Shown piece by piece: positions 1-64,000 of a stretch of DNA of 64,000 nt. Within the stretch, counting starts at the first letter, position 1, and each line of letters begins with the position of its first letter. The stretch is from Microbacteriaceae bacterium. Lineage in GTDB: Bacteria; Actinomycetota; Actinomycetes; Actinomycetales; Microbacteriaceae. Both the position numbers and the translations under genes were made by a program. The DNA lies in the NCBI GenBank assembly GCA_014378715.1, contig JACMNE010000155.1, positions 1 through 64,000 of the forward strand, read 5' to 3'. Below the pieces are notes generated by a model. The model did no database searches. It saw only the letters and a program-made list of their open reading frames with translations, and was not told the DNA's origin.

Positions 1-18
1 CCGGGCTGAGCCGATGCG

Positions 19-1326
19 CTACGGCCGCCCGAGCCCGTTGTAGGTCCAGCCCGCCGCGCGCCACGCTGCCGCATCGAGCGTGTTGCGTCCGTCGATGATC
101 GTGCGGGTGCGCACGAGAGCGCCGGCCCACTCCGGGTCGAGCCCGCGGAACTCGGGCCACTCGGTGACAAGCACCACGGCGTCCGCGCCCCGCAGTGCGT
201 CCTCGAGGTCGCTCGTGTAAGTGAGCTGAGGGTGGCGCAGCCGGGCGTTGTCGATCGCCTGCGGGTCGATCGCGGTCACGTTGACCCCGAGCCCGTAGAG
301 CTGCACGGCCACGTCGAGCGCCGGCGAGTCGCGCACGTCGTCGGAGTGCGGCTTGAAGCTGAGCCCGAGCACGGTGACCTTGGCCTTCCACACCTCGCGG
401 CCGATCGCCCGCACGGTCAGGTCGACGACCCGCTGGCGGCGGCGCAGGTTGATCTTGTCGACCTCCTTGAGGAACACCACCGACTCGCCGCGGCCGAGCT
501 CCTCCGCGCGGGCCGTGAATGCCCGGATGTCCTTGGGCAAGCAGCCGCCGCCGAAGCCGACACCGGCGCCGAGGAACCGGCGGCCGATGCGCCCGTCGTA
601 GCCGATCGCGTCGGCGAGTTGGGTGACGTCTGCCCCGGCGACCTCCGCGATCTCGGCCATGGCGTTGATGAAGCTGATCTTGGTGGCCAGGAACGCGTTC
701 GCCGCGACCTTGACGAGCTCGGCGGTCGCGAAGTCGGTGACCACCAGCGGTGTGTCGGCGGCGAGGGCGGTCGCGTAGACATCATTCAGAACGGATGTCG
801 CGTGCTCGCCCTCCTCGCCCGGTGCGACGCCATAGACGAGGCGGTCGGGCGTGATCGTGTCCTCGACGGCGAAGCCCTCGCGCAGGAACTCGGGATTCCA
901 GGCGAGCGTCGCCCCGGTCGGGGCGACGAGCGCCGCCAGCCGGGCCGCGGTACCGACCGGCACCGTGCTCTTGCCGGCAACCAGGTCGCCGGGCGACAGG
1001 TGCGGGAGCAGGGACTCGACAGCCGCGTCGACGAAGCGGAGGTCGGCCGCGTAGCTGCCCGGTTTCTGCGGGGTACCCACGGCGATGAAGTGCACGGCGC
1101 AGCCGGCAGCATCCGCTATCTCGGTGCTGAAACGCAGCCGACCGGAGGCGGTCGCGGAGGTGAGGATCTCGGGGAGCCCCGGCTCGTAGAACGGCGGGCG
1201 ACCCGCGCGCAGGAGGTCGATCTTGGCGGCGTCGACATCGATACCGATGACGTCGTGCCCGAGTTCGGCCATCGCTGACGCGTGGACTGCTCCGAGGTAT
1301 CCGCACCCGATCACTGACATTTTCAT
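19..1326 (-). CDS. ugd: UDP-glucose 6-dehydrogenase (UDP-glucose/GDP-mannose dehydrogenase family)
   Basis: N-terminal MKMSVIGCGYLGAVHASAMAELGHDVIGID NAD-binding motif, GGGCLPKDIRAF active-site Cys region, C-terminal FKPHSDDVRDSPAL motif. Confidence 0.95.
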   Translation of the reverse strand: MKMSVIGCGYLGAVHASAMAELGHDVIGIDVDAAKIDLLRAGRPPFYEPGLPEILTSATASGRLRFSTEIADAAGCAVHFIAVGTPQKPGSYAADLRFVDAAVESLLPHLSPGDLVAGKSTVPVGTAARLAALVAPTGATLAWNPEFLREGFAVEDTITPDRLVYGVAPGEEGEHATSVLNDVYATALAADTPLVVTDFATAELVKVAANAFLATKISFINAMAEIAEVAGADVTQLADAIGYDGRIGRRFLGAGVGFGGGCLPKDIRAFTARAEELGRGESVVFLKEVDKINLRRRQRVVDLTVRAIGREVWKAKVTVLGLSFKPHSDDVRDSPALDVAVQLYGLGVNVTAIDPQAIDNARLRHPQLTYTSDLEDALRGADAVVLVTEWPEFRGLDPEWAGALVRTRTIIDGRNTLDAAAWRAAGWTYNGLGRP

Positions 1327-1349
1327 GGCGCCAGCCTAGGGGAGTCGGG

Positions 1350-2333
1350 CTACCCGGCGAGCCGATCGCGCAACCACGTTGAGATTCGCTCGCGCATTTC
1401 GGGGTCGAGCATGGCGATCGAGTGGCGGGTTCCCTCCACTGTGACGAACTCGACGGAGACCCCCGCACCACGCAGTTTCTCGACCAGTGCCTCGGACTGC
1501 TCCTGCGGGATGATCTCGTCGAGGGAGTGCCCCACGAAGAACGGCGGGTCTGAGCGGTCGACCGAATACAGCGGTGAGGCGGCCCGCGCCTGCGGGCAGT
1601 CGGAGTAGCTGGCGCAGCCCAGATAGGCGAGCTGGATCGTGCGGAATGTGGAGATCACCCCGCCGAGCGAGAAGCCCGCTGTGGTCAGGTCGGCCGGTCC
1701 GCTCAGGTCGACAACGGCAGCGACCCGCGACCCGGAGTCGAGGGGGCCGGAACCGCCCGCGCCGAGCAGCGAGACGAGATTGCCGCCGGCCGACCCGCCG
1801 AGCGCCCCGATCCTGGCCGGGTCGATGTTGAAGCGCTCCACCTGGGCATTTTCCCTCAACCACTTCACGGCGGTGCGCACGTCGTCGATCCCGGCGGGAA
1901 ACGGATGTTCCGGGGCGAGCGCATAGTTGACCGAGACGGCCACGAACCCCTCGGAGGCCAGCCACTCGCAGACGCTGCGCCAGGCCACGTCGTCCTTGTC
2001 GCCCTGGCGCCAGCTGCCGCCGTGCACCGAGAGCACCGCGGCCCGCGTGGGTTCCGTAGTGGTCGCCGGTTCCGTGGTCCCGGCCGCAGAGGCCGGCTCC
2101 GCGACATCCGCGGGAAGGCAGACGTCGAGCAGGGTACCGGCGTTCTGCGCGCCGTAGTCGAGGTCGGTGAGCACGGCGACGCCCGGGTAGGCGCGGGTCG
2201 CCGGGTAGGGGGCAGTCGCGGTGCTGTCGACCGTCGTTGAGTCGCTGCCGGTCGACCCGCAGCCGGTGAGCACTGTGAGCACCACGAGGGCGAGCGCGAG
2301 GGTGCGGGCGGCTGAGGTCATGAGTGCGGTCAA
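1350..2333 (-). CDS. Alpha/beta hydrolase (esterase/lipase family) with lipoprotein signal peptide
   Basis: LTVLTGCGS lipobox, HGGSW oxyanion motif, GGSAGGN nucleophile elbow, C-terminal GTRHS. Confidence 0.88.
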   Translation of the reverse strand: MTALMTSAARTLALALVVLTVLTGCGSTGSDSTTVDSTATAPYPATRAYPGVAVLTDLDYGAQNAGTLLDVCLPADVAEPASAAGTTEPATTTEPTRAAVLSVHGGSWRQGDKDDVAWRSVCEWLASEGFVAVSVNYALAPEHPFPAGIDDVRTAVKWLRENAQVERFNIDPARIGALGGSAGGNLVSLLGAGGSGPLDSGSRVAAVVDLSGPADLTTAGFSLGGVISTFRTIQLAYLGCASYSDCPQARAASPLYSVDRSDPPFFVGHSLDEIIPQEQSEALVEKLRGAGVSVEFVTVEGTRHSIAMLDPEMRERISTWLRDRLAG

Positions 2334-2640
2334 ATCTATCGGGCGAATGAGTGGCGCGAAGCCGGGGGCTCCTGTAACGTGGTCCAGTCGGCTCTTGACA
2401 CCGCATTGTGCGGATGGGTTTGTAAGTCAGGTGGGCCGGTACTTCGCCAGATCGGATATGGACTCCGTGGGCACCCGATTTGGGGTGTGGCGAGAAATTC
2501 ACAATGTATGTGAAACGGCCCCGATCGGTTCTGTGCGGTATCTGTCCGCTCGATCACGACTGCCCGGGTTCTAGTAGTGCGAGTTCAACCTGAGCTCAGC
2601 GTTGCCATGCAATGACAACAACCCAGAATCACTTTTCTCA

Positions 2641-4935
2641 ATGTCAGATTTCAAGAAGCCGAACAACAACAAGTTCGAACCGCGCAAGCAGGCGCCGGGC
2701 AGCCGCAGCGAAGGCCACCGTGGATACCACGGCGACGCCGACCCGGCCAAGAAGCGCTGGAACGCCAGCGACCGTGCCGCCCGCACCGGCGACCGCCCCG
2801 CATCCAACGGACGCCCCGACTGGAACCCGCGCGAGCGTCCGGCGTCGAACGACCGTCCGCGTGGCAACTCGGACCGCCCCTCCTACGGCGACCGCCCCGC
2901 GCGTCCCGCCTACAACAACGACCGCCCGCAGCGGTCGAACACGGATCGCCCGTCGTACGGTGACCGCCCGCAGGGTGGCCAGCGTCCCTCCTACGGTGAC
3001 CGCCCGCAGCGCTCGAACACGGACCGCCCCTCCTACGGCGACCGCCCCGCGCGTCCCGCCTACAACAACGACCGCCCGCAGCGGTCGAACACAGATCGCC
3101 CGTCGTACGGTGACCGCCCGCAGCGCAGCAACACGGACCGCCCGTCGTACGGTGACCGCCCGCAGGGTGGCCAGCGTCCCTCCTACGGCGACCGCCCGCA
3201 GCGCTCGAACACGGACCGCCCCTCCTACGGCGACCGCCCCGACCGCACCGAGCGTCCCTCCTACGGAGACCGCCCGTCGCGCCCCTCGTACAACACCGAG
3301 CGCCCGTCCTACGGCGACCGCCCGCAGCGCTCGAACACGGACCGCCCCTCCTACGGGGACCGTCCGGACCGCCCGTCGCGTCCGTCCTACAGCGCGGACC
3401 GCAACAGCGCACCCGAGCGTCCTGCCCGCCCGGCCTGGAGCGACCGTCCGGCCACGAACGACCGCGCCCCGCGCACGTCGTACAACGACCGTCCGGCCCG
3501 TCCGTCCTACGGCGACCGCCCGGAGCGCAGCTCCTTCAACGACCGCCCCGACCGCACCGAGCGCCCGTCCTACAACGACCGCCCCGCGCGCTCGCAGGAC
3601 GACCGCCCGAAGCGCTGGGAGGACCGCGCCCCGCGCAGCGGCTCGGACGACCGTCCGGCCCGTCGCTCCTCCGACATGTACCCGTCGCACTCCGACGCCT
3701 CCGCTGGCCCCCAGGAGGACGTGGTCCTCGAGCGCCTCGAGGCCAAGGTGATCACCGCGGGCGACGTCGACGGCAAGACCTTCGGCGACCTCGGACTCGG
3801 CGACAACATCACCCGCCAGCTCGCCTCGATGGGAGCGGCCGCGCCGTTCGCCATCCAGGCGGCGACCATCCCCGACGTGCTCGCCGGCAAGGACGTCCTC
3901 GGACGGGGCCGCACCGGTTCCGGCAAGACGATCGCCTTCGGCGCCCCCCTCGTGGAGCGCCTGATGGAGAACAACGGCGGAGCGGGCCGCAAGCCGGGCC
4001 GTAAGCCCCGCGCGCTCATCCTCGCCCCGACCCGTGAGCTCGCCATGCAGATCGACCGCACCGTGCAGCCCATCGCCCGCTCGGTCGGCCTCTTCACCAC
4101 GACCATCGTCGGCGGAGTGCCGCAGTTCAAGCAGGTCTCCACCCTCCAGCGCGGCGTCGACATCGTCATCGCCACGCCGGGCCGGGTCGAGGACCTCATC
4201 GAGCAGGGTCGCCTCGACCTCTCCGAGGTCATGATCACTGTCCTCGACGAGGCCGACCACATGTGCGACCTCGGGTTCCTCGAGCCCGTGCAGCGCATCC
4301 TCAAGGAGACCAAGGCCAACGGCCAGAAGCTCCTCTTCTCGGCCACGCTCGACAAGGGTGTCGCCACCCTCGTCAAGCAGTTCCTCAAGGACCCGGCCGT
4401 GCACGAGGTCGCCGGTGAGGACCAGGCGTCCTCGACAATCGACCACAAGGTGCTCCTCATCGAGCAGCGCGACAAGCGCGCGATCATCGAGCAGCTCGCC
4501 GCAGGTGCAGGCAAGACCCTCATCTTCGCGCGCACCCGTGCTTTCGCCGAGGAACTCGCCGACCAGCTCGAGGGCGCCGGCGTTCCGGCCACCTCGCTGC
4601 ACGGGGACCTGAACCAGTCCCGCCGCACGCGCAACCTGCAGCTGCTCACGAGCGGCCGCGTCAACGTGATGGTGGCAACCGATGTCGCGGCCCGCGGCAT
4701 CCACGTCGACGACATCAGCCTGGTCATCCAGGCCGACGCCCCCGACGAGTACAAGACGTACCTGCACCGCTCGGGCCGCACCGGTCGTGCCGGCAAGACC
4801 GGAACCGTCGTCACCCTCGTCTCCAAGTCGCGCAAGCGTCGGATGGACGAGCTGCTCGACCGAGCCGAGATCACGGCCTCATCGCTCAACGCCCGCCCCG
4901 GCGACGCGCTGCTCGACGAGCTCGCCGCGCTCTAA
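2641..4935 (+). CDS. DEAD/DEAH-box ATP-dependent RNA helicase with long repetitive R/D/P/S/Y-rich N-terminus
   Basis: GRGRTGSGKTIAFG, PTRELAMQ, TPGRVEDL, DEADHM, FSATL and HRSGRTGRAG motifs; start placed at MSDFKKPNNNKF (ORF extends to 2602). Confidence 0.93.
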   Translation: MSDFKKPNNNKFEPRKQAPGSRSEGHRGYHGDADPAKKRWNASDRAARTGDRPASNGRPDWNPRERPASNDRPRGNSDRPSYGDRPARPAYNNDRPQRSNTDRPSYGDRPQGGQRPSYGDRPQRSNTDRPSYGDRPARPAYNNDRPQRSNTDRPSYGDRPQRSNTDRPSYGDRPQGGQRPSYGDRPQRSNTDRPSYGDRPDRTERPSYGDRPSRPSYNTERPSYGDRPQRSNTDRPSYGDRPDRPSRPSYSADRNSAPERPARPAWSDRPATNDRAPRTSYNDRPARPSYGDRPERSSFNDRPDRTERPSYNDRPARSQDDRPKRWEDRAPRSGSDDRPARRSSDMYPSHSDASAGPQEDVVLERLEAKVITAGDVDGKTFGDLGLGDNITRQLASMGAAAPFAIQAATIPDVLAGKDVLGRGRTGSGKTIAFGAPLVERLMENNGGAGRKPGRKPRALILAPTRELAMQIDRTVQPIARSVGLFTTTIVGGVPQFKQVSTLQRGVDIVIATPGRVEDLIEQGRLDLSEVMITVLDEADHMCDLGFLEPVQRILKETKANGQKLLFSATLDKGVATLVKQFLKDPAVHEVAGEDQASSTIDHKVLLIEQRDKRAIIEQLAAGAGKTLIFARTRAFAEELADQLEGAGVPATSLHGDLNQSRRTRNLQLLTSGRVNVMVATDVAARGIHVDDISLVIQADAPDEYKTYLHRSGRTGRAGKTGTVVTLVSKSRKRRMDELLDRAEITASSLNARPGDALLDELAAL
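2875..3600 (+). repeat. In-frame coding repeat array (PSYGDRP / QRSNTDRPSYGDRP units)
   Basis: 12 copies of PSYGDRP counted in the ORF translation; near-identical DNA blocks such as gaccgccccgcgcgtcccgcctacaacaacgaccgcccgcag near 2890 and 3040. Confidence 0.9.
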
Positions 4936-4946
4936 GCCCGAGCAGA

Positions 4947-4982
4947 GAAGGCGCCCATCCCGATTTCGGGGTGGGCGCCTTC
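4947..4982 (+). terminator. Hairpin downstream of the DEAD-box helicase
   Basis: gaaggcgccca (4947-4957) pairs perfectly with tgggcgccttc (4972-4982), 12 nt after the stop codon. Confidence 0.75.
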
Positions 4983-5242
4983 TGCGTTGGCCGGTGCCGA
5001 TCGCTACGGTGTTCGCCAGTGCCATGAGGCTGGGAGCCGGTCAGGTCACAGGTGGCTGTCCAGTGGTCCGCGATCTCCCTCGCCTGTATGCGGATATGCG
5101 GTGCAGAGCCGTCGCGGCCACCCCTCTGCGGGCTGTCGACACATCTCCGTACACCCCGAACTGAGGCCCGTCCAGCTGGGCTGAGGGTGGAGGAGCCTAC
5201 CCGTCAGGAGTTCTCGTCGCCGACACTCGTCGCTGCACCCGG

Positions 5243-5428
5243 TCGTCATTCAGGAGAAGCGGATGTTGCGCTACGGCGTCTCGCACGAACATGGTGTCCA
5301 TCCGTGAAAGAACGGCGCGATCCGCCACATCCGCTGAATCAACGCAAGATATCGTCGGGCGGCCACGAGTGCTCCTGAATGATGATCAGGAGGAAGACGG
5401 GCGTGAACCCGTGCTCCTGAATGATGAC
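5243..5428. repeat. Nested inverted/direct repeat block in tail-to-tail intergenic region
   Basis: tcattcaggag 5246-5256; agcggatgttgcg 5258-5270; cgccacatccgct 5323-5335; gtgctcctgaatgatga at 5369-5385 and 5411-5427. Confidence 0.7.
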
Positions 5429-5459
5429 TCGAGAAGAACCGGCCCGCCGCCTTAATGGC

Positions 5460-6092
5460 CTACGCCTCGATCCACTCCTGCAGCACCCGGCAGAGGGGGG
5501 CGAGTTCGCGGTCGAGGTCGGTGACCAGTCCCGCCGTGCGGCCGGTGGCCGGCAGCCAGCTCCGGAGCCGCGAGAGGAACGCCGCCTGCACGGCGCCGCC
5601 GATCGCGGAGGGCATCAGGTCGCCAGGCTCGGCGCCGATGCGGCCGGCCACGAACCCGGCCACCACGTTCGACCACACGATCCAGTGGGCCGACTCCTCG
5701 GCGCGCAGCTCCGGCGAGGTGTCGATCAGCTCGAAGCGCCGCAGCCAGAGGCCGTCGGGGTCGGCGTCCTCACCGAGGGTGTCGACGATGGACTCGCGCA
5801 CCGCCGTCATGGTGGGGGTCGCGACATCCGCTCTCTCGAGCACGCGGGCGAGCCGTACGGTGTGCTCGTCGAACGCCGACCAGACGATCTCGGACTTCGA
5901 GGAGTAGTACCGGAAGAAGCTCGTCTTGCTCACGCCGCTCGCCACCGCGATCATGTCGATCGTGGTGCCGGCGAAGCCATGGGCGCGGAACAGCTCGATC
6001 GCGCGCTCGCTGATCGCCTCGCGGGACGAGCTGTGCGGCCTCCCGCGCCGAGGCGCCGGGAGCTCGATCGGGAAGGGGTCGTATCCGCTCAT
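5460..6092 (-). CDS. TetR family transcriptional regulator
   Basis: N-terminal HTH: AIELFRAHGFAGTTIDMIAVASGVSKTSFFRYYSSKSEI. Confidence 0.92.
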   Translation of the reverse strand: MSGYDPFPIELPAPRRGRPHSSSREAISERAIELFRAHGFAGTTIDMIAVASGVSKTSFFRYYSSKSEIVWSAFDEHTVRLARVLERADVATPTMTAVRESIVDTLGEDADPDGLWLRRFELIDTSPELRAEESAHWIVWSNVVAGFVAGRIGAEPGDLMPSAIGGAVQAAFLSRLRSWLPATGRTAGLVTDLDRELAPLCRVLQEWIEA

Positions 6093-6125
6093 GGTGGATC
6101 AAGCATACGGAGCGGGGACGGGACG

Positions 6126-6641
6126 CTATACCGGCTCCCGTACCCGTACCCGGAATCGCGGGCCCGTCGCGCGTGCCCGTGCGGCGATCCGCCGACGGGC
6201 GTTCAGGCGCAAGGCCCCGCGCAGCACGAGGGCGGCGGCGACACCGATCACCGCCCCGGTCGAGTTGGCAATGACGTCGGAGATCGTGGCGAACCGTGCC
6301 GGCAGCACGGCGAGCTGAGTCAGCTCGATTGTCACCGAGAGGAACGGGCAGGCGAGCAGCACCACCCACCATGCGCGGGTGGGCAGCAAAAGCGTGAGCA
6401 GCAGGGCGAGCGGGACGAACATCGCCACATTCGCCGAGGCCTCGAGGGTGGAGTAGTCAAACCAGCCGGGCAGCCCCCAGCCGTGCAGCCGGTCGAGGAA
6501 CGACCCGATCGACGCGGAGCGCCCGCGATCGATCGGTGTCGGCCACATCGTCGCGGTGAGCACAACGGCGGCGTAGACGACGAGCAGGGCGCCGGTGACC
6601 CACTTGCGCCGGTGAAGGGTGTTCGGAGTCGGAGTGACCAT
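6126..6641 (-). CDS. VanZ-like family membrane protein
   Basis: MVTPTPNTLHRRKW start; ANVAMFVPLALLL, SVTIELTQ and RFATISDVIANSTGAVIG are typical VanZ-like motifs. Confidence 0.82.
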   Translation of the reverse strand: MVTPTPNTLHRRKWVTGALLVVYAAVVLTATMWPTPIDRGRSASIGSFLDRLHGWGLPGWFDYSTLEASANVAMFVPLALLLTLLLPTRAWWVVLLACPFLSVTIELTQLAVLPARFATISDVIANSTGAVIGVAAALVLRGALRLNARRRIAARARATGPRFRVRVREPV

Positions 6642-6795
6642 GATTCTCCCGGCAGAGCTGAAGAAAGCAAACCTACTCCCTCGGGCACGCGGATGTCTGC
6701 GGGTGCGGTGAGGGGTTGCGTTCCGGTCATCGGGTGGCGTCGGCCTGCCGAGAGCAGGGGTGCGGCGCGGGCAGGACGGGGGCGCGACTGCCGCG

Positions 6796-7692
6796 TCAGA
6801 CCAGCGCGAGCAGGGCGGCGGCCGCAATGGCCAGCACGAGACCGACTAGCTGCGTCGGGGTGATCCGCTCACGCAGCACGATCGCGGCCAGGATGATCGT
6901 GCCGGCCGGGTACATCGCCGTGAGCACAGCCATGACGCTCAGGTCACCGGTGCGCAGCCCGAGCAGCAGGAGTACGTTGGCGGTGGCATCGACGACACCG
7001 CCGATCGCGGCGAGGGTGAGGCCCGCCCGCCACGCGACATCCGCTCGCTTGATGACCGCTCTCTTGGGGCCAGTCGTGCCGTCCCGACGACGGGCGCAGC
7101 CGACGAGCGCGAGCACGGCTAAGGTGGCGAACAGCAGCGTCGCGTTCGTGGCGCGGTTGAGCACAAGGGGCACGAGGCCGGAGTCGTCGGGGGTGAGGTC
7201 GATGATGATGAGGAAGACACCGATGAGAGTGCCGGCGCTGGTGGCCATCGCGAGCGCGCGGCCGGATGGGCGCACGGCGTTCCGGTCGGGCACGAAGCCG
7301 ACGAGCACAACGGCGACGATGGCGATGCCGAGCGCGCCGTAGCCGAGAGGGGGCAGGCGCTCGCCGCGCGTCACCTCGGCCACGAGCGGGATGAGCGCGG
7401 AGACGAGGGCGGTGAGCGGCGAGAGGATGCTCATCGGTCCGATCGCGAGGCAGCCGTAGAGCAGCGTGATCGCGAGTGCGCCCGTGATGCCGGAGAGGAT
7501 GCCGAGCGAGACGGCCGGCCACGACCAGGTTCCGCCGAGCAGGGGGAGCATCAGGAGCAGGATCGCGAGTCCGCTCGCGCCGCCGATCGCCGTGACACGC
7601 AGGGCGCTGATGCGGCGGCTGGCGATGCCGCCGATGAAGTCGGCCGCGCCGAAGATGAGCGCACCGCCGATGCCGAAGAGAACGGTGAGCAT
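6796..7692 (-). CDS. EamA/DMT-superfamily transporter
   Basis: ~10 hydrophobic segments, duplicated EamA architecture, C-terminal RERITPTQLVGLVLAIAAAALLAL. Confidence 0.85.
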   Translation of the reverse strand: MLTVLFGIGGALIFGAADFIGGIASRRISALRVTAIGGASGLAILLLMLPLLGGTWSWPAVSLGILSGITGALAITLLYGCLAIGPMSILSPLTALVSALIPLVAEVTRGERLPPLGYGALGIAIVAVVLVGFVPDRNAVRPSGRALAMATSAGTLIGVFLIIIDLTPDDSGLVPLVLNRATNATLLFATLAVLALVGCARRRDGTTGPKRAVIKRADVAWRAGLTLAAIGGVVDATANVLLLLGLRTGDLSVMAVLTAMYPAGTIILAAIVLRERITPTQLVGLVLAIAAAALLALV

Positions 7693-7728
7693 CTGGTCCC
7701 CTCAGGTGAGGACACCACGCTATCGTGG

Positions 7729-7776
7729 CGTTGCCCGGCCCGTTGCCCGGCCCGTTGCTAGGCCCGTTGCTAGGGT
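7729..7776. repeat. 12-bp tandem repeat (4 units, cgttgcccggcc / cgttgctaggcc) in divergent intergenic region
   Basis: Read directly: cgttgcccggcc cgttgcccggcc cgttgctaggcc cgttgctagggt. Confidence 0.85.
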
Positions 7777-7800
7777 GGGCGCGACCACAAGGAGCTCGCA

Positions 7801-8802
7801 ATGGTATTCGGACTCAGCGGAGACGAACTCCACGAGCGCATCGGCAGCCTCGCGCAGGTCGTGCGCCTCGACAGCCTCATCGAAGCCGAGGGTCCGGCGC
7901 GCGGCACCCGGCGGCTGCGCATGGTGAACGGCGGCGGCCTCGAGATCGAGCTGCACCCCGACCGCGCGCTCGACATCGGACGCGTCAGCATCGACGGCAT
8001 CCCCGTGAGCTGGCTCTCGCCGGTCGGATTCGCCGCCCCGCAGTTCTCCGAGCCTGCGGATGCCGGGTGGCTGCGCACCTTCGGGGGAGGGTTGCTCGCC
8101 ACCTGCGGCCTCGACACCTTCGGCCCGGCCGGCGAGGACGACGGTGACCTGCTCGGACTCCACGGGCGGATCGGCACCCGGCCGGCCACGATCACCCGGG
8201 CGGAGGCGACCGCGACCGGCGTCGTCGTCGAGGCCGAGATTCGCCAGGCGCGCCTGTTCGGCGAGAACCTGCTGCTGCGCCGACGCATCAGCTCGGCGGC
8301 CGGATCGCACGGCTTCACGGTCGACGACACCGTGACGAACGAGGGTTTCGCCGATGCCCCGCACATGATCCTGTACCATGCCAACCTCGGCTGGCCCCTC
8401 ATCGACGATGTCGCCGTGCTCGACATCCCCTCGCACACGGTGACCCCGAGGGATCGGGCAGCGGATGTCGCGCTCGAGGGCTCATCGCACCTGGACGCCC
8501 CCACTTCGGGCTTCCGTGAGCAGGTGTACCGCCACGACTTCGCACCGGACACCCCGGTCGAGGTGCGCGTCACGAACCCCCGCATCGGCGTCGAGTTCAC
8601 CCTGGGGTTCTCCACAGGCACGCTGCCGTTCCTGCACCAGTGGAAGATGCTCGGTCAGGGAGCCTATGTGCTCGGGCTCGAGCCGGCGAACAGCGGAACG
8701 CTGCTCGGACGAGCGGCCGCGCGGGCTGGCGGCGACCTGCCCGTGCTCGCGCCGGGCCAGAGTGTCAGCTACCGCCTCGACTTCGGCCTGCGGCGGGTAT
8801 AG
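7801..8802 (+). CDS. DUF4432-family aldose-1-epimerase-like protein
   Basis: GLEIELHPDRALDIGRVSIDGIPVSWLSPVGF and GLDTFGPAGEDDGDLLGLHGRIG; galactose mutarotase-like fold family. Confidence 0.82.
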   Translation: MVFGLSGDELHERIGSLAQVVRLDSLIEAEGPARGTRRLRMVNGGGLEIELHPDRALDIGRVSIDGIPVSWLSPVGFAAPQFSEPADAGWLRTFGGGLLATCGLDTFGPAGEDDGDLLGLHGRIGTRPATITRAEATATGVVVEAEIRQARLFGENLLLRRRISSAAGSHGFTVDDTVTNEGFADAPHMILYHANLGWPLIDDVAVLDIPSHTVTPRDRAADVALEGSSHLDAPTSGFREQVYRHDFAPDTPVEVRVTNPRIGVEFTLGFSTGTLPFLHQWKMLGQGAYVLGLEPANSGTLLGRAAARAGGDLPVLAPGQSVSYRLDFGLRRV

Positions 8803-8846
8803 CGCCGGTCACGGGCGCCCCTCAGCTTGCCGGTCAGGTCCGCGCC

Positions 8847-10037
8847 TCAGCTCCGCACGATGCGGTAGCCGTCGGCGACGGTCTCGATCGCCAGCTGGTG
8901 CAGTCCATCGACGACGAGATCCGCCTCGAGTGCGACATCCGGATGTGTTCCGGCCACGGCGACTGTGGTGCAGCCGGCGGCTCGTGCGGCGGTGAGTCCG
9001 GCCGGGGCGTCCTCAAAGACGAGGCACTTCGTCGGGTCGACGCCGAGCAACCTCGCGGCGAGCAGGAAGGGCTCCGGGTCGGGCTTGCCCCGAGTCACAT
9101 CGTCGAAGGTCACGACGGTGTGCGGCCGCGGGATGCCCGCGGCCTCGATCCGGGCGGCGGCGAGCACGCGGGTGCCGCTGGTGACGATCGCCTTCGCCGA
9201 GTGCGGCAGCGCAGTGAGGAAGTCCGCAGATCCGTGGAACGCCGTCACATCGTGAAGGTCATTCGACTCGAGCTCGATGATGCGGGCGAGCGCCGTCGCG
9301 ACGAGCTCGTCCGGCAGGAAGGACGCGATGAGCTGGGCCGCCGGCTGGCCGTGCCCCGACCCAGCGAGGTCCGCGTCGAAGCCGAACTCGCGCCCGAGGG
9401 TATCCCAGGACCGCAGCACCGACGGGGTGGAGTCGATGAGCGTGCCGTCGAGGTCGAAGAGCACCGCGTCGAAGGTGCGGGAGAACACGGGGGAGTCCGC
9501 CGGCAACGCCCGGTGGCGTCCGAGATAACCGAGGGTCGCGGCGATCTGCTCGCCGGTCGCGAGGTCGGCGTCGAGCCGCAGGTGCGGCACGGCGGGGGCG
9601 GATCCCACGGGTGGGTCGGCGATGTGCGCGTCGCGGATCTCGCCGCGAACAGTGCGCCGGGCGGTCAGCAGCTCGGTCGGAGCGGCCAGCCAGACCACCT
9701 CGGGGCGGGCGGGGTGCACCGCCGCGACGAGGGACGCCCACTCGGAGGCCCCCGCCATCTCGCGTGTGAAGGGCGCGACCAGCACGGCGCCGACCCCTGC
9801 CCGCACCTGGTCGCGGGCGGCCGCGGCCAGCGACGCGTACCGTGCTGGCCGCAGGGCAGGCCGGAGGGCGTCGCTGTTCCAGTGATCGCCACCGAAGATG
9901 GGGACGATGAGCGCGTCGAGAACCGGGTTGGTGATGCTGTCCAGGTCGAGCATCGGCAGGCCGAGCTCGCGGGCCATCGCAAGGCCCAGGGTGGACTTCC
10001 CGGTGCCGGCCGCACCGGCGACGATGACGATCTTCAT
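8847..10037 (-). CDS. Fusion protein: N-terminal P-loop (gluconokinase/AAA-like) kinase plus C-terminal HAD sugar-phosphatase-like domain
   Basis: MKIVIVAGAAGTGKSTLGLAMARELGLPMLDLDS (Walker A), then FDAVLFDLDGTLIDSTPSV ... GKPDPEPFLLAARLLGV ... VFEDAPAGLTAARAAGC (HAD motifs). Confidence 0.85.
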   Translation of the reverse strand: MKIVIVAGAAGTGKSTLGLAMARELGLPMLDLDSITNPVLDALIVPIFGGDHWNSDALRPALRPARYASLAAAARDQVRAGVGAVLVAPFTREMAGASEWASLVAAVHPARPEVVWLAAPTELLTARRTVRGEIRDAHIADPPVGSAPAVPHLRLDADLATGEQIAATLGYLGRHRALPADSPVFSRTFDAVLFDLDGTLIDSTPSVLRSWDTLGREFGFDADLAGSGHGQPAAQLIASFLPDELVATALARIIELESNDLHDVTAFHGSADFLTALPHSAKAIVTSGTRVLAAARIEAAGIPRPHTVVTFDDVTRGKPDPEPFLLAARLLGVDPTKCLVFEDAPAGLTAARAAGCTTVAVAGTHPDVALEADLVVDGLHQLAIETVADGYRIVRS

Positions 10038-10064
10038 CGGGGGAAATACCGGGAAAATGCCCCT

Positions 10065-10080
10065 TGACAACGTTGTCTCA
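10065..10080. promoter_or_regulatory. LacI-family operator, proximal to the kinase-HAD gene
   Basis: Perfect 12-bp palindrome gacaacgttgtc (10066-10077), same as the second site before the LacI gene. Confidence 0.8.
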
Positions 10081-10150
10081 TGGGCTCGACTATAGACCCA
10101 ACCAATAACGACGAGGGCGTCGGATTTTTTCTCACCACCCCCTCGACCGC

Positions 10151-10168
10151 AGAGACAACGTTGTCATC
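10151..10168. promoter_or_regulatory. LacI-family operator upstream of the LacI gene
   Basis: Perfect 12-bp palindrome gacaacgttgtc (10154-10165). Confidence 0.82.
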
Positions 10169-10174
10169 CGGGAG

Positions 10175-11182
10175 GTGAACACAGTGCGCGATCGACCCAG
10201 CATCACCGATGTCGCCGCCCACGCGGGAGTGAGCATCAAGACCGTCTCCCGGGTCGTCAACGCGGAGGCGTCTGTTCTGCCCGCGACCAGAGCCAGGGTC
10301 GACCTGTCGATCAGCGAGCTCGGCTATGTGCCCAACAGCTCGGCGCGCACCCTCAAGTCGGGAGTCGGGGATGCGGTCGGAGTGGTCATCGACACGATCG
10401 CCGACCCGTTCTTCGCCGCCCTCGTCAGCGTGATCGAGACCCGTGCCCTCGCCGAGGACATGGGGGTGCTCTTCGCGAGCACCGGTTTCGACGAGGGACG
10501 CGAGCGCGATCAGCTGCTGCGCCTCGCCGGCCAGCAGGTGCGCGGCATCATCCTCGCCCCCGTCGCCCAGGACCACGGCTACCTCGAGCGCTATCGCGCG
10601 AGCACCCCCATTGTGATGGTCGACCGCCCCCGCGACACCTTCGACTCTGTGGTCGTCGACGACATCCGTGCCACACGGGCGGCCATCGACCAGTTCGTGC
10701 GCCTCGGGCACACCCGCATCGCCTTCATCGGATTCGACGCCAGGTTCAGCACCACCACCCACCGCTACGAGGGCTACCGGCAGGCGCTCGCCGAGCACGG
10801 GATCCCCCTCGATCACACCCTCGCCCCGCAGGCCGCCGCCGAGGTCACCGACGCCAAGGTCGCGACGTTGGGCCTCTTCGGCCTCGCCTCGCCGCCCACC
10901 GCGATCTTCGCCGCCAACCCCCGCGCCGGCATCGGCGTCGTCGATGCCCTCCACACGACCGGGCATACCGGGGTTGCCGTCATCTCCTTCGGCGACTTCG
11001 CGTTCGCCAGCGTGATCCGCCCGGCGGTCAGCTACATCGACCAGGACCCGTTCCACATCGGTAACGCCGCTATTGAACGACTCATCACCCTCATCAACGA
11101 ACCCGGAACGCAGCGCAAACGGATCGTGCTCGACACGAACCTCGTCGCGCGCGGCTCGGGAGAAATCCGGGCCACCGCATGA
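10175..11182 (+). CDS. LacI family transcriptional regulator
   Basis: PSITDVAAHAGVSIKTVSRVVNAEASVLPATRARV HTH and periplasmic-binding-like C-terminal domain; GTG start (10184 alternative). Confidence 0.95.
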   Translation: MNTVRDRPSITDVAAHAGVSIKTVSRVVNAEASVLPATRARVDLSISELGYVPNSSARTLKSGVGDAVGVVIDTIADPFFAALVSVIETRALAEDMGVLFASTGFDEGRERDQLLRLAGQQVRGIILAPVAQDHGYLERYRASTPIVMVDRPRDTFDSVVVDDIRATRAAIDQFVRLGHTRIAFIGFDARFSTTTHRYEGYRQALAEHGIPLDHTLAPQAAAEVTDAKVATLGLFGLASPPTAIFAANPRAGIGVVDALHTTGHTGVAVISFGDFAFASVIRPAVSYIDQDPFHIGNAAIERLITLINEPGTQRKRIVLDTNLVARGSGEIRATA

Positions 11183-12324
11183 CCGCCACACGTACGACCC
11201 CCCTCCCTCTCGAGCTCGGCCCGAATCTCATCGACCACTACTACCGCGGCGGCGACCGCATCGCGAAGCTGCGCGGCATCCGCACCACCTCCGACCACCA
11301 GCCGGAGGAGTGGCTAGCCGCCACCGTCAGCCGGCATGGTGAGGAGACCATCGGACTGGCCCGCACCACCGGCGGCGACCTGCTGCGCGACCTCGTCGCC
11401 GCCGACCACGCGGCCTGGGTCGGTCCCGACCACGCGGCCGCCCGTGACCGCTCCGACCTCGGCATCCTCGTCAAGTTGCTCGACCCGCGCACCCGCCTCC
11501 CCGTGCACGTGCACCCCGACCGTGCCTTCGCCACGAGCCACCTCGACTGCCCCTACGGCAAGACCGAGGCCTGGTTCATCCTCGACGCCGAGCCGGGCTG
11601 CGCCGTGTACCTCGGGTGGAAAGCCGATGTCGACCCCGACGAGCTGGCGCGCAGGCGCGAGGCACAGGACTCCGAGTGGATGCTCTCGCGCATGAACCGC
11701 CTCGAGGTCTCGCCGGGGATGGCGGTTCTGGTGCCGGCCGGCCAGGTGCACGCGATCGACGCGGGGATCTTCCTGGCCGAGGTGCAGGAGCCCACCGATT
11801 TCTCGATCGTGCTCGAGTGGTCGATCACGACCTCGACTCGCGACCAGTCCCACCTGGGCATCGGCTTCGACGCCGTGATGCCGGCGGTCTCGACCTCGCG
11901 CCTCGACCCCGCCCGCCTCGACTTCGCAGCGCTGCTTGACACTTCACGCCCCGACGGCCTCGTCCGGCTGAGCGACCTCGCCCTGCGCGGTGAGGCCGAG
12001 GTAGACCTGATGCCAGCAGCGGCCGCCGCGTACTTCACCCTGCGCCACGCCGCGCCAGAAGCGGATGCCCGCATCCCCGTCACGGCGGGGTTCGCCGTGG
12101 TCCTCGTGCTCTCCGGGTCCGGAAGTATCACCGGGACCGACGGGGCGACCGTCGGCGTCTCGGCAGGCAACGTCTTCGCGGTCCCGCACGCCTTCGGCGA
12201 CTGGACGGTGAGCGGCGACGTGCACCTGCTCATCGCCGGCCCCGGCGTGGGCTGGCCGGCCACACTCCGGAACGCCGACGGCACCGGTGTGGACGGCACC
12301 GATGCAGCCGGGACCGCGACCTGA
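11179..12324 (+). CDS. Class I mannose-6-phosphate isomerase-like cupin protein
   Basis: LLDPRTRLPVHVHPDRAFA, GKTEAWFILDAEPG, VPAGQVHAIDAGIFLAEVQEPTDFS; overlaps LacI stop by 4 nt. Confidence 0.86.
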   Translation: MTATRTTPLPLELGPNLIDHYYRGGDRIAKLRGIRTTSDHQPEEWLAATVSRHGEETIGLARTTGGDLLRDLVAADHAAWVGPDHAAARDRSDLGILVKLLDPRTRLPVHVHPDRAFATSHLDCPYGKTEAWFILDAEPGCAVYLGWKADVDPDELARRREAQDSEWMLSRMNRLEVSPGMAVLVPAGQVHAIDAGIFLAEVQEPTDFSIVLEWSITTSTRDQSHLGIGFDAVMPAVSTSRLDPARLDFAALLDTSRPDGLVRLSDLALRGEAEVDLMPAAAAAYFTLRHAAPEADARIPVTAGFAVVLVLSGSGSITGTDGATVGVSAGNVFAVPHAFGDWTVSGDVHLLIAGPGVGWPATLRNADGTGVDGTDAAGTAT

Positions 12325-13787
12325 TGGTCGACGTGGTGGCCGGGCTCGACCTCGGCAGCACCAGCATCAAGCTCCTCGTCGCCACCCGCGACGGAGACGA
12401 GCTCTTCGTCCTCCTCACCCCGACCCCGTGGACCACGGCCGCCCGCGGCTGCACCGAGCTGGCCCAGTCCGACCTCAGCGACGCCGTCATCGGCCTGCTC
12501 GGGCGGGCCGCTGACCGGCTCGCCGACGAGGTCGACGGCGCCCGCGTGGTGGCGCTCGGTGCCTCGGGCATGGCCGAGGCAGGGTTCCTGATCGACCGCA
12601 CCGGGGTCGCCCTCTCCTCGGCCATCGCCTGGTTCGACCCGCGCGGCGCCGACGAGATCGCCGCGACCCCCGAGGCGCTCCGCCGTGAGTTCCCCGGACG
12701 CACGGGTCTGCCCGTCGGACCGATCGCCACGATCGCCAAGCTTCTCCATCTGCGCGACACCGGCATCGCCCTGGCCGGCACCCGATGGCTCAACATCCCC
12801 GAGTTCGTGGTGCACCTGCTCGGTGGCCCGATGGTGACGGAGTACTCCCTCGCTTCCCGCACCGGGCTGCTCGACCAGGACACCGGTCAGCCCTGGCCGG
12901 CCGCCCTCGACCTGCTCGGGGTCGACGACGACTTCCTGCCGCCGCGGTGCAGCGCAGGCGAGGCGCTCGGCCTGGCGTCACATCCGCTTCTTCCCGCCGT
13001 CTTCTCCGGCGCGACCCTCACGATCGCGGGACACGACCATCTCGTCTCTGCCGTCGCGGCCGGCGCCACCGCGAGCCACCAGCTGTACAACTCGATGGGC
13101 ACAGCCGAGGCGCTCGTGCGCATCCTCGACGGGCCGCTGCCGTTCGACGCCAGGGACCGGCTCGCCTCCGCCGGCATCAACGCCCTGCGCCACGTGATCC
13201 CCGGAAAGTACGTGCTGCTCGCCGGTACCCGGGCCGGTCTGGTGATGCGGCGGGTGTTCCAACTGCTCGGCATCGTCGACGCCCCCGCCCGCCTCGCGAT
13301 CGACGCGGCCGCGATGGCGCTGCCGGTCGACGGCGGGCCGGCCGGCCGAAGCGTCACCGTGACCGGGGCCCGGAACGACGACGGGGTGCTGGCTGTGCGG
13401 GTCGACGGAGACGGGGTCACCCCCGCCGAACTCTTCGCGGCAACGCTCATGCACGGCAACGAGATGAGTGCCGCCCTCATCGCCGTGATGGACAGGGAGG
13501 TTCCGGCGGCGAGCACCTGTGTGCTCACCGGAGGCTGGGCGCGGATGTCGAGTGTTGTGCGGGCGCGCCGCCTGGTGCTGCCCGAGCTCTCCCACACCTC
13601 CCGCGACGAGGACACGGCCTTCGGCGCAGCGCTCTTCGCCGCGTTCGCCGCTCGGACGCAGCCGGAAGCGAACCCCGACGACCGCGCAGACCAGTTCGCG
13701 GCGTTCGCCGCCCGATTCTGCGCCCCGGCCGATGGGCGCACCAGGATCCCCCTCCAGAACAGCGCCACCCAAGGAGTCATGTCATGA
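12324..13787 (+). CDS. FGGY-family carbohydrate kinase
   Basis: VAGLDLGSTSIKLLVA, IAWFDPRGADEI, GTAEALVRI, VLTGGWARM. Confidence 0.9.
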   Translation: MVDVVAGLDLGSTSIKLLVATRDGDELFVLLTPTPWTTAARGCTELAQSDLSDAVIGLLGRAADRLADEVDGARVVALGASGMAEAGFLIDRTGVALSSAIAWFDPRGADEIAATPEALRREFPGRTGLPVGPIATIAKLLHLRDTGIALAGTRWLNIPEFVVHLLGGPMVTEYSLASRTGLLDQDTGQPWPAALDLLGVDDDFLPPRCSAGEALGLASHPLLPAVFSGATLTIAGHDHLVSAVAAGATASHQLYNSMGTAEALVRILDGPLPFDARDRLASAGINALRHVIPGKYVLLAGTRAGLVMRRVFQLLGIVDAPARLAIDAAAMALPVDGGPAGRSVTVTGARNDDGVLAVRVDGDGVTPAELFAATLMHGNEMSAALIAVMDREVPAASTCVLTGGWARMSSVVRARRLVLPELSHTSRDEDTAFGAALFAAFAARTQPEANPDDRADQFAAFAARFCAPADGRTRIPLQNSATQGVMS

Positions 13788-14698
13788 CCGAAACGAAACA
13801 GCGGGCCAGCCTCGCGAGCATCTCCCAGACCGACAACACCTTCGCCATCGTCGCGATGGACCAGCGCAACACCCTCAAGCGCATGTACGCGGCGGTCGGC
13901 GCCCCTCCGCCCAGCGACCAGGAGCTGATCGAGAGCAAAGCGGATGTCGTCGCCGGCCTCAGGGGATCCGCGAGCGCCTTCCTGCTCGACCCCACCTTCG
14001 GGGTGCCCGCCCTCGACCTGATCGGAGGGAAGCGCCCCGGAGTGCTCCTCGCCGCGGAACCCACAGAGCGCGCGAGCTGGGAGGGCGAACCGCGGGCCTC
14101 CCGCGACCCCTCCCTCAACGCCGCCTGGGTGATCGAGAACCGCAGCGACGCGCTCAAGTTCTTCATCCAGCTGCGGCCGGGCCGCGCCAGAGCCAAGGGC
14201 ACCCCCGATCTGGTCGCTGAGGCGCTGACGGTGGTCGCCGCGGTCATCGCCGACGCCCGCGACGCGGGGGTGCCGAGTGTCATCGAGAACCTCATCTACC
14301 CGATCCCCGGCGAGGAGATGCTCACCGACCGCCAGCGCGAGGACGAGATCATCGAGGCCGGCCGCCTGCTCGACGCGCTCGGCCCCGATCTGCTCAAGCT
14401 CGAATACCCGGGCAGCCCTGCCGCCTGCCGCCGGCTCGCCGACTCGATCTTGTCCCCGTGGGCCGTGCTCTCGGCCGGGGTGGCCTTCGACGAGTTCACC
14501 CACGTACTCAAGGTGTCCTGCGACGACGGAGGGGCGTCGGGCTTCATCGCGGGGAGGGCTCTCTGGCGCGAGACCGTCGGCCTCGACCACGACGCCCGCC
14601 TCGCCTACCTCGCCGACGAGGGAATCCGTCGACTCGACACCTGCGTCGAGGCGATCTCCGGCCGTGCGCGGCCCTGGACCGAAAGGAAGCAGAAGTGA
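13784..14698 (+). CDS. LacD/YihT-type (tagatose-bisphosphate / sulfofructosephosphate aldolase-like) class I aldolase
   Basis: FAIVAMDQRNTLKRMYAAVGAPPPSDQELIESK, LLDPTFGVPAL, DLLKLEYPG, VLSAGVAFDEF, GASGFIAGRALWRETVGL. Confidence 0.8.
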   Translation: MTETKQRASLASISQTDNTFAIVAMDQRNTLKRMYAAVGAPPPSDQELIESKADVVAGLRGSASAFLLDPTFGVPALDLIGGKRPGVLLAAEPTERASWEGEPRASRDPSLNAAWVIENRSDALKFFIQLRPGRARAKGTPDLVAEALTVVAAVIADARDAGVPSVIENLIYPIPGEEMLTDRQREDEIIEAGRLLDALGPDLLKLEYPGSPAACRRLADSILSPWAVLSAGVAFDEFTHVLKVSCDDGGASGFIAGRALWRETVGLDHDARLAYLADEGIRRLDTCVEAISGRARPWTERKQK

Positions 14699-15456
14699 CT
14701 GTTCCCGTACTCGAAGCGAAGGGCATCTCGCGGATGTTCGGACACGTCCGGGCCCTCGACAACGCCCACTTCGACATCTATCCCGGCGAGGTGGTCGCCC
14801 TCATCGGTGACAACGGCGCCGGCAAGTCCACACTCGTCAAGGCGCTCTCCGGCAACCTGGCGATCGACTCCGGCGAGATCCTGTTCGACGGCGAACCGGT
14901 GCAGTTCACCAGCCCCAACCAGGCGAGCGCCCTCGGCATCGAGACCGTGCACCAGGACCTCGCCCTTGCCCCCCACCTCGACCCGGTGCAGAACATGTAT
15001 CTCGGGCGGGAGATCATGCAGGACGGCATCGGCAAGCTGTTCGGCTTCATGAAGACGGCGGAGATGCGTGAGAAGTCGCGCATCGCCTTCGACGAGCTCG
15101 GGGCGACCGTGCGGTCGCTCACCCTGCCCGTCGGGAGTATGTCGGGCGGCCAGCGCCAGGCCATCGCCATCGCCCGGGCCGTCTCCTGGGCGAACCGGGT
15201 GGTGTTCCTCGACGAGCCGACCGCGGCCCTCGGGGTTCGCCAGACCAAGAACGTGCTCGAGACGATCCGCCGCGTGCGCGACAAGGGCATCGCGGTGGTG
15301 TTCATCAGCCATTCAATGCCGCACGTGATGGAGGTCTCCGACCGGGTGCAGGTGCTGCGCCTCGGAGCGAGCGCTGCCACCCTCACCACCAGTAAGACCT
15401 CGATGGAGGAACTCGTCGGCCTCATGACCGGCGCGAGCACGAAGGGAATCTCATGA
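14695..15456 (+). CDS. Sugar ABC transporter ATP-binding protein (single-domain, ribose/fructose type)
   Basis: Walker A GDNGAGKSTLVKALSG, signature MSGGQRQAIAIARA, Walker B VVFLDEPTAALG; GTG start at 14695 overlaps upstream stop. Confidence 0.93.
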   Translation: MTVPVLEAKGISRMFGHVRALDNAHFDIYPGEVVALIGDNGAGKSTLVKALSGNLAIDSGEILFDGEPVQFTSPNQASALGIETVHQDLALAPHLDPVQNMYLGREIMQDGIGKLFGFMKTAEMREKSRIAFDELGATVRSLTLPVGSMSGGQRQAIAIARAVSWANRVVFLDEPTAALGVRQTKNVLETIRRVRDKGIAVVFISHSMPHVMEVSDRVQVLRLGASAATLTTSKTSMEELVGLMTGASTKGIS

Positions 15457-16547
15457 GTGACACCAAGATCGACGAGTCGGGACCGGAGACCACACTGATC
15501 GATCTGCGCAACGCCGAGCGGGGCGGGGCGGTGCGTCGGCTGCTGCGTGCGCAGTCGTTCCAGATCCTGCTGGTGCTGCTGGTGATCGTCGCGATCTTCA
15601 GCGCGATCGCCCCCGACTACTTCGCCCAACTGAGCAACTTCCGCCTGATCGTGCAGAACGCGTCGATCCTCGCCGTCATCGGCGTGGGGATGACGTTCAT
15701 CATCATCACCTCAGGCATCGACCTCTCGGTCGGCTCGGTGCTCGTCTTCTCCGGCGTCGTCGCGGCCATGGTCATGCGCGCCATCGGTGGGGACGGCTGG
15801 GGTGTCGCCTTCATCGGCATCGTCGTGGCGATCCTCTCCGGGCTGGCCTGGGGCATCCTCAACGGGGTGCTGATCGCCAAGGCGAAGGTGCCGCCCCTCA
15901 TCGTCACCCTCGGCTCGATGGGCATGGCGCTCGGGTTTGCGCAGATCCTCACCGGCGGCATCGATATTCGCGAGGCCCCCGCAGTGCTCAGCGACGTCAT
16001 CGGCTACGGCAACGTGCTGGGCACCGTACCGGTGCTCTCGGTCATCGCCCTGGTGATCGTGGTGATCGGCGCGATCGTGCTGCATTACACGAGGTTCGGC
16101 CGTTACACCTACGCGGTCGGATCGAGCGAAGAGGCGTCCCGCCGGGTCGGGGTCAAGGTCGACCGCCACCTGATCAAGGTCTACGCCCTCTCCGGGGCAC
16201 TCTCCGGGTTCGCCGGCATTCTCTCCCTTGCCCAGTTCAACACCACAGCCATCGCCGGACAGTCCACGACCAACCTCAATGTCATCGCGGCCGTCGTCAT
16301 CGGAGGCACCTCGCTCTTCGGCGGCCTCGGCACGATCTTCGGCACCGTGGTCGGTCTCTTCATCCCTGCCGTCCTGCAGAACGGCTTCGTCATCACCGGC
16401 GTGCAGCCGTTCTGGCAGCAGGTCGCGGTGGGCGCCGTGCTGATCGTCGCCGTCTACGTCGACCAGGCCCGCCGCAGCTCCGCGCTGCGCGGCGGACAGT
16501 CCACCTCCAGCCTCTGGCGGCGCCTCGTCACCAGATCCCCCAAATAA
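15453..16547 (+). CDS. Sugar ABC transporter permease (RbsC-like)
   Basis: GVGMTFIIITSGIDLSVGSVLVFSGVVAAM and ALSGALSGFAGILSLAQFNT motifs of ribose-type permeases. Confidence 0.93.
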   Translation: MSDTKIDESGPETTLIDLRNAERGGAVRRLLRAQSFQILLVLLVIVAIFSAIAPDYFAQLSNFRLIVQNASILAVIGVGMTFIIITSGIDLSVGSVLVFSGVVAAMVMRAIGGDGWGVAFIGIVVAILSGLAWGILNGVLIAKAKVPPLIVTLGSMGMALGFAQILTGGIDIREAPAVLSDVIGYGNVLGTVPVLSVIALVIVVIGAIVLHYTRFGRYTYAVGSSEEASRRVGVKVDRHLIKVYALSGALSGFAGILSLAQFNTTAIAGQSTTNLNVIAAVVIGGTSLFGGLGTIFGTVVGLFIPAVLQNGFVITGVQPFWQQVAVGAVLIVAVYVDQARRSSALRGGQSTSSLWRRLVTRSPK

Positions 16548-16587
16548 CACCCGAATCACCACCCAAGAGAAACCAGGAGTACTCACA

Positions 16588-17574
16588 ATGAAGTGGAACA
16601 GAACAGCTCTCGGCATACTGGCGCTCGGCGCGTCAGCCGGCCTTCTGCTCACCGGTTGCAGCAATGGATCGACACCGGGAGCCGGAAGTTCGGACAGCGG
16701 CGCCTACAAGATCGCCTTCGTGCAGGGCGTCGCCGGCGACGAGTTCTACATCTCGATGCAGTGCGGGATCGAAGCGGCGGCCAAGAAGGCCGGCGCGACC
16801 GTCACCACGCAGGGGCCGGCGAAGTTCGACCCCACCCTGCAGAAGCCGCTCGTCGACTCGGTCGTCGCGTCGAAGCCCGACGCCCTGCTGATCGCCGCGA
16901 CCGACGTCACCGCCATGCGCACACCGATCAAGGCCGCAGCGGACGCCGGCATCAAGGTCGTCCTCGTCGACACCACCGTCGACGACCCCTCGTTCGCGGT
17001 GTCGCAGATCTCCAGCGACAACGTGGGAGGGGGTAAGGCGGCATTCGACGCCATCAAGCAGGCCAACCCCGACGGCGGCAAGGTGCTCGTCGTCTCGGTC
17101 GACCCCGGCATCTCCACCACCGATGCCAGGGTCAAGGGCTTCGAGGACGCCACGGCGGCCGACTCGAGCTTCGACTACCTCGGAGTGCAGTACAGCCACA
17201 ACGAGCCGGCGACCGCCGCCGAGATCGTCACGGCCGCCCTGCAGAAGGACCCCGACATCGTGGGCATCTTCGCGACGAACCTGTTCTCCGCCGAGGGAAC
17301 CGCGACCGGCGTCAAGCAGGCCGACAAGGCCGACAGCGTGACCATCGTCGGCTTCGATGCCGGGCCCGCGCAGGTGAAGCAGCTCCAGGAGGGCACAGTG
17401 CAGGCACTCGTCGCGCAGGAGCCGGCCACGATCGGCACCGACGCCGTCGAGCAGGCAATCGCCTCGCTCAAGGGCGAGACCGTGACGGCCGAGATCCAGA
17501 CCGGCTTCACCATCCTCACGAGGGACAACCTCGCCGGTGAAGGAGCTGACGCCGTCTACAAGTCCAGCTGCTGA
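16588..17574 (+). CDS. Sugar ABC transporter substrate-binding lipoprotein (RbsB-like)
   Basis: Lipobox GLLLTGCSNGS; periplasmic-binding-protein fold motifs; adjacent to permease. Confidence 0.93.
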   Translation: MKWNRTALGILALGASAGLLLTGCSNGSTPGAGSSDSGAYKIAFVQGVAGDEFYISMQCGIEAAAKKAGATVTTQGPAKFDPTLQKPLVDSVVASKPDALLIAATDVTAMRTPIKAAADAGIKVVLVDTTVDDPSFAVSQISSDNVGGGKAAFDAIKQANPDGGKVLVVSVDPGISTTDARVKGFEDATAADSSFDYLGVQYSHNEPATAAEIVTAALQKDPDIVGIFATNLFSAEGTATGVKQADKADSVTIVGFDAGPAQVKQLQEGTVQALVAQEPATIGTDAVEQAIASLKGETVTAEIQTGFTILTRDNLAGEGADAVYKSSC

Positions 17575-17583
17575 TCCACCACA

Positions 17584-17625
17584 GCGGGCTTTCCTGCCCG
17601 GGTCGCCCCGGGCAGGAAAGCCCGC
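17584..17625 (+). terminator. Perfect 19-bp stem, 4-nt loop hairpin after the substrate-binding protein gene (intra-operonic)
   Basis: gcgggctttcctgcccggg (17584-17602) / loop tcgc / cccgggcaggaaagcccgc (17607-17625); no T-tract. Confidence 0.85.
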
Positions 17626-17679
17626 CACAGGAATGACTGCATCGCCCTCGCCCGCACCGCCCACAGAAGGACCTGCCGC

Positions 17680-18519
17680 ATGACGAGCTACCGCCTCACC
17701 CGATTGTTCAACCCCGACTCCGGACGGCTGCTCGACGTGGCGATCGACCACGGGTTCTTCGGAGAGCCGAGCTTCCTCGCCGGCATCGAGGACATCGAGA
17801 AGTCGGTGCGCACCCTCGTCGCGGCGAAGCCCGACGCCATCCAGCTCACCCCCGGCCAGGCCGGCGTACTGCAGCGCCTCCCAATCCGCGACAAGCCCGC
17901 CCTCGTGCTGCGCACCGACATCGCCAACGTCTACGGCAACCCGCTCGACGCCCACGTCTTCAGCACCCACTTCCCCGACGCCGTCGAGCAGGCGATCCGC
18001 CTCGACGCGGCCTGTGTCGTCGCGAACCTGCTTCACCTGCCCGGACGTCCCGAGGTGCGGGAGCAGTGCATCCGCTCGATCATGGACCTGCGGGCGCAGA
18101 CCTCGCGCTACAACATCCCGCTGATGATCGAGCCACTCGTGATGCGCGACAACACCGTGGCAGGCGGCTACATGGTCGACGGAGACACCGCCAAGATCGT
18201 CGCGCTCGTGCGGCAGGCGAAGGAGCTCGGGGCCGACCTGATCAAGGCCGACCCGACCGACGAGGTCAGCGAGTACCACGAGGTCGTCACGGTGGCAGGC
18301 GACGTGCCGGTGCTCGTGCGAGGTGGAGGGCGCACCACCGACCGGATCATCCTCGAGCGCACCGTCGCCCTCCTCGAGCAGGGGGCCAGCGGCATCGTCT
18401 ACGGCCGCAACATCATTCAGCACTCCGACCCGGCCGGCATCACCGCAGCTCTGCTCGGCATCCTGCACGAGGGGCTCGGCGTCGACGAGGCGCTCGGCCG
18501 GATCGCGGTGACCGCGTGA
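17680..18519 (+). CDS. DhnA/LsrF-type class I fructose-bisphosphate aldolase family protein
   Basis: RLLDVAIDHGFFGEPSFLAGIED, ADLIKADPTD, VPVLVRGGGR, GASGIVYGRNIIQHSDPAGITAALLGILHE. Confidence 0.85.
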   Translation: MTSYRLTRLFNPDSGRLLDVAIDHGFFGEPSFLAGIEDIEKSVRTLVAAKPDAIQLTPGQAGVLQRLPIRDKPALVLRTDIANVYGNPLDAHVFSTHFPDAVEQAIRLDAACVVANLLHLPGRPEVREQCIRSIMDLRAQTSRYNIPLMIEPLVMRDNTVAGGYMVDGDTAKIVALVRQAKELGADLIKADPTDEVSEYHEVVTVAGDVPVLVRGGGRTTDRIILERTVALLEQGASGIVYGRNIIQHSDPAGITAALLGILHEGLGVDEALGRIAVTA

Positions 18520-19736
18520 CCGCGCCCCGCTTCGTGAACGTCGGCATCGTCGGCGGCGGGCTGATGGGGCGGGAGATCGCCGCTGCGCTGCGCCGCTGGC
18601 CCGCCCTCATCGACCACCCGGTGGTACCCAGGCTCACCGCGATCGCCGACATCAACCCGCTCGCCCTCGACTGGTTCCGCTCGATCGACACCGTCGAGAC
18701 GTTCGCCACCGACTACCGCGACCTGCTCGCCGACCCGAATGTCGATGTCGTCTACATCGCCGTGCGGCACGACCTGCACGAGCAGCTGTACACCGACACG
18801 ATCCGCGCCGGGAAGCACCTCCTCGCCGAGAAGCCGTTCGGCATCGACCCGTCCGCCGCCGACGCCATCCTCTCCGCGATCGATGCCACTCCCGGCTCGT
18901 TCGTCCGAGTCTCCAGCGAGATGCCGTTCTTCCCCGGAGCCCAGGCGGCCTTCGCCCACATCCGCTCGGGAGGGATCGGCAGGGTCATCGAGGCGACGAG
19001 CTCGTTCCTGCACTCGAGCGATTTCGACCTGGACAAGCCGGTGAACTGGAAGCGGCAGGTGAGGTTCAACGGGCGGGCCGGGGTCATGAACGACCTGGGG
19101 CTGCACGCGTGGCACGTGCCGCTGCGCCTCGGCTGGGTTCCGCAGCGGCTGTACGCCGTGCTGCAGGACCTCGTGCCGTTCCGCCCGGGTCCCGACGGCA
19201 CCCTCGTGCCGTGTGACACCTGGGAGAACGCGCGCATCCTCGCCACGGTCGCGCAGGACGGCTACGAGTTCCCGCTCACCGTCGACACGAAGCGCATCGA
19301 CCCCGGGCAGAAGAACACCTGGAGTCTCACCGTGACCGGTCTCGACGGCGCCGTGAGCTTCTCTACCGCGCATCCCACGACCCTGCGCGTCCTCACCCGC
19401 GAGACGCAGCCCGCGCTCGGTCCTCTCGCAGCGGAGCAACGCTGGCAGCACGTGCAGGTCGGCAGCCAGTCGGTCTGGCCGACGGTCACCGGCGGCATCT
19501 TCGAGACCGGGTTCTCCGACACGATCCTGCAGATGTGGGCCTCCTTCCTCGCCGAACGCGACGGCGCCCTCGGAGGCGGCTTCGGCTGCGTCACTCCGGA
19601 AGAGGCCTGGAGCACGCACCGCATCTACGCCGCCGCCCTCGCCTCGCACGCAGGGCAGAGCGTTGTCGCCCCCGACTTCGCCCCCTTGGCGAAAGCGGAT
19701 GTCGCGACATCCGCCACAACGACGGGAACCGCATGA
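18516..19736 (+). CDS. Gfo/Idh/MocA family oxidoreductase
   Basis: VNVGIVGGGLMGREIAAAL Rossmann motif, HLLAEKPFGIDPSAAD (EKP motif); GTG start overlaps upstream stop. Confidence 0.9.
   Translation: MTAPRFVNVGIVGGGLMGREIAAALRRWPALIDHPVVPRLTAIADINPLALDWFRSIDTVETFATDYRDLLADPNVDVVYIAVRHDLHEQLYTDTIRAGKHLLAEKPFGIDPSAADAILSAIDATPGSFVRVSSEMPFFPGAQAAFAHIRSGGIGRVIEATSSFLHSSDFDLDKPVNWKRQVRFNGRAGVMNDLGLHAWHVPLRLGWVPQRLYAVLQDLVPFRPGPDGTLVPCDTWENARILATVAQDGYEFPLTVDTKRIDPGQKNTWSLTVTGLDGAVSFSTAHPTTLRVLTRETQPALGPLAAEQRWQHVQVGSQSVWPTVTGGIFETGFSDTILQMWASFLAERDGALGGGFGCVTPEEAWSTHRIYAAALASHAGQSVVAPDFAPLAKADVATSATTTGTA
19694..19715. repeat. 20-bp perfect palindrome GCGGATGTCGCGACATCCGC (19695-19714), two head-to-head copies of the dispersed 12-mer
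   Basis: Read directly in aagcggatgtcgcgacatccgcc. Confidence 0.9.
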
Positions 19737-20503
19737 GATTCGACGACCTGCCCGGACAGACCGCGATCATCACCGGTGGCGCCCGCGGCCTCGGCTACTC
19801 GCTCGCGACGGCGTTGGCCGGGCAGGGGGTCAAGGTCGGCCTGCTTGACATCCTGCCACTCGTGGGCGACTCGGCCGCGACCCTGGCAGCCGAGTTCGGT
19901 GTCGAGACCGCCGGGGTGGTCACCGACGTGACCGACGCCGCCTCGGTCGAGGCCGGCTTCGCGGCGGTGCGCGATACCCTCGGCACCCCCACGATCCTCA
20001 TCACGGCGGCGGGCGTGACCACCTGGGGAGACTCGGTCGACGTGACGCCGGAGGAGTGGGCGCGGGTGGTGAACATCAATCTCACCGGCACATTCTTCGC
20101 CACCCAGTCCTTCGCCCGCCCCCTGATCGGCGCCGGGGCCACCGCTTCGGCCGTGCTCATCTCCTCGATGTCCGCTCGGGTCGTCAATGTGCCGCAGCGG
20201 CAGACCTCCTACAACGCCACGAAGGCCGCCGTCGATCAGCTCGGCGCGTCCCTCGCGGTCGAGTGGGCGAGCGAGGGCATCAGGGTCAACGCGATCGCGC
20301 CCGGCTACTTCCTCTCGGACATGACCCGCCAGTTCACCGAGAAGAACCCCGAGCTGGCAGCCGACTGGATCGCCCGCATCCCCCTCGGGCGGATGGGCGA
20401 GCCGCGCGACCTGCACGGTCTTGTGCTGCTGCTAGCCTCCGACGCGTCGTCGTACCTGACGGGCCAATCGCTGGTCATCGACGGCGGATACACGGCCATC
20501 TGA
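19733..20503 (+). CDS. SDR family oxidoreductase
   Basis: TAIITGGARGLGYSLA, YNATKAAVDQL, C-terminal YLTGQSLVIDGGYTAI; ATG overlaps upstream stop. Confidence 0.92.
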   Translation: MRFDDLPGQTAIITGGARGLGYSLATALAGQGVKVGLLDILPLVGDSAATLAAEFGVETAGVVTDVTDAASVEAGFAAVRDTLGTPTILITAAGVTTWGDSVDVTPEEWARVVNINLTGTFFATQSFARPLIGAGATASAVLISSMSARVVNVPQRQTSYNATKAAVDQLGASLAVEWASEGIRVNAIAPGYFLSDMTRQFTEKNPELAADWIARIPLGRMGEPRDLHGLVLLLASDASSYLTGQSLVIDGGYTAI

Positions 20504-21228
20504 TGCTCTTCGACGGGAAGATCGCGATCGTCACCGGCGCGAGCTCCGGCATCGGGCTCGCCACCACCCTCGCGCTCGTCGCGGAGGGCTGCCGGGTGCT
20601 CGCGGTCGGACGTTCGGCTGACGCGCTCTCGACTCTCCGGTCACAGGCTGGCGCGAATGTCGAGGTGTTCCCGGCTGATGTGTCGGACGCGACATCGGGT
20701 GCCCTGATCGTTCGGGCGGCGCTCGAGCGGTTCGGGCGGCTTGATTGCGTGCTGCCGAACGCCGGCATCTACGCCGGGGGCGACCTGGTCGACACCCCGG
20801 TCGAGCTGATCGCACAGGTCGTCGCGACGAACGTGACCGGCGTGTTCACCCTCGTGCGGGCGGCACTGCCGCACTTGGTCGATCAGGGGTCGGGCGACAT
20901 CCTCGTGACGAGCTCGGTGGCCGGGCACCAGGACATCCACTGGGAGCCGGTCTACTCGGCGACGAAGCACGCCGTGCAGTCCTTTGTGCACTCCGTGCGC
21001 CGGCAGGCCGCGGCGACCGGGGTGCGGGTCGGCGCGATCGCGCCGGGTGTGGTGCTCAACCCCCTCTGGGGGGTCGTGCACGGGTCACCGGAGGAGCAGC
21101 GCCAGGTCGACGCGGGCACCGGCATCCGCTCGTCCGACGTCGCCGAGGCCATCGTCTTTATGCTCAGCCGCCCGCGGCACGTGGTGGTGCGCGACCTGGT
21201 GCTGCTGCCGTCCGCGCAGGAGCTGTGA
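20503..21228 (+). CDS. SDR family oxidoreductase
   Basis: KIAIVTGASSGIGLATTLAL, LPNAGIYAGG, YSATKHAVQSF. Confidence 0.92.
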   Translation: MLFDGKIAIVTGASSGIGLATTLALVAEGCRVLAVGRSADALSTLRSQAGANVEVFPADVSDATSGALIVRAALERFGRLDCVLPNAGIYAGGDLVDTPVELIAQVVATNVTGVFTLVRAALPHLVDQGSGDILVTSSVAGHQDIHWEPVYSATKHAVQSFVHSVRRQAAATGVRVGAIAPGVVLNPLWGVVHGSPEEQRQVDAGTGIRSSDVAEAIVFMLSRPRHVVVRDLVLLPSAQEL

Positions 21229-21293
21229 CATTTTTCCCTGTTCCCCTACCGCCACGCCTCGCCGTCGAGGCGCGGAGAAAGCACGAGTGAACC

Positions 21294-22316
21294 ATGAAAG
21301 CCGTTGTCTACGACGCCCCGCGCTCCTTCACCGTCACGGAGGTGCCCACCCCGGTCGCCACCCCGGGCGACCTGCTGATCAAGGTCATCCAGACCGGGGT
21401 GTGCGGCACCGACCTGCACATCCACAACGGGGACTTCTACTCGGCGTTCCCGCTGATCCCCGGCCACGAGGTGGTCGGCACCGTCGCCGAGCTCGGTGAG
21501 GGCGTCACCGGATTCGCGCGGGGGGAGCGGGTGTCGATCAATCCCAACATCAGCTGCGGCAACTGCCACCAGTGTCACGTCGGCAACCAGCTGATGTGCC
21601 TCAACCTGCGCGGACTCGGCTCGAACTGGCCGGGAGGGTTCGCCGAGTATCTCGCGATCCCCGCCGCCTACTGCTTCAGCGTCGAGGGCCTCCCCGACGA
21701 CACCGCCGTGTTCACCGAGCCCGCGTCCTGCGCGATGCACGGACTGGAGACCCTCGCGGTGCGCCCGGGCAGCACGGCCCTCGTCTTCGGGGCCGGTCCC
21801 ACCGGCCTGCTACTCTCGCAGCTGCTCGCCCGAGGCGGGGCGTCGAAGGTCACTGTCGCGGCGTCATCCCGGTTCAAGCTCGACCGTGCGCTGGCCCTCG
21901 GCATCGACGAGACCTACCTGATGGACCGCACCGACCTGGACCGCAGCGAACGCGAGCTGCTCGAGCTCTCCGGTGGTGACGGCTACGACATCGTCATCGA
22001 CGCGACCGGCTCCGCGGCCGTGAGCGAGCGCACCGTCGCCCTCACCCGCACCGGGGGAACCGTGATGTTCTACGGGGTCACCGGGCCGGACGACCGGGTG
22101 AGCCTGAGCCCCTACGACATCTTCCGCCGCGAGATCACGATCAAGGGCTCCTTCGCCGAGATCTCGTCGTTCCCGCAGACGATCTCGGCGCTGCGCAACG
22201 GCCGCGCCGTCACCGACGGTCTGATCACCCACCGGTTCCCGCTCGAGGAGTGGGGCGTCGCCCTCGACGCCCTGCAGAACGACCCGACCGTGCACAAGAT
22301 CGTGATGGTGCCGTGA
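21294..22316 (+). CDS. Zinc-dependent MDR alcohol/polyol dehydrogenase
   Basis: TGVCGTDLHIHNGDF, PGHEVVG, NPNISCGNCHQCHVGNQLMC structural zinc site, FGAGPTGLLL. Confidence 0.93.
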   Translation: MKAVVYDAPRSFTVTEVPTPVATPGDLLIKVIQTGVCGTDLHIHNGDFYSAFPLIPGHEVVGTVAELGEGVTGFARGERVSINPNISCGNCHQCHVGNQLMCLNLRGLGSNWPGGFAEYLAIPAAYCFSVEGLPDDTAVFTEPASCAMHGLETLAVRPGSTALVFGAGPTGLLLSQLLARGGASKVTVAASSRFKLDRALALGIDETYLMDRTDLDRSERELLELSGGDGYDIVIDATGSAAVSERTVALTRTGGTVMFYGVTGPDDRVSLSPYDIFRREITIKGSFAEISSFPQTISALRNGRAVTDGLITHRFPLEEWGVALDALQNDPTVHKIVMVP

Positions 22317-23338
22317 TGGGCGCAATCATGCGGCGCGTGGTGGTGCGGGTCGGCGAGATTGTGCTCGAGGACGCCCCGAAGCCGGTGCCCCTGCCCGGGG
22401 AGGTGCTCGTCGAGACCCGGGTCACCGGGGTCTGCGGCTCCGACACCCATGCCGCCCACGGACGGCATCCCTTCGTGCCCCTGCCCTACTACCCTGGGCA
22501 TGAGGTGGTCGGCATCGTGCGGGAGGTCGGGCGCGCGGTGACGGGACTCGTCCCAGGCGACAGGGTGACCGCCGAGCCGACCCTGCCCTGCTGGGAGTGC
22601 AAGATGTGCATGACCGGACGCAGCAATCTCTGCGAGAACCTGCGCTTCTTCGGCTGCGGCTACGAGCAGGGCGGGATGGCCGACTTCTTCACCCTGCCTG
22701 AAAATCGCCTGCACCGCATTCCCGACGACCTCGACGACTTCCAGGCCGCGCTCATCGAGCCGCTCGCGACCCCGGTGCACGCCGTGCGCATCTCGGGCGG
22801 GGTGGCCGGGCTCGCCGTGGTGATCATCGGGGCGGGCACGATCGGCCTGCTCGTGCTCGCCGCCGCCAGGCACGCCGGGGCGACGACCATCATCATGACC
22901 GACTTGATCGCCAGCAAGCGCGAGCGTGCACTGCGGCTCGGAGCGGATGCCGTCGTCGACGCGTCCCTGCCCGACGCCGTCTCCGCGATCCGCGACCGGC
23001 TGGGCGAGAGCGCCGACGTCGTCTTCGACTGCGTCGCCGTGCAGTCGACGGTGGACCAGGCGATCGCCCTCGCCACCAAGGCGGGCACCGTGGTCATCGT
23101 GGGGGTGCCGGCGAGCGCGGTGACGGTGCCGCTCCCGCAGATCCAGGACCGGCAGCTGCGCATCCAGGGAAGCGCGACCTACCTGCCGGACGACTATGAG
23201 CGGGCCATCGCCATCATCCGCTCCGGAGGGGTCACAGCGGAGGACTTCATCACCAGACGGTTCCCACTGGAGCGGGTCGCGGAGGCCTTCGCGACCTCGG
23301 CGGGTGGCGAGGAGGTCAAGGTGGTGCTGACCCGGTGA
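22316..23338 (+). CDS. Zinc-dependent MDR alcohol/polyol dehydrogenase
   Basis: TGVCGSDTHAAHGRHPFV, PGHEVVG, EPTLPCWECKMCMTGRSNLC, IGAGTIGLL; start overlaps previous stop. Confidence 0.93.
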   Translation: MGAIMRRVVVRVGEIVLEDAPKPVPLPGEVLVETRVTGVCGSDTHAAHGRHPFVPLPYYPGHEVVGIVREVGRAVTGLVPGDRVTAEPTLPCWECKMCMTGRSNLCENLRFFGCGYEQGGMADFFTLPENRLHRIPDDLDDFQAALIEPLATPVHAVRISGGVAGLAVVIIGAGTIGLLVLAAARHAGATTIIMTDLIASKRERALRLGADAVVDASLPDAVSAIRDRLGESADVVFDCVAVQSTVDQAIALATKAGTVVIVGVPASAVTVPLPQIQDRQLRIQGSATYLPDDYERAIAIIRSGGVTAEDFITRRFPLERVAEAFATSAGGEEVKVVLTR

Positions 23339-23361
23339 TCGGGGGTCGCGGTGCGCGCGGT

Positions 23362-24192
23362 TCAGGCGGTTCGGCCGGTGATCAGGGTCACGAGCCTCGC
23401 GACCTCGTCGGCGACGGCGTCACGGGCCGGGCCCAGGTAGGCGCGCGGGTCGACGAGGCCGGGTGCGCGGTCGAGCTCCGCGCGCACCGCCCCGGTGAAC
23501 AGCGTGTTGAGATGCGTCGCGATGTTCACCTTGCGCATACCGGCGTCGATCGCCCGCACGATGTCGGCGTCGCTGACTCCGCTCGACCCGTGCAGCACGA
23601 GCGGAACGCGCACAGCGTCGCGCAACCTGGCGATCAGGTCGAAGTCGAGGGTCGCGGTGCGGGTCGTCATCGCGTGCGAACTGCCGACCGCCACCGCGAG
23701 ACCGTCGACGCCCGTCGCCGTGACGAACGCCGTGGCATCCGCTGGATCGGTCTTCACCCCCGGGGCGTGTGCGCCGTCCTTGCCGCCGACCTCGCCGAGC
23801 TCGGCCTCGACCCAGACCCCGCGCGCCCGGCCAGCGATCGCCACCGCAGCGGTGCGACGCAGGTTGTCTGCGTAGTCGAGTTTCGCCGCGTCGAACATCA
23901 CCGAGGTCATCCCCAGGTCGAGCGCCTCGGTCACGAGCTCCTCGTCCTCCGCGTGGTCGAGGTGCAGGGCGACGCCCACGGTGCTGGACTCGGCGATACG
24001 CCGCGCGGCGAGCGCGAGGGGCGCGAGACCGCGGTGGTACTTCGCCGTGTTCTCGGAGATCTGCAGCACAACGGGCAGCCCGGCCAGCTGCGCGCCGGCC
24101 ACGATCGCCTCGGCGTGCTCGAGTTGGATGACGTTGAACGCGGCGACCGCGCGGTGGGTGGCGAGGATGTCGCCGACGCTGACGAGGGGCAT
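23362..24192 (-). CDS. Class II fructose/tagatose-bisphosphate aldolase family protein
   Basis: MPLVSVGDILATHRAVAAFNVIQLEHAEAIVAGA, HLDHAEDEELV, EAELGEVGGKDG, LVLHGSSGVSD. Confidence 0.92.
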   Translation of the reverse strand: MPLVSVGDILATHRAVAAFNVIQLEHAEAIVAGAQLAGLPVVLQISENTAKYHRGLAPLALAARRIAESSTVGVALHLDHAEDEELVTEALDLGMTSVMFDAAKLDYADNLRRTAAVAIAGRARGVWVEAELGEVGGKDGAHAPGVKTDPADATAFVTATGVDGLAVAVGSSHAMTTRTATLDFDLIARLRDAVRVPLVLHGSSGVSDADIVRAIDAGMRKVNIATHLNTLFTGAVRAELDRAPGLVDPRAYLGPARDAVADEVARLVTLITGRTA

Positions 24193-24260
24193 GGGGGCGG
24201 TTCCTTCACTCGTGTCGCACGACGGACCAGACGCGACCGACACTACCGAGGTTGGATACG

Positions 24261-25802
24261 ATGACCGCAATGAATCCCCGACGACCCTCCGCCCGCTTCG
24301 TCCTCGGTGTCGATGTCGGCCAGACCGCCGTCAAGGCCGTTCTGCATGACGAGCGGATGTCGCCGGTGGCCGTCGGCCGCCGGGCCAGCCCGGTCGACCG
24401 CCCGCGTGAGCGGCACGCCGAGCGCTCGCAGGACGCGCTCTGGGCCGCGGCCGCCGACGCGATCGGTGAGGCTGTGCACTCCTCGCGGATCGACCCCGCG
24501 CAGATCGCCGCCGTCGCGATCACCGGGCACGGTGACGGACTACACCTGGTCGACGCGCGTGGCGATGCCGTCGGGCCGGCGATCACGGCGGTCGACTCCC
24601 GCGCGTGGCGCGAGGCCGCCGAGGTCACCGACGACCCGGAACGCCTCCGCACCGTGCTCGAGCTCTCCGGCCAGCAGCCGACCCCTGGCGGGGCCGGCCC
24701 GCTGCTGCTCTGGATGGTGCGCCACGAACCGGCCATGCTCGATCGTGCCCGGACGATGCTGTTCTGCAAGGACGTGGTGCGGCTGCGCCTGACCGGCCTC
24801 GTCGCGACGGACCTCTCCGACGCGACCGCGTCGTTCCTCGACACCCGCACCGCCTCCTGGAGCCCCGACGTGCTCGCCGCCTACGGCCTCACCGGTCTCG
24901 ACCGGATGCTGCCTGAGCTGCGGCTCAGCGCCGACCCGGCCGGCACAGTGACCCGCGGGGCCGCCGGGCGCACGGGGCTCGCCGAGGGCACCCCCGTCAT
25001 CATCGGACTCCACGATGTGCAGGCCGCCTCGCTCGGGATGGGGGCGCTGATCCCCGACCGCCTCGCGCTCGTCGCCGGCTCGTTCAGCACCAACGGCGTC
25101 ACCACGACCCGCTCCGACGTCGACCCGCGCTGGCAGTCCCGGCTGTCGATCACTCCCGACCTGCGCATCGCCATGTCGACATCGCCGACCGCGTCACCCT
25201 CCCTCGAGTGGCTGCTCGCGCTGCTCGGCGTCTCCGGCGACGCGGCGCGCGACGCGCTTTTCGCCGAGGCCACCGCCCTCCCGCCTGAGGAGGGTGTGCC
25301 GCTGGTTCTGCCCTACCTCTATTCCTCGCCCGTCGGGCCGACCGCCTCGGCGACTCTCGCCGGGGTGCGAGGCTGGCACAGTCGCGCGCATGTGCTCCGC
25401 GGAATGCTCGAGGGCATCGCGCTGATGCATCACTGGCACACCTCCGCTCTGGGGGAGAAGTTCGACTGGCAGCAGCCGGTCGTGCTCGGCGGCGGGCTGG
25501 CGCGCTCGCCGCTGTACGTGCGGCTCGTCGCCGGTGTGCTGCGGTCGCCGGTGCAGGTGGTGCGCAACGAGGAGGTCGGCGCATTCGGGGCGGCGGCGCT
25601 CGCCGGGGTCGCAGCGGGACTGTTCGAATCGGTCACCGCCGTGCAGGACCTCGTGGAGAAGGCGCCGCCGGTGGAGCCGACGGCGGCGTCGGCGGACTAC
25701 TGGGCCGGCATCATCGGCTCGTTCGACTCCCTCGGTGCCGCGTTGGACCCCTGGTGGGGGAGAGCGGATGTCGCGGACGGCACTGTCCGGGCCGGGGGCT
25801 AG
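24261..25802 (+). CDS. FGGY-family carbohydrate kinase
   Basis: FVLGVDVGQTAVKAVL, ITGHGDGLHLVD, VGAFGAAALAGVAAGLFESV. Confidence 0.92.
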   Translation: MTAMNPRRPSARFVLGVDVGQTAVKAVLHDERMSPVAVGRRASPVDRPRERHAERSQDALWAAAADAIGEAVHSSRIDPAQIAAVAITGHGDGLHLVDARGDAVGPAITAVDSRAWREAAEVTDDPERLRTVLELSGQQPTPGGAGPLLLWMVRHEPAMLDRARTMLFCKDVVRLRLTGLVATDLSDATASFLDTRTASWSPDVLAAYGLTGLDRMLPELRLSADPAGTVTRGAAGRTGLAEGTPVIIGLHDVQAASLGMGALIPDRLALVAGSFSTNGVTTTRSDVDPRWQSRLSITPDLRIAMSTSPTASPSLEWLLALLGVSGDAARDALFAEATALPPEEGVPLVLPYLYSSPVGPTASATLAGVRGWHSRAHVLRGMLEGIALMHHWHTSALGEKFDWQQPVVLGGGLARSPLYVRLVAGVLRSPVQVVRNEEVGAFGAAALAGVAAGLFESVTAVQDLVEKAPPVEPTAASADYWAGIIGSFDSLGAALDPWWGRADVADGTVRAGG

Positions 25803-25805
25803 TCG

Positions 25806-26807
25806 GTGCCGGGCATCGTCACGGTGACGGCGGCCGCCGCGATCGACCAGACGTACGCGGTGGCCGGGTTCGTTCCGGGCGGGGTGAACCGCGCGACATC
25901 GGCTCACCGGGAGATCAGCGGCAAGGGCGTGAACGTGGCGCGGGCGGTCGGGCTGGGCGGACACCCCGTGAGCGCGGTGCTCGTGCTCGGCGAGGCGGAG
26001 CTCGCTATGGTCGGCGGCAGCGGGTTCGGCGAGCTGCTGCACGTGGTGCCGGTGCCGGGGAACACGCGGCTGAACACGACGATCCTGGACGGGCTCGGGC
26101 GCACGACGAAGGTCAACGAGGGGCCGGTGCCGCTGACGCGGGCGGACTGGACTGCGCTGCGCGACCTCGCGGTGGCGGAGGTGGAGCGGCTGGGCGCCGA
26201 CTGGCTCGTGCTGAGCGGCACCCTGCCCGCGATCCGCGAGCGCGGCATCATTCAGGAGTCGGGGCTGCTGCCGATCCGTGAGTTGATCGACCTCGCGGTC
26301 GCGGCGGGTGCGCGGATCGCCGTCGACACCAGCGGCACCGACCTCGACGCCCTGGTGCGGAATCTCGAGAACATCGCCCTGCTCAAGCCGAACACCCACG
26401 AGCTGGCTGGCGTTGTCGGACGCGACCTGCTGACGATCGGCGACGTGATCGGCGCGGCCGAGGAGCTGCGGACCCGCGGTGTCGAGACGGTCTACGTGAG
26501 CATGGGGGAGGACGGCGCGCTCGCCGTGGCCGCCACCGGCGTCTGGTGGGCCCGCGCCACTCCCGCGCGGCTCCTGAACACTGCGGGTGCTGGCGACGCG
26601 TCGCTCGCCGGATTCCTCGTCAACGCGCTGCGGGACGACGGCTCGCTCGACATCCCCGCTGCGATCCGTGCGGCGGCGTCCTGGGGCGCGCTGTCGGTGT
26701 CACAGTCGACGACGCTGCTGAGCGACGTGACGCAGGCTCCGCTCGCCGAGCTCGTGGACTCGCCGGATCCATCGCGAATCCTCGCCGATCCTGGCCGGGG
26801 CGGGTAG
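25806..26807 (+). CDS. PfkB-family kinase (1-phosphofructokinase / tagatose-6-phosphate kinase-like)
   Basis: GKGVNVARAVGLGGHPVSAV, GADWLVLSGTLP, LKPNTHELAGVVGR, NTAGAGDASLAGFLVNAL. Confidence 0.9.
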   Translation: MPGIVTVTAAAAIDQTYAVAGFVPGGVNRATSAHREISGKGVNVARAVGLGGHPVSAVLVLGEAELAMVGGSGFGELLHVVPVPGNTRLNTTILDGLGRTTKVNEGPVPLTRADWTALRDLAVAEVERLGADWLVLSGTLPAIRERGIIQESGLLPIRELIDLAVAAGARIAVDTSGTDLDALVRNLENIALLKPNTHELAGVVGRDLLTIGDVIGAAEELRTRGVETVYVSMGEDGALAVAATGVWWARATPARLLNTAGAGDASLAGFLVNALRDDGSLDIPAAIRAAASWGALSVSQSTTLLSDVTQAPLAELVDSPDPSRILADPGRGG

Positions 26808-26991
26808 CTGCCCGACGCCGTAACCACCACTGCGCAGATCACGAGCGCGACCCATTTTCGCCGAGCTTCTGGTCAATGTCGTCAGCCCAAGTTATTGTCA
26901 GCACGTGCCCCTCGAACGGGGGCAGAACGTGCTCGAGAAACCCTTGTCGTCGCGTTCGAACGCTGGAGTGCCACACCGCGGCAGGGTCGTC

Positions 26992-27033
26992 GACAGCGAC
27001 AGCGACAGCGACAGTGACAGCGACAACGACAAA
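26992..27033. repeat. Hexamer microsatellite (GACAGC)n, 7 units, abutting the RBS of the nuclease/nucleotidase gene
   Basis: gacagc gacagc gacagc gacagt gacagc gacaac gacaaa followed by ggag and ATG at 27045. Confidence 0.9.
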
Positions 27034-27044
27034 GGAGTCCCGAG

Positions 27045-30000
27045 ATGAGCGCCACCGACCCCAGCCGCCCCCGCCCCCGCACCTGCCGCCGCTTCGCTCT
27101 CGTCGCGGCGACCGGCGCCCTCGCCCTGGGTATCACGGCGGTCGGGCTGCCGTCCGTCGCCTCCGCGGTCGACGCCACGAGCACCATCGCCCGGGTGCAG
27201 GGGTCCGGTCCCGTCAGTCCGCTCCTCGACACCACCCAGACGGTTCACGGCATCGTCACCGCCGACTACCGGGGCGCGAGCGGCTATGACGGCATCGTCG
27301 TCCAGACAGCGGCGAGCGGCGGAGACGCCGATCCGACTCCCGACTCCTCCGATGCGATCTTCGTGTTCCTCGGCGACACCACGACCGCGGCTGTGATCGG
27401 CGACCTCGTGAGCGTCACCGGCACGGTCATCGAGAACTTCGGGCAGACCCAGCTCGGAGCCACCGGCACCATGATCGAGCAGGCGCAGCCCGCGACCGTC
27501 GAGGTCCTCACCCCGGCAGCGCATGTCGCGTCCGACCTCGCGCCGAGGGCCTCCGCCCTGTCCGACACGGTCGTCGGCGACGCGCGCGAGAGCCTCGAGA
27601 GCATGCTCGTCACCCCGACGGGCACCTACCAGGTGGCGTCGAGTCACGAGCTCGACAGCTTCGGCACCCTCTGGCTCACCGCGGGCACGAACGCCGCGGT
27701 AAAGAGCACCGAGACGACCGACGCCCTCGCCCCCGGTGCCGCGACGATCGCCGCCGACAACGCCGCGACGCGCCTTCTGCTCGACGACGGCTACAACGTG
27801 CGAATCGGCAGCGCGGGCCACCCGGCCGACCAGCCATATTTCACCTCCGACGTCGTCGTCCGGAACGGCGACACGGTGAACTTCCCGGTGGCTCCCTACG
27901 TGCTCTCCTTCGGCTTCGACGAGTGGCGCCTGCAGCCGACCACTCCGATCGACGCGACCAGCCCGGCCGACATCAAGCCGACCTTCACTGTCACGAACCT
28001 CCGCCCGGCCGCGCCTCCCACCGTCGGAGGCGACTTCCAGATCGCGTCGTTCAACGTCGACAACTACTTCACGACCCTCTCCAGCGACAACCCCGACGCC
28101 CGCGGCGCGGCCACCGGCGAGGAGTTCGCCCTCCAGCGCGGCAAGGTCGTCGCGGCCATCTCCGGCCTCGGCGCCGACATCGTCGCCCTGCAGGAGATCG
28201 AGAACAACGTCAAGCTCGGCGAGGGCGTCGACGGAGCTCTCGCCGACCTTGTCTTCTCCCTGAACGCGGCGGCCGGGAGTGACGTCTGGGCCTACGTGCC
28301 CACCCCCGCCGACCTGTCGAGCGCGGATGCCGCGGACATCACCGACTTCATCACCAATGCCATCATCTACAAGAAGGCCGCAGCGACCCCCGTCGGCCCC
28401 AGCTTCACCGACCTCGATGAGGCCGTGTGGAACATCGCCCGCGAGCCGATCGCGCAGACCTTCGACGTCGCCGACCGGGTCGTCACGGTGGTCGCGAACC
28501 ACGTCAAGTCCAAGAGCCCGCCGGCCGGCGGCGGCGACGAGCCGTCCGACGGCCAGGGGTTCTTCAACTCCGACCGCATCGCCGAGGCCGACCAGCTGGT
28601 CTCCTTCCTCGACACCATCACGGCGGACCCGGCCAAGGGCCCCGATGTGGCGCTGCTCGGTGACATCAACAGCTCTGCCCAGGAGGACCCGATCCAGGCG
28701 CTCACCGCGACCGGCCTCGTCGACCTCATCCCGACCACGACCGACGACCAGTACACCTACAGCTTCGACGGCGAACTCGGCTCCCTCGACCACGCGTTCG
28801 TCACCCCGTCGCTCGCCGCGTCGATCGCCGGCGCCGGCGTGTGGAGCATCAACTCCGCCGAGTGGGCGCAGCGCGGCTACTTTGGCTCGGCGGCCGAGGC
28901 CGACACCCCGTTCCGGTCGAGCGACCACGACCCGATCACGTTCGGGGTCAGCACCGTTCCGTCCCCGGTGAACATCGACATTGTCTCGATCAACGACTTC
29001 CACGGCCGGATCGAGGAGTCGTCCCCGGCCGCGGGCGCCGCGGTGCTCGGCGGGATGGTCGACTCCTACCGGGCTGCGAATCCCAGCGGGACCCTCGTCG
29101 TCTCGGCCGGCGACTCGCTCGGCGCCTCGACCTTCACCTCCTTCGTCCAGAAGGACCAGCCCACCCTCGATGCCCTCAACTCGATCGGACTCGACGCCTC
29201 CGCCCTCGGCAACCACGAGTTCGACCAGGGGGCAGCGGATGTGACGGACCGGATCCTGCCAGCGGCCCAGTTCGCCTATCTCGCCGCCAACATCTACCGG
29301 AAGGGCACCCGGGTCCCCGCGTTCGCGGAGTACTCCCTCTCCGAAGTCGAGGGGGTCACGGTCGGATTCATCGGAGCGATCACCCAGGAGCTCCCGTCGC
29401 TCGTCAGCCCGGCCGGCATCGCCGGCCTCGACGTCGGGCCGGTCGCCCCGGCCGTCAACCGGGTCGCCGACCAGCTCAGCGACGGCGATACGGCCAACGG
29501 GGAGGCCGACATCATCGTGCTGCTCGTGCATGAGGGCGCCGCGACCCCGCGCATCTCCGACGCCACGGACGACTCCGCTTTCGGGCAGGTCGTCAGCGGG
29601 GTCGACTCCAATGTCGACGCGATCGTCTCCGGCCACACCCACCAGGTGTACAACCACAACATCCCCGCGGCCGGTAGCTCCGTCGACCGTCCCGTCATCC
29701 AGGCCGGCAAGTACGGTGAGGACTACGGGCACCTGTCGCTCGTCGTCGACCCGAGTACCGGCAGCCTGCTGAGCATCTCCTCCGAGGTGCTCCCGCTCTT
29801 CGAGGCGTTCCCGTCTGACCTGGCCGTCGCCGAGATCGTCACCCAGGCGGTCGCGACCGCCGCTGTGGCCGGCGCGGTCAAGGTCGGCGAGATCACCGCG
29901 GGCTTCAACCGGGCCGGGCAGGCCGACGGCAGCGAGAACCGTGGCGGGGAGTCGACGCTCGGCAACTTCGTCGCCGACGTGCAGCTGTGGTCGACGCAGG

Positions 30001-31376
30001 ACGCCGACGCAGAGATCGCCATGATGAACCCCGGCGGGCTCCGTGCCAACCTCGGATTCTCCGCTCAGTCGGGCGCCCCGGGCGATGGGGAGGGGGTCGT
30101 GACCTTCGCCGAGGCGGCGGGAGTTCAACCGTTCGCCAACACCCTCGTCGCGCTCGACCTGACCGCCGACCAGCTGAAATCGGTGCTCGAGGAGCAGTGG
30201 CAGCCCGCGGGGGCAAGCCGGCCCTTCCTCAAGCTCGGCATCTCGAAGTCGCTCTCTTACACCTACGATCCGGATGCTGCGGCGGGCAGCCACATCACCG
30301 CGATCTTCGTCGACGGGGAGCAGATCGATCCGGCGGCGACCCACCGCGTCACCGTCAACTCCTTCCTCGCCAGCGGCGGCGACAACTTCACCACCCTCGC
30401 CGAGGGCACCAACCGGTCTGACACCGGCAAGATCGACCTGCAGAGCATGGTGGACTACTTCACGCAGTTCCGCACCGCGGCACCGGACTACGCCCAGCGC
30501 GCGGTCGGGGTGGTCATCGACCCGGCTCCGGACGGCGGATACCCGGCCGGCGGTGAGATCGGCCTCGATCTCTCGTCGCTGCTGTTCAGCGCGGGGGAGC
30601 CGAACACCGGTACCGCGACCGTGAGCCTCAGCGACGTTGTGCTCGGCACCTCCGCCATCGATCCCGTCATCGTCGACACCACGGACGAGGTCGGCCGGTC
30701 GTCGCTCACGGTGACGATCCCCCAGGACGTGAGCGGTGCCCAGACACTCACCGTCTCGGTGCCGGAGACCGGCACCAGCGTGCCGGTGCCGATCACCGTC
30801 GCGGCGAAGGAACTCGACGTGATGATCAACCTCGATGAGCCGACGATCTCGGGAACCCCCGCGGTCGGCGAGACGCTCACCGCCCGGGAGGGTGCGTGGA
30901 ATGCGGGGCCTGTCACCGCCGACTTCCAGTGGCTGCGCGCCGGCGTCCCGATCGACGGGGCGACGAACGACACCTACGTCGTGGTCCCCGCCGATGCCGG
31001 ATCACTCATCCGCGTGGCAGTGGTGCCCCACGCCGACGGGTTCAGCGACGGCCACGCGGGAGCTGCCGGTGTGTTGATTCCGAAGATCTCCTCGCAGACC
31101 TACGGGGCCCCGAACCCGGTGATCGCCTTCGGCGACCAGACGGTGTCCTACACCGCGGTGGTGATCGGCAACGGGGTCACCCCGACCGGCACCGTCTCGG
31201 TCTATGACGGAGGTCGCCGGATCGCCACCGGGCAGCTCGCCGCCGACGCGAACGGACGGATCACGATCGACCTGCCGTACCTCGGCCGCGGGTTCCACCT
31301 CCTCACCGCGCGGTTCGGCGGTAACGACCAGCTGGGCAGGTCCCGGTCCTGGCCGAGCCTCGTGCTGGTCTTCTAG
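27045..31376 (+). CDS. Secreted multidomain ExeM/NucH-like nuclease fused to bifunctional metallophosphatase/5'-nucleotidase with C-terminal Ig-like domains
   Basis: Signal peptide; OB-fold plus EEP nuclease (FQIASFNVDNYF, IVALQEIENN, SSDHDPI); metallophosphatase (DIVSINDFHGRIEE, LGNHEFDQGA, SGHTHQVYN); 5'-nucleotidase C domain (MNPGGLRANL, FLASGGDNFTTL). Confidence 0.94.
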   Translation: MSATDPSRPRPRTCRRFALVAATGALALGITAVGLPSVASAVDATSTIARVQGSGPVSPLLDTTQTVHGIVTADYRGASGYDGIVVQTAASGGDADPTPDSSDAIFVFLGDTTTAAVIGDLVSVTGTVIENFGQTQLGATGTMIEQAQPATVEVLTPAAHVASDLAPRASALSDTVVGDARESLESMLVTPTGTYQVASSHELDSFGTLWLTAGTNAAVKSTETTDALAPGAATIAADNAATRLLLDDGYNVRIGSAGHPADQPYFTSDVVVRNGDTVNFPVAPYVLSFGFDEWRLQPTTPIDATSPADIKPTFTVTNLRPAAPPTVGGDFQIASFNVDNYFTTLSSDNPDARGAATGEEFALQRGKVVAAISGLGADIVALQEIENNVKLGEGVDGALADLVFSLNAAAGSDVWAYVPTPADLSSADAADITDFITNAIIYKKAAATPVGPSFTDLDEAVWNIAREPIAQTFDVADRVVTVVANHVKSKSPPAGGGDEPSDGQGFFNSDRIAEADQLVSFLDTITADPAKGPDVALLGDINSSAQEDPIQALTATGLVDLIPTTTDDQYTYSFDGELGSLDHAFVTPSLAASIAGAGVWSINSAEWAQRGYFGSAAEADTPFRSSDHDPITFGVSTVPSPVNIDIVSINDFHGRIEESSPAAGAAVLGGMVDSYRAANPSGTLVVSAGDSLGASTFTSFVQKDQPTLDALNSIGLDASALGNHEFDQGAADVTDRILPAAQFAYLAANIYRKGTRVPAFAEYSLSEVEGVTVGFIGAITQELPSLVSPAGIAGLDVGPVAPAVNRVADQLSDGDTANGEADIIVLLVHEGAATPRISDATDDSAFGQVVSGVDSNVDAIVSGHTHQVYNHNIPAAGSSVDRPVIQAGKYGEDYGHLSLVVDPSTGSLLSISSEVLPLFEAFPSDLAVAEIVTQAVATAAVAGAVKVGEITAGFNRAGQADGSENRGGESTLGNFVADVQLWSTQDADAEIAMMNPGGLRANLGFSAQSGAPGDGEGVVTFAEAAGVQPFANTLVALDLTADQLKSVLEEQWQPAGASRPFLKLGISKSLSYTYDPDAAAGSHITAIFVDGEQIDPAATHRVTVNSFLASGGDNFTTLAEGTNRSDTGKIDLQSMVDYFTQFRTAAPDYAQRAVGVVIDPAPDGGYPAGGEIGLDLSSLLFSAGEPNTGTATVSLSDVVLGTSAIDPVIVDTTDEVGRSSLTVTIPQDVSGAQTLTVSVPETGTSVPVPITVAAKELDVMINLDEPTISGTPAVGETLTAREGAWNAGPVTADFQWLRAGVPIDGATNDTYVVVPADAGSLIRVAVVPHADGFSDGHAGAAGVLIPKISSQTYGAPNPVIAFGDQTVSYTAVVIGNGVTPTGTVSVYDGGRRIATGQLAADANGRITIDLPYLGRGFHLLTARFGGNDQLGRSRSWPSLVLVF

Positions 31377-31410
31377 GAGGGCGGTCATCTGAAGGCGGCA
31401 CGGGCACCGG

Positions 31411-32316
31411 TCAGCGGTGCCCGTGCTCCTCGTGCGCCGCGTGCTCAGCTGGCTCCAGCTGGAACGTGGAGTGCGCGACATCGAAGTGGTCGGCGAGACA
31501 CGCCCCGAGCTCGTCGAGCAGGCGTCCGGTGCTGCCGCCGGCGAAGATCGCGGGCTCCACGACGACGTGAGCGGAGAAGACGTTGACGCCGGGGGTGATC
31601 GACCAGACGTGAACGTCGTGCACCCCCACCACACCGGCAGTCGCGGACACGTGGTTGCGGATCAACGCGACATCCGTTCCCCGGGGGGTGGACTCGGCCA
31701 GCACCCCGAGGGCCTCTCGGATCAGCGCGATGGCGCGCGGGGCGATGAGCGCGGCGACCAGCAGCGACGCGATGCCGTCGGCGACGAGCAGCCCCGTCGT
31801 GAGGATCACCACCCCCGCGAAGATCACGGCGATCGAGCCGACCAGGTCGCCGAGCACCTCGAGGTAGGCGCCGCGCATGTTGATCGAGTGCGTCTTGCCC
31901 CCGCGGAGCACCATCAGCGACGCGACGTTGGCGACCGCGCCGATCGTGGCCACGATGAGCATCGGCACCCCGAGCACCTCGCTCGGCTGAGCGAGGCGCT
32001 GCACCGCCTCGACCGTGATGTAGACGATGACCCCGAGCAGGATGAGCCCGTTGACCATGGCGGCGAGCACCTCAGAGCGCCTCGCCCCATAGGTCTGCCG
32101 GTCGTTGGCGGGTCGCACCGAGATGCGCAGCGCGACGAGGGCGATGACCAGCGCCGTGAGGTCGGAGAGCATGTGTCCGGCGTCGGCGAGCAGGGCGAGC
32201 GATCCGGAGATGAGCGCACCGACGACCTCGACGAGGAACACTGTCGCTGTGATCCCGATAGCGATGACGAGCCGACGGCCGTTTGCCTGGTCGGCATGCG
32301 AGTGGTCGTGTGCCAT
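31411..32316 (-). CDS. Cation diffusion facilitator (CDF) family metal transporter
   Basis: MAHDHSHADQ His-rich N-terminus, ALLADAGHMLSDL, 6 TM pattern, C-terminal DVHVWSITPG. Confidence 0.93.
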   Translation of the reverse strand: MAHDHSHADQANGRRLVIAIGITATVFLVEVVGALISGSLALLADAGHMLSDLTALVIALVALRISVRPANDRQTYGARRSEVLAAMVNGLILLGVIVYITVEAVQRLAQPSEVLGVPMLIVATIGAVANVASLMVLRGGKTHSINMRGAYLEVLGDLVGSIAVIFAGVVILTTGLLVADGIASLLVAALIAPRAIALIREALGVLAESTPRGTDVALIRNHVSATAGVVGVHDVHVWSITPGVNVFSAHVVVEPAIFAGGSTGRLLDELGACLADHFDVAHSTFQLEPAEHAAHEEHGHR

Positions 32317-32350
32317 GGTCCAACTCTAGGCACCGTCCGGGGCGCGCCGT

Positions 32351-32689
32351 TCAGCCGATGCTGCTGATCCGCACCGAGATGGTGCGGTCGGGGGATGGCC
32401 CCCCGAACTGCTCGGCGATGAGGTCGTGCACGGCGCGGCAGACGGCGCTCGCCGAGGCGGTGTCCGACACCCCGATGCTCACCGAGATCGCCGTCAGGTC
32501 GTCCCCCTCGATGACCGAGACGATGTTGTCTGCGGATTTCGCGACATCCGCTGTCGAGCCGAGAGCGAGCCCCCCGATCCCCGCAGCCGCCTCGAGGATG
32601 CGGGAGGGGAGGGGACTCGCGTCGTAGAGGGTGACGACGCCGGGCACCCCGCGCACGAGGTCGGCCAGGCGGCGCGAGAGGTCGTTCAT
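32351..32689 (-). CDS. Small Asp23/Gls24-operon-type conserved hypothetical protein
   Basis: 112 aa; overlaps the Asp23 gene by 4 nt (32686-32689); RLADLVRGVPGVVTLYDASPL ... TAISVSIGVSDTASASAVCRAVHDLI. Confidence 0.65.
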   Translation of the reverse strand: MNDLSRRLADLVRGVPGVVTLYDASPLPSRILEAAAGIGGLALGSTADVAKSADNIVSVIEGDDLTAISVSIGVSDTASASAVCRAVHDLIAEQFGGPSPDRTISVRISSIG

Positions 32690-33270
32690 CGGGGGGTCCT
32701 TCCTGGGGTGCCGGGGGCCTGGACGTCGTGCACGGTCACGTCGACGGCCTCGACGACGAGTTCGGTGTGCCGGCCGAGGTCGCGGTAGATGGCCTGGCGC
32801 ACCCGCTGCGCCGCGTCGGGAATGCGCTCGCCGTAGAAGACGCTCGCGTCCACGTGCACCGTGATCGGCTCGCCGGGGATCGTCACGTCGCCATCGAGGC
32901 GGCAGCGCCCGATGAGCACCCCGCCCACCGAGTCGCCTGCGGCCCGGATGAGCCCTCGCACGGCGCCCTCGGTGAGCGACAGCCGGGCGGAGGGGTCACT
33001 ATGGGTCACGGGGATGTCGCGGCCGGCCCGCGCGTCGAGGCTAATGCTGCCGATGATCGTCGCCACCCAGCCGTCATCGGCGGTGTCGCGGGCCTCGCCG
33101 GCAAGCAGCGACGCGGACACCGTTCGCACCCGTTCCAGGGCGCGCAGCGCGATCTGGCAGCCGGGCGACGCCTCGATCGCCGGGTCGGCGGGAACGCGGC
33201 CGCGGTCGAGGTAGTCGCTGAGCTCGTCCAGGGTGTGGCCGTCGAGTCCGGTCTCGTCGAGTTCGGTCAT
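32686..33270 (-). CDS. Asp23/Gls24-like protein with distinct N-terminal extension
   Basis: MTELDETGLDGHTLDELSDYLDRGRVPADPAIEASPGCQIALRALERVR then Asp23-like RLSLTEGAVRGLIRAAGDSVGGVLIGRCRLDG...; overlaps sigma factor stop by 4 nt. Confidence 0.7.
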   Translation of the reverse strand: MTELDETGLDGHTLDELSDYLDRGRVPADPAIEASPGCQIALRALERVRTVSASLLAGEARDTADDGWVATIIGSISLDARAGRDIPVTHSDPSARLSLTEGAVRGLIRAAGDSVGGVLIGRCRLDGDVTIPGEPITVHVDASVFYGERIPDAAQRVRQAIYRDLGRHTELVVEAVDVTVHDVQAPGTPGRTPR

Positions 33271-33851
33271 CGCCACGCCTCCATCTCTTGCATGAGCGAC
33301 TTCCTGGCCCGGGCGAGGAGTCCCCGCACCGTGGAGACCGGGATCTCGAGTTCCGCAGCGATCCCGTCGTAACTGTATCCCGCCACCTCCTTGAGCAGCC
33401 AGCACCGGCGCTGCCCCTCCGGCAGCCCGGCGAGCGCGGCGGAGAGCGCGTCGGTGGCGGAGTGGGCCTCGGCCACCCGGGCGGGCGACTGCGCGGCCGG
33501 GGCCTCCGGGTCGTACTCGGTGACGTCGAGGTGGTTGCGCCTGGCCCGCACGCGGTCGATGCTCTTGTTACTCACGATGCGCATCAGCCAGCCCTTCACC
33601 CCGCCGAGCTCCTCGAGGTCGGGCAGTTGCCGCCAGGCCGCGATGAACGCCTCCTGGACGACGTCGTCGGATTCGGCGTTCGATCCGAGCACCCGGGTCG
33701 CATAGGCGCGCATCAGCGGGCCGTGCCGTCGCACCAGCACCTCGAAGGCGCGCACATCGCCGTCGGTCGCTCGCCCGGCGAGGGTGCGGTCATCGGCGTC
33801 CCCGATCGGCGGGGCGGGGTCGTGCGGGGCGGGGTCGCGGTGCTCTGTCAC
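33267..33851 (-). CDS. RNA polymerase sigma factor, sigma-70/ECF family
   Basis: RAYATRVLGSNAESDDVVQEAFIAAWRQ (region 2) and LPEGQRRCWLLKEVAGYSYDGIAAELEIPVSTVRGLLARARKSL (region 4). Confidence 0.93.
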   Translation of the reverse strand: MTEHRDPAPHDPAPPIGDADDRTLAGRATDGDVRAFEVLVRRHGPLMRAYATRVLGSNAESDDVVQEAFIAAWRQLPDLEELGGVKGWLMRIVSNKSIDRVRARRNHLDVTEYDPEAPAAQSPARVAEAHSATDALSAALAGLPEGQRRCWLLKEVAGYSYDGIAAELEIPVSTVRGLLARARKSLMQEMEAWR

Positions 33852-34006
33852 TCAGCACTCCTCCGCGATCTCGATGTCCGACGACGAATACCCGGTCGGG
33901 CGTGACGAATGCCGTGCAGCACACGATTCAGCAGTGACTATCTCATAGTTGCCCGGAGATCATAAGCCGGTTTACAACCCCGTGTCCCTGATTGGAGACT
34001 CGCCTG

Positions 34007-34420
34007 ATGGCCACCTCTCGCACCCCCTCGCCCGCCGCCCCCAACCTCACCGTGCTGCCGCCGGCGAGCCCGGGCAAGACCGTCATCACCGACGGGGTGA
34101 TCGCCAAGATCACCGGCCTCGCCGTGCGCGATGTGCCGGGGGTCCACGCCCTCGGCGGGGGAGCCGCGCGCGCGATCGGCGCCATCCGCAGCGCCGTGGG
34201 CAGCGCCGACCTGTCCCAGGGGGTCTCCGTGGAGGTGGGTGAGACTCAGGTCGCCGTCGACATCACAGTCGTGGCCGATTATCCGGTGTCTGTGCAGAAG
34301 GTAGCGGATGATGTTCGGGCCGCCGCCTACGCGGTGATCCAGGAGCTCGTCGGCATGGAGGTCACCGAGGTGAACGTCACGATCAGCGACGTGCACATCC
34401 CCGGCGACGACGAGGCCTGA
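34007..34420 (+). CDS. Asp23/Gls24 family envelope stress response protein
   Basis: GKTVITDGVIAKITGLAVRDVPGVHALGGG, VDITVVADYPVSVQKVADDVR, MEVTEVNVTISDVHI. Confidence 0.88.
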   Translation: MATSRTPSPAAPNLTVLPPASPGKTVITDGVIAKITGLAVRDVPGVHALGGGAARAIGAIRSAVGSADLSQGVSVEVGETQVAVDITVVADYPVSVQKVADDVRAAAYAVIQELVGMEVTEVNVTISDVHIPGDDEA

Positions 34421-34488
34421 CGGCACACCAAGACTGCCGGCTCGGGAACCCACCCCCGCCGGAGAAGGTAAGAGAGAAGGAGCAGAGC

Positions 34489-34662
34489 ATGAGCGCATCA
34501 GACAAGGTCGAGAACGCGGCCGAGGACCTCAAGGGCAAGGCCAAGGAGGCCTTCGGCAAGGCGACCAACGACGACTCGAAGGTCGTCGAGGGACAGGCCG
34601 ACCAGGCCAGCGCCAGCGCGAAGAAGGCCGGGGAGAACGTCAAGGACATCTTCCGCGACTAG
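34489..34662 (+). CDS. CsbD family stress-response protein
   Basis: 57-aa ORF not in supplied track: MSASDKVENAAEDLKGKAKEAFGKATNDDSKVVEGQADQASASAKKAGENVKDIFRD. Confidence 0.9.
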   Translation: MSASDKVENAAEDLKGKAKEAFGKATNDDSKVVEGQADQASASAKKAGENVKDIFRD

Positions 34663-34673
34663 TCGCTCGATTC

Positions 34674-34718
34674 GGAGCCCCCGCCACCCCCCGGTGGTGG
34701 GGGCTCCCTACTTTTTTT
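34674..34718 (+). terminator. Rho-independent terminator after csbD
   Basis: ggagcccccgccacc/ggtggtgggggctcc stem followed by a tract of seven T residues. Confidence 0.9.
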
Positions 34719-34836
34719 GAGCTTGTGTCCCGCCGTATGTCGGTGTGGGGGGAATATCCGTCACTCGCCCGACGCTGATGGATAGGGTACCGACACGACA
34801 TCCGCTTCACTGATTCAGAATGGACACCGCCTCACT

Positions 34837-35775
34837 ATGGCCGGACGCATCTACTCCAACGTCACCGAGCTCGTCGGGAATACCCCCCTGGTGCGCATCA
34901 ACCGTCTCGCCGAGGGACTCGATGCGACGATTCTGGCGAAGCTGGAGTTCTACAACCCCGCGTCGAGTGTCAAGGACCGCATCGGGGTTGCGATCATCGA
35001 TGCGGCGGAGAAGTCCGGAGAGCTGAAGCCCGGCGGCACCATCGTCGAGGGCACCAGCGGCAACACCGGGATCGCGCTCGCCATGGCCGGCGCGGCCCGC
35101 GGCTACAAGGTCATCATGACCATGCCGGAGACCATGAGCCGCGAGCGCCGGGTGGTGCTGCGCGCCTTCGGTGCCGAGATCGTGCTGACCCCCGGCTCGG
35201 AGGGCATGCGCGGCGCGGTCGAGAAGGCCCAGGAGATCGTCGCGAACACCCCGAACTCCATCTGGGCGCGCCAGTTCGACAATGAGGCCAACCCGCGCGT
35301 GCACCGCGAGACCACCGCCGAGGAGGTCTGGGCCGACACCGACGGCGGCGTCGACATCTTCGTCGCCGGCATCGGCACCGGAGGAACCATCACCGGCGTC
35401 GGCAACCGCCTCAAGGAACTCAAGCCGAGTGTGCACATCGTCGGCGTCGGGCCGATCGACTCGCCGCTGCTCACCGAGGGCAAGGCCGGACCGCACAAGA
35501 TCCAGGGCATCGGTGCCAACTTCATCCCGTCGATCCTCGATCGCAACTCCTACGACGAGATCATCGACGTGACACTGGAGGACTCCCTCGTCGTCGCCCG
35601 CAAGCTCGCCACCGATGAGGGCATCCTCGCCGGAATCTCCTCCGGCTCGATCATCTGGGCCGCGATCCAGCTCGCGAAGCGTCCGGAGAACGCAGGCAAG
35701 ACCATCGTCGCGATCGTCTGCGACACCGGGGAGCGCTATCTGTCGAGCATCCTCTTCGAGCACCTCCAGGACTAG
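34837..35775 (+). CDS. cysK: Cysteine synthase A (O-acetylserine sulfhydrylase)
   Basis: [30 protein letters not shown] (PLP Lys), [12 protein letters not shown]. Confidence 0.96.
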
Positions 35776-35777
35776 GC

Positions 35778-36416
<639 letters not shown>

Positions 36417-36489
36417 CGCGCTCCGTTCAGCGCGCTCTCCATTCGGCGGATGGCGCCTGCGCCCAGCCACGCGAGCCTAGGCTGGTGCG

Positions 36490-37563
36490 GTGGACTACGC
36501 CTATCACCGCCTCGCCCGTTCGGCCCCGAAGTACTCGTGGTGGAAGGCGCTCGTCACCGGACTCGTGTTCGTGGGGTACTACCTCGCGCTGTCGATCGTT
36601 CTGGTGCTGTTCTTCGTCATCGGCTCGTTCGCCCTGCCGGACGTCTTCGGGGACTTCCTCGCCAAACTCACCACGATCTCGCTCGACCTGACCGACCCCA
36701 CCATCTTCGCCTTCGCAATAGGCACAATCGCCCTGATGCTGCCGGCGCTCATCCTCGCCCGGCTCACGATGGGACCCCGCCCCCTCGGGCTCGTCTCCTC
36801 CGTCGCCGGGCGCGTGCGCTGGGGCTGGCTCGGCCGGTGCATCCCACTAGCCCTCGCCGTCTACGGGATCGTCTTCGCACTGTCCTTCCTGGTGCTCGAC
36901 CCGGCGCTGGGCGCAGCGCCGCTCTCGCCGACCGTCACCTCGACCACCCTTCTGCTCATCGTGCTGGCCCTGTTGCTGACCCCGATCCAGGCCACCGCAG
37001 AGGAGTACGTGTTCCGCGGATACCTGATGCAGTCCATCGGCGGCTGGCTGAAACATCCGCTCTGGGCCATCCTGCTGCCCGTGCCGCTCTTCGCCATCGG
37101 ACACAACTACGACATCTGGGGACTACTCGACGTGTCGATCTTCGCGATTGTCGCCGGCTGGCTGACCTGGCGCACAGGCGGTCTCGAGGCCGCGATCGTC
37201 GCCCACGTGGTGAACAACACGACACTCTTCATCCTCGGAGCCTTCGGGCTGACCGACCTCAATGCCACGGAGGGCAGCCCGGTGGGGCTGCTCGTGACGG
37301 CCGCGATCATGGCCGGGTATTCGGCACTCGTGCTGCTGCAGGCGAGGCGCACCGGGCTGGTGACCAGACGGACGGTGGTGGAGGAGCCGGGGGAACCTGT
37401 GGATCCGGTCGACGACGCAGCCCTGCCGGTCGCGGCTCCCCAGTACGGCGAGTTCCTCCATCGGCACGGGGTGTCAGGCGGCGATTTCGGTGCGGCACAG
37501 CCCGGGGCAGGCCCCGTCGAGGGGCCGACCGAGTGGATCGCGCCCGAGCCGCCGCAGCGCTGA
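36490..37563 (+). CDS. CPBP-family intramembrane metalloprotease
   Basis: TAEEYVFRGYLMQSIGG (EExxxR), FAIGHNYD, multiple TM segments. Confidence 0.88.
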   Translation: MDYAYHRLARSAPKYSWWKALVTGLVFVGYYLALSIVLVLFFVIGSFALPDVFGDFLAKLTTISLDLTDPTIFAFAIGTIALMLPALILARLTMGPRPLGLVSSVAGRVRWGWLGRCIPLALAVYGIVFALSFLVLDPALGAAPLSPTVTSTTLLLIVLALLLTPIQATAEEYVFRGYLMQSIGGWLKHPLWAILLPVPLFAIGHNYDIWGLLDVSIFAIVAGWLTWRTGGLEAAIVAHVVNNTTLFILGAFGLTDLNATEGSPVGLLVTAAIMAGYSALVLLQARRTGLVTRRTVVEEPGEPVDPVDDAALPVAAPQYGEFLHRHGVSGGDFGAAQPGAGPVEGPTEWIAPEPPQR

Positions 37564-37622
37564 CTGTGCACAGCACGGAGTTACCTGCCCCGGGCGTCGG
37601 ACTCGCCTCGTAGAGTTAAGCC

Positions 37623-39464
<1,842 letters not shown>

Positions 39465-39590
39465 GCGACTGTCGCGCAGCTTCGCGTCGAGACCCGGGCC
39501 GTCCTGCGACTGGGCGGTCGGGGTGATGTCGGGTAGAGCTCCGCCGGGTCAGCCACACCGTGCCGGGCGGCGACGCTGCGCCGGCCGGGC

Positions 39591-39626
39591 ACAGGCGGCT
39601 CGACAGGCGGCTCGACAGGCGCGAGT
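39591..39626. repeat. 12-bp tandem repeat (acaggcggctcg, ~2.7 units) in intergenic region
   Basis: acaggcggctcg acaggcggctcg acaggcgcgagt. Confidence 0.65.
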
Positions 39627-39699
39627 CGAGGGCGGTGCTCTGTGGCGGTTGGGAGACCGTCCATAGCAGGCGCATAGCAATACGCGTCATCCTCAGACA

Positions 39700-40410
39700 A
39701 TGACCGGGTCCGACACTTCGGATCCGCGCCGATCGAAAGCGAATGACTCCATGACGAACAAGACCACCCCAGACGATGTCTCCCCCTCCGGTGAAGCGGA
39801 TGACTCGACGACGAGCACTCCGGTAACCGGCACTCCGTCGACGGAGCAGGTCTCGGCTCCCGACGCCCCAGCTCCGGCCCCCGCCACCGCGGCGACCGAG
39901 CAGCTTCCGTATGAGTCGGCTGCCCCGGCTCCGCAGTACGACGCTGCCGCGTATCGGGCCGCGGCAGACCAGACCGCCCAGTACCCGCCCGAGTCGTACC
40001 CCGCCGGGTATCCGGCTGCCGGCCAGCAGACCGCGCCATACGCGGCCGCCGGAAGGGCACCGAACGGCGGCGTCGCGACCGCGACTGCCACCAGGCCGAG
40101 CCGCTGGCGCCAATGGCGCTGGCCGGCCGTCGGTGTCGCGGTCGGCCTCATCGTCGGACTCGGCGGTGGGGTGCTCATCGGGCACGCGTCAGCCGGAGCG
40201 ATGCAGCTCTCCGGGTTCGACCAGCGCGGATCGGTCAGCGACGGCCAGGGTCCGGCCTCGGACCGTGGCCCCGCTGGCGACCGCGGTCCCGGCCGTGACG
40301 GCGGGCCCACCGGTGATGGCCCGGGCAGCCGGGTCGCGCCCGGCGGCACTGCTCCGGACGGCACGGCGCCAGGTACCGGCACCGACTCGGGAACGGGAAC
40401 CGGCGAGTAA
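39700..40410 (+). CDS. Hypothetical protein: disordered Pro/Ala N-terminus, one TM, Gly/Asp/Pro-rich C-terminus
   Basis: WRWPAVGVAVGLIVGLGGGVLIGHA TM segment; GPASDRGPAGDRGPGRDGGPTGDGPGSR tail; start may be 39751 (MTNK). Confidence 0.6.
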   Translation: MTGSDTSDPRRSKANDSMTNKTTPDDVSPSGEADDSTTSTPVTGTPSTEQVSAPDAPAPAPATAATEQLPYESAAPAPQYDAAAYRAAADQTAQYPPESYPAGYPAAGQQTAPYAAAGRAPNGGVATATATRPSRWRQWRWPAVGVAVGLIVGLGGGVLIGHASAGAMQLSGFDQRGSVSDGQGPASDRGPAGDRGPGRDGGPTGDGPGSRVAPGGTAPDGTAPGTGTDSGTGTGE

Positions 40411-40609
40411 ACACAGCGGCGCGGGTGTCGCGGTGTTCCGACCGTGGGCTCAGCTCTGGACCGGGCGCGGCCTCGGGACCGCCGCCACGGCCCCGCACCG
40501 GGGCGGCGAATTGCCTCGGCGCGACCCACCGCTGCGCCTTGCGGGCCCCCGATGATCGGTCTAGCGTGGGCCGGGCCGGGGGATCGTATCAACGTCGACC
40601 GGAGCCGCC

Positions 40610-41563
40610 ATGCCGAAATACCGCAGTTCCCTCCCGCAGCTGGAGCGTGGCGCACTCTTCCTCACCGACGGTGGACTCGAGACGAGCCTGATCTTCCACG
40701 AGGGCATCGAGTTGCCCTACTTCGCCGCCTGCGACCTGCTGCTGACCGACGAGGGCTCCGGGGTTCTGCGGTCCTGGTACAACCGGCATGCGGCGATCGC
40801 GACGACCCTCGGGCTGGGATTCAGCCTCGACACCGCCACCTGGCGGGCGAACCCCGACTGGACCGATCGCCTCGGCTATGGCGCGTCGACCTTCGCCGAG
40901 GTGAACCGCAAGAGTGTGCGACTCGCTGAGAAGGTGCGCCGGGTCTGGGAGACCGCGACCACGCCGGTGGTGATCGCCGGGGTCGTGGGCCCGCGCGGCG
41001 ACGGCTACCGAATCGACGAGCACCAGTCGCCGGCCGAGGCCGCCGACTACCACTCGTGGCAGATCGACATCTTCGCCGACACCGAGATCGACTACGTCAA
41101 CGCGCTCACCCTCACCTACAGCGACGAGGCGATCGGCATCGCCCGTGCCGCTCGGATCGCCGAGGTGCCCATCGTGGTCTCCTTCACGATCGAGACCGAC
41201 GGACGCCTCGCCAGTGGCGAGACCATCGACGACGCGATCGCCGCGGTCGATGCCGACACCGACTGGTACCCCGAGTACTTCGCCCTCAACTGCGTGCACC
41301 CCGACCACCTGCCGGCGGGGTTCCTCGACAATCCGCAGACCGCCGTCCGCATCCGTGGCTACCGGGCCAACGCCTCCCGCCTCAGCCACGCCGAGCTCGA
41401 CCACTCCGACACTCTTGACGATGGCGACCCCGACGAACTCGGCCGCCAGTTCCACCACCTTAGAGAGCGGATGCCGCAGCTGGCAGTCGTCGGCGGATGC
41501 TGCGGTACCGACGCCCGCCACCTCGAGGCCATCGGCCGGTATTGCGCCGCCGCCCGGGTCTGA
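40610..41563 (+). CDS. mmuM: Homocysteine S-methyltransferase family protein
   Basis: FLTDGGLETSLIFHEG, NCVHPDHL, GGCCGTDARHLEAI zinc-binding Cys pair. Confidence 0.9.
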   Translation: MPKYRSSLPQLERGALFLTDGGLETSLIFHEGIELPYFAACDLLLTDEGSGVLRSWYNRHAAIATTLGLGFSLDTATWRANPDWTDRLGYGASTFAEVNRKSVRLAEKVRRVWETATTPVVIAGVVGPRGDGYRIDEHQSPAEAADYHSWQIDIFADTEIDYVNALTLTYSDEAIGIARAARIAEVPIVVSFTIETDGRLASGETIDDAIAAVDADTDWYPEYFALNCVHPDHLPAGFLDNPQTAVRIRGYRANASRLSHAELDHSDTLDDGDPDELGRQFHHLRERMPQLAVVGGCCGTDARHLEAIGRYCAAARV

Positions 41564-41569
41564 GCGGCG

Positions 41570-42268
41570 TCAGCGCAGCTGGCTGAAGGCCTCGACCCGG
41601 TCGGGGGCGCCCGCGACGAGGATGACGTCGCCCGCCTCGAGTACCGTGTCGACGGAGGTGTAGCTCCACCCGACGCCCGCCCGGTCGAACGCCGTGATCG
41701 TCACCCCGTAGACGGCACGCACCTTCGTCGCCGCGAGCGCGATGCCCTGCACGGCCCGCGGCGGGGTCGTCTTGACGATCGCGAAGTTCTCGCCGACCTC
41801 GATGTAGTCCTGCATCGCGCCGCGCACGAGGTGCGCGACCCGGCGGCCCATGTCCTTCTCCGGGAACACCACGTGTCGCACCCCCAGCTGGGTGAGGATC
41901 TCGCCGTGCTGGTCGGTCACCGCCTTCGCCCACACCGTGGGCACCTTGAGCTTGAGTACCAGGGCGGCCGTGAGGATGCTGGCCTGGATGTCGCCGCCGA
42001 TCGCCACGACGACCCGCTCGAACTCGGGAACGGACAGCTGCCGGAGCGTCTCCTCTTTGGTGGAGTCAGCGCGCACCACGTGGGTGAGCAGCCCGTTGTG
42101 GGCCTGCACGATCTCCTCGCGGTCGTCGATGCCCAGCACCTCTGTGCCGTTCGCCATCAACTCGAGCGCCAGGGCGCTGCCGAACCGGCCGAGTCCGATG
42201 ACCGCGACGGCCCCCGCCTCCGCGATCCGGTTGGGATTGGCGCGGGAGAAGAACGAGAACTTATCCAA
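41570..42268 (-). CDS. Potassium uptake TrkA/KtrA-type NAD-binding protein
   Basis: VAVIGLGRFGSALALELMANGTEVLGID Rossmann motif plus TrkA-C-like domain; overlaps trkH. Confidence 0.93.
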   Translation of the reverse strand: MDKFSFFSRANPNRIAEAGAVAVIGLGRFGSALALELMANGTEVLGIDDREEIVQAHNGLLTHVVRADSTKEETLRQLSVPEFERVVVAIGGDIQASILTAALVLKLKVPTVWAKAVTDQHGEILTQLGVRHVVFPEKDMGRRVAHLVRGAMQDYIEVGENFAIVKTTPPRAVQGIALAATKVRAVYGVTITAFDRAGVGWSYTSVDTVLEAGDVILVAGAPDRVEAFSQLR

Positions 42269-43628
42269 TGATGGGCCTTTCTTGCGGGAATTCGTAGGTC
42301 GTGCGGCGCTCCCGGAGGGCGATCGCCGAGGCGAAGGTGATCGGGCCGAGCCGGCCGATGAACATCAGGAGGATCAGCACGATCTGGCCGGCCGGTGGCA
42401 GTCCGGCCGTGATCCCGGTCGACAGGCCGACGGTGCTGAACGCCGACACCACCTCGAACAGCACCCGGTCCATACCGATGTCGGTGATCAGCATCAGCAC
42501 ACTCGTCGCGACGACGACCACGCCGACCGCGAGGAGCACGAGGGTGATGGCCTCGCGGTGCACCGATCGCGACAGCCGTTTGCCGAAGACGTTGACGGCC
42601 CGGTCACCGCGGATCTCGGTCAACAGGATGAAGAACAGCACCGCGAAGGTCGTGATCTTGATCCCGCCCGCGGTGCCGGCCGGACCTCCCCCGATGAACA
42701 TCAGCGCGTCCATCCCCAGCCAGCTGGCCGGGTCCATCGCGCCGATGTCGATCGAGTTGAAGCCGGCCGTGCGGGTCTGCACCGAGGTGAAGAAGCCGGC
42801 GAGGATCTTCGCCGGCCACTCGAGTGGGCCGAGGGTTGCCGGGTTGTTCCACTCGATCGCGGTGATGTACACGGAGCCGGAGACCAGCAGCGCGATCGTG
42901 CCGGAGACGACGATGCGGGTGTTCATCGTCCAATTGCGGTGCACCCGCAGGTGCTTCCACAGCTGCAGGATCACCGGGAATCCGAGCCCGCCGATGATCA
43001 CCGCCGCCGCGATCGGCAGGCAGATGAACGGATCGGTCTCGAACCCCACGAGGTTGTCGCTGAACAGTGAGAATCCGGCGTTGTTGAACGAGGAGACGGC
43101 ATGGAAGATGCCGAGCCACAGCGCCCGCCCGAACGACTCGCCGTAGCCGATCATGAACTGCAGCGTGAGGATCACGGCGACCACCGCCTCCACGATCAGC
43201 GAGATGCGCACGACCCCGATCACCAGTCCGGAGACGTCCTGCAGGCCCACACTGTGCGCCTCGGAAGCAGCCGTGATCTTCGATCTCAGCGACATCCGCC
43301 GGAGAACAGCGAGTCCGATGACCGACGCGAAGGTCATGATGCCGAACCCGCCGATCTGGATGAGGAACAGGATCACGACCTGCCCGAACGGGGTCCAGAA
43401 TGTCGCCGTGTCCACCACGATGTGGCCCGTCACGCAGACAGCGGATGTCGCGGTGAACAGCGCTACGAGGAAGGGGGCGCCCCCCGGTCCCTGCATCGCG
43501 ATCGGGAGCATCAGCAGCGCCGTTCCGCCGAGGGTCGCTCCGGCGAACGCAAAAACGACGACCTGGGCCGGGTGCAGGCGGATGCCGCGGACCGACGGAC
43601 CGCGCGCGTGCCCCGAGCGAAGTCGCAT
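42261..43628 (-). CDS. TrkH/KtrB-family potassium transporter
   Basis: TATSAVCVTGHIVVDT, HAVSSFNNAGFSLF, QTRTAGFNSIDI, VSAFSTVGLSTGIT selectivity-filter repeats. Confidence 0.94.
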   Translation of the reverse strand: MRLRSGHARGPSVRGIRLHPAQVVVFAFAGATLGGTALLMLPIAMQGPGGAPFLVALFTATSAVCVTGHIVVDTATFWTPFGQVVILFLIQIGGFGIMTFASVIGLAVLRRMSLRSKITAASEAHSVGLQDVSGLVIGVVRISLIVEAVVAVILTLQFMIGYGESFGRALWLGIFHAVSSFNNAGFSLFSDNLVGFETDPFICLPIAAAVIIGGLGFPVILQLWKHLRVHRNWTMNTRIVVSGTIALLVSGSVYITAIEWNNPATLGPLEWPAKILAGFFTSVQTRTAGFNSIDIGAMDPASWLGMDALMFIGGGPAGTAGGIKITTFAVLFFILLTEIRGDRAVNVFGKRLSRSVHREAITLVLLAVGVVVVATSVLMLITDIGMDRVLFEVVSAFSTVGLSTGITAGLPPAGQIVLILLMFIGRLGPITFASAIALRERRTTYEFPQERPIIG

Positions 43629-43716
43629 GTGCCCACCTTAGGCCGATCCGGCGTCCCCCGACCGTCGGATGTGGGACGGCTCCCGGACTGTCGCCCCGGG
43701 ACCCTAGGCTGGTCGG

Positions 43717-44673
43717 ATGCGCCCCCTGTACCCAGCGATCGAACCGCACGACACCGGCCTCCTCGACGTCGGCGACGGCCAGCAGCTCTACTGGGAGGTC
43801 TCGGGCAATCCGCACGGCAAGCCGGTCGTCTTCCTGCACGGTGGTCCGGGTGGTGCCGTCTCTCCTCTGCACCGGCGGGTGTTCGATCCGGCGAAGTACC
43901 GCATCGTGCTGTTCGACCAGCGCGGAGCCGGGCGCAGCCTCCCGCACGCAAGCGAGCCGGGCTACGACCTCTCGGTCAACACGACCTGGCACCTCGTTGC
44001 CGACATCGAGCGGCTGCGCGACCATGTCGGTGTGGACACCTGGCAGGTGTTCGGCGGATCGTGGGGGAGCACCCTCGCCCTCGCCTACGCCCAGACCCAC
44101 CCCGACCGGGTGACCGAGCTCGTGCTCCGCGGCATCTTCACCCTCCGCGAGAGCGAGCTGGACTGGTTCTACGAGGGACCCGCCGGGCAGATCTTCCCTG
44201 ATGTGTGGGAGAAGTACGTAGCCCAGGTGCCCGGTACCGAACGTGGTGGATACATCATGGCCTACCATCGGCTGTTGAACGATCCGGACCCCGCCGTCCA
44301 CGGACCGGCCGCCGTCGCCTGGGCGACCTGGGAGGCGAGCGCGATCACCCTGCTGCCGCAGCCGGCGACCGTGGCCCGTTTCGCCGACCCCCACTTCGCC
44401 CTGGCCTTCGCGCGGATCGAGAACCACTACTTCATGAACCGCGGCTGGATGGACGACGGCCAGCTCATCACGGACGCGCACCTGCTGAGGCACATCCCCG
44501 CCGTCATCGTGCAGGGCCGTTACGACATCTGCACCCCGCCCGTCACCGCCTGGGACCTGCACCGCGCGTGGCCGGAGGCGGACTTCCACCTCATCCCCGA
44601 TGCTGGCCACTCCATGGAGGAGCCGGGCATCCGCTCGGCGCTGATCGAGGCGACCGACCGCTTCGCGGGGTAG
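43717..44673 (+). CDS. pip: Prolyl aminopeptidase
   Basis: VVFLHGGPGGAVSPLHRRVFDPAKYRIVLFDQRGAGRS, GGSWGSTLALAYAQTHP. Confidence 0.96.
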   Translation: MRPLYPAIEPHDTGLLDVGDGQQLYWEVSGNPHGKPVVFLHGGPGGAVSPLHRRVFDPAKYRIVLFDQRGAGRSLPHASEPGYDLSVNTTWHLVADIERLRDHVGVDTWQVFGGSWGSTLALAYAQTHPDRVTELVLRGIFTLRESELDWFYEGPAGQIFPDVWEKYVAQVPGTERGGYIMAYHRLLNDPDPAVHGPAAVAWATWEASAITLLPQPATVARFADPHFALAFARIENHYFMNRGWMDDGQLITDAHLLRHIPAVIVQGRYDICTPPVTAWDLHRAWPEADFHLIPDAGHSMEEPGIRSALIEATDRFAG

Positions 44674-44954
44674 CCCGGCCTGCCTCGCCCTCGCGGCGCC
44701 CGTTGCGGACAGCGGCGCCCGGCACGCCGCCCGCCGCAGGTCGCTAACGGGGGCCGCAGAGGTGCAAAGCCCGCCGACACGCCGGCCGCAGGCGTCAGCC
44801 CCCGCCGCAGTCGGGGGTCGTTCCCGGCGTTTGCCCCGCCGTAGCCGAAAACCGTCGCCGCAGCGGGAGCGGGGTCACCGGCCCCCCGCCGAGCGGCCCC
44901 GCCTCGCTAAACGGAACCTGCGCCGCACGCGAATACCCCCTCCGCAGCGAGATT

Positions 44955-45008
44955 GGGACAGGCCGCGGGGCCGGGACAGGCCGCACGTTCGGGACAGGCC
45001 GCGGCGGC
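44955..45008. repeat. 18-bp-period tandem repeat (gggacaggccgc N6) x3
   Basis: gggacaggccgc at 44955, 44973 and 44991. Confidence 0.85.
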
Positions 45009-45039
45009 GGTATACCCCTTTTTGTCATAGCTTACTGGT

Positions 45040-45069
45040 ACAAGTCTTGTGTCATACTTGTGCAACAAG
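45040..45069. promoter_or_regulatory. Pair of ACAAG/CTTGT inverted repeats upstream of a membrane protein-GntR operon
   Basis: acaag-t-cttgt (45040-45050) and cttgt-gca-acaag (45057-45069), 11 nt before the ATG at 45081. Confidence 0.6.
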
Positions 45070-45080
45070 ATAAGGGGGGA

Positions 45081-46064
45081 ATGACAATGACCGTGCTGTT
45101 CTACGTGCTCGTTTCGGACGGGACACCGCTGGCGATAGCCCTCGTGATCGCCGGAGCCTGGGCGCTGATCCCGGCCGGGCGGCGGAGGGTCTCGCGCCTG
45201 GTCGTGCGACCGGTGACCGGCGGCTCGCCCTCCGTCGCGGCCTCCGGCGTCATCCTGGGCGCGGCTGCCCTGATCATGGCGTTCTCCGCGCCCATCCAGT
45301 TCGCTCTCTCACGATCCGGCCTCGTCGCCTCCCCTGCCTTCGAGTACACGTGGTGGGAATACGCACCCGTGCTGCTGCTCGCCTGTGCGGCGCTCGCCGT
45401 AACGCTCCTTGTCCTGACACTGGGCCGGCGCAAGCCGGAGGTGCCCGTCCCGCCCCTGGCTCCCCGGTCGTGGCGCACCTACCTCGACTTCCGGCAGCTT
45501 CGGATTCCCGGCGTGGCACTGGCCGGCGTCATCCTTTTGGTCGCCTTCGCCGGGTCCATCTCGAGCCAGGATGACGAGGGCCGCTACCGGTGGCTGGTCG
45601 TGGAGTCCGGAGGCGAGAACAGGGCGGCGACGACGTTCTTCGGCTGGGCGTACGGGCTGCCCGTGCTGGCGGGGTGCGTGGTGTTGGGGGTCCTCGCCTT
45701 CTGCGTGCTGTCCGCGAACGCCGCGCGCCCGTTCCAGCGTCCCGAATCCGTGCCGGCCGACGAGGGGTCACGTCGCGCCATCAGCTTGCGCACCATCTGG
45801 GTCGTCTCGGGAGCACTGCTGCTCACGCTCGGCCGGTCGGTGAGCAGGGTCGCCGGATCCGCACTCATGACCACCAGCAACTCCGGCCATTCCTGGGGCA
45901 CGGATATCGCCGCCCTTGCGCCGTGGCTCTCCTGGGTCGCCGGATTTCTCACCGTGACGGCCTACATCCTGCTCCTGCTCGTCGTCGGAACAACTCGATT
46001 CCGGCCCGCGCCGCCGTTGCGGGTCGAGGAGGCCCAGGCGGAATCCGACCCGGCGAGGAGGTGA
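45081..46064 (+). CDS. Hypothetical multi-pass membrane protein
   Basis: RBS aagggggga before ATG; ~7 hydrophobic segments; immediately followed by GntR regulator. Confidence 0.75.
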   Translation: MTMTVLFYVLVSDGTPLAIALVIAGAWALIPAGRRRVSRLVVRPVTGGSPSVAASGVILGAAALIMAFSAPIQFALSRSGLVASPAFEYTWWEYAPVLLLACAALAVTLLVLTLGRRKPEVPVPPLAPRSWRTYLDFRQLRIPGVALAGVILLVAFAGSISSQDDEGRYRWLVVESGGENRAATTFFGWAYGLPVLAGCVVLGVLAFCVLSANAARPFQRPESVPADEGSRRAISLRTIWVVSGALLLTLGRSVSRVAGSALMTTSNSGHSWGTDIAALAPWLSWVAGFLTVTAYILLLLVVGTTRFRPAPPLRVEEAQAESDPARR

Positions 46065-46068
46065 CCCC

Positions 46069-46443
46069 ATGGCGGGATACAGCTCAGAGCAGATAGCCGA
46101 CCACTACCGGGGACTCATCCTCGCCGGCCGGGTCGGCGCCGGAGATCGCCTGCCCACGGTGCGCCAGATCGCCCGCGACCTCGACGTCGCCCTCGGCACG
46201 GCGGCCAAGGCCTACAAGAGTCTCGAGGGGGAGGGGTTCATCGTCAGCCGCGGCGCCGCGGGAACCCGGGTGGCCGAGCGACCATCCGTCCTCCCCGGCC
46301 CGCTGATCGTCCAGCTCCGCGAGGCCGTGATCGCCGCGCAGGCATGCGGAACCTCGAGATCCCACGCGATCCACGCGTTCCAGTCGATGTGGGACGAGAC
46401 GGCGGGATCGACGGCCGCGCAGCAGCAGTCAGCTCCGGGCTGA
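46069..46443 (+). CDS. GntR-family regulator (YtrA subfamily)
   Basis: SEQIADHYRGLILAGRVGAGDRLPTVRQIARDLDVALGTAAKAYKSLEGEGFIVSRGAAGTRV; short C-terminus. Confidence 0.93.
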   Translation: MAGYSSEQIADHYRGLILAGRVGAGDRLPTVRQIARDLDVALGTAAKAYKSLEGEGFIVSRGAAGTRVAERPSVLPGPLIVQLREAVIAAQACGTSRSHAIHAFQSMWDETAGSTAAQQQSAPG

Positions 46444-47841
46444 GACTCCCCGCGCGCCCTGCGGCGGCGTGCGCGGCATCGACAGCACGGCGGCGACGGT
46501 CGCGACGGCGGCGATGGCGACCGCCACGAACACGGCGCTGGATGCGGTCTCGATGGTCGCGACATCCGCTTCAGAACGTCCCGACGCGGCGAAGATCGAG
46601 TTGGCCACCGCTCCGAAGATGGCGACGCCGACGGCGCTGCCCATCGATCGTGCGAAGAGGTTGGTGCCGGTGACGACACCGCGCTCGTGCCACTCGACGC
46701 TCGACTGTGCGGCGATGAGCGACGGGGAGGCGACGAAGCCGAGGCCGAGTCCGATCACGAAGCAGCTGACGGCGACGGTCGCGACACTCGGGGAGCCGGT
46801 GAAGGCGGCGAGGACGACCGTGCCAAGCACCACGAACACCACTCCGATCATGGCCGTGTTGCGGAATCCGATCCGCAGGTAGAGGCGACCGGACTGGGCG
46901 GCGGCGATCGGCCAGCCGATCGTGAGGGCCGCCAGCGCGAGTCCCGCGACTATCGGGGTGGTGCCGAGCGACCCGGAGAGGTACGTCGGCACGTAGGAGG
47001 TGAGGCCGATGAGGATCGCCCCGACGCCGATCGAGACGAGGGTGGTGGTGAGCAGGAGCCGGCGCGAGAACACCCAGAGCGGCAGGATCGGTTCGGCCGC
47101 CCGCGTCTCGGCCAGGACGAACAGTCCGAGCAGCACCGCACCGAGGGCGAACGCGCCGATGCTCTGTGGCGAGTTCCACGCCCAGGCCTGCCCGCCCTCG
47201 AGCACGGCGAGGATCAGCAGGGTAAGGGAGGCGGTGAGCAACACGGCTCCGAGGTAGTCGACGCGGTGCGGGCGCCGCTCGACGCTCTCGTGGAAGTTGC
47301 GCCAGATCATCAGTGCCGCGATGAGGCAGAGCGGGATGTTGACGAAGAAGATCCAGCGCCAGCTGAGAAACTGCGAGAACACCCCGCCGAGGGTCGGCCC
47401 GACGACCGAGGAGATGCCCCAGACGCTCGCCAGGTAGCCCTGCACCTTCGCGCGCTCGGCCAGCGTGTAGATGTCGCCGGCGATCGTGATCGACATCGGC
47501 TGCACTGCCCCGGCACCGAGTCCCTGCACCACCCGGAACGCGATGAGCGCTGGCATGCTCCAGGCGAGACCGCACAGCACCGAGCCGAGCAGGAACAGGC
47601 CGATGCCGATAAGGATTATCGGCTTGCGTCCGATCATGTCGGAGAGCTTCGCGTAGACCGGCACCGACACCGCCTGCGCGAGCAGGTAGATCGAGAACAG
47701 CCACGGGAACAGCGAGAAGCCGCCCAGGTCGGCGACGATCGAGGGCACGGCCGTCGCGAGGATGGTGGCATCGATCGCCACGAGTCCCGTCGAGAGCATG
47801 AGGGCGATCAACACGGGTCCGCGTTCGGAGCGGAACCCCAC
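46429..47841 (-). CDS. MFS transporter, DHA2/EmrB-QacA-like (14 TM)
   Basis: LSTGLVAIDATILATAVPSIVADLGGFSLFPWLFSIYLLAQAVSVPVYAKLSDMIGRKP, GVFSQFLSWRWIFFVNIP; start GTG estimated. Confidence 0.9.
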   Translation of the reverse strand: MGFRSERGPVLIALMLSTGLVAIDATILATAVPSIVADLGGFSLFPWLFSIYLLAQAVSVPVYAKLSDMIGRKPIILIGIGLFLLGSVLCGLAWSMPALIAFRVVQGLGAGAVQPMSITIAGDIYTLAERAKVQGYLASVWGISSVVGPTLGGVFSQFLSWRWIFFVNIPLCLIAALMIWRNFHESVERRPHRVDYLGAVLLTASLTLLILAVLEGGQAWAWNSPQSIGAFALGAVLLGLFVLAETRAAEPILPLWVFSRRLLLTTTLVSIGVGAILIGLTSYVPTYLSGSLGTTPIVAGLALAALTIGWPIAAAQSGRLYLRIGFRNTAMIGVVFVVLGTVVLAAFTGSPSVATVAVSCFVIGLGLGFVASPSLIAAQSSVEWHERGVVTGTNLFARSMGSAVGVAIFGAVANSIFAASGRSEADVATIETASSAVFVAVAIAAVATVAAVLSMPRTPPQGARGVSARS

Positions 47842-47848
47842 ATTCAAC

Positions 47849-48349
47849 TCAGACAGCGGATGCCTCCCGGCCGTGAATCTCGGTACTCTCGACGGTGCGG
47901 CCGTCGGCCCCGAAGACGAAGGTGGCGCGCACGCTCTCGCCGGTGAGGGCGCGTGGCAGCCAGAATCGCGCGTCGTCCCACATCCGCTCGAAGGGGATCG
48001 AGGAGACGGGGAACCACTCGGGCGCGAGCTCGTCGGACTCGACCGGGTCGCCGGACCAGGTGCGGCAGAGGAAGGCCCAGGACTTCTGGCTCCAGAGCGG
48101 ATGATGCGTGAACGGGTACCTGAGCTCGCCGATGAGAACAAGGTCGGTCGCTGCGATCGTGATGCCGACCTCCTCGAGGGTCTCGCGCACGGCGGCGTCG
48201 GTCGGGGACTCGCCCGCCTCGAGCTTGCCGCCGGGGCCGACGAGGTTGCCCAGGCCCAGGCCGGTCTTCTTGCGTCCGAGGAGCACCTCGGTGCCCTGCG
48301 GGGTGTCGCGGACGAGGTAGCAGACACTCACCTCGGGCAATTCGGCCAT
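47849..48349 (-). CDS. NUDIX hydrolase (MTH1/8-oxo-dGTPase-like)
   Basis: GPGGKLEAGESPTDAAVRETLEEVGI Nudix box; LLGRKKTGLGLGN. Confidence 0.92.
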   Translation of the reverse strand: MAELPEVSVCYLVRDTPQGTEVLLGRKKTGLGLGNLVGPGGKLEAGESPTDAAVRETLEEVGITIAATDLVLIGELRYPFTHHPLWSQKSWAFLCRTWSGDPVESDELAPEWFPVSSIPFERMWDDARFWLPRALTGESVRATFVFGADGRTVESTEIHGREASAV

Positions 48350-48403
48350 GGGCGGAAGCGTAGTCCAGCGGCCTGTGTCGGTGGCACCTGTCAGGCTGGA
48401 GGC

Positions 48404-50515
48404 ATGTCCTCTCCGACCCATGATGATGCCCTCGCCGTGCTGCGCACACTCGTCGGCCGCGATGACGCTGCCTTCCACGACGGCCAGTTCGAAGCGATCC
48501 AGACCCTCGTCGACGTCCGCAGCCGCGCGCTCGTGGTGCAGCGCACCGGATGGGGCAAGTCGGCCGTGTACTTCGTGGCGACGCGGCTGCTGCGCAACCT
48601 GGGTCGCGGCCCCACGATCCTCGTCTCGCCGCTGCTGGCCCTGATGCGCGACCAGATCGCCGCGGCCGAGCGTGCGGGGGTGCGTGCTGTCGCGATCAAC
48701 TCGACGAACGCGCACGAGTGGAGTGACGTACTCGGCAAGCTCGCCCGGGACGAGGTGGACGTGCTGCTGGTCTCGCCCGAGCGGCTCAACAACCCCTCCT
48801 TCCGCGAGAACCAGCTGCCGGCGCTGATCCCGCGGGTCGGCATGCTCGTGGTCGACGAGGCGCACTGCATCTCCGACTGGGGCCACGACTTCCGGCCCGA
48901 CTACCGCCGGCTGCGCGACCTCATCGCCCAGATGCCCGCCGGGGTGCCGGTGCTGGCGACGACGGCGACCGCGAACAGCCGGGTCGTGCAGGACGTCGCG
49001 GAGCAGCTCGGTTCGGCAGGTTCGGTCGTCACGATCCGCGGACCGCTCGCCAGGGCATCCCTGCGCCTCGGGGTGCTGCGCCTGCCCGACGCGAGCAGCC
49101 GCCTCGGCTGGCTGCTCAGCCACCTCGATGAGCTGCCCGGCAGCGGCATCATCTACACCCTCACCGTCGCCGCCGCGGAGGACACCGCACGGCTCCTCCG
49201 CGAGGCCGGCCACGTCGTCCGCGCGTACACCGGCCAGACCGACACCCTCGAGCGAGAGGAGTCCGAGCAGCTGCTCAAGAACAACCAGGTGAAGGCGTTG
49301 ATCGCCACGAGCGCCCTCGGCATGGGCTTCGACAAGCCCGACCTCGGGTTCGTGTTGCACCTCGGGGCGCCGTCCTCGCCCGTCGCCTACTACCAGCAGG
49401 TCGGCCGCGCGGGCCGCGCCACCGAGAACGCCGATGTTCTCCTGCTGCCGGGGCCCGAGGACGAGGCGATCTGGCAGTACTTCGCGACCGCATCGATGCC
49501 GAGCCAGGACCGCGCGGAGACCGTCATCCACGCGCTTCGCGAGCAGGGTGCCCCGCTGTCAACGCCGGCGCTGGAGGCACGGGTGAACATCCGCCGCACC
49601 CCGCTCGAGCTGCTGCTCAAGGTGCTCGATGTCGATGGTGCCGTGCGCCGGGTGCAGGGCGGCTGGGTCGCCACCGGAGAGCTGTGGGTCTACGACCGGG
49701 AGCGCTATGAGCGCATCGCCGCTGAACGGGTGGCCGAGCAGCAGCACATGATCGAGTACGAGAAGACGAGCGGATGTCGCATGGAATACCTCCAGCGCTC
49801 CCTTGACGACGACACCGCGGTGCCCTGCGGCCGCTGCGACAACTGCGCGGGCGCCTGGTACCCATCCGAGGTCCGCACCGAGGCGACGGCGACCGCGACA
49901 TCCGCTCTCGACCGGGTCGGCGTGCTGCTCGATCCGCGGGCGCAGTGGCCGACGGGGGCCGACCGCCTCGGGGTGCCGGCGAAGGGCAAGATCGCCGTGG
50001 GCGAGCGGATGTCGGAAGGACGCGCCCTCGCGCGCCTCACCGACCTCGGCTGGGGCGGCACGCTGCGTTCGGTGTTCTCGCCGGGCAACGTCGACGCGCC
50101 GGCCTCGCCGCAGCTGATCGCCGCGTGCATCCGGGTGCTCGGCGAGTGGACCTGGGACGAGCGGCCCGTCGCCGTGGTGACGATGCCGTCGCGGTCACAT
50201 CCGCTTCTCATCGAATCGGTCGGGGCAGCGTTCTCGAGTGCTGGGCGTCTGCCGCACCTGGGTTCGCTGGACGCCGTCGCGGGCGGTCCGGTCGGCGAGC
50301 CGGGGGGCAACAGCGCGTACCGGCTGTCGAACGTGTGGAGCGCCTTCGCGGTGGGCGACGCGCTCGCCGCGGGGCTCGCCGGGGTGGGGCCGGGCCCGGT
50401 GCTGCTCGTCGACGATCTGGTCGACAGCCGGTGGACGCTCACGGTCGCCGCCCGACTGCTGCGCGGGGCGGGGGCGCACGGTGTTCTGCCGTTCGCGCTG
50501 GCCCTGCGCGGGTAG
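48404..50515 (+). CDS. RecQ-family ATP-dependent DNA helicase with C-terminal phosphoribosyltransferase-like domain
   Basis: [50 protein letters not shown]-terminal PRPP-loop-like [27 protein letters not shown]. Confidence 0.9.
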
Positions 50516-50595
50516 GTGCGTCGAGCGGTCCGCCCCTAAACTTGTGCCCCAGATCGGGTACACGAGCCCCGGCGCCCCGGTGACCGGAAGAGACG

Positions 50596-53004
<2,409 letters not shown>

Positions 53005-53232
53005 GTCAGCGTGGCTCCGGCGAGGTGACTGACCCTGTTCGCTGCCGCTCCGCAGCACCGCCAGCACCTCGCGGGCCGATTGCCCACAGATCCTGCCCGA
53101 TTCCCTCTCTTCCATCCGGCCAAGATAGGCAGCCATCGGCATCCGATACCAGCCCCACCACCATCTGTGCACACCGCCCCGACGGTCGCACCTGGGAGGG
53201 GGAGATCCAGCCCGCAGGCATAGGCTCCCCCC

Positions 53233-53718
53233 ATGAGCCTCCGAGACATTCCCCTGATCACGATCGAGCGACAGACCACCACTCTCGCTGACTACGACGG
53301 CAAGGTCATCCTGGTCGTGAACGTCGCGTCCAAGTGCGGCCTCACCCCGCAGTACGCCAAGCTCGAGGCGCTCCAGAAGACCTACGCCGACCGCGGTTTC
53401 ACCGTCCTCGGCTTTCCCTGCAACCAGTTCGCCGGCCAGGAGCCGGGCAGCGCCGAGAAGATCCAGGACTTCTGCTCCATGACCTACGGCGTCACCTTCC
53501 CGATGTTCGACAAGATCCGCGTCAACGGGCGCTCACGTCACCCCCTCTACGCCGAGCTGGTGAAGACAACGGATGCTGCCGGCAAAGCCGGAAACGTCAA
53601 GTGGAACTTCGAGAAGTTCGTGCTGTCGCCCACTGGAGGCGTTCACCGGTTCCGCCCCACTACACAGCCGGACGCCCCCGAGGTCATCGCGGCCATCGAG
53701 TCGGGCCTCGCCGCCTGA
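53233..53718 (+). CDS. Glutathione peroxidase family protein (Cys type)
   Basis: LVVNVASKCGLTPQY, VLGFPCNQFAGQEPG, VKWNFEKF. Confidence 0.94.
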   Translation: MSLRDIPLITIERQTTTLADYDGKVILVVNVASKCGLTPQYAKLEALQKTYADRGFTVLGFPCNQFAGQEPGSAEKIQDFCSMTYGVTFPMFDKIRVNGRSRHPLYAELVKTTDAAGKAGNVKWNFEKFVLSPTGGVHRFRPTTQPDAPEVIAAIESGLAA

Positions 53719-53815
53719 TCACCAGGTGGCCCGGGCCTGTCGCCCACCCCGAGACGGTCGTGCCCGATGGTCTCGGGGGCTTGCGCCGATAGGCCCGACG
53801 TCGTTGGCTTGTCGC

Positions 53816-54109
53816 ATGACTCTTCCCGATCGCTCTGGCTCAGACTCAGACCCCGGCGTCAACGCACTCGACGGATCGCTCGCGCCAGCCTCCACCGCTG
53901 ATGGTTCTCCCACCGTCGATGTCGGAAGTCGGGAGGACAGTGGCGAGCGGGAGGAGGAGAAGGCGCGCTCGGCCGACGATGAGTCGACGCATGAGGCCAG
54001 CCAGACCGGCCACACCGGCCGATACGCCGAGGTCGCCGACCCGACGCAACGCAACCCGGGGGCGCTCGTCGAGGGCAACCGGGTCACGACTGCCCGCGAC
54101 ATGGAGTGA
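53816..54109 (+). CDS. Small acidic, likely disordered hypothetical protein
   Basis: MTLPDRSGSDSDPGVNALDGS...REDSGEREEEKARSADDESTHEASQTGHTGRYAEVADPTQRNPGALVEGNRVTTARDME; coding status uncertain. Confidence 0.5.
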   Translation: MTLPDRSGSDSDPGVNALDGSLAPASTADGSPTVDVGSREDSGEREEEKARSADDESTHEASQTGHTGRYAEVADPTQRNPGALVEGNRVTTARDME

Positions 54110-54125
54110 GACCCAGCCGCTCGGG

Positions 54126-55112
54126 CTAGCCTGTCGCCTCATCGTCCTCACGGCTCATGGCCTCCGCGTGCCGAGTCTTACCCAGGGCGATGGCGTCGTC
54201 GTTGTCCGTGATGATGCCGATCGTCTCCACGGCCCGCGCCGCGACCGCCGCGACCGAGTCGGCGGGGGAGGACATCGGCTTCTCGCCCTCGGCCCGTTCG
54301 GGGTAGTGATGCAGCTCGTCGTCGTCGCTCGTGGTCGCCGCCTGCCTGGCGTGCTCGACGCAGAGACGCGCGACCTCCTCAGCGTGGGCATGCATCACCG
54401 AGTGCGCGGCTCCCGGGATCTCCCAGGTGCGGGACAGCGGCAACAGCTCGCTCACGCGCTCCACCCATTCCCGCGGCGATGCGGCGTCGAACTCGCCGCG
54501 GATCACGAGCGTGTGGGCGCGGATTTGCGGCAGGCAATCCTCGATGGGGAACGCCATCATGCGCGGCAGCACCCGCGAGAACCATTTGACCCCGCAGAGC
54601 AGGTACGCGCTCACGGCGAGCACCTTCACCCGGAACGGTTCGTGCCAGCTCGCCTGCACGAACCGCAGCGCCTGCAGCGGGATGCGACGCTCGCGGGCGT
54701 TGACAACCGGTCCGATGAGCACGATTGTCGAGATCTCCGGCCGCCGGGCGACCAGGTCGCTGACGATCTGGGTGCCCATCGAGTGGCCGACGATGATCGG
54801 GTCGACGAGTCTCAGCTCATCGATCACGGCCCCGAGCAGGTCGGCATATCCGCGGATCGACAGCGCCTTGCCCGGGTGCGGAACCCCGCCGAATCCGGGC
54901 AGGTCGAGGGCGTGCACGGGGCCGAACTCGTTGAGGTTGGGGGCGAGCCGTTCGAAGTAGTTCGACGACACCCCGATTCCCGGGACGAGAACGAACGGCC
55001 GCTCGCCGGTGTGTCCGATGGTACTCACCCGCACGTAGACCGGCCCGCGCTCGACGCGTGTGACGGTGACGTCGGTGGGGGAGGAGGTGCTGCGGCGCAG
55101 TCGGGTCGGCAC
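54126..55112 (-). CDS. Alpha/beta hydrolase
   Basis: FVLVPGIGVSSNYFERLAPNL, DLPGFGGV, IIVGHSMGTQI, GAAHSVMHAH. Confidence 0.9.
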   Translation of the reverse strand: MPTRLRRSTSSPTDVTVTRVERGPVYVRVSTIGHTGERPFVLVPGIGVSSNYFERLAPNLNEFGPVHALDLPGFGGVPHPGKALSIRGYADLLGAVIDELRLVDPIIVGHSMGTQIVSDLVARRPEISTIVLIGPVVNARERRIPLQALRFVQASWHEPFRVKVLAVSAYLLCGVKWFSRVLPRMMAFPIEDCLPQIRAHTLVIRGEFDAASPREWVERVSELLPLSRTWEIPGAAHSVMHAHAEEVARLCVEHARQAATTSDDDELHHYPERAEGEKPMSSPADSVAAVAARAVETIGIITDNDDAIALGKTRHAEAMSREDDEATG

Positions 55113-55254
55113 CGGATCACTCTGCCATGAACACCCGGTGAACCGGGGGCGTGTTGCAGCGACAGTGCCGGGGGAACGCGGGGTGATCGGTGCGACATCC
55201 GCTTTCTTCGCTTAAAATCGTATGGCGCCGTCTGGCGCACTCGGAAGGGTCGGT

Positions 55255-55881
55255 ATGGCAGTGGTGTCGCGGGGGGGTCGCGGGCGCAGCGGCGCCCAGG
55301 AGCGCGCCGCCGAGACCGCCCGCGTCGTCGACGAGGGGCTGATGATCGCCCTGTCCGCCGTGCGGATGGCCGTGAAGAACCGCATCATCATCGGCGCCCT
55401 GCGCGAGCACGCCGACTTCGCCGACGCAGACTACGCCGCCGGGGCCAAGAAGGAGCTCGAACTCCTCGCCCGCCAGAATGAAGCGGATGCCCGGCGCGTC
55501 GAGCGAGCGCGGAAGAAATTGCGATCTCTGGGCTGGCGGCAGTCGCTCACCGAGTACGAGCACGGTGACCTCAAGCAGCTCGCGCTGCGGCGGGGGCTCT
55601 ACGGGAGTCTCGCTCTGGCCCTGCACGGCGTCGCAGCAGACGACGGGCTCGTCGATGCAATGGTCGAGACGGCGCGGCAGGATGCCGGCGAGGAGATCGG
55701 CGAGGCGCTCACCTCCCGCCTGATTGGGGAGGCCGTCGATCCGCACGACGCCGTCTACGCCAACCTGCGGCTCGGCCGCATCCGCAAGTTCGTTGCGATC
55801 GACATCGCGGCGCTGCTCAACCAGCCCACGGGCTTCGAGGCGGCGACGGGCTTCGAGGCCGTGACGAGCGACACCGACTGA
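55255..55881 (+). CDS. Conserved hypothetical protein (~209 aa) with C-terminal TGFEA repeat
   Basis: AAGGG RBS-like sequence before ATG at 55255 (alternative ATG 55222); coherent ORF. Confidence 0.7.
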   Translation: MAVVSRGGRGRSGAQERAAETARVVDEGLMIALSAVRMAVKNRIIIGALREHADFADADYAAGAKKELELLARQNEADARRVERARKKLRSLGWRQSLTEYEHGDLKQLALRRGLYGSLALALHGVAADDGLVDAMVETARQDAGEEIGEALTSRLIGEAVDPHDAVYANLRLGRIRKFVAIDIAALLNQPTGFEAATGFEAVTSDTD

Positions 55882-55913
55882 GCACGACACCACTCGAATC
55901 AGGCAAGGAAGCC

Positions 55914-57827
55914 ATGAAACTCCTCGTTCTCGGCGGTACCGAATTCGTCGGCCGTGCGCTCGTCGACGACGCGCTGGCCAGGGGCTGGGAGGTGACGGTC
56001 TTCCACCGCGGAACGGAGCCGATCCCCGGGGTGGCCTCGCTGCAGGGCGACCGTACCGAGTCCGGGGGGCTGGCCGTCCTGGCCGCTGCCGTTCGCGAGG
56101 GCGCCGGCTGGGACATCGTCGCCGACACCTGGTCGCACGCGCCGAGCGCCGTCCGAGACACGGCCAGGCTGCTGGCCGGCCACGCGGGCGGATACATCTA
56201 CATATCGAGCCGGTCGGTCTACGCCTACCCGACCGCAGCGGGGGCCGACGAGAGAGCGCCCGTGGTCGCGGCATCCGCCGACGGTGGCGAGGACGACTAC
56301 GCCACCATGAAGGCCGGAGGCGAGCTGGCGGCGACCGCGGAGTTCGGCGACCGTGCCCTGCTCGTGCGGGCCGGACTCATCCTCGGCCCGCACGAGAACA
56401 TCGGACGCCTGCCCTGGTGGCTCGGCCGACTCGCCCGCGGCGGCACGGTGCTTGCCCCGGGCCCCGCCGACCTCCCGATCCAGTACATCGACGCCCGCGA
56501 CCTCGCGGCCTGGGCCCTGTCCGCGGCGGAGCGCGGCCTCGGCGGGGCGTTCAACGTGGTGAGCCCGGTCGCACACAGCACCATGGGCGAGATCCTCGAA
56601 ACGATCGCGCGGGTCGTAGGCGCGTCGTCCGAACCCCGCCTGCGCTGGACCGATCCCGACGACATCCTCGCCGCAGGCGTCGCCCCGTGGACTGAGCTGC
56701 CGTTCTGGATTCCGCCGGGCGAGGCCCACGACACGATGCATCGAGCGGATGTCGGACCTGCCCTGGCCACCGGACTGGCCGTGCGCCCACTCGCGGAGAC
56801 CGTCGCGGACACCTGGGCATGGCTGCAGTCGATCGGCGGCGTCGCCCCGCAGCGGGCGGACCGTCCGCGGGTCGGGTTGGCGCTGGAGACCGAGGCGCGC
56901 GTGCTGGGGATCACGCGGGAGGTGGCCGGGACAGCGCGAGGCAACTCGGGTAGTGGTGGTACCGGTACCGGTGCCGATGGATCCACCGGGACTGGCACCG
57001 CGGACGCCCGCGAACTCGTCCGATCCGCGATCACCGCGCTCTTTGTGCCGGGTGACCGGCCGGACCGGTTCGCCAAGGCCGCGACATCCGCTGCGGATAT
57101 CGTGATCATCGACCTCGAGGACGCCGTCGCGCGGGGCAGCAAGGCCGACGCGCTCGCCGCGGCGGTCGCGGGGCTGTTGCCAGGCGGCGTGCGCGCGCTC
57201 GTGAGGGTCAACACCGTCGGGAGCCCCACCTTCACCGTGGAGGTCGACGAACTACTGACGCTTGCCCGGGTTCCCGGCAACGGACTGCTCGGGCTCATGG
57301 TCCCCAAGGCCGACGGTGCGGCGGGGATCGCGGCGCTCGCCGCGCGGCTGGAGCCTCGTCTCGCCCTCGTCCCCCTCATCGAGTCCGCGAAGGGGGTGCA
57401 GCACGCGTTCGCGATCGCGAGTGTGCCCGGTGTGACTCGCGTGGCGTTCGGCGCGATCGACTTCGCGTTCGACATCGACGCGAGCGGCAGCGACGCCTCC
57501 CTCGACTACGCGCGCGGCCAGGTCGTCGTCGCATCGCGTGCGGCCGAGATCGGCTCACCGCTCGATTCGCCGACCACGGACATCCGCGACCTCGACATCG
57601 TCGCGGCGGCCGCGGCCCGCGCACGCACCCTCGGCTTCGGAGGCAAGCTCTGCATCCACCCTGCGCAGGTCGCTGTAGTGGCTGCCCAGTATGAGCCGAC
57701 TGAGCGCGAGGTGGCCTGGGCGACGCGGGTGCTGAGTGTCGACGACGGTGTCGCCCAGGTCGATGGACGTATGGTCGACCGCCCGGTCATCGAGCAGGCG
57801 CGGCGGATCCTCCACCGCGCGAGGTGA
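55914..57827 (+). CDS. Fusion: NAD-dependent epimerase/reductase plus HpcH/HpaI-CitE-like CoA ester lyase/aldolase
   Basis: N-term MKLLVLGGTEFVGRALVDDALARGWEVTVFHRG; Gly/Thr linker GNSGSGGTGTGADGSTGTGT; C-term ALFVPGDRPDRFAKAATSAADIVIIDLEDAV, LVPLIESAKGV, KLCIHPAQV. Confidence 0.88.
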   Translation: MKLLVLGGTEFVGRALVDDALARGWEVTVFHRGTEPIPGVASLQGDRTESGGLAVLAAAVREGAGWDIVADTWSHAPSAVRDTARLLAGHAGGYIYISSRSVYAYPTAAGADERAPVVAASADGGEDDYATMKAGGELAATAEFGDRALLVRAGLILGPHENIGRLPWWLGRLARGGTVLAPGPADLPIQYIDARDLAAWALSAAERGLGGAFNVVSPVAHSTMGEILETIARVVGASSEPRLRWTDPDDILAAGVAPWTELPFWIPPGEAHDTMHRADVGPALATGLAVRPLAETVADTWAWLQSIGGVAPQRADRPRVGLALETEARVLGITREVAGTARGNSGSGGTGTGADGSTGTGTADARELVRSAITALFVPGDRPDRFAKAATSAADIVIIDLEDAVARGSKADALAAAVAGLLPGGVRALVRVNTVGSPTFTVEVDELLTLARVPGNGLLGLMVPKADGAAGIAALAARLEPRLALVPLIESAKGVQHAFAIASVPGVTRVAFGAIDFAFDIDASGSDASLDYARGQVVVASRAAEIGSPLDSPTTDIRDLDIVAAAAARARTLGFGGKLCIHPAQVAVVAAQYEPTEREVAWATRVLSVDDGVAQVDGRMVDRPVIEQARRILHRAR

Positions 57828-57881
57828 GCGCCCGCGCTGACGCGCCGCCTGCGCCCTGCCGCGTCGCCTGCGCGGACCGTC

Positions 57882-60800
57882 CTACCGCACCCCCTCCACC
57901 AGCTCGATGAACGCGCTCAGCTGCGCGAGGGTGGCCGCATTCGTCGGCAGGTGCTCGGTGAGCGCGGGGGAATAGACGAGGTACGCCGCCCACTGGGCGC
58001 GCGAGATCGCCACGTTGAGCCGGTTCGCCAGCAGCAGGAACTCCAGTCCTCGCGGGACCTCCTCAGCGGATGATGCGGACAGCGACACGATCGCGACGGC
58101 CGCCTCCTGGCCCTGGAACTTGTCGACCGTGCCCACCGGGATCCCGCCGAGCCCGGCCGCCCGCAGCGCCTGGCCGATCAGGTCGACCTGGGCGTTGTAG
58201 GGCGCGACGACGATGATGTCCGGCTCGTCGATCGCCCGGGTGATCCCGCGAGCCGTCCAGTCGCGTCCGATCAGAGACCTGGCGATCTCGACGACCCGCT
58301 CGGCCTCCTCGGCCGACGACGTGGAGTTGAGCCGGTGAGACACGGGCTGCGGGTGCAGCCCGGGCGTGATTCCGCCGAGCTCGCGCGTCTCGGCGACCGA
58401 GAACAGCTTGTCCTCGTAGGACAGTCGCGAGACGGGGGCGCAGACCGCCGGGTGCATCCGGAACGTCTTCTCGAGGAAGAACCCGAACTCGGGGGGAAGC
58501 ACCTGGTGTCCGCTCGTCAGCCAGCCGAGCGCCGACACGTCCACCGGCTCCGGGTGGCTGCCCTGGCTCACCTGCGGAAGCTGCTGCGGATCGCCGAGCA
58601 GGAGCAGGCGGCGGGCGGCGACGGCCGAGGCGATGGTGCTGGCCAGGGAGAACTGTCCTGCCTCGTCCACCACGAGCAGGTCGAGGGAACCGCGCGGCAC
58701 TCGCCCGGCGTTGCTGAAGTCCCAGGCCGTGCCGCCCAGCACGAAGCCGTCCTGGCGGCAGAAGACCGCGAAGTCCTTCGGCCCGAGGGTGGTCCAGGGG
58801 ACGGGGGTGCGGTCGGAGGTGTCCTTCGCCTTCTTGCCGACCCGGTCGCGCCCGAGACCGAGTTCCCGGCCGGCCTCGATGACCGCGCCGAGCATGTTCT
58901 CGACCGTCGCGTGCGACTGGGCGACGACACCGACCTTCCAGCCGTGGTTGACCACCAGGTCGGCGATGACCCTCGACCCCGTGTAGGTCTTGCCGGTGCC
59001 GGGCGGACCCTGCACGGCCAGGTAGGAGTCATTGATAGACAGGAGGCTGTCGCGGATCGCCGCCGTGATCTCCCCGCCGCGGGAGTCGTGCGCGATGGCG
59101 CCCACCGAGGCGAGAGTGCCGCGCGGGCTCCGCAGCCGCAGGATGTCGAGTGCGGCATCGGGCAGCATTCCGGGCAGCGCGTCGAGGATCTCCTGGCCCC
59201 ACTCGGCGATCGCGTCGACCTGCGTGCCCGCGCGGGGGGGAGCGCCGGGGGCCAGGGCCATCGGCAGTTCGTCATAGGCGGAGATCTCCCCGGTGAGCTT
59301 CTCGATGACGAAGTACTCGTCCACCCCGTCGTCGGTCAGACCGATCTCGATGATCACGGCCCGGTCGTGGGCGCGTCGTGATCCCGGTGCGCCCGTCTCG
59401 GGGAGCGGGGGGAAGGGGGCGTCGTAGAGCAGGTGGGTACCCGTCCCCACCTTGAATGAACTGCCAGGGGCCACCTCTCCCGTGATCGCGAGAATGCGGG
59501 AGGCGAGGCGGGCCCGGGGCTCGACCCTCCAGTCGCGGTGCACCCGCACGCTCCCGGCGATCAGCACCCCCCGGGTGTCCGCCCACGCGTCGACCGGGTT
59601 GGCGAGGCGGGCGAAGTGCTCCTGCCAGAACTTCTTGCCCTCCCGCCGGTGGTAGTCGATCGCGGCGGAGGCCAACGCGATAGCGGTGTCGTCGGCCGTG
59701 CGGTCGGCCGGCGGGATGTTCTCCACCGCAGAGGCCAGAGCGAGGTAGACCGGGCTCGGTTGCCGCACAGGCAGGTCCAGTTCCAGGGAGCGGGCGTCGG
59801 CGAGGTCCACCCGGTTCTCGGCCGCCCTGGCCAGCAGCCAGTCGCGCAGTCGCAGGGTCGAGAGGCAGTCGTACTCGTTGTACCTGGCGATGTCGTCGAG
59901 CTTCGCGGACGCATCATCCGCTCTCCCCTCGGCCAGCAGCTCGCAAGAGCGGGCGTATTCGGTGATCGAGTCCGCCGCGTTGTCGACCCCGGTGCGCAGC
60001 TCCCCGCCCATGTAGAGAGGTTCGAGCTTCTTGATCGAATAGCTGTGCGAGCCCACCCGCAGGCTCTTCTTCACGATCGGATACAGATCGACCAGCACGT
60101 TCTCGCGCAGCAGGTCGTCGACTGCCTCCTCGCCGTAGCCGTGCCTGGCAGCCAGCGACAGCAGGTGAGTGTGCTCGTAGGACGCGTAGTGGTAGATATG
60201 CAGTGCAGGGAATATGGCCCGGCGGGCGGCGACATAGTCGAGGAAGTCGACGAGCGCCTGACGCTCCTCGGCGAAGGTGTGCGCCCAGAAGGCGCGGAAT
60301 CCGCCGTCTCCCTCGACGAGGCCGAAGAGATAGTCGAGGCCCCAATCTGGCGAGTTGTTCTCGCTGTGGAGCGGGTCGCCCTCGAAGTCGAAGAAGATGT
60401 CGCCGGCGTCGGGTACAGGGATCGAACCGAGCCCGGCCGGGTTGAACACGTCGAAGCTCAGCCCCGGCCGCAGCTGCTGCCGCGCCTGTTCCCGCAGCGT
60501 GGTGAGGGTCGTCTCGGCCATCCCCGGAATGGCAGCGGATGTGGCGGCCAGCTGCTCGATCGTCTCGACACCGGCATCCCGCAGCTTCTTCCTCTGGCTG
60601 AGGCGCATCCCCGCGACGAGGAGCACGTCGCGGTGGGATTCCACCTCGACGAGGCAGGCGGCGCAGTGCCCGCAGGCGGTGTACCTCGGGTCGCCCCAGG
60701 CGACGATCCGCTCGTCGGTCTGCCGCTCGGCGACGAGGCGCTCGAGCCGAGCCCGGCGGTTGAGATAGACGGGCAGGATGTCGCGCAGGCGGTGCACACT

Positions 60801-61328
60801 GTGCGAGCCGTCGCCGAGCACGAGTCGTACCTCCTCGGCGGTGGTGACCCCGAGCCGGTTCAGCTGGTCGGCATAGGCGGCGAGCTGCAGCAGGGCCGTG
60901 ATCTTGGCGGAGCGGGCGAGCTTGGTGTCCTGCACCTCGTAGACCCCCTCGCCGGTGTGCACGATGAAGTCGGCGAAACCGAGGAAGGTCCCGTCGAAGA
61001 AGGTGGCCTGAAAGACCACGTCGGCGCGATCGAGGAACGCGCGCTCGGTCGCGACCGCCGCCAGGGCGAGGGACGCCCGGTCGAGCGGGTTCGGCCGGTC
61101 GATCTCCACCACGCCGGCCCCGTGCTGCGCACGGTAGCCGTCGAGCACCCGTTCCTCGTGGGCGTCGCCGAGCCGGGCGGTGCGGTCGAGCATCGCGTCG
61201 GCTGCCTCGGCCACCCGGGGGATACGCCCCAGCTTCGCATCGAGGGTGCGCAGGAACGCGAACTCGCATTTCGATGCGGTGGTGAGATCGCTCGCACTCG
61301 TGACGACGGTGGTGTCCAGCAGGAACAA
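57882..61328 (-). CDS. TM0106-family RecB-like nuclease fused to SF1 (Dna2/UPF1-like) helicase
   Basis: N-terminal RecB-like region with YEVQDTKLARSAK and YTACGHCAACLVEVE; IFFDFEGDPL RNase-H-like motif; AVQGPPGTGKTYTGSRVIADL, LVVDEAGQFSLAS, GTVDKFQGQEAAVAIVSLSAS. Confidence 0.9.
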   Translation of the reverse strand: MFLLDTTVVTSASDLTTASKCEFAFLRTLDAKLGRIPRVAEAADAMLDRTARLGDAHEERVLDGYRAQHGAGVVEIDRPNPLDRASLALAAVATERAFLDRADVVFQATFFDGTFLGFADFIVHTGEGVYEVQDTKLARSAKITALLQLAAYADQLNRLGVTTAEEVRLVLGDGSHSVHRLRDILPVYLNRRARLERLVAERQTDERIVAWGDPRYTACGHCAACLVEVESHRDVLLVAGMRLSQRKKLRDAGVETIEQLAATSAAIPGMAETTLTTLREQARQQLRPGLSFDVFNPAGLGSIPVPDAGDIFFDFEGDPLHSENNSPDWGLDYLFGLVEGDGGFRAFWAHTFAEERQALVDFLDYVAARRAIFPALHIYHYASYEHTHLLSLAARHGYGEEAVDDLLRENVLVDLYPIVKKSLRVGSHSYSIKKLEPLYMGGELRTGVDNAADSITEYARSCELLAEGRADDASAKLDDIARYNEYDCLSTLRLRDWLLARAAENRVDLADARSLELDLPVRQPSPVYLALASAVENIPPADRTADDTAIALASAAIDYHRREGKKFWQEHFARLANPVDAWADTRGVLIAGSVRVHRDWRVEPRARLASRILAITGEVAPGSSFKVGTGTHLLYDAPFPPLPETGAPGSRRAHDRAVIIEIGLTDDGVDEYFVIEKLTGEISAYDELPMALAPGAPPRAGTQVDAIAEWGQEILDALPGMLPDAALDILRLRSPRGTLASVGAIAHDSRGGEITAAIRDSLLSINDSYLAVQGPPGTGKTYTGSRVIADLVVNHGWKVGVVAQSHATVENMLGAVIEAGRELGLGRDRVGKKAKDTSDRTPVPWTTLGPKDFAVFCRQDGFVLGGTAWDFSNAGRVPRGSLDLLVVDEAGQFSLASTIASAVAARRLLLLGDPQQLPQVSQGSHPEPVDVSALGWLTSGHQVLPPEFGFFLEKTFRMHPAVCAPVSRLSYEDKLFSVAETRELGGITPGLHPQPVSHRLNSTSSAEEAERVVEIARSLIGRDWTARGITRAIDEPDIIVVAPYNAQVDLIGQALRAAGLGGIPVGTVDKFQGQEAAVAIVSLSASSAEEVPRGLEFLLLANRLNVAISRAQWAAYLVYSPALTEHLPTNAATLAQLSAFIELVEGVR

Positions 61329-61409
61329 CGGGGCCTCTTCCTCTCGGTAGTCCGAGGCTAACCCGTGCCACCGACGTCGGTGTCAGAGGGGCGTGACACA
61401 ATTAAGCCC

Positions 61410-64000
61410 ATGACGCCGGCCGCCCCTCCGCTCGTGGATGTCGCCGACATCGTGCGACTGGTCGGCGACGGATCCTTCCGCCGGGGGCAGGCGTACGCGC
61501 GGGGCGGAGCGGTCGAACGCTTCGACTGGGACCCCGAGACGAATCGTCTGTCGGGCACCGTCGCGGGGGGCGCACCCTCGCCGTACAGCTGTACCGTCGA
61601 GATCGTCGCCGGCGCCAACGGTCGCAGTCGCCTCACTGTGAGCTCCTGCTCCTGCCCCATGGACTACGACTGCAAACACGTCGCGGCCACGATCGTCAGT
61701 GCGAACGCCGAGCACATCCGCCAGCTCGGTCTCTCCAGCCGGCGCACTGCAGCAGAGTGGGCAGACGAGCGCTCGGCCCAGTCCCGCGAATCCGCCGCCC
61801 ATGGATTCCCCGGCGAAGCGGAGGTCGCGGACGACCTGCCGGCCTGGAAGGCGGCGCTCGGGGCGATGGCCGCTCCGGCAGCGACTTCCACTCCCCTGAT
61901 GTATGCCGATTCGGGCATGGGACTGGTCTCGGTGGCACCCCGGCACTCCATGGCGCTGCAGTTCGAGCTGCGCGAGCAGGCGCCGCGGGCGCAGGACCGC
62001 TGGCGGGGCAGCCCATCACGGCGCCGGGCGGGGTCGAACGAGACCGCGTCGGCGCGCCTCGGGGTGCGTCCGGTGATGCGCAACGCGCGTGGCACCTGGG
62101 TCAAGGGGAGCCTGACCTGGGGGAACATCCTCTATCAGGTCAACCGGCTGAACCTGGAGCCGGAGCAGCACCGCTGGTTCTGCCAGTTCGTTCCGCTGCA
62201 CCGGGCGAGCAGCGAGGTATACCTCGGTCAGGACGGCGACTGGCTCTTCCTCGACGACTTCAACAGTCCGCTGCTCTGGCACCTGTTCACCGAGGCCACC
62301 CGGCTGGGCATCGAGCTGGTGACCACTACCAAGGGGTTGAGCGTGATGGTCGGCGCGCGGGCCGAGCTGACGCTGGATGTGCGAGAGGCGGAGGTCGCGG
62401 GCAGGGCGGGCGCCGCGGAGCGCGCGCCGGGCGCCGAGACATTGGCCCTCGACACCACCACACCGGCCCCCGACATCCGCCTCGAACCGCGTCTGGCGAT
62501 CGATGGCCGCGACTACCCGGTCGCGGCCGCGAGCGCGATCGGGGCGCACGGGGTCTATGTGGCCGGGTCCGAGCGGATCGTGCTCGCCCCCACAGCCGGG
62601 CCGCTCGGTGCGGAGCAGCGCTGGTTGCTCTCCGCCACGGAGCCGGTGACCGCCCCCGGCCGCGACGCCGCCGAGTTCCTGACCGACTTCTACCCGCGTC
62701 TGCGTCGCACGCTGCGCGTGACGAGCTCCGACGCGACGGTGGCCCTGCCCGAGGTGGTGCCGCCGGTGCTCGTGCTCACCGCGACCTTCGGGGCGAAGGA
62801 CAGCCTCGCGCTGGCCTGGCACTGGGAGTACCGCGACGGCTCGACCGCGGTGCGGATGCCCATCGACCCCGAGCGGTCCCTCGAGAGCGAGCTGCGCGAC
62901 CAGACCGCGGAGCGCGAGATCCTCGATCGGCTGCGCGAGACCGCCGTGCCCGTCCCCACCGCACTCCAGGGACTCGACGCGGCGGAGTACACCGAGCGTG
63001 TCCTGCCAGTCCTGGAGGACTTCGACGGGGTCCGCGTCGACATCTCGGGCAAGCGCCCCGCCTATCGCGAGCTCACCGACGTGCCGGAGCTCACGATCTC
63101 CACCGTCGAGACGGACGAGCGCGACTGGTTCGACCTCGGCGTGATGGTGAAGATCGGCGGGCGCAGCATCCCGTTCGGCCCCATCTTCACCGCCCTCGCG
63201 AAGGGCAAGACGAAGCTGCTGCTGGTCGACAAGACCTACCTGTCGCTCGAGCAGCCGGTCTTCGAGCGCCTGCACGAGCTCATCGAGGAGGCCAAGGCCC
63301 TGCAGGAGTGGGACACCGGCTTGCGGATCAGCCGCTACCAGGCCAGCCTCTGGTCCGAGTTCGAGGACCTTGCCGAGGAGACCGACCAGGCCGTGTCCTG
63401 GCGCTCCGCGGTCGCCGGGCTGCTCGAGCTGGCAGCGGATGCGGGCGCAGCGGGGGTGGGGGCCACCGCTGTTCCAGAGGCGATCAACGCCACCCTGCGC
63501 CCGTACCAGGCCGAGGGATTCGCCTGGCTCGCCTTCCTCTGGAGGCACCGCCTCGGTGGGGTGCTCGCCGACGACATGGGACTCGGCAAGACCCTCCAGT
63601 CGCTCGCCCTCATCTGCCACGCGCGGGAGCAGCACGCCCTCGAGCAGGAGAAACACGCGCAGCCAGCGGATGTCGCGCTGCCTCCGTTCCTCGTCGTGGC
63701 CCCCACCTCCGTGGTCGGCAACTGGGTGCTCGAGGCCGCCCGCTTCGCCCCGGGTCTGAAGGTGGTGTCACTCACGGCGACCGAGTCGAAGTCCCGCGCC
63801 ACACTCGCCGACCTGGTCGCCGGCGCCGATATCGTCGTCACGTCGTACACGCTCTTCCGCATCGACAACCCCGCCTACACGGCGCAGGTCTGGTCGGGGC
63901 TGATCCTCGACGAGGCCCAGTTCGTGAAGAACGCGACCTCGCTCGCGCACCGCTGCGCCAAAGACTTCGACGTGCCGTTCAAGCTCGCGATCACGGGCAC
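61410..64000 (+). CDS. SNF2/Swi2-family helicase with SWIM zinc finger (truncated at window end)
   Basis: SSCSCPMDYDCKHVAA SWIM motif; GVLADDMGLGKTLQSLALI, VVAPTSVVGNW, LILDEAQFVKN. Confidence 0.9.
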   Translation, partial: MTPAAPPLVDVADIVRLVGDGSFRRGQAYARGGAVERFDWDPETNRLSGTVAGGAPSPYSCTVEIVAGANGRSRLTVSSCSCPMDYDCKHVAATIVSANAEHIRQLGLSSRRTAAEWADERSAQSRESAAHGFPGEAEVADDLPAWKAALGAMAAPAATSTPLMYADSGMGLVSVAPRHSMALQFELREQAPRAQDRWRGSPSRRRAGSNETASARLGVRPVMRNARGTWVKGSLTWGNILYQVNRLNLEPEQHRWFCQFVPLHRASSEVYLGQDGDWLFLDDFNSPLLWHLFTEATRLGIELVTTTKGLSVMVGARAELTLDVREAEVAGRAGAAERAPGAETLALDTTTPAPDIRLEPRLAIDGRDYPVAAASAIGAHGVYVAGSERIVLAPTAGPLGAEQRWLLSATEPVTAPGRDAAEFLTDFYPRLRRTLRVTSSDATVALPEVVPPVLVLTATFGAKDSLALAWHWEYRDGSTAVRMPIDPERSLESELRDQTAEREILDRLRETAVPVPTALQGLDAAEYTERVLPVLEDFDGVRVDISGKRPAYRELTDVPELTISTVETDERDWFDLGVMVKIGGRSIPFGPIFTALAKGKTKLLLVDKTYLSLEQPVFERLHELIEEAKALQEWDTGLRISRYQASLWSEFEDLAEETDQAVSWRSAVAGLLELAADAGAAGVGATAVPEAINATLRPYQAEGFAWLAFLWRHRLGGVLADDMGLGKTLQSLALICHAREQHALEQEKHAQPADVALPPFLVVAPTSVVGNWVLEAARFAPGLKVVSLTATESKSRATLADLVAGADIVVTSYTLFRIDNPAYTAQVWSGLILDEAQFVKNATSLAHRCAKDFDVPFKLAITG

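Follow-up and report, generated by a model that had tools for sequence, protein, structure and literature searches.

A repeat block between two converging genes

In the window analysed here, a stretch of 64,000 nucleotides from a Microbacteriaceae bacterium (contig JACMNE010000155.1), a gene for a DEAD-box helicase (2641-4935) and a TetR-like gene are arranged tail-to-tail with stop codons at 4935 and 5460, as a preliminary description had read them, and a nested block of repeats (positions 5243-5428) occupies the gap between the two (Table 1). The helicase itself carries a long N-terminal low-complexity region with DRPSYGDRP-type repeats. The inverted and direct repeats named in that description were all recovered when the sequence was checked: the outer arms (5242-5256 and 5414-5428) match at 14 of 15 positions and the inner arms at 12 of 13, while a direct copy at 5369 and 5411, with a step of 42 bp, extends to 30 bp at 83% identity. 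With up to three mismatches, CTCCTGAATGATGA occurs nine times in the window where 2.6 occurrences are expected, a number reached by one of 100 shuffles, and its exact or one-mismatch matches are concentrated in the block, the exception being a lone match at 26245 inside a coding sequence. The repeat unit is an asymmetric 14-mer, TCATCATTCAGGAG, and not a palindrome.

Two further parts of the block carry less weight. The local hairpin CTCCTGA-N7-TCAGGAG (5372-5392) pointed out earlier is present, but none was seen in the other copies displayed and it is probably incidental. Upstream of the left arm, a possible outer site lines up, once a gap of 13 bp is allowed, with the outer left site in other copies, and was not recovered as a site in a scan allowing four mismatches.

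Table 1. Parts of the repeat block and its surroundings in the window
Feature	Position	Strand	Remark
Possible degenerate outer left site	5197..5210	+	only TCAGGAG kept, >4 mismatches; weak
Left inward-facing 14-bp site TCGTCATTCAGGAG	5243..5256	+	1 mismatch to TCATCATTCAGGAG
Centre of the element	5257..5371	.	member of a subfamily in the window's own genome with ~15 homologous 128-130 bp centres
Left inner arm AGCGGATGTTGCG	5258..5270	+	copy of dispersed motif GCGGATGTSGCG
Right inner arm CGCCACATCCGCT	5323..5335	-	dispersed motif GCGGATGTSGCG, inverted
Right inner inverted site	5372..5385	-	exact; 129 bp from left site
Right outer inverted site	5414..5427	-	exact; 42 bp (four helical turns) beyond inner site

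A genus-restricted family with a common plan

Copies elsewhere and conservation in relatives, whose joint absence was to have told against the block, were both found. A BLAST search of the window's own genome (G000; 187 contigs, 3.0 Mb) with 5200-5450 as query gave matches at 15 other places, of which 12 align over about 150-210 bp at 67-75% identity; near-identical copies are absent from this set. Exact matches to TCATYATTCAGGAG number 71 in this genome, with none for the reversed control, 102 in G001, a congener that is probably the MAG CAN_BIN33, 34 in Marisediminicola senii and 110 in M. antarctica; two other congeners, G002 and G004, have none. Nearly all of the more distant relatives searched are without such a site and two hold one each, the tandem pattern in other public genomes (Vibrio, Clostridia and others) is limited to isolated matches that were treated as chance, and a literature search found no description of such elements in Microbacteriaceae. 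The window block is one dispersed copy among dozens in a genus-restricted family, not a local curiosity, and the element is apparently a DNA element of the genus Marisediminicola that is new to the literature. One degenerate copy in the window's own genome (L015, G000:C174:2212-2295) lies within ~1 kb of parB (G000:C174:1313-1606).

The plan of the element consists of one to five tandem 14-bp sites pointing right, a centre of 60-190 bp and one to four sites pointing left. Once the copies of the window's own genome are turned the same way and aligned, a common order emerges: outer and inner sites of the form TCATCATTCAGGAG come first, followed by a centre with both AAGCGGATGTCGCG and CGCCACATCCGCT and, to its right, by inverted sites. 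This inward topology holds in all 41 clusters of M. antarctica, bar two weak one-sided pairs, and in 14 of 14 CAN_BIN33 elements. Across the 318 sites collected, conservation is 97-100% at positions 2 and 6-13, the consensus being GCTTTCATCATTCAGGAGT in three congeners and TCATCATTCAGGAG in the window's own genome. The centres are mostly unrelated, with the 128-130 bp subfamily that includes the window copy as the main exception; many hold an inverted pair, GCGGATGT/ACATCCGC in the window's own genome and GGATGC/GCATCC elsewhere, and several hold none. A small palindrome of the type GCACGAATCGTGC, possibly a binding site as well, is found repeatedly: it lies in the centre of two M. senii elements (L049, L050) and occurs also in the 128-130 bp centres.

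That the inner arms carry a dispersed core motif was borne out, with 38 copies of GCGGATGT in the window against 4.3 expected. Genome-wide, the exact 12-mer GCGGATGTSGCG (wider consensus AGCGGATGTCGC) is present 521 times, about evenly on both strands, compared with five for the reversed control; congeners hold 12-27 copies, and in a few further genera of the family the count is 57-70. A candidate species dialect of this motif, GCGGATGCTGCG, was rejected, being only mildly enriched in congeners (48 copies in G001, 57 in M. antarctica) and present 52 times in the window's own genome too, and in M. antarctica no dispersed k-mer stands out besides the array itself. At 19695-19714 of the window, AGCGGATGTCGCGACATCCGC forms a perfect inverted pair of the motif, resembling terminator-forming pairs of uptake sequences. 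Its abundance and such perfect pairs would fit the idea that the inner arms are the functional part, a paired DNA-uptake-like motif as in the two-uptake-sequence terminators of Neisseria. We consider this most improbable: the motif is scarce in the array-bearing congeners (12-26 copies), whose centres bear GGATGC pairs or none, several elements of the window's own genome are without it (L020, L022, L023, L032), and the constant part is the 14-bp arrays. The dispersed motif, which is like an uptake signal in number and spread, is a separate, species-specific phenomenon.

Sites are spaced by whole helical turns

The left-right spacings fall into classes near 70, 79, 89, 100, 110, 121, 130, 140 and 151 bp and the same-side spacings lie near 31-34, 43, 54 and 64 bp, so that both series step by ~10.5 bp. 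With homologous centres collapsed, 56 independent spacings remain, and their periodicity at 10.4 bp has an R of 0.75; jittering every spacing by up to 15 bp gave no value this high in 2000 nulls. M. antarctica alone is likewise unmatched by any of 2000 nulls, and the small sets from M. senii and the window's own genome are each matched by 2 of 2000. The CAN_BIN33 loci obey a phase fixed beforehand (V-test u=3.3; 14 loci, at least one of which overlaps a locus used earlier). Since the 33-bp tandem units in part duplicate one another, weight is placed on the spacings across unrelated centres.

The preliminary description had also considered a structured non-coding RNA, and several features of the element would agree with a bidirectional terminator or a 3' UTR structure formed by pairing of the left and right arms in the transcript. 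On both strands the predicted fold of the 211-nt block is better than that of shuffled sequences (z -3.6 and -3.2), as is expected from its inverted repeats, the elements sit just behind stop codons and some centres have short GGATGC...GCATCC hairpins. Covariation does not follow this prediction: the covariation term is +0.1, pairs of both arms are broken without compensation, and neither the covariation analysis nor that of one-sided changes found compensatory base changes supporting a stem. One-sided changes dominate, with 152 compared to 16 that are matched on the other side (8.5 expected); it is the sequence that is conserved and not the pairing, and the window matches no Rfam family. A base-paired RNA would, moreover, not need helix-turn spacing across unrelated centres, as sites on one face of B-DNA would. 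The periodic spacing across 56 non-homologous centres therefore points to double-stranded DNA bound on one helical face as the functional form, and we regard an RNA element as improbable.

Elements follow stop codons and are sparse in the terminus region of M. antarctica

In M. antarctica, 35 elements are distributed over 23 convergent, 10 co-directional and 2 divergent gaps. The convergent share thereby exceeds that of the background, in which 114 of 559 gaps (20%) are convergent (odds ratio 7.5, p=3e-8; gaps of at least 100 bp in 1.65 Mb of the chromosome, genes called with a simple codon-usage caller). From the array edge to the facing stop codon the median distance is 19.5 bp.

Along the same chromosome, on which the origin was placed by dnaA (407 kb) and parB (413 kb), GC skew being too weak, 27 of the 43 exact-site clusters fall within the first quarter of the path from dnaA to its antipode, and the terminus region between 1.63 and 2.77 Mb holds one exact-site cluster only (KS p=2e-6, for the matches listed, all but four of the 110 sites). 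Within the 1.65 Mb read for the gap census, elements track convergent gaps evenly (KS p=0.57), so that the signal amounts to a depletion of the terminus region. This bias comes from one complete chromosome, and gene content could be its cause.

The nucleoid occlusion proteins Noc (NBS) and SlmA have dozens of short binding sites that are distributed along the chromosome and become rare towards the terminus. The element shares the sparsity near the terminus, as judged from one complete genome, and departs from those single palindromes by its inward-facing tandem arrays. Noc sites are scattered on the chromosome (PMC4331003). Noc-type occlusion sites were nevertheless rejected as an assignment, as no extra ParB-family protein follows the site-bearing genomes: one ParB was counted in the window's own genome, in M. 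antarctica, in G002 and in G004, two in M. senii, and none was found in G001.

Turnover at orthologous positions

One convergent gene pair harbours an element in the window's own genome, in M. antarctica and in G001 (L031, L038 and L130). The genes on either side show 87-88% identity, yet the three elements differ in how many sites they have, in spacing (by whole turns) and in their centres; at the corresponding position in G002 and M. senii, where the neighbouring gene differs, there is no element. For three further elements of the window's own genome the orthologous gaps in M. antarctica are also filled, and others, the window element included, are without a filled orthologous gap there. As the element is missing from several convergent gaps in a congener, no single site is indispensable. 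A synteny comparison for an empty site of the window element encountered different neighbours in both M. antarctica and M. senii. Empty gaps elsewhere, in which an insertion point was sought, are too diverged to reveal one. That everything apart from the sites and their phase can be replaced is the mark of selection on binding sites.

The earlier proposal of a remnant of a MITE- or REP-like element holds in so far as the block is a dispersed intergenic repeat between convergent genes; REP/RAYT membership is not supported, and for a MITE the findings point both ways. The ends of Tn7, Tn402 and Mu consist of inward-facing tandem sites that bind the transposase, and the element shares this layout, with tandem sites pointing inward at both ends as also in MITEs. 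The copies could accordingly be old insertions of a non-autonomous mobile element downstream of genes, with the phasing serving a transpososome. In the window's own genome, ~15 copies share a homologous centre, from which it follows that copying has happened, and element-free gaps exist in congeners. The ends are inverted, and homologous centres occur in the 128-130 bp subfamily and a few pairs only. Against insertion stands that direct repeats at the borders of 76 elements are at or near the expectation from permuted flanks, which leaves no target-site duplication above chance, and that the best pairs of copies reach ~75% identity. Sites and phase persist across mostly unrelated centres, orthologous positions are kept between species, unlike those of decaying insertions, and no viral contig contains the tandem sites, which is also the finding on the attachment site considered in the preliminary description. 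A mobile origin of this kind is thus judged unlikely.

As for REP elements and BIMEs, some of them bind nucleoid proteins, as do the IHF- and gyrase-binding BIMEs of E. coli. They consist of short repeats that face either way and are grouped in clusters scattered over intergenic regions, for the most part behind genes and between convergent or co-directional ones (PMC3733652), and the element resembles them in this location. It differs in its asymmetric 14-mer unit, theirs being a palindrome of 20-40 bp with a GTAG/CGTC tag, and in its strict inward topology and helix-turn spacing. The search for a partner transposase, which covered the Y1 family, found no Y1 (RAYT) transposase (PF01797) in any of six genomes, with control genomes positive, which argues against REP/RAYT membership.

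Discussion

Taken on its plan and spacing, the element is very probably a phased protein-binding array, whatever the role of that array may be. Whole-turn spacing of asymmetric or repeated sites, by which proteins cooperate or loop DNA, is familiar from plasmid replication iterons and from the looped operators of lac, gal and ara, and the sites of the element lie likewise at whole turns on the same helical face. Unlike those systems, the element occurs at ~40 loci per genome, at 3' ends and with mostly unrelated centres, and is without association with replication genes or promoters. Another short repeat without assigned function, the TAACTGA direct repeat of Beggiatoaceae, is found in more than 100 intergenic sets; these heptamers lie just upstream of start codons, are almost only direct and have been read as RNA-level signals (PMC4679880). 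The 14-mers described here are, in contrast, located behind stop codons and form inverted arrays.

We propose that a putative sequence-specific protein binds each asymmetric 14-bp site. Because same-side sites are whole helical turns apart, the bound protomers would come to lie on one face of the DNA, where they could touch, and the protein may oligomerise along that face. Since the two arrays face one another at a fixed phase, they could come together in a synapse, with the 60-190 bp centre closed into a short loop, or else build a single rigid complex. Positive supercoils gather between converging genes in other organisms (PMC8360656). The elements lie directly after stop codons, for the most part in convergent gaps and rarely at divergent promoters. 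This location suggests that they serve as boundaries or in DNA architecture at places where positive supercoiling would coincide with converging transcription, mainly on the origin side of the chromosome; we give a protein-binding array with such a role about even chances. More tentatively, and with some doubt, the elements could represent a new class of bacterial chromosome element, in which paired, inward-facing, helically phased arrays and a putative oligomeric protein close small loops where converging genes have their 3' ends and act as topological or transcriptional boundaries over the origin side.

The quantisation by helical turns over dozens of unrelated intergenic sequences constitutes direct evidence, obtained from sequence only, that a dispersed repeat works as a nucleoprotein site. 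The element thus provides a handle on what occupies convergent gaps in bacteria, consisting of a 14-bp bait, matched congeners with and without sites, and a half-turn mutation, and bears on the part that dispersed repeats may play in chromosome organisation or in the insulation of transcription.
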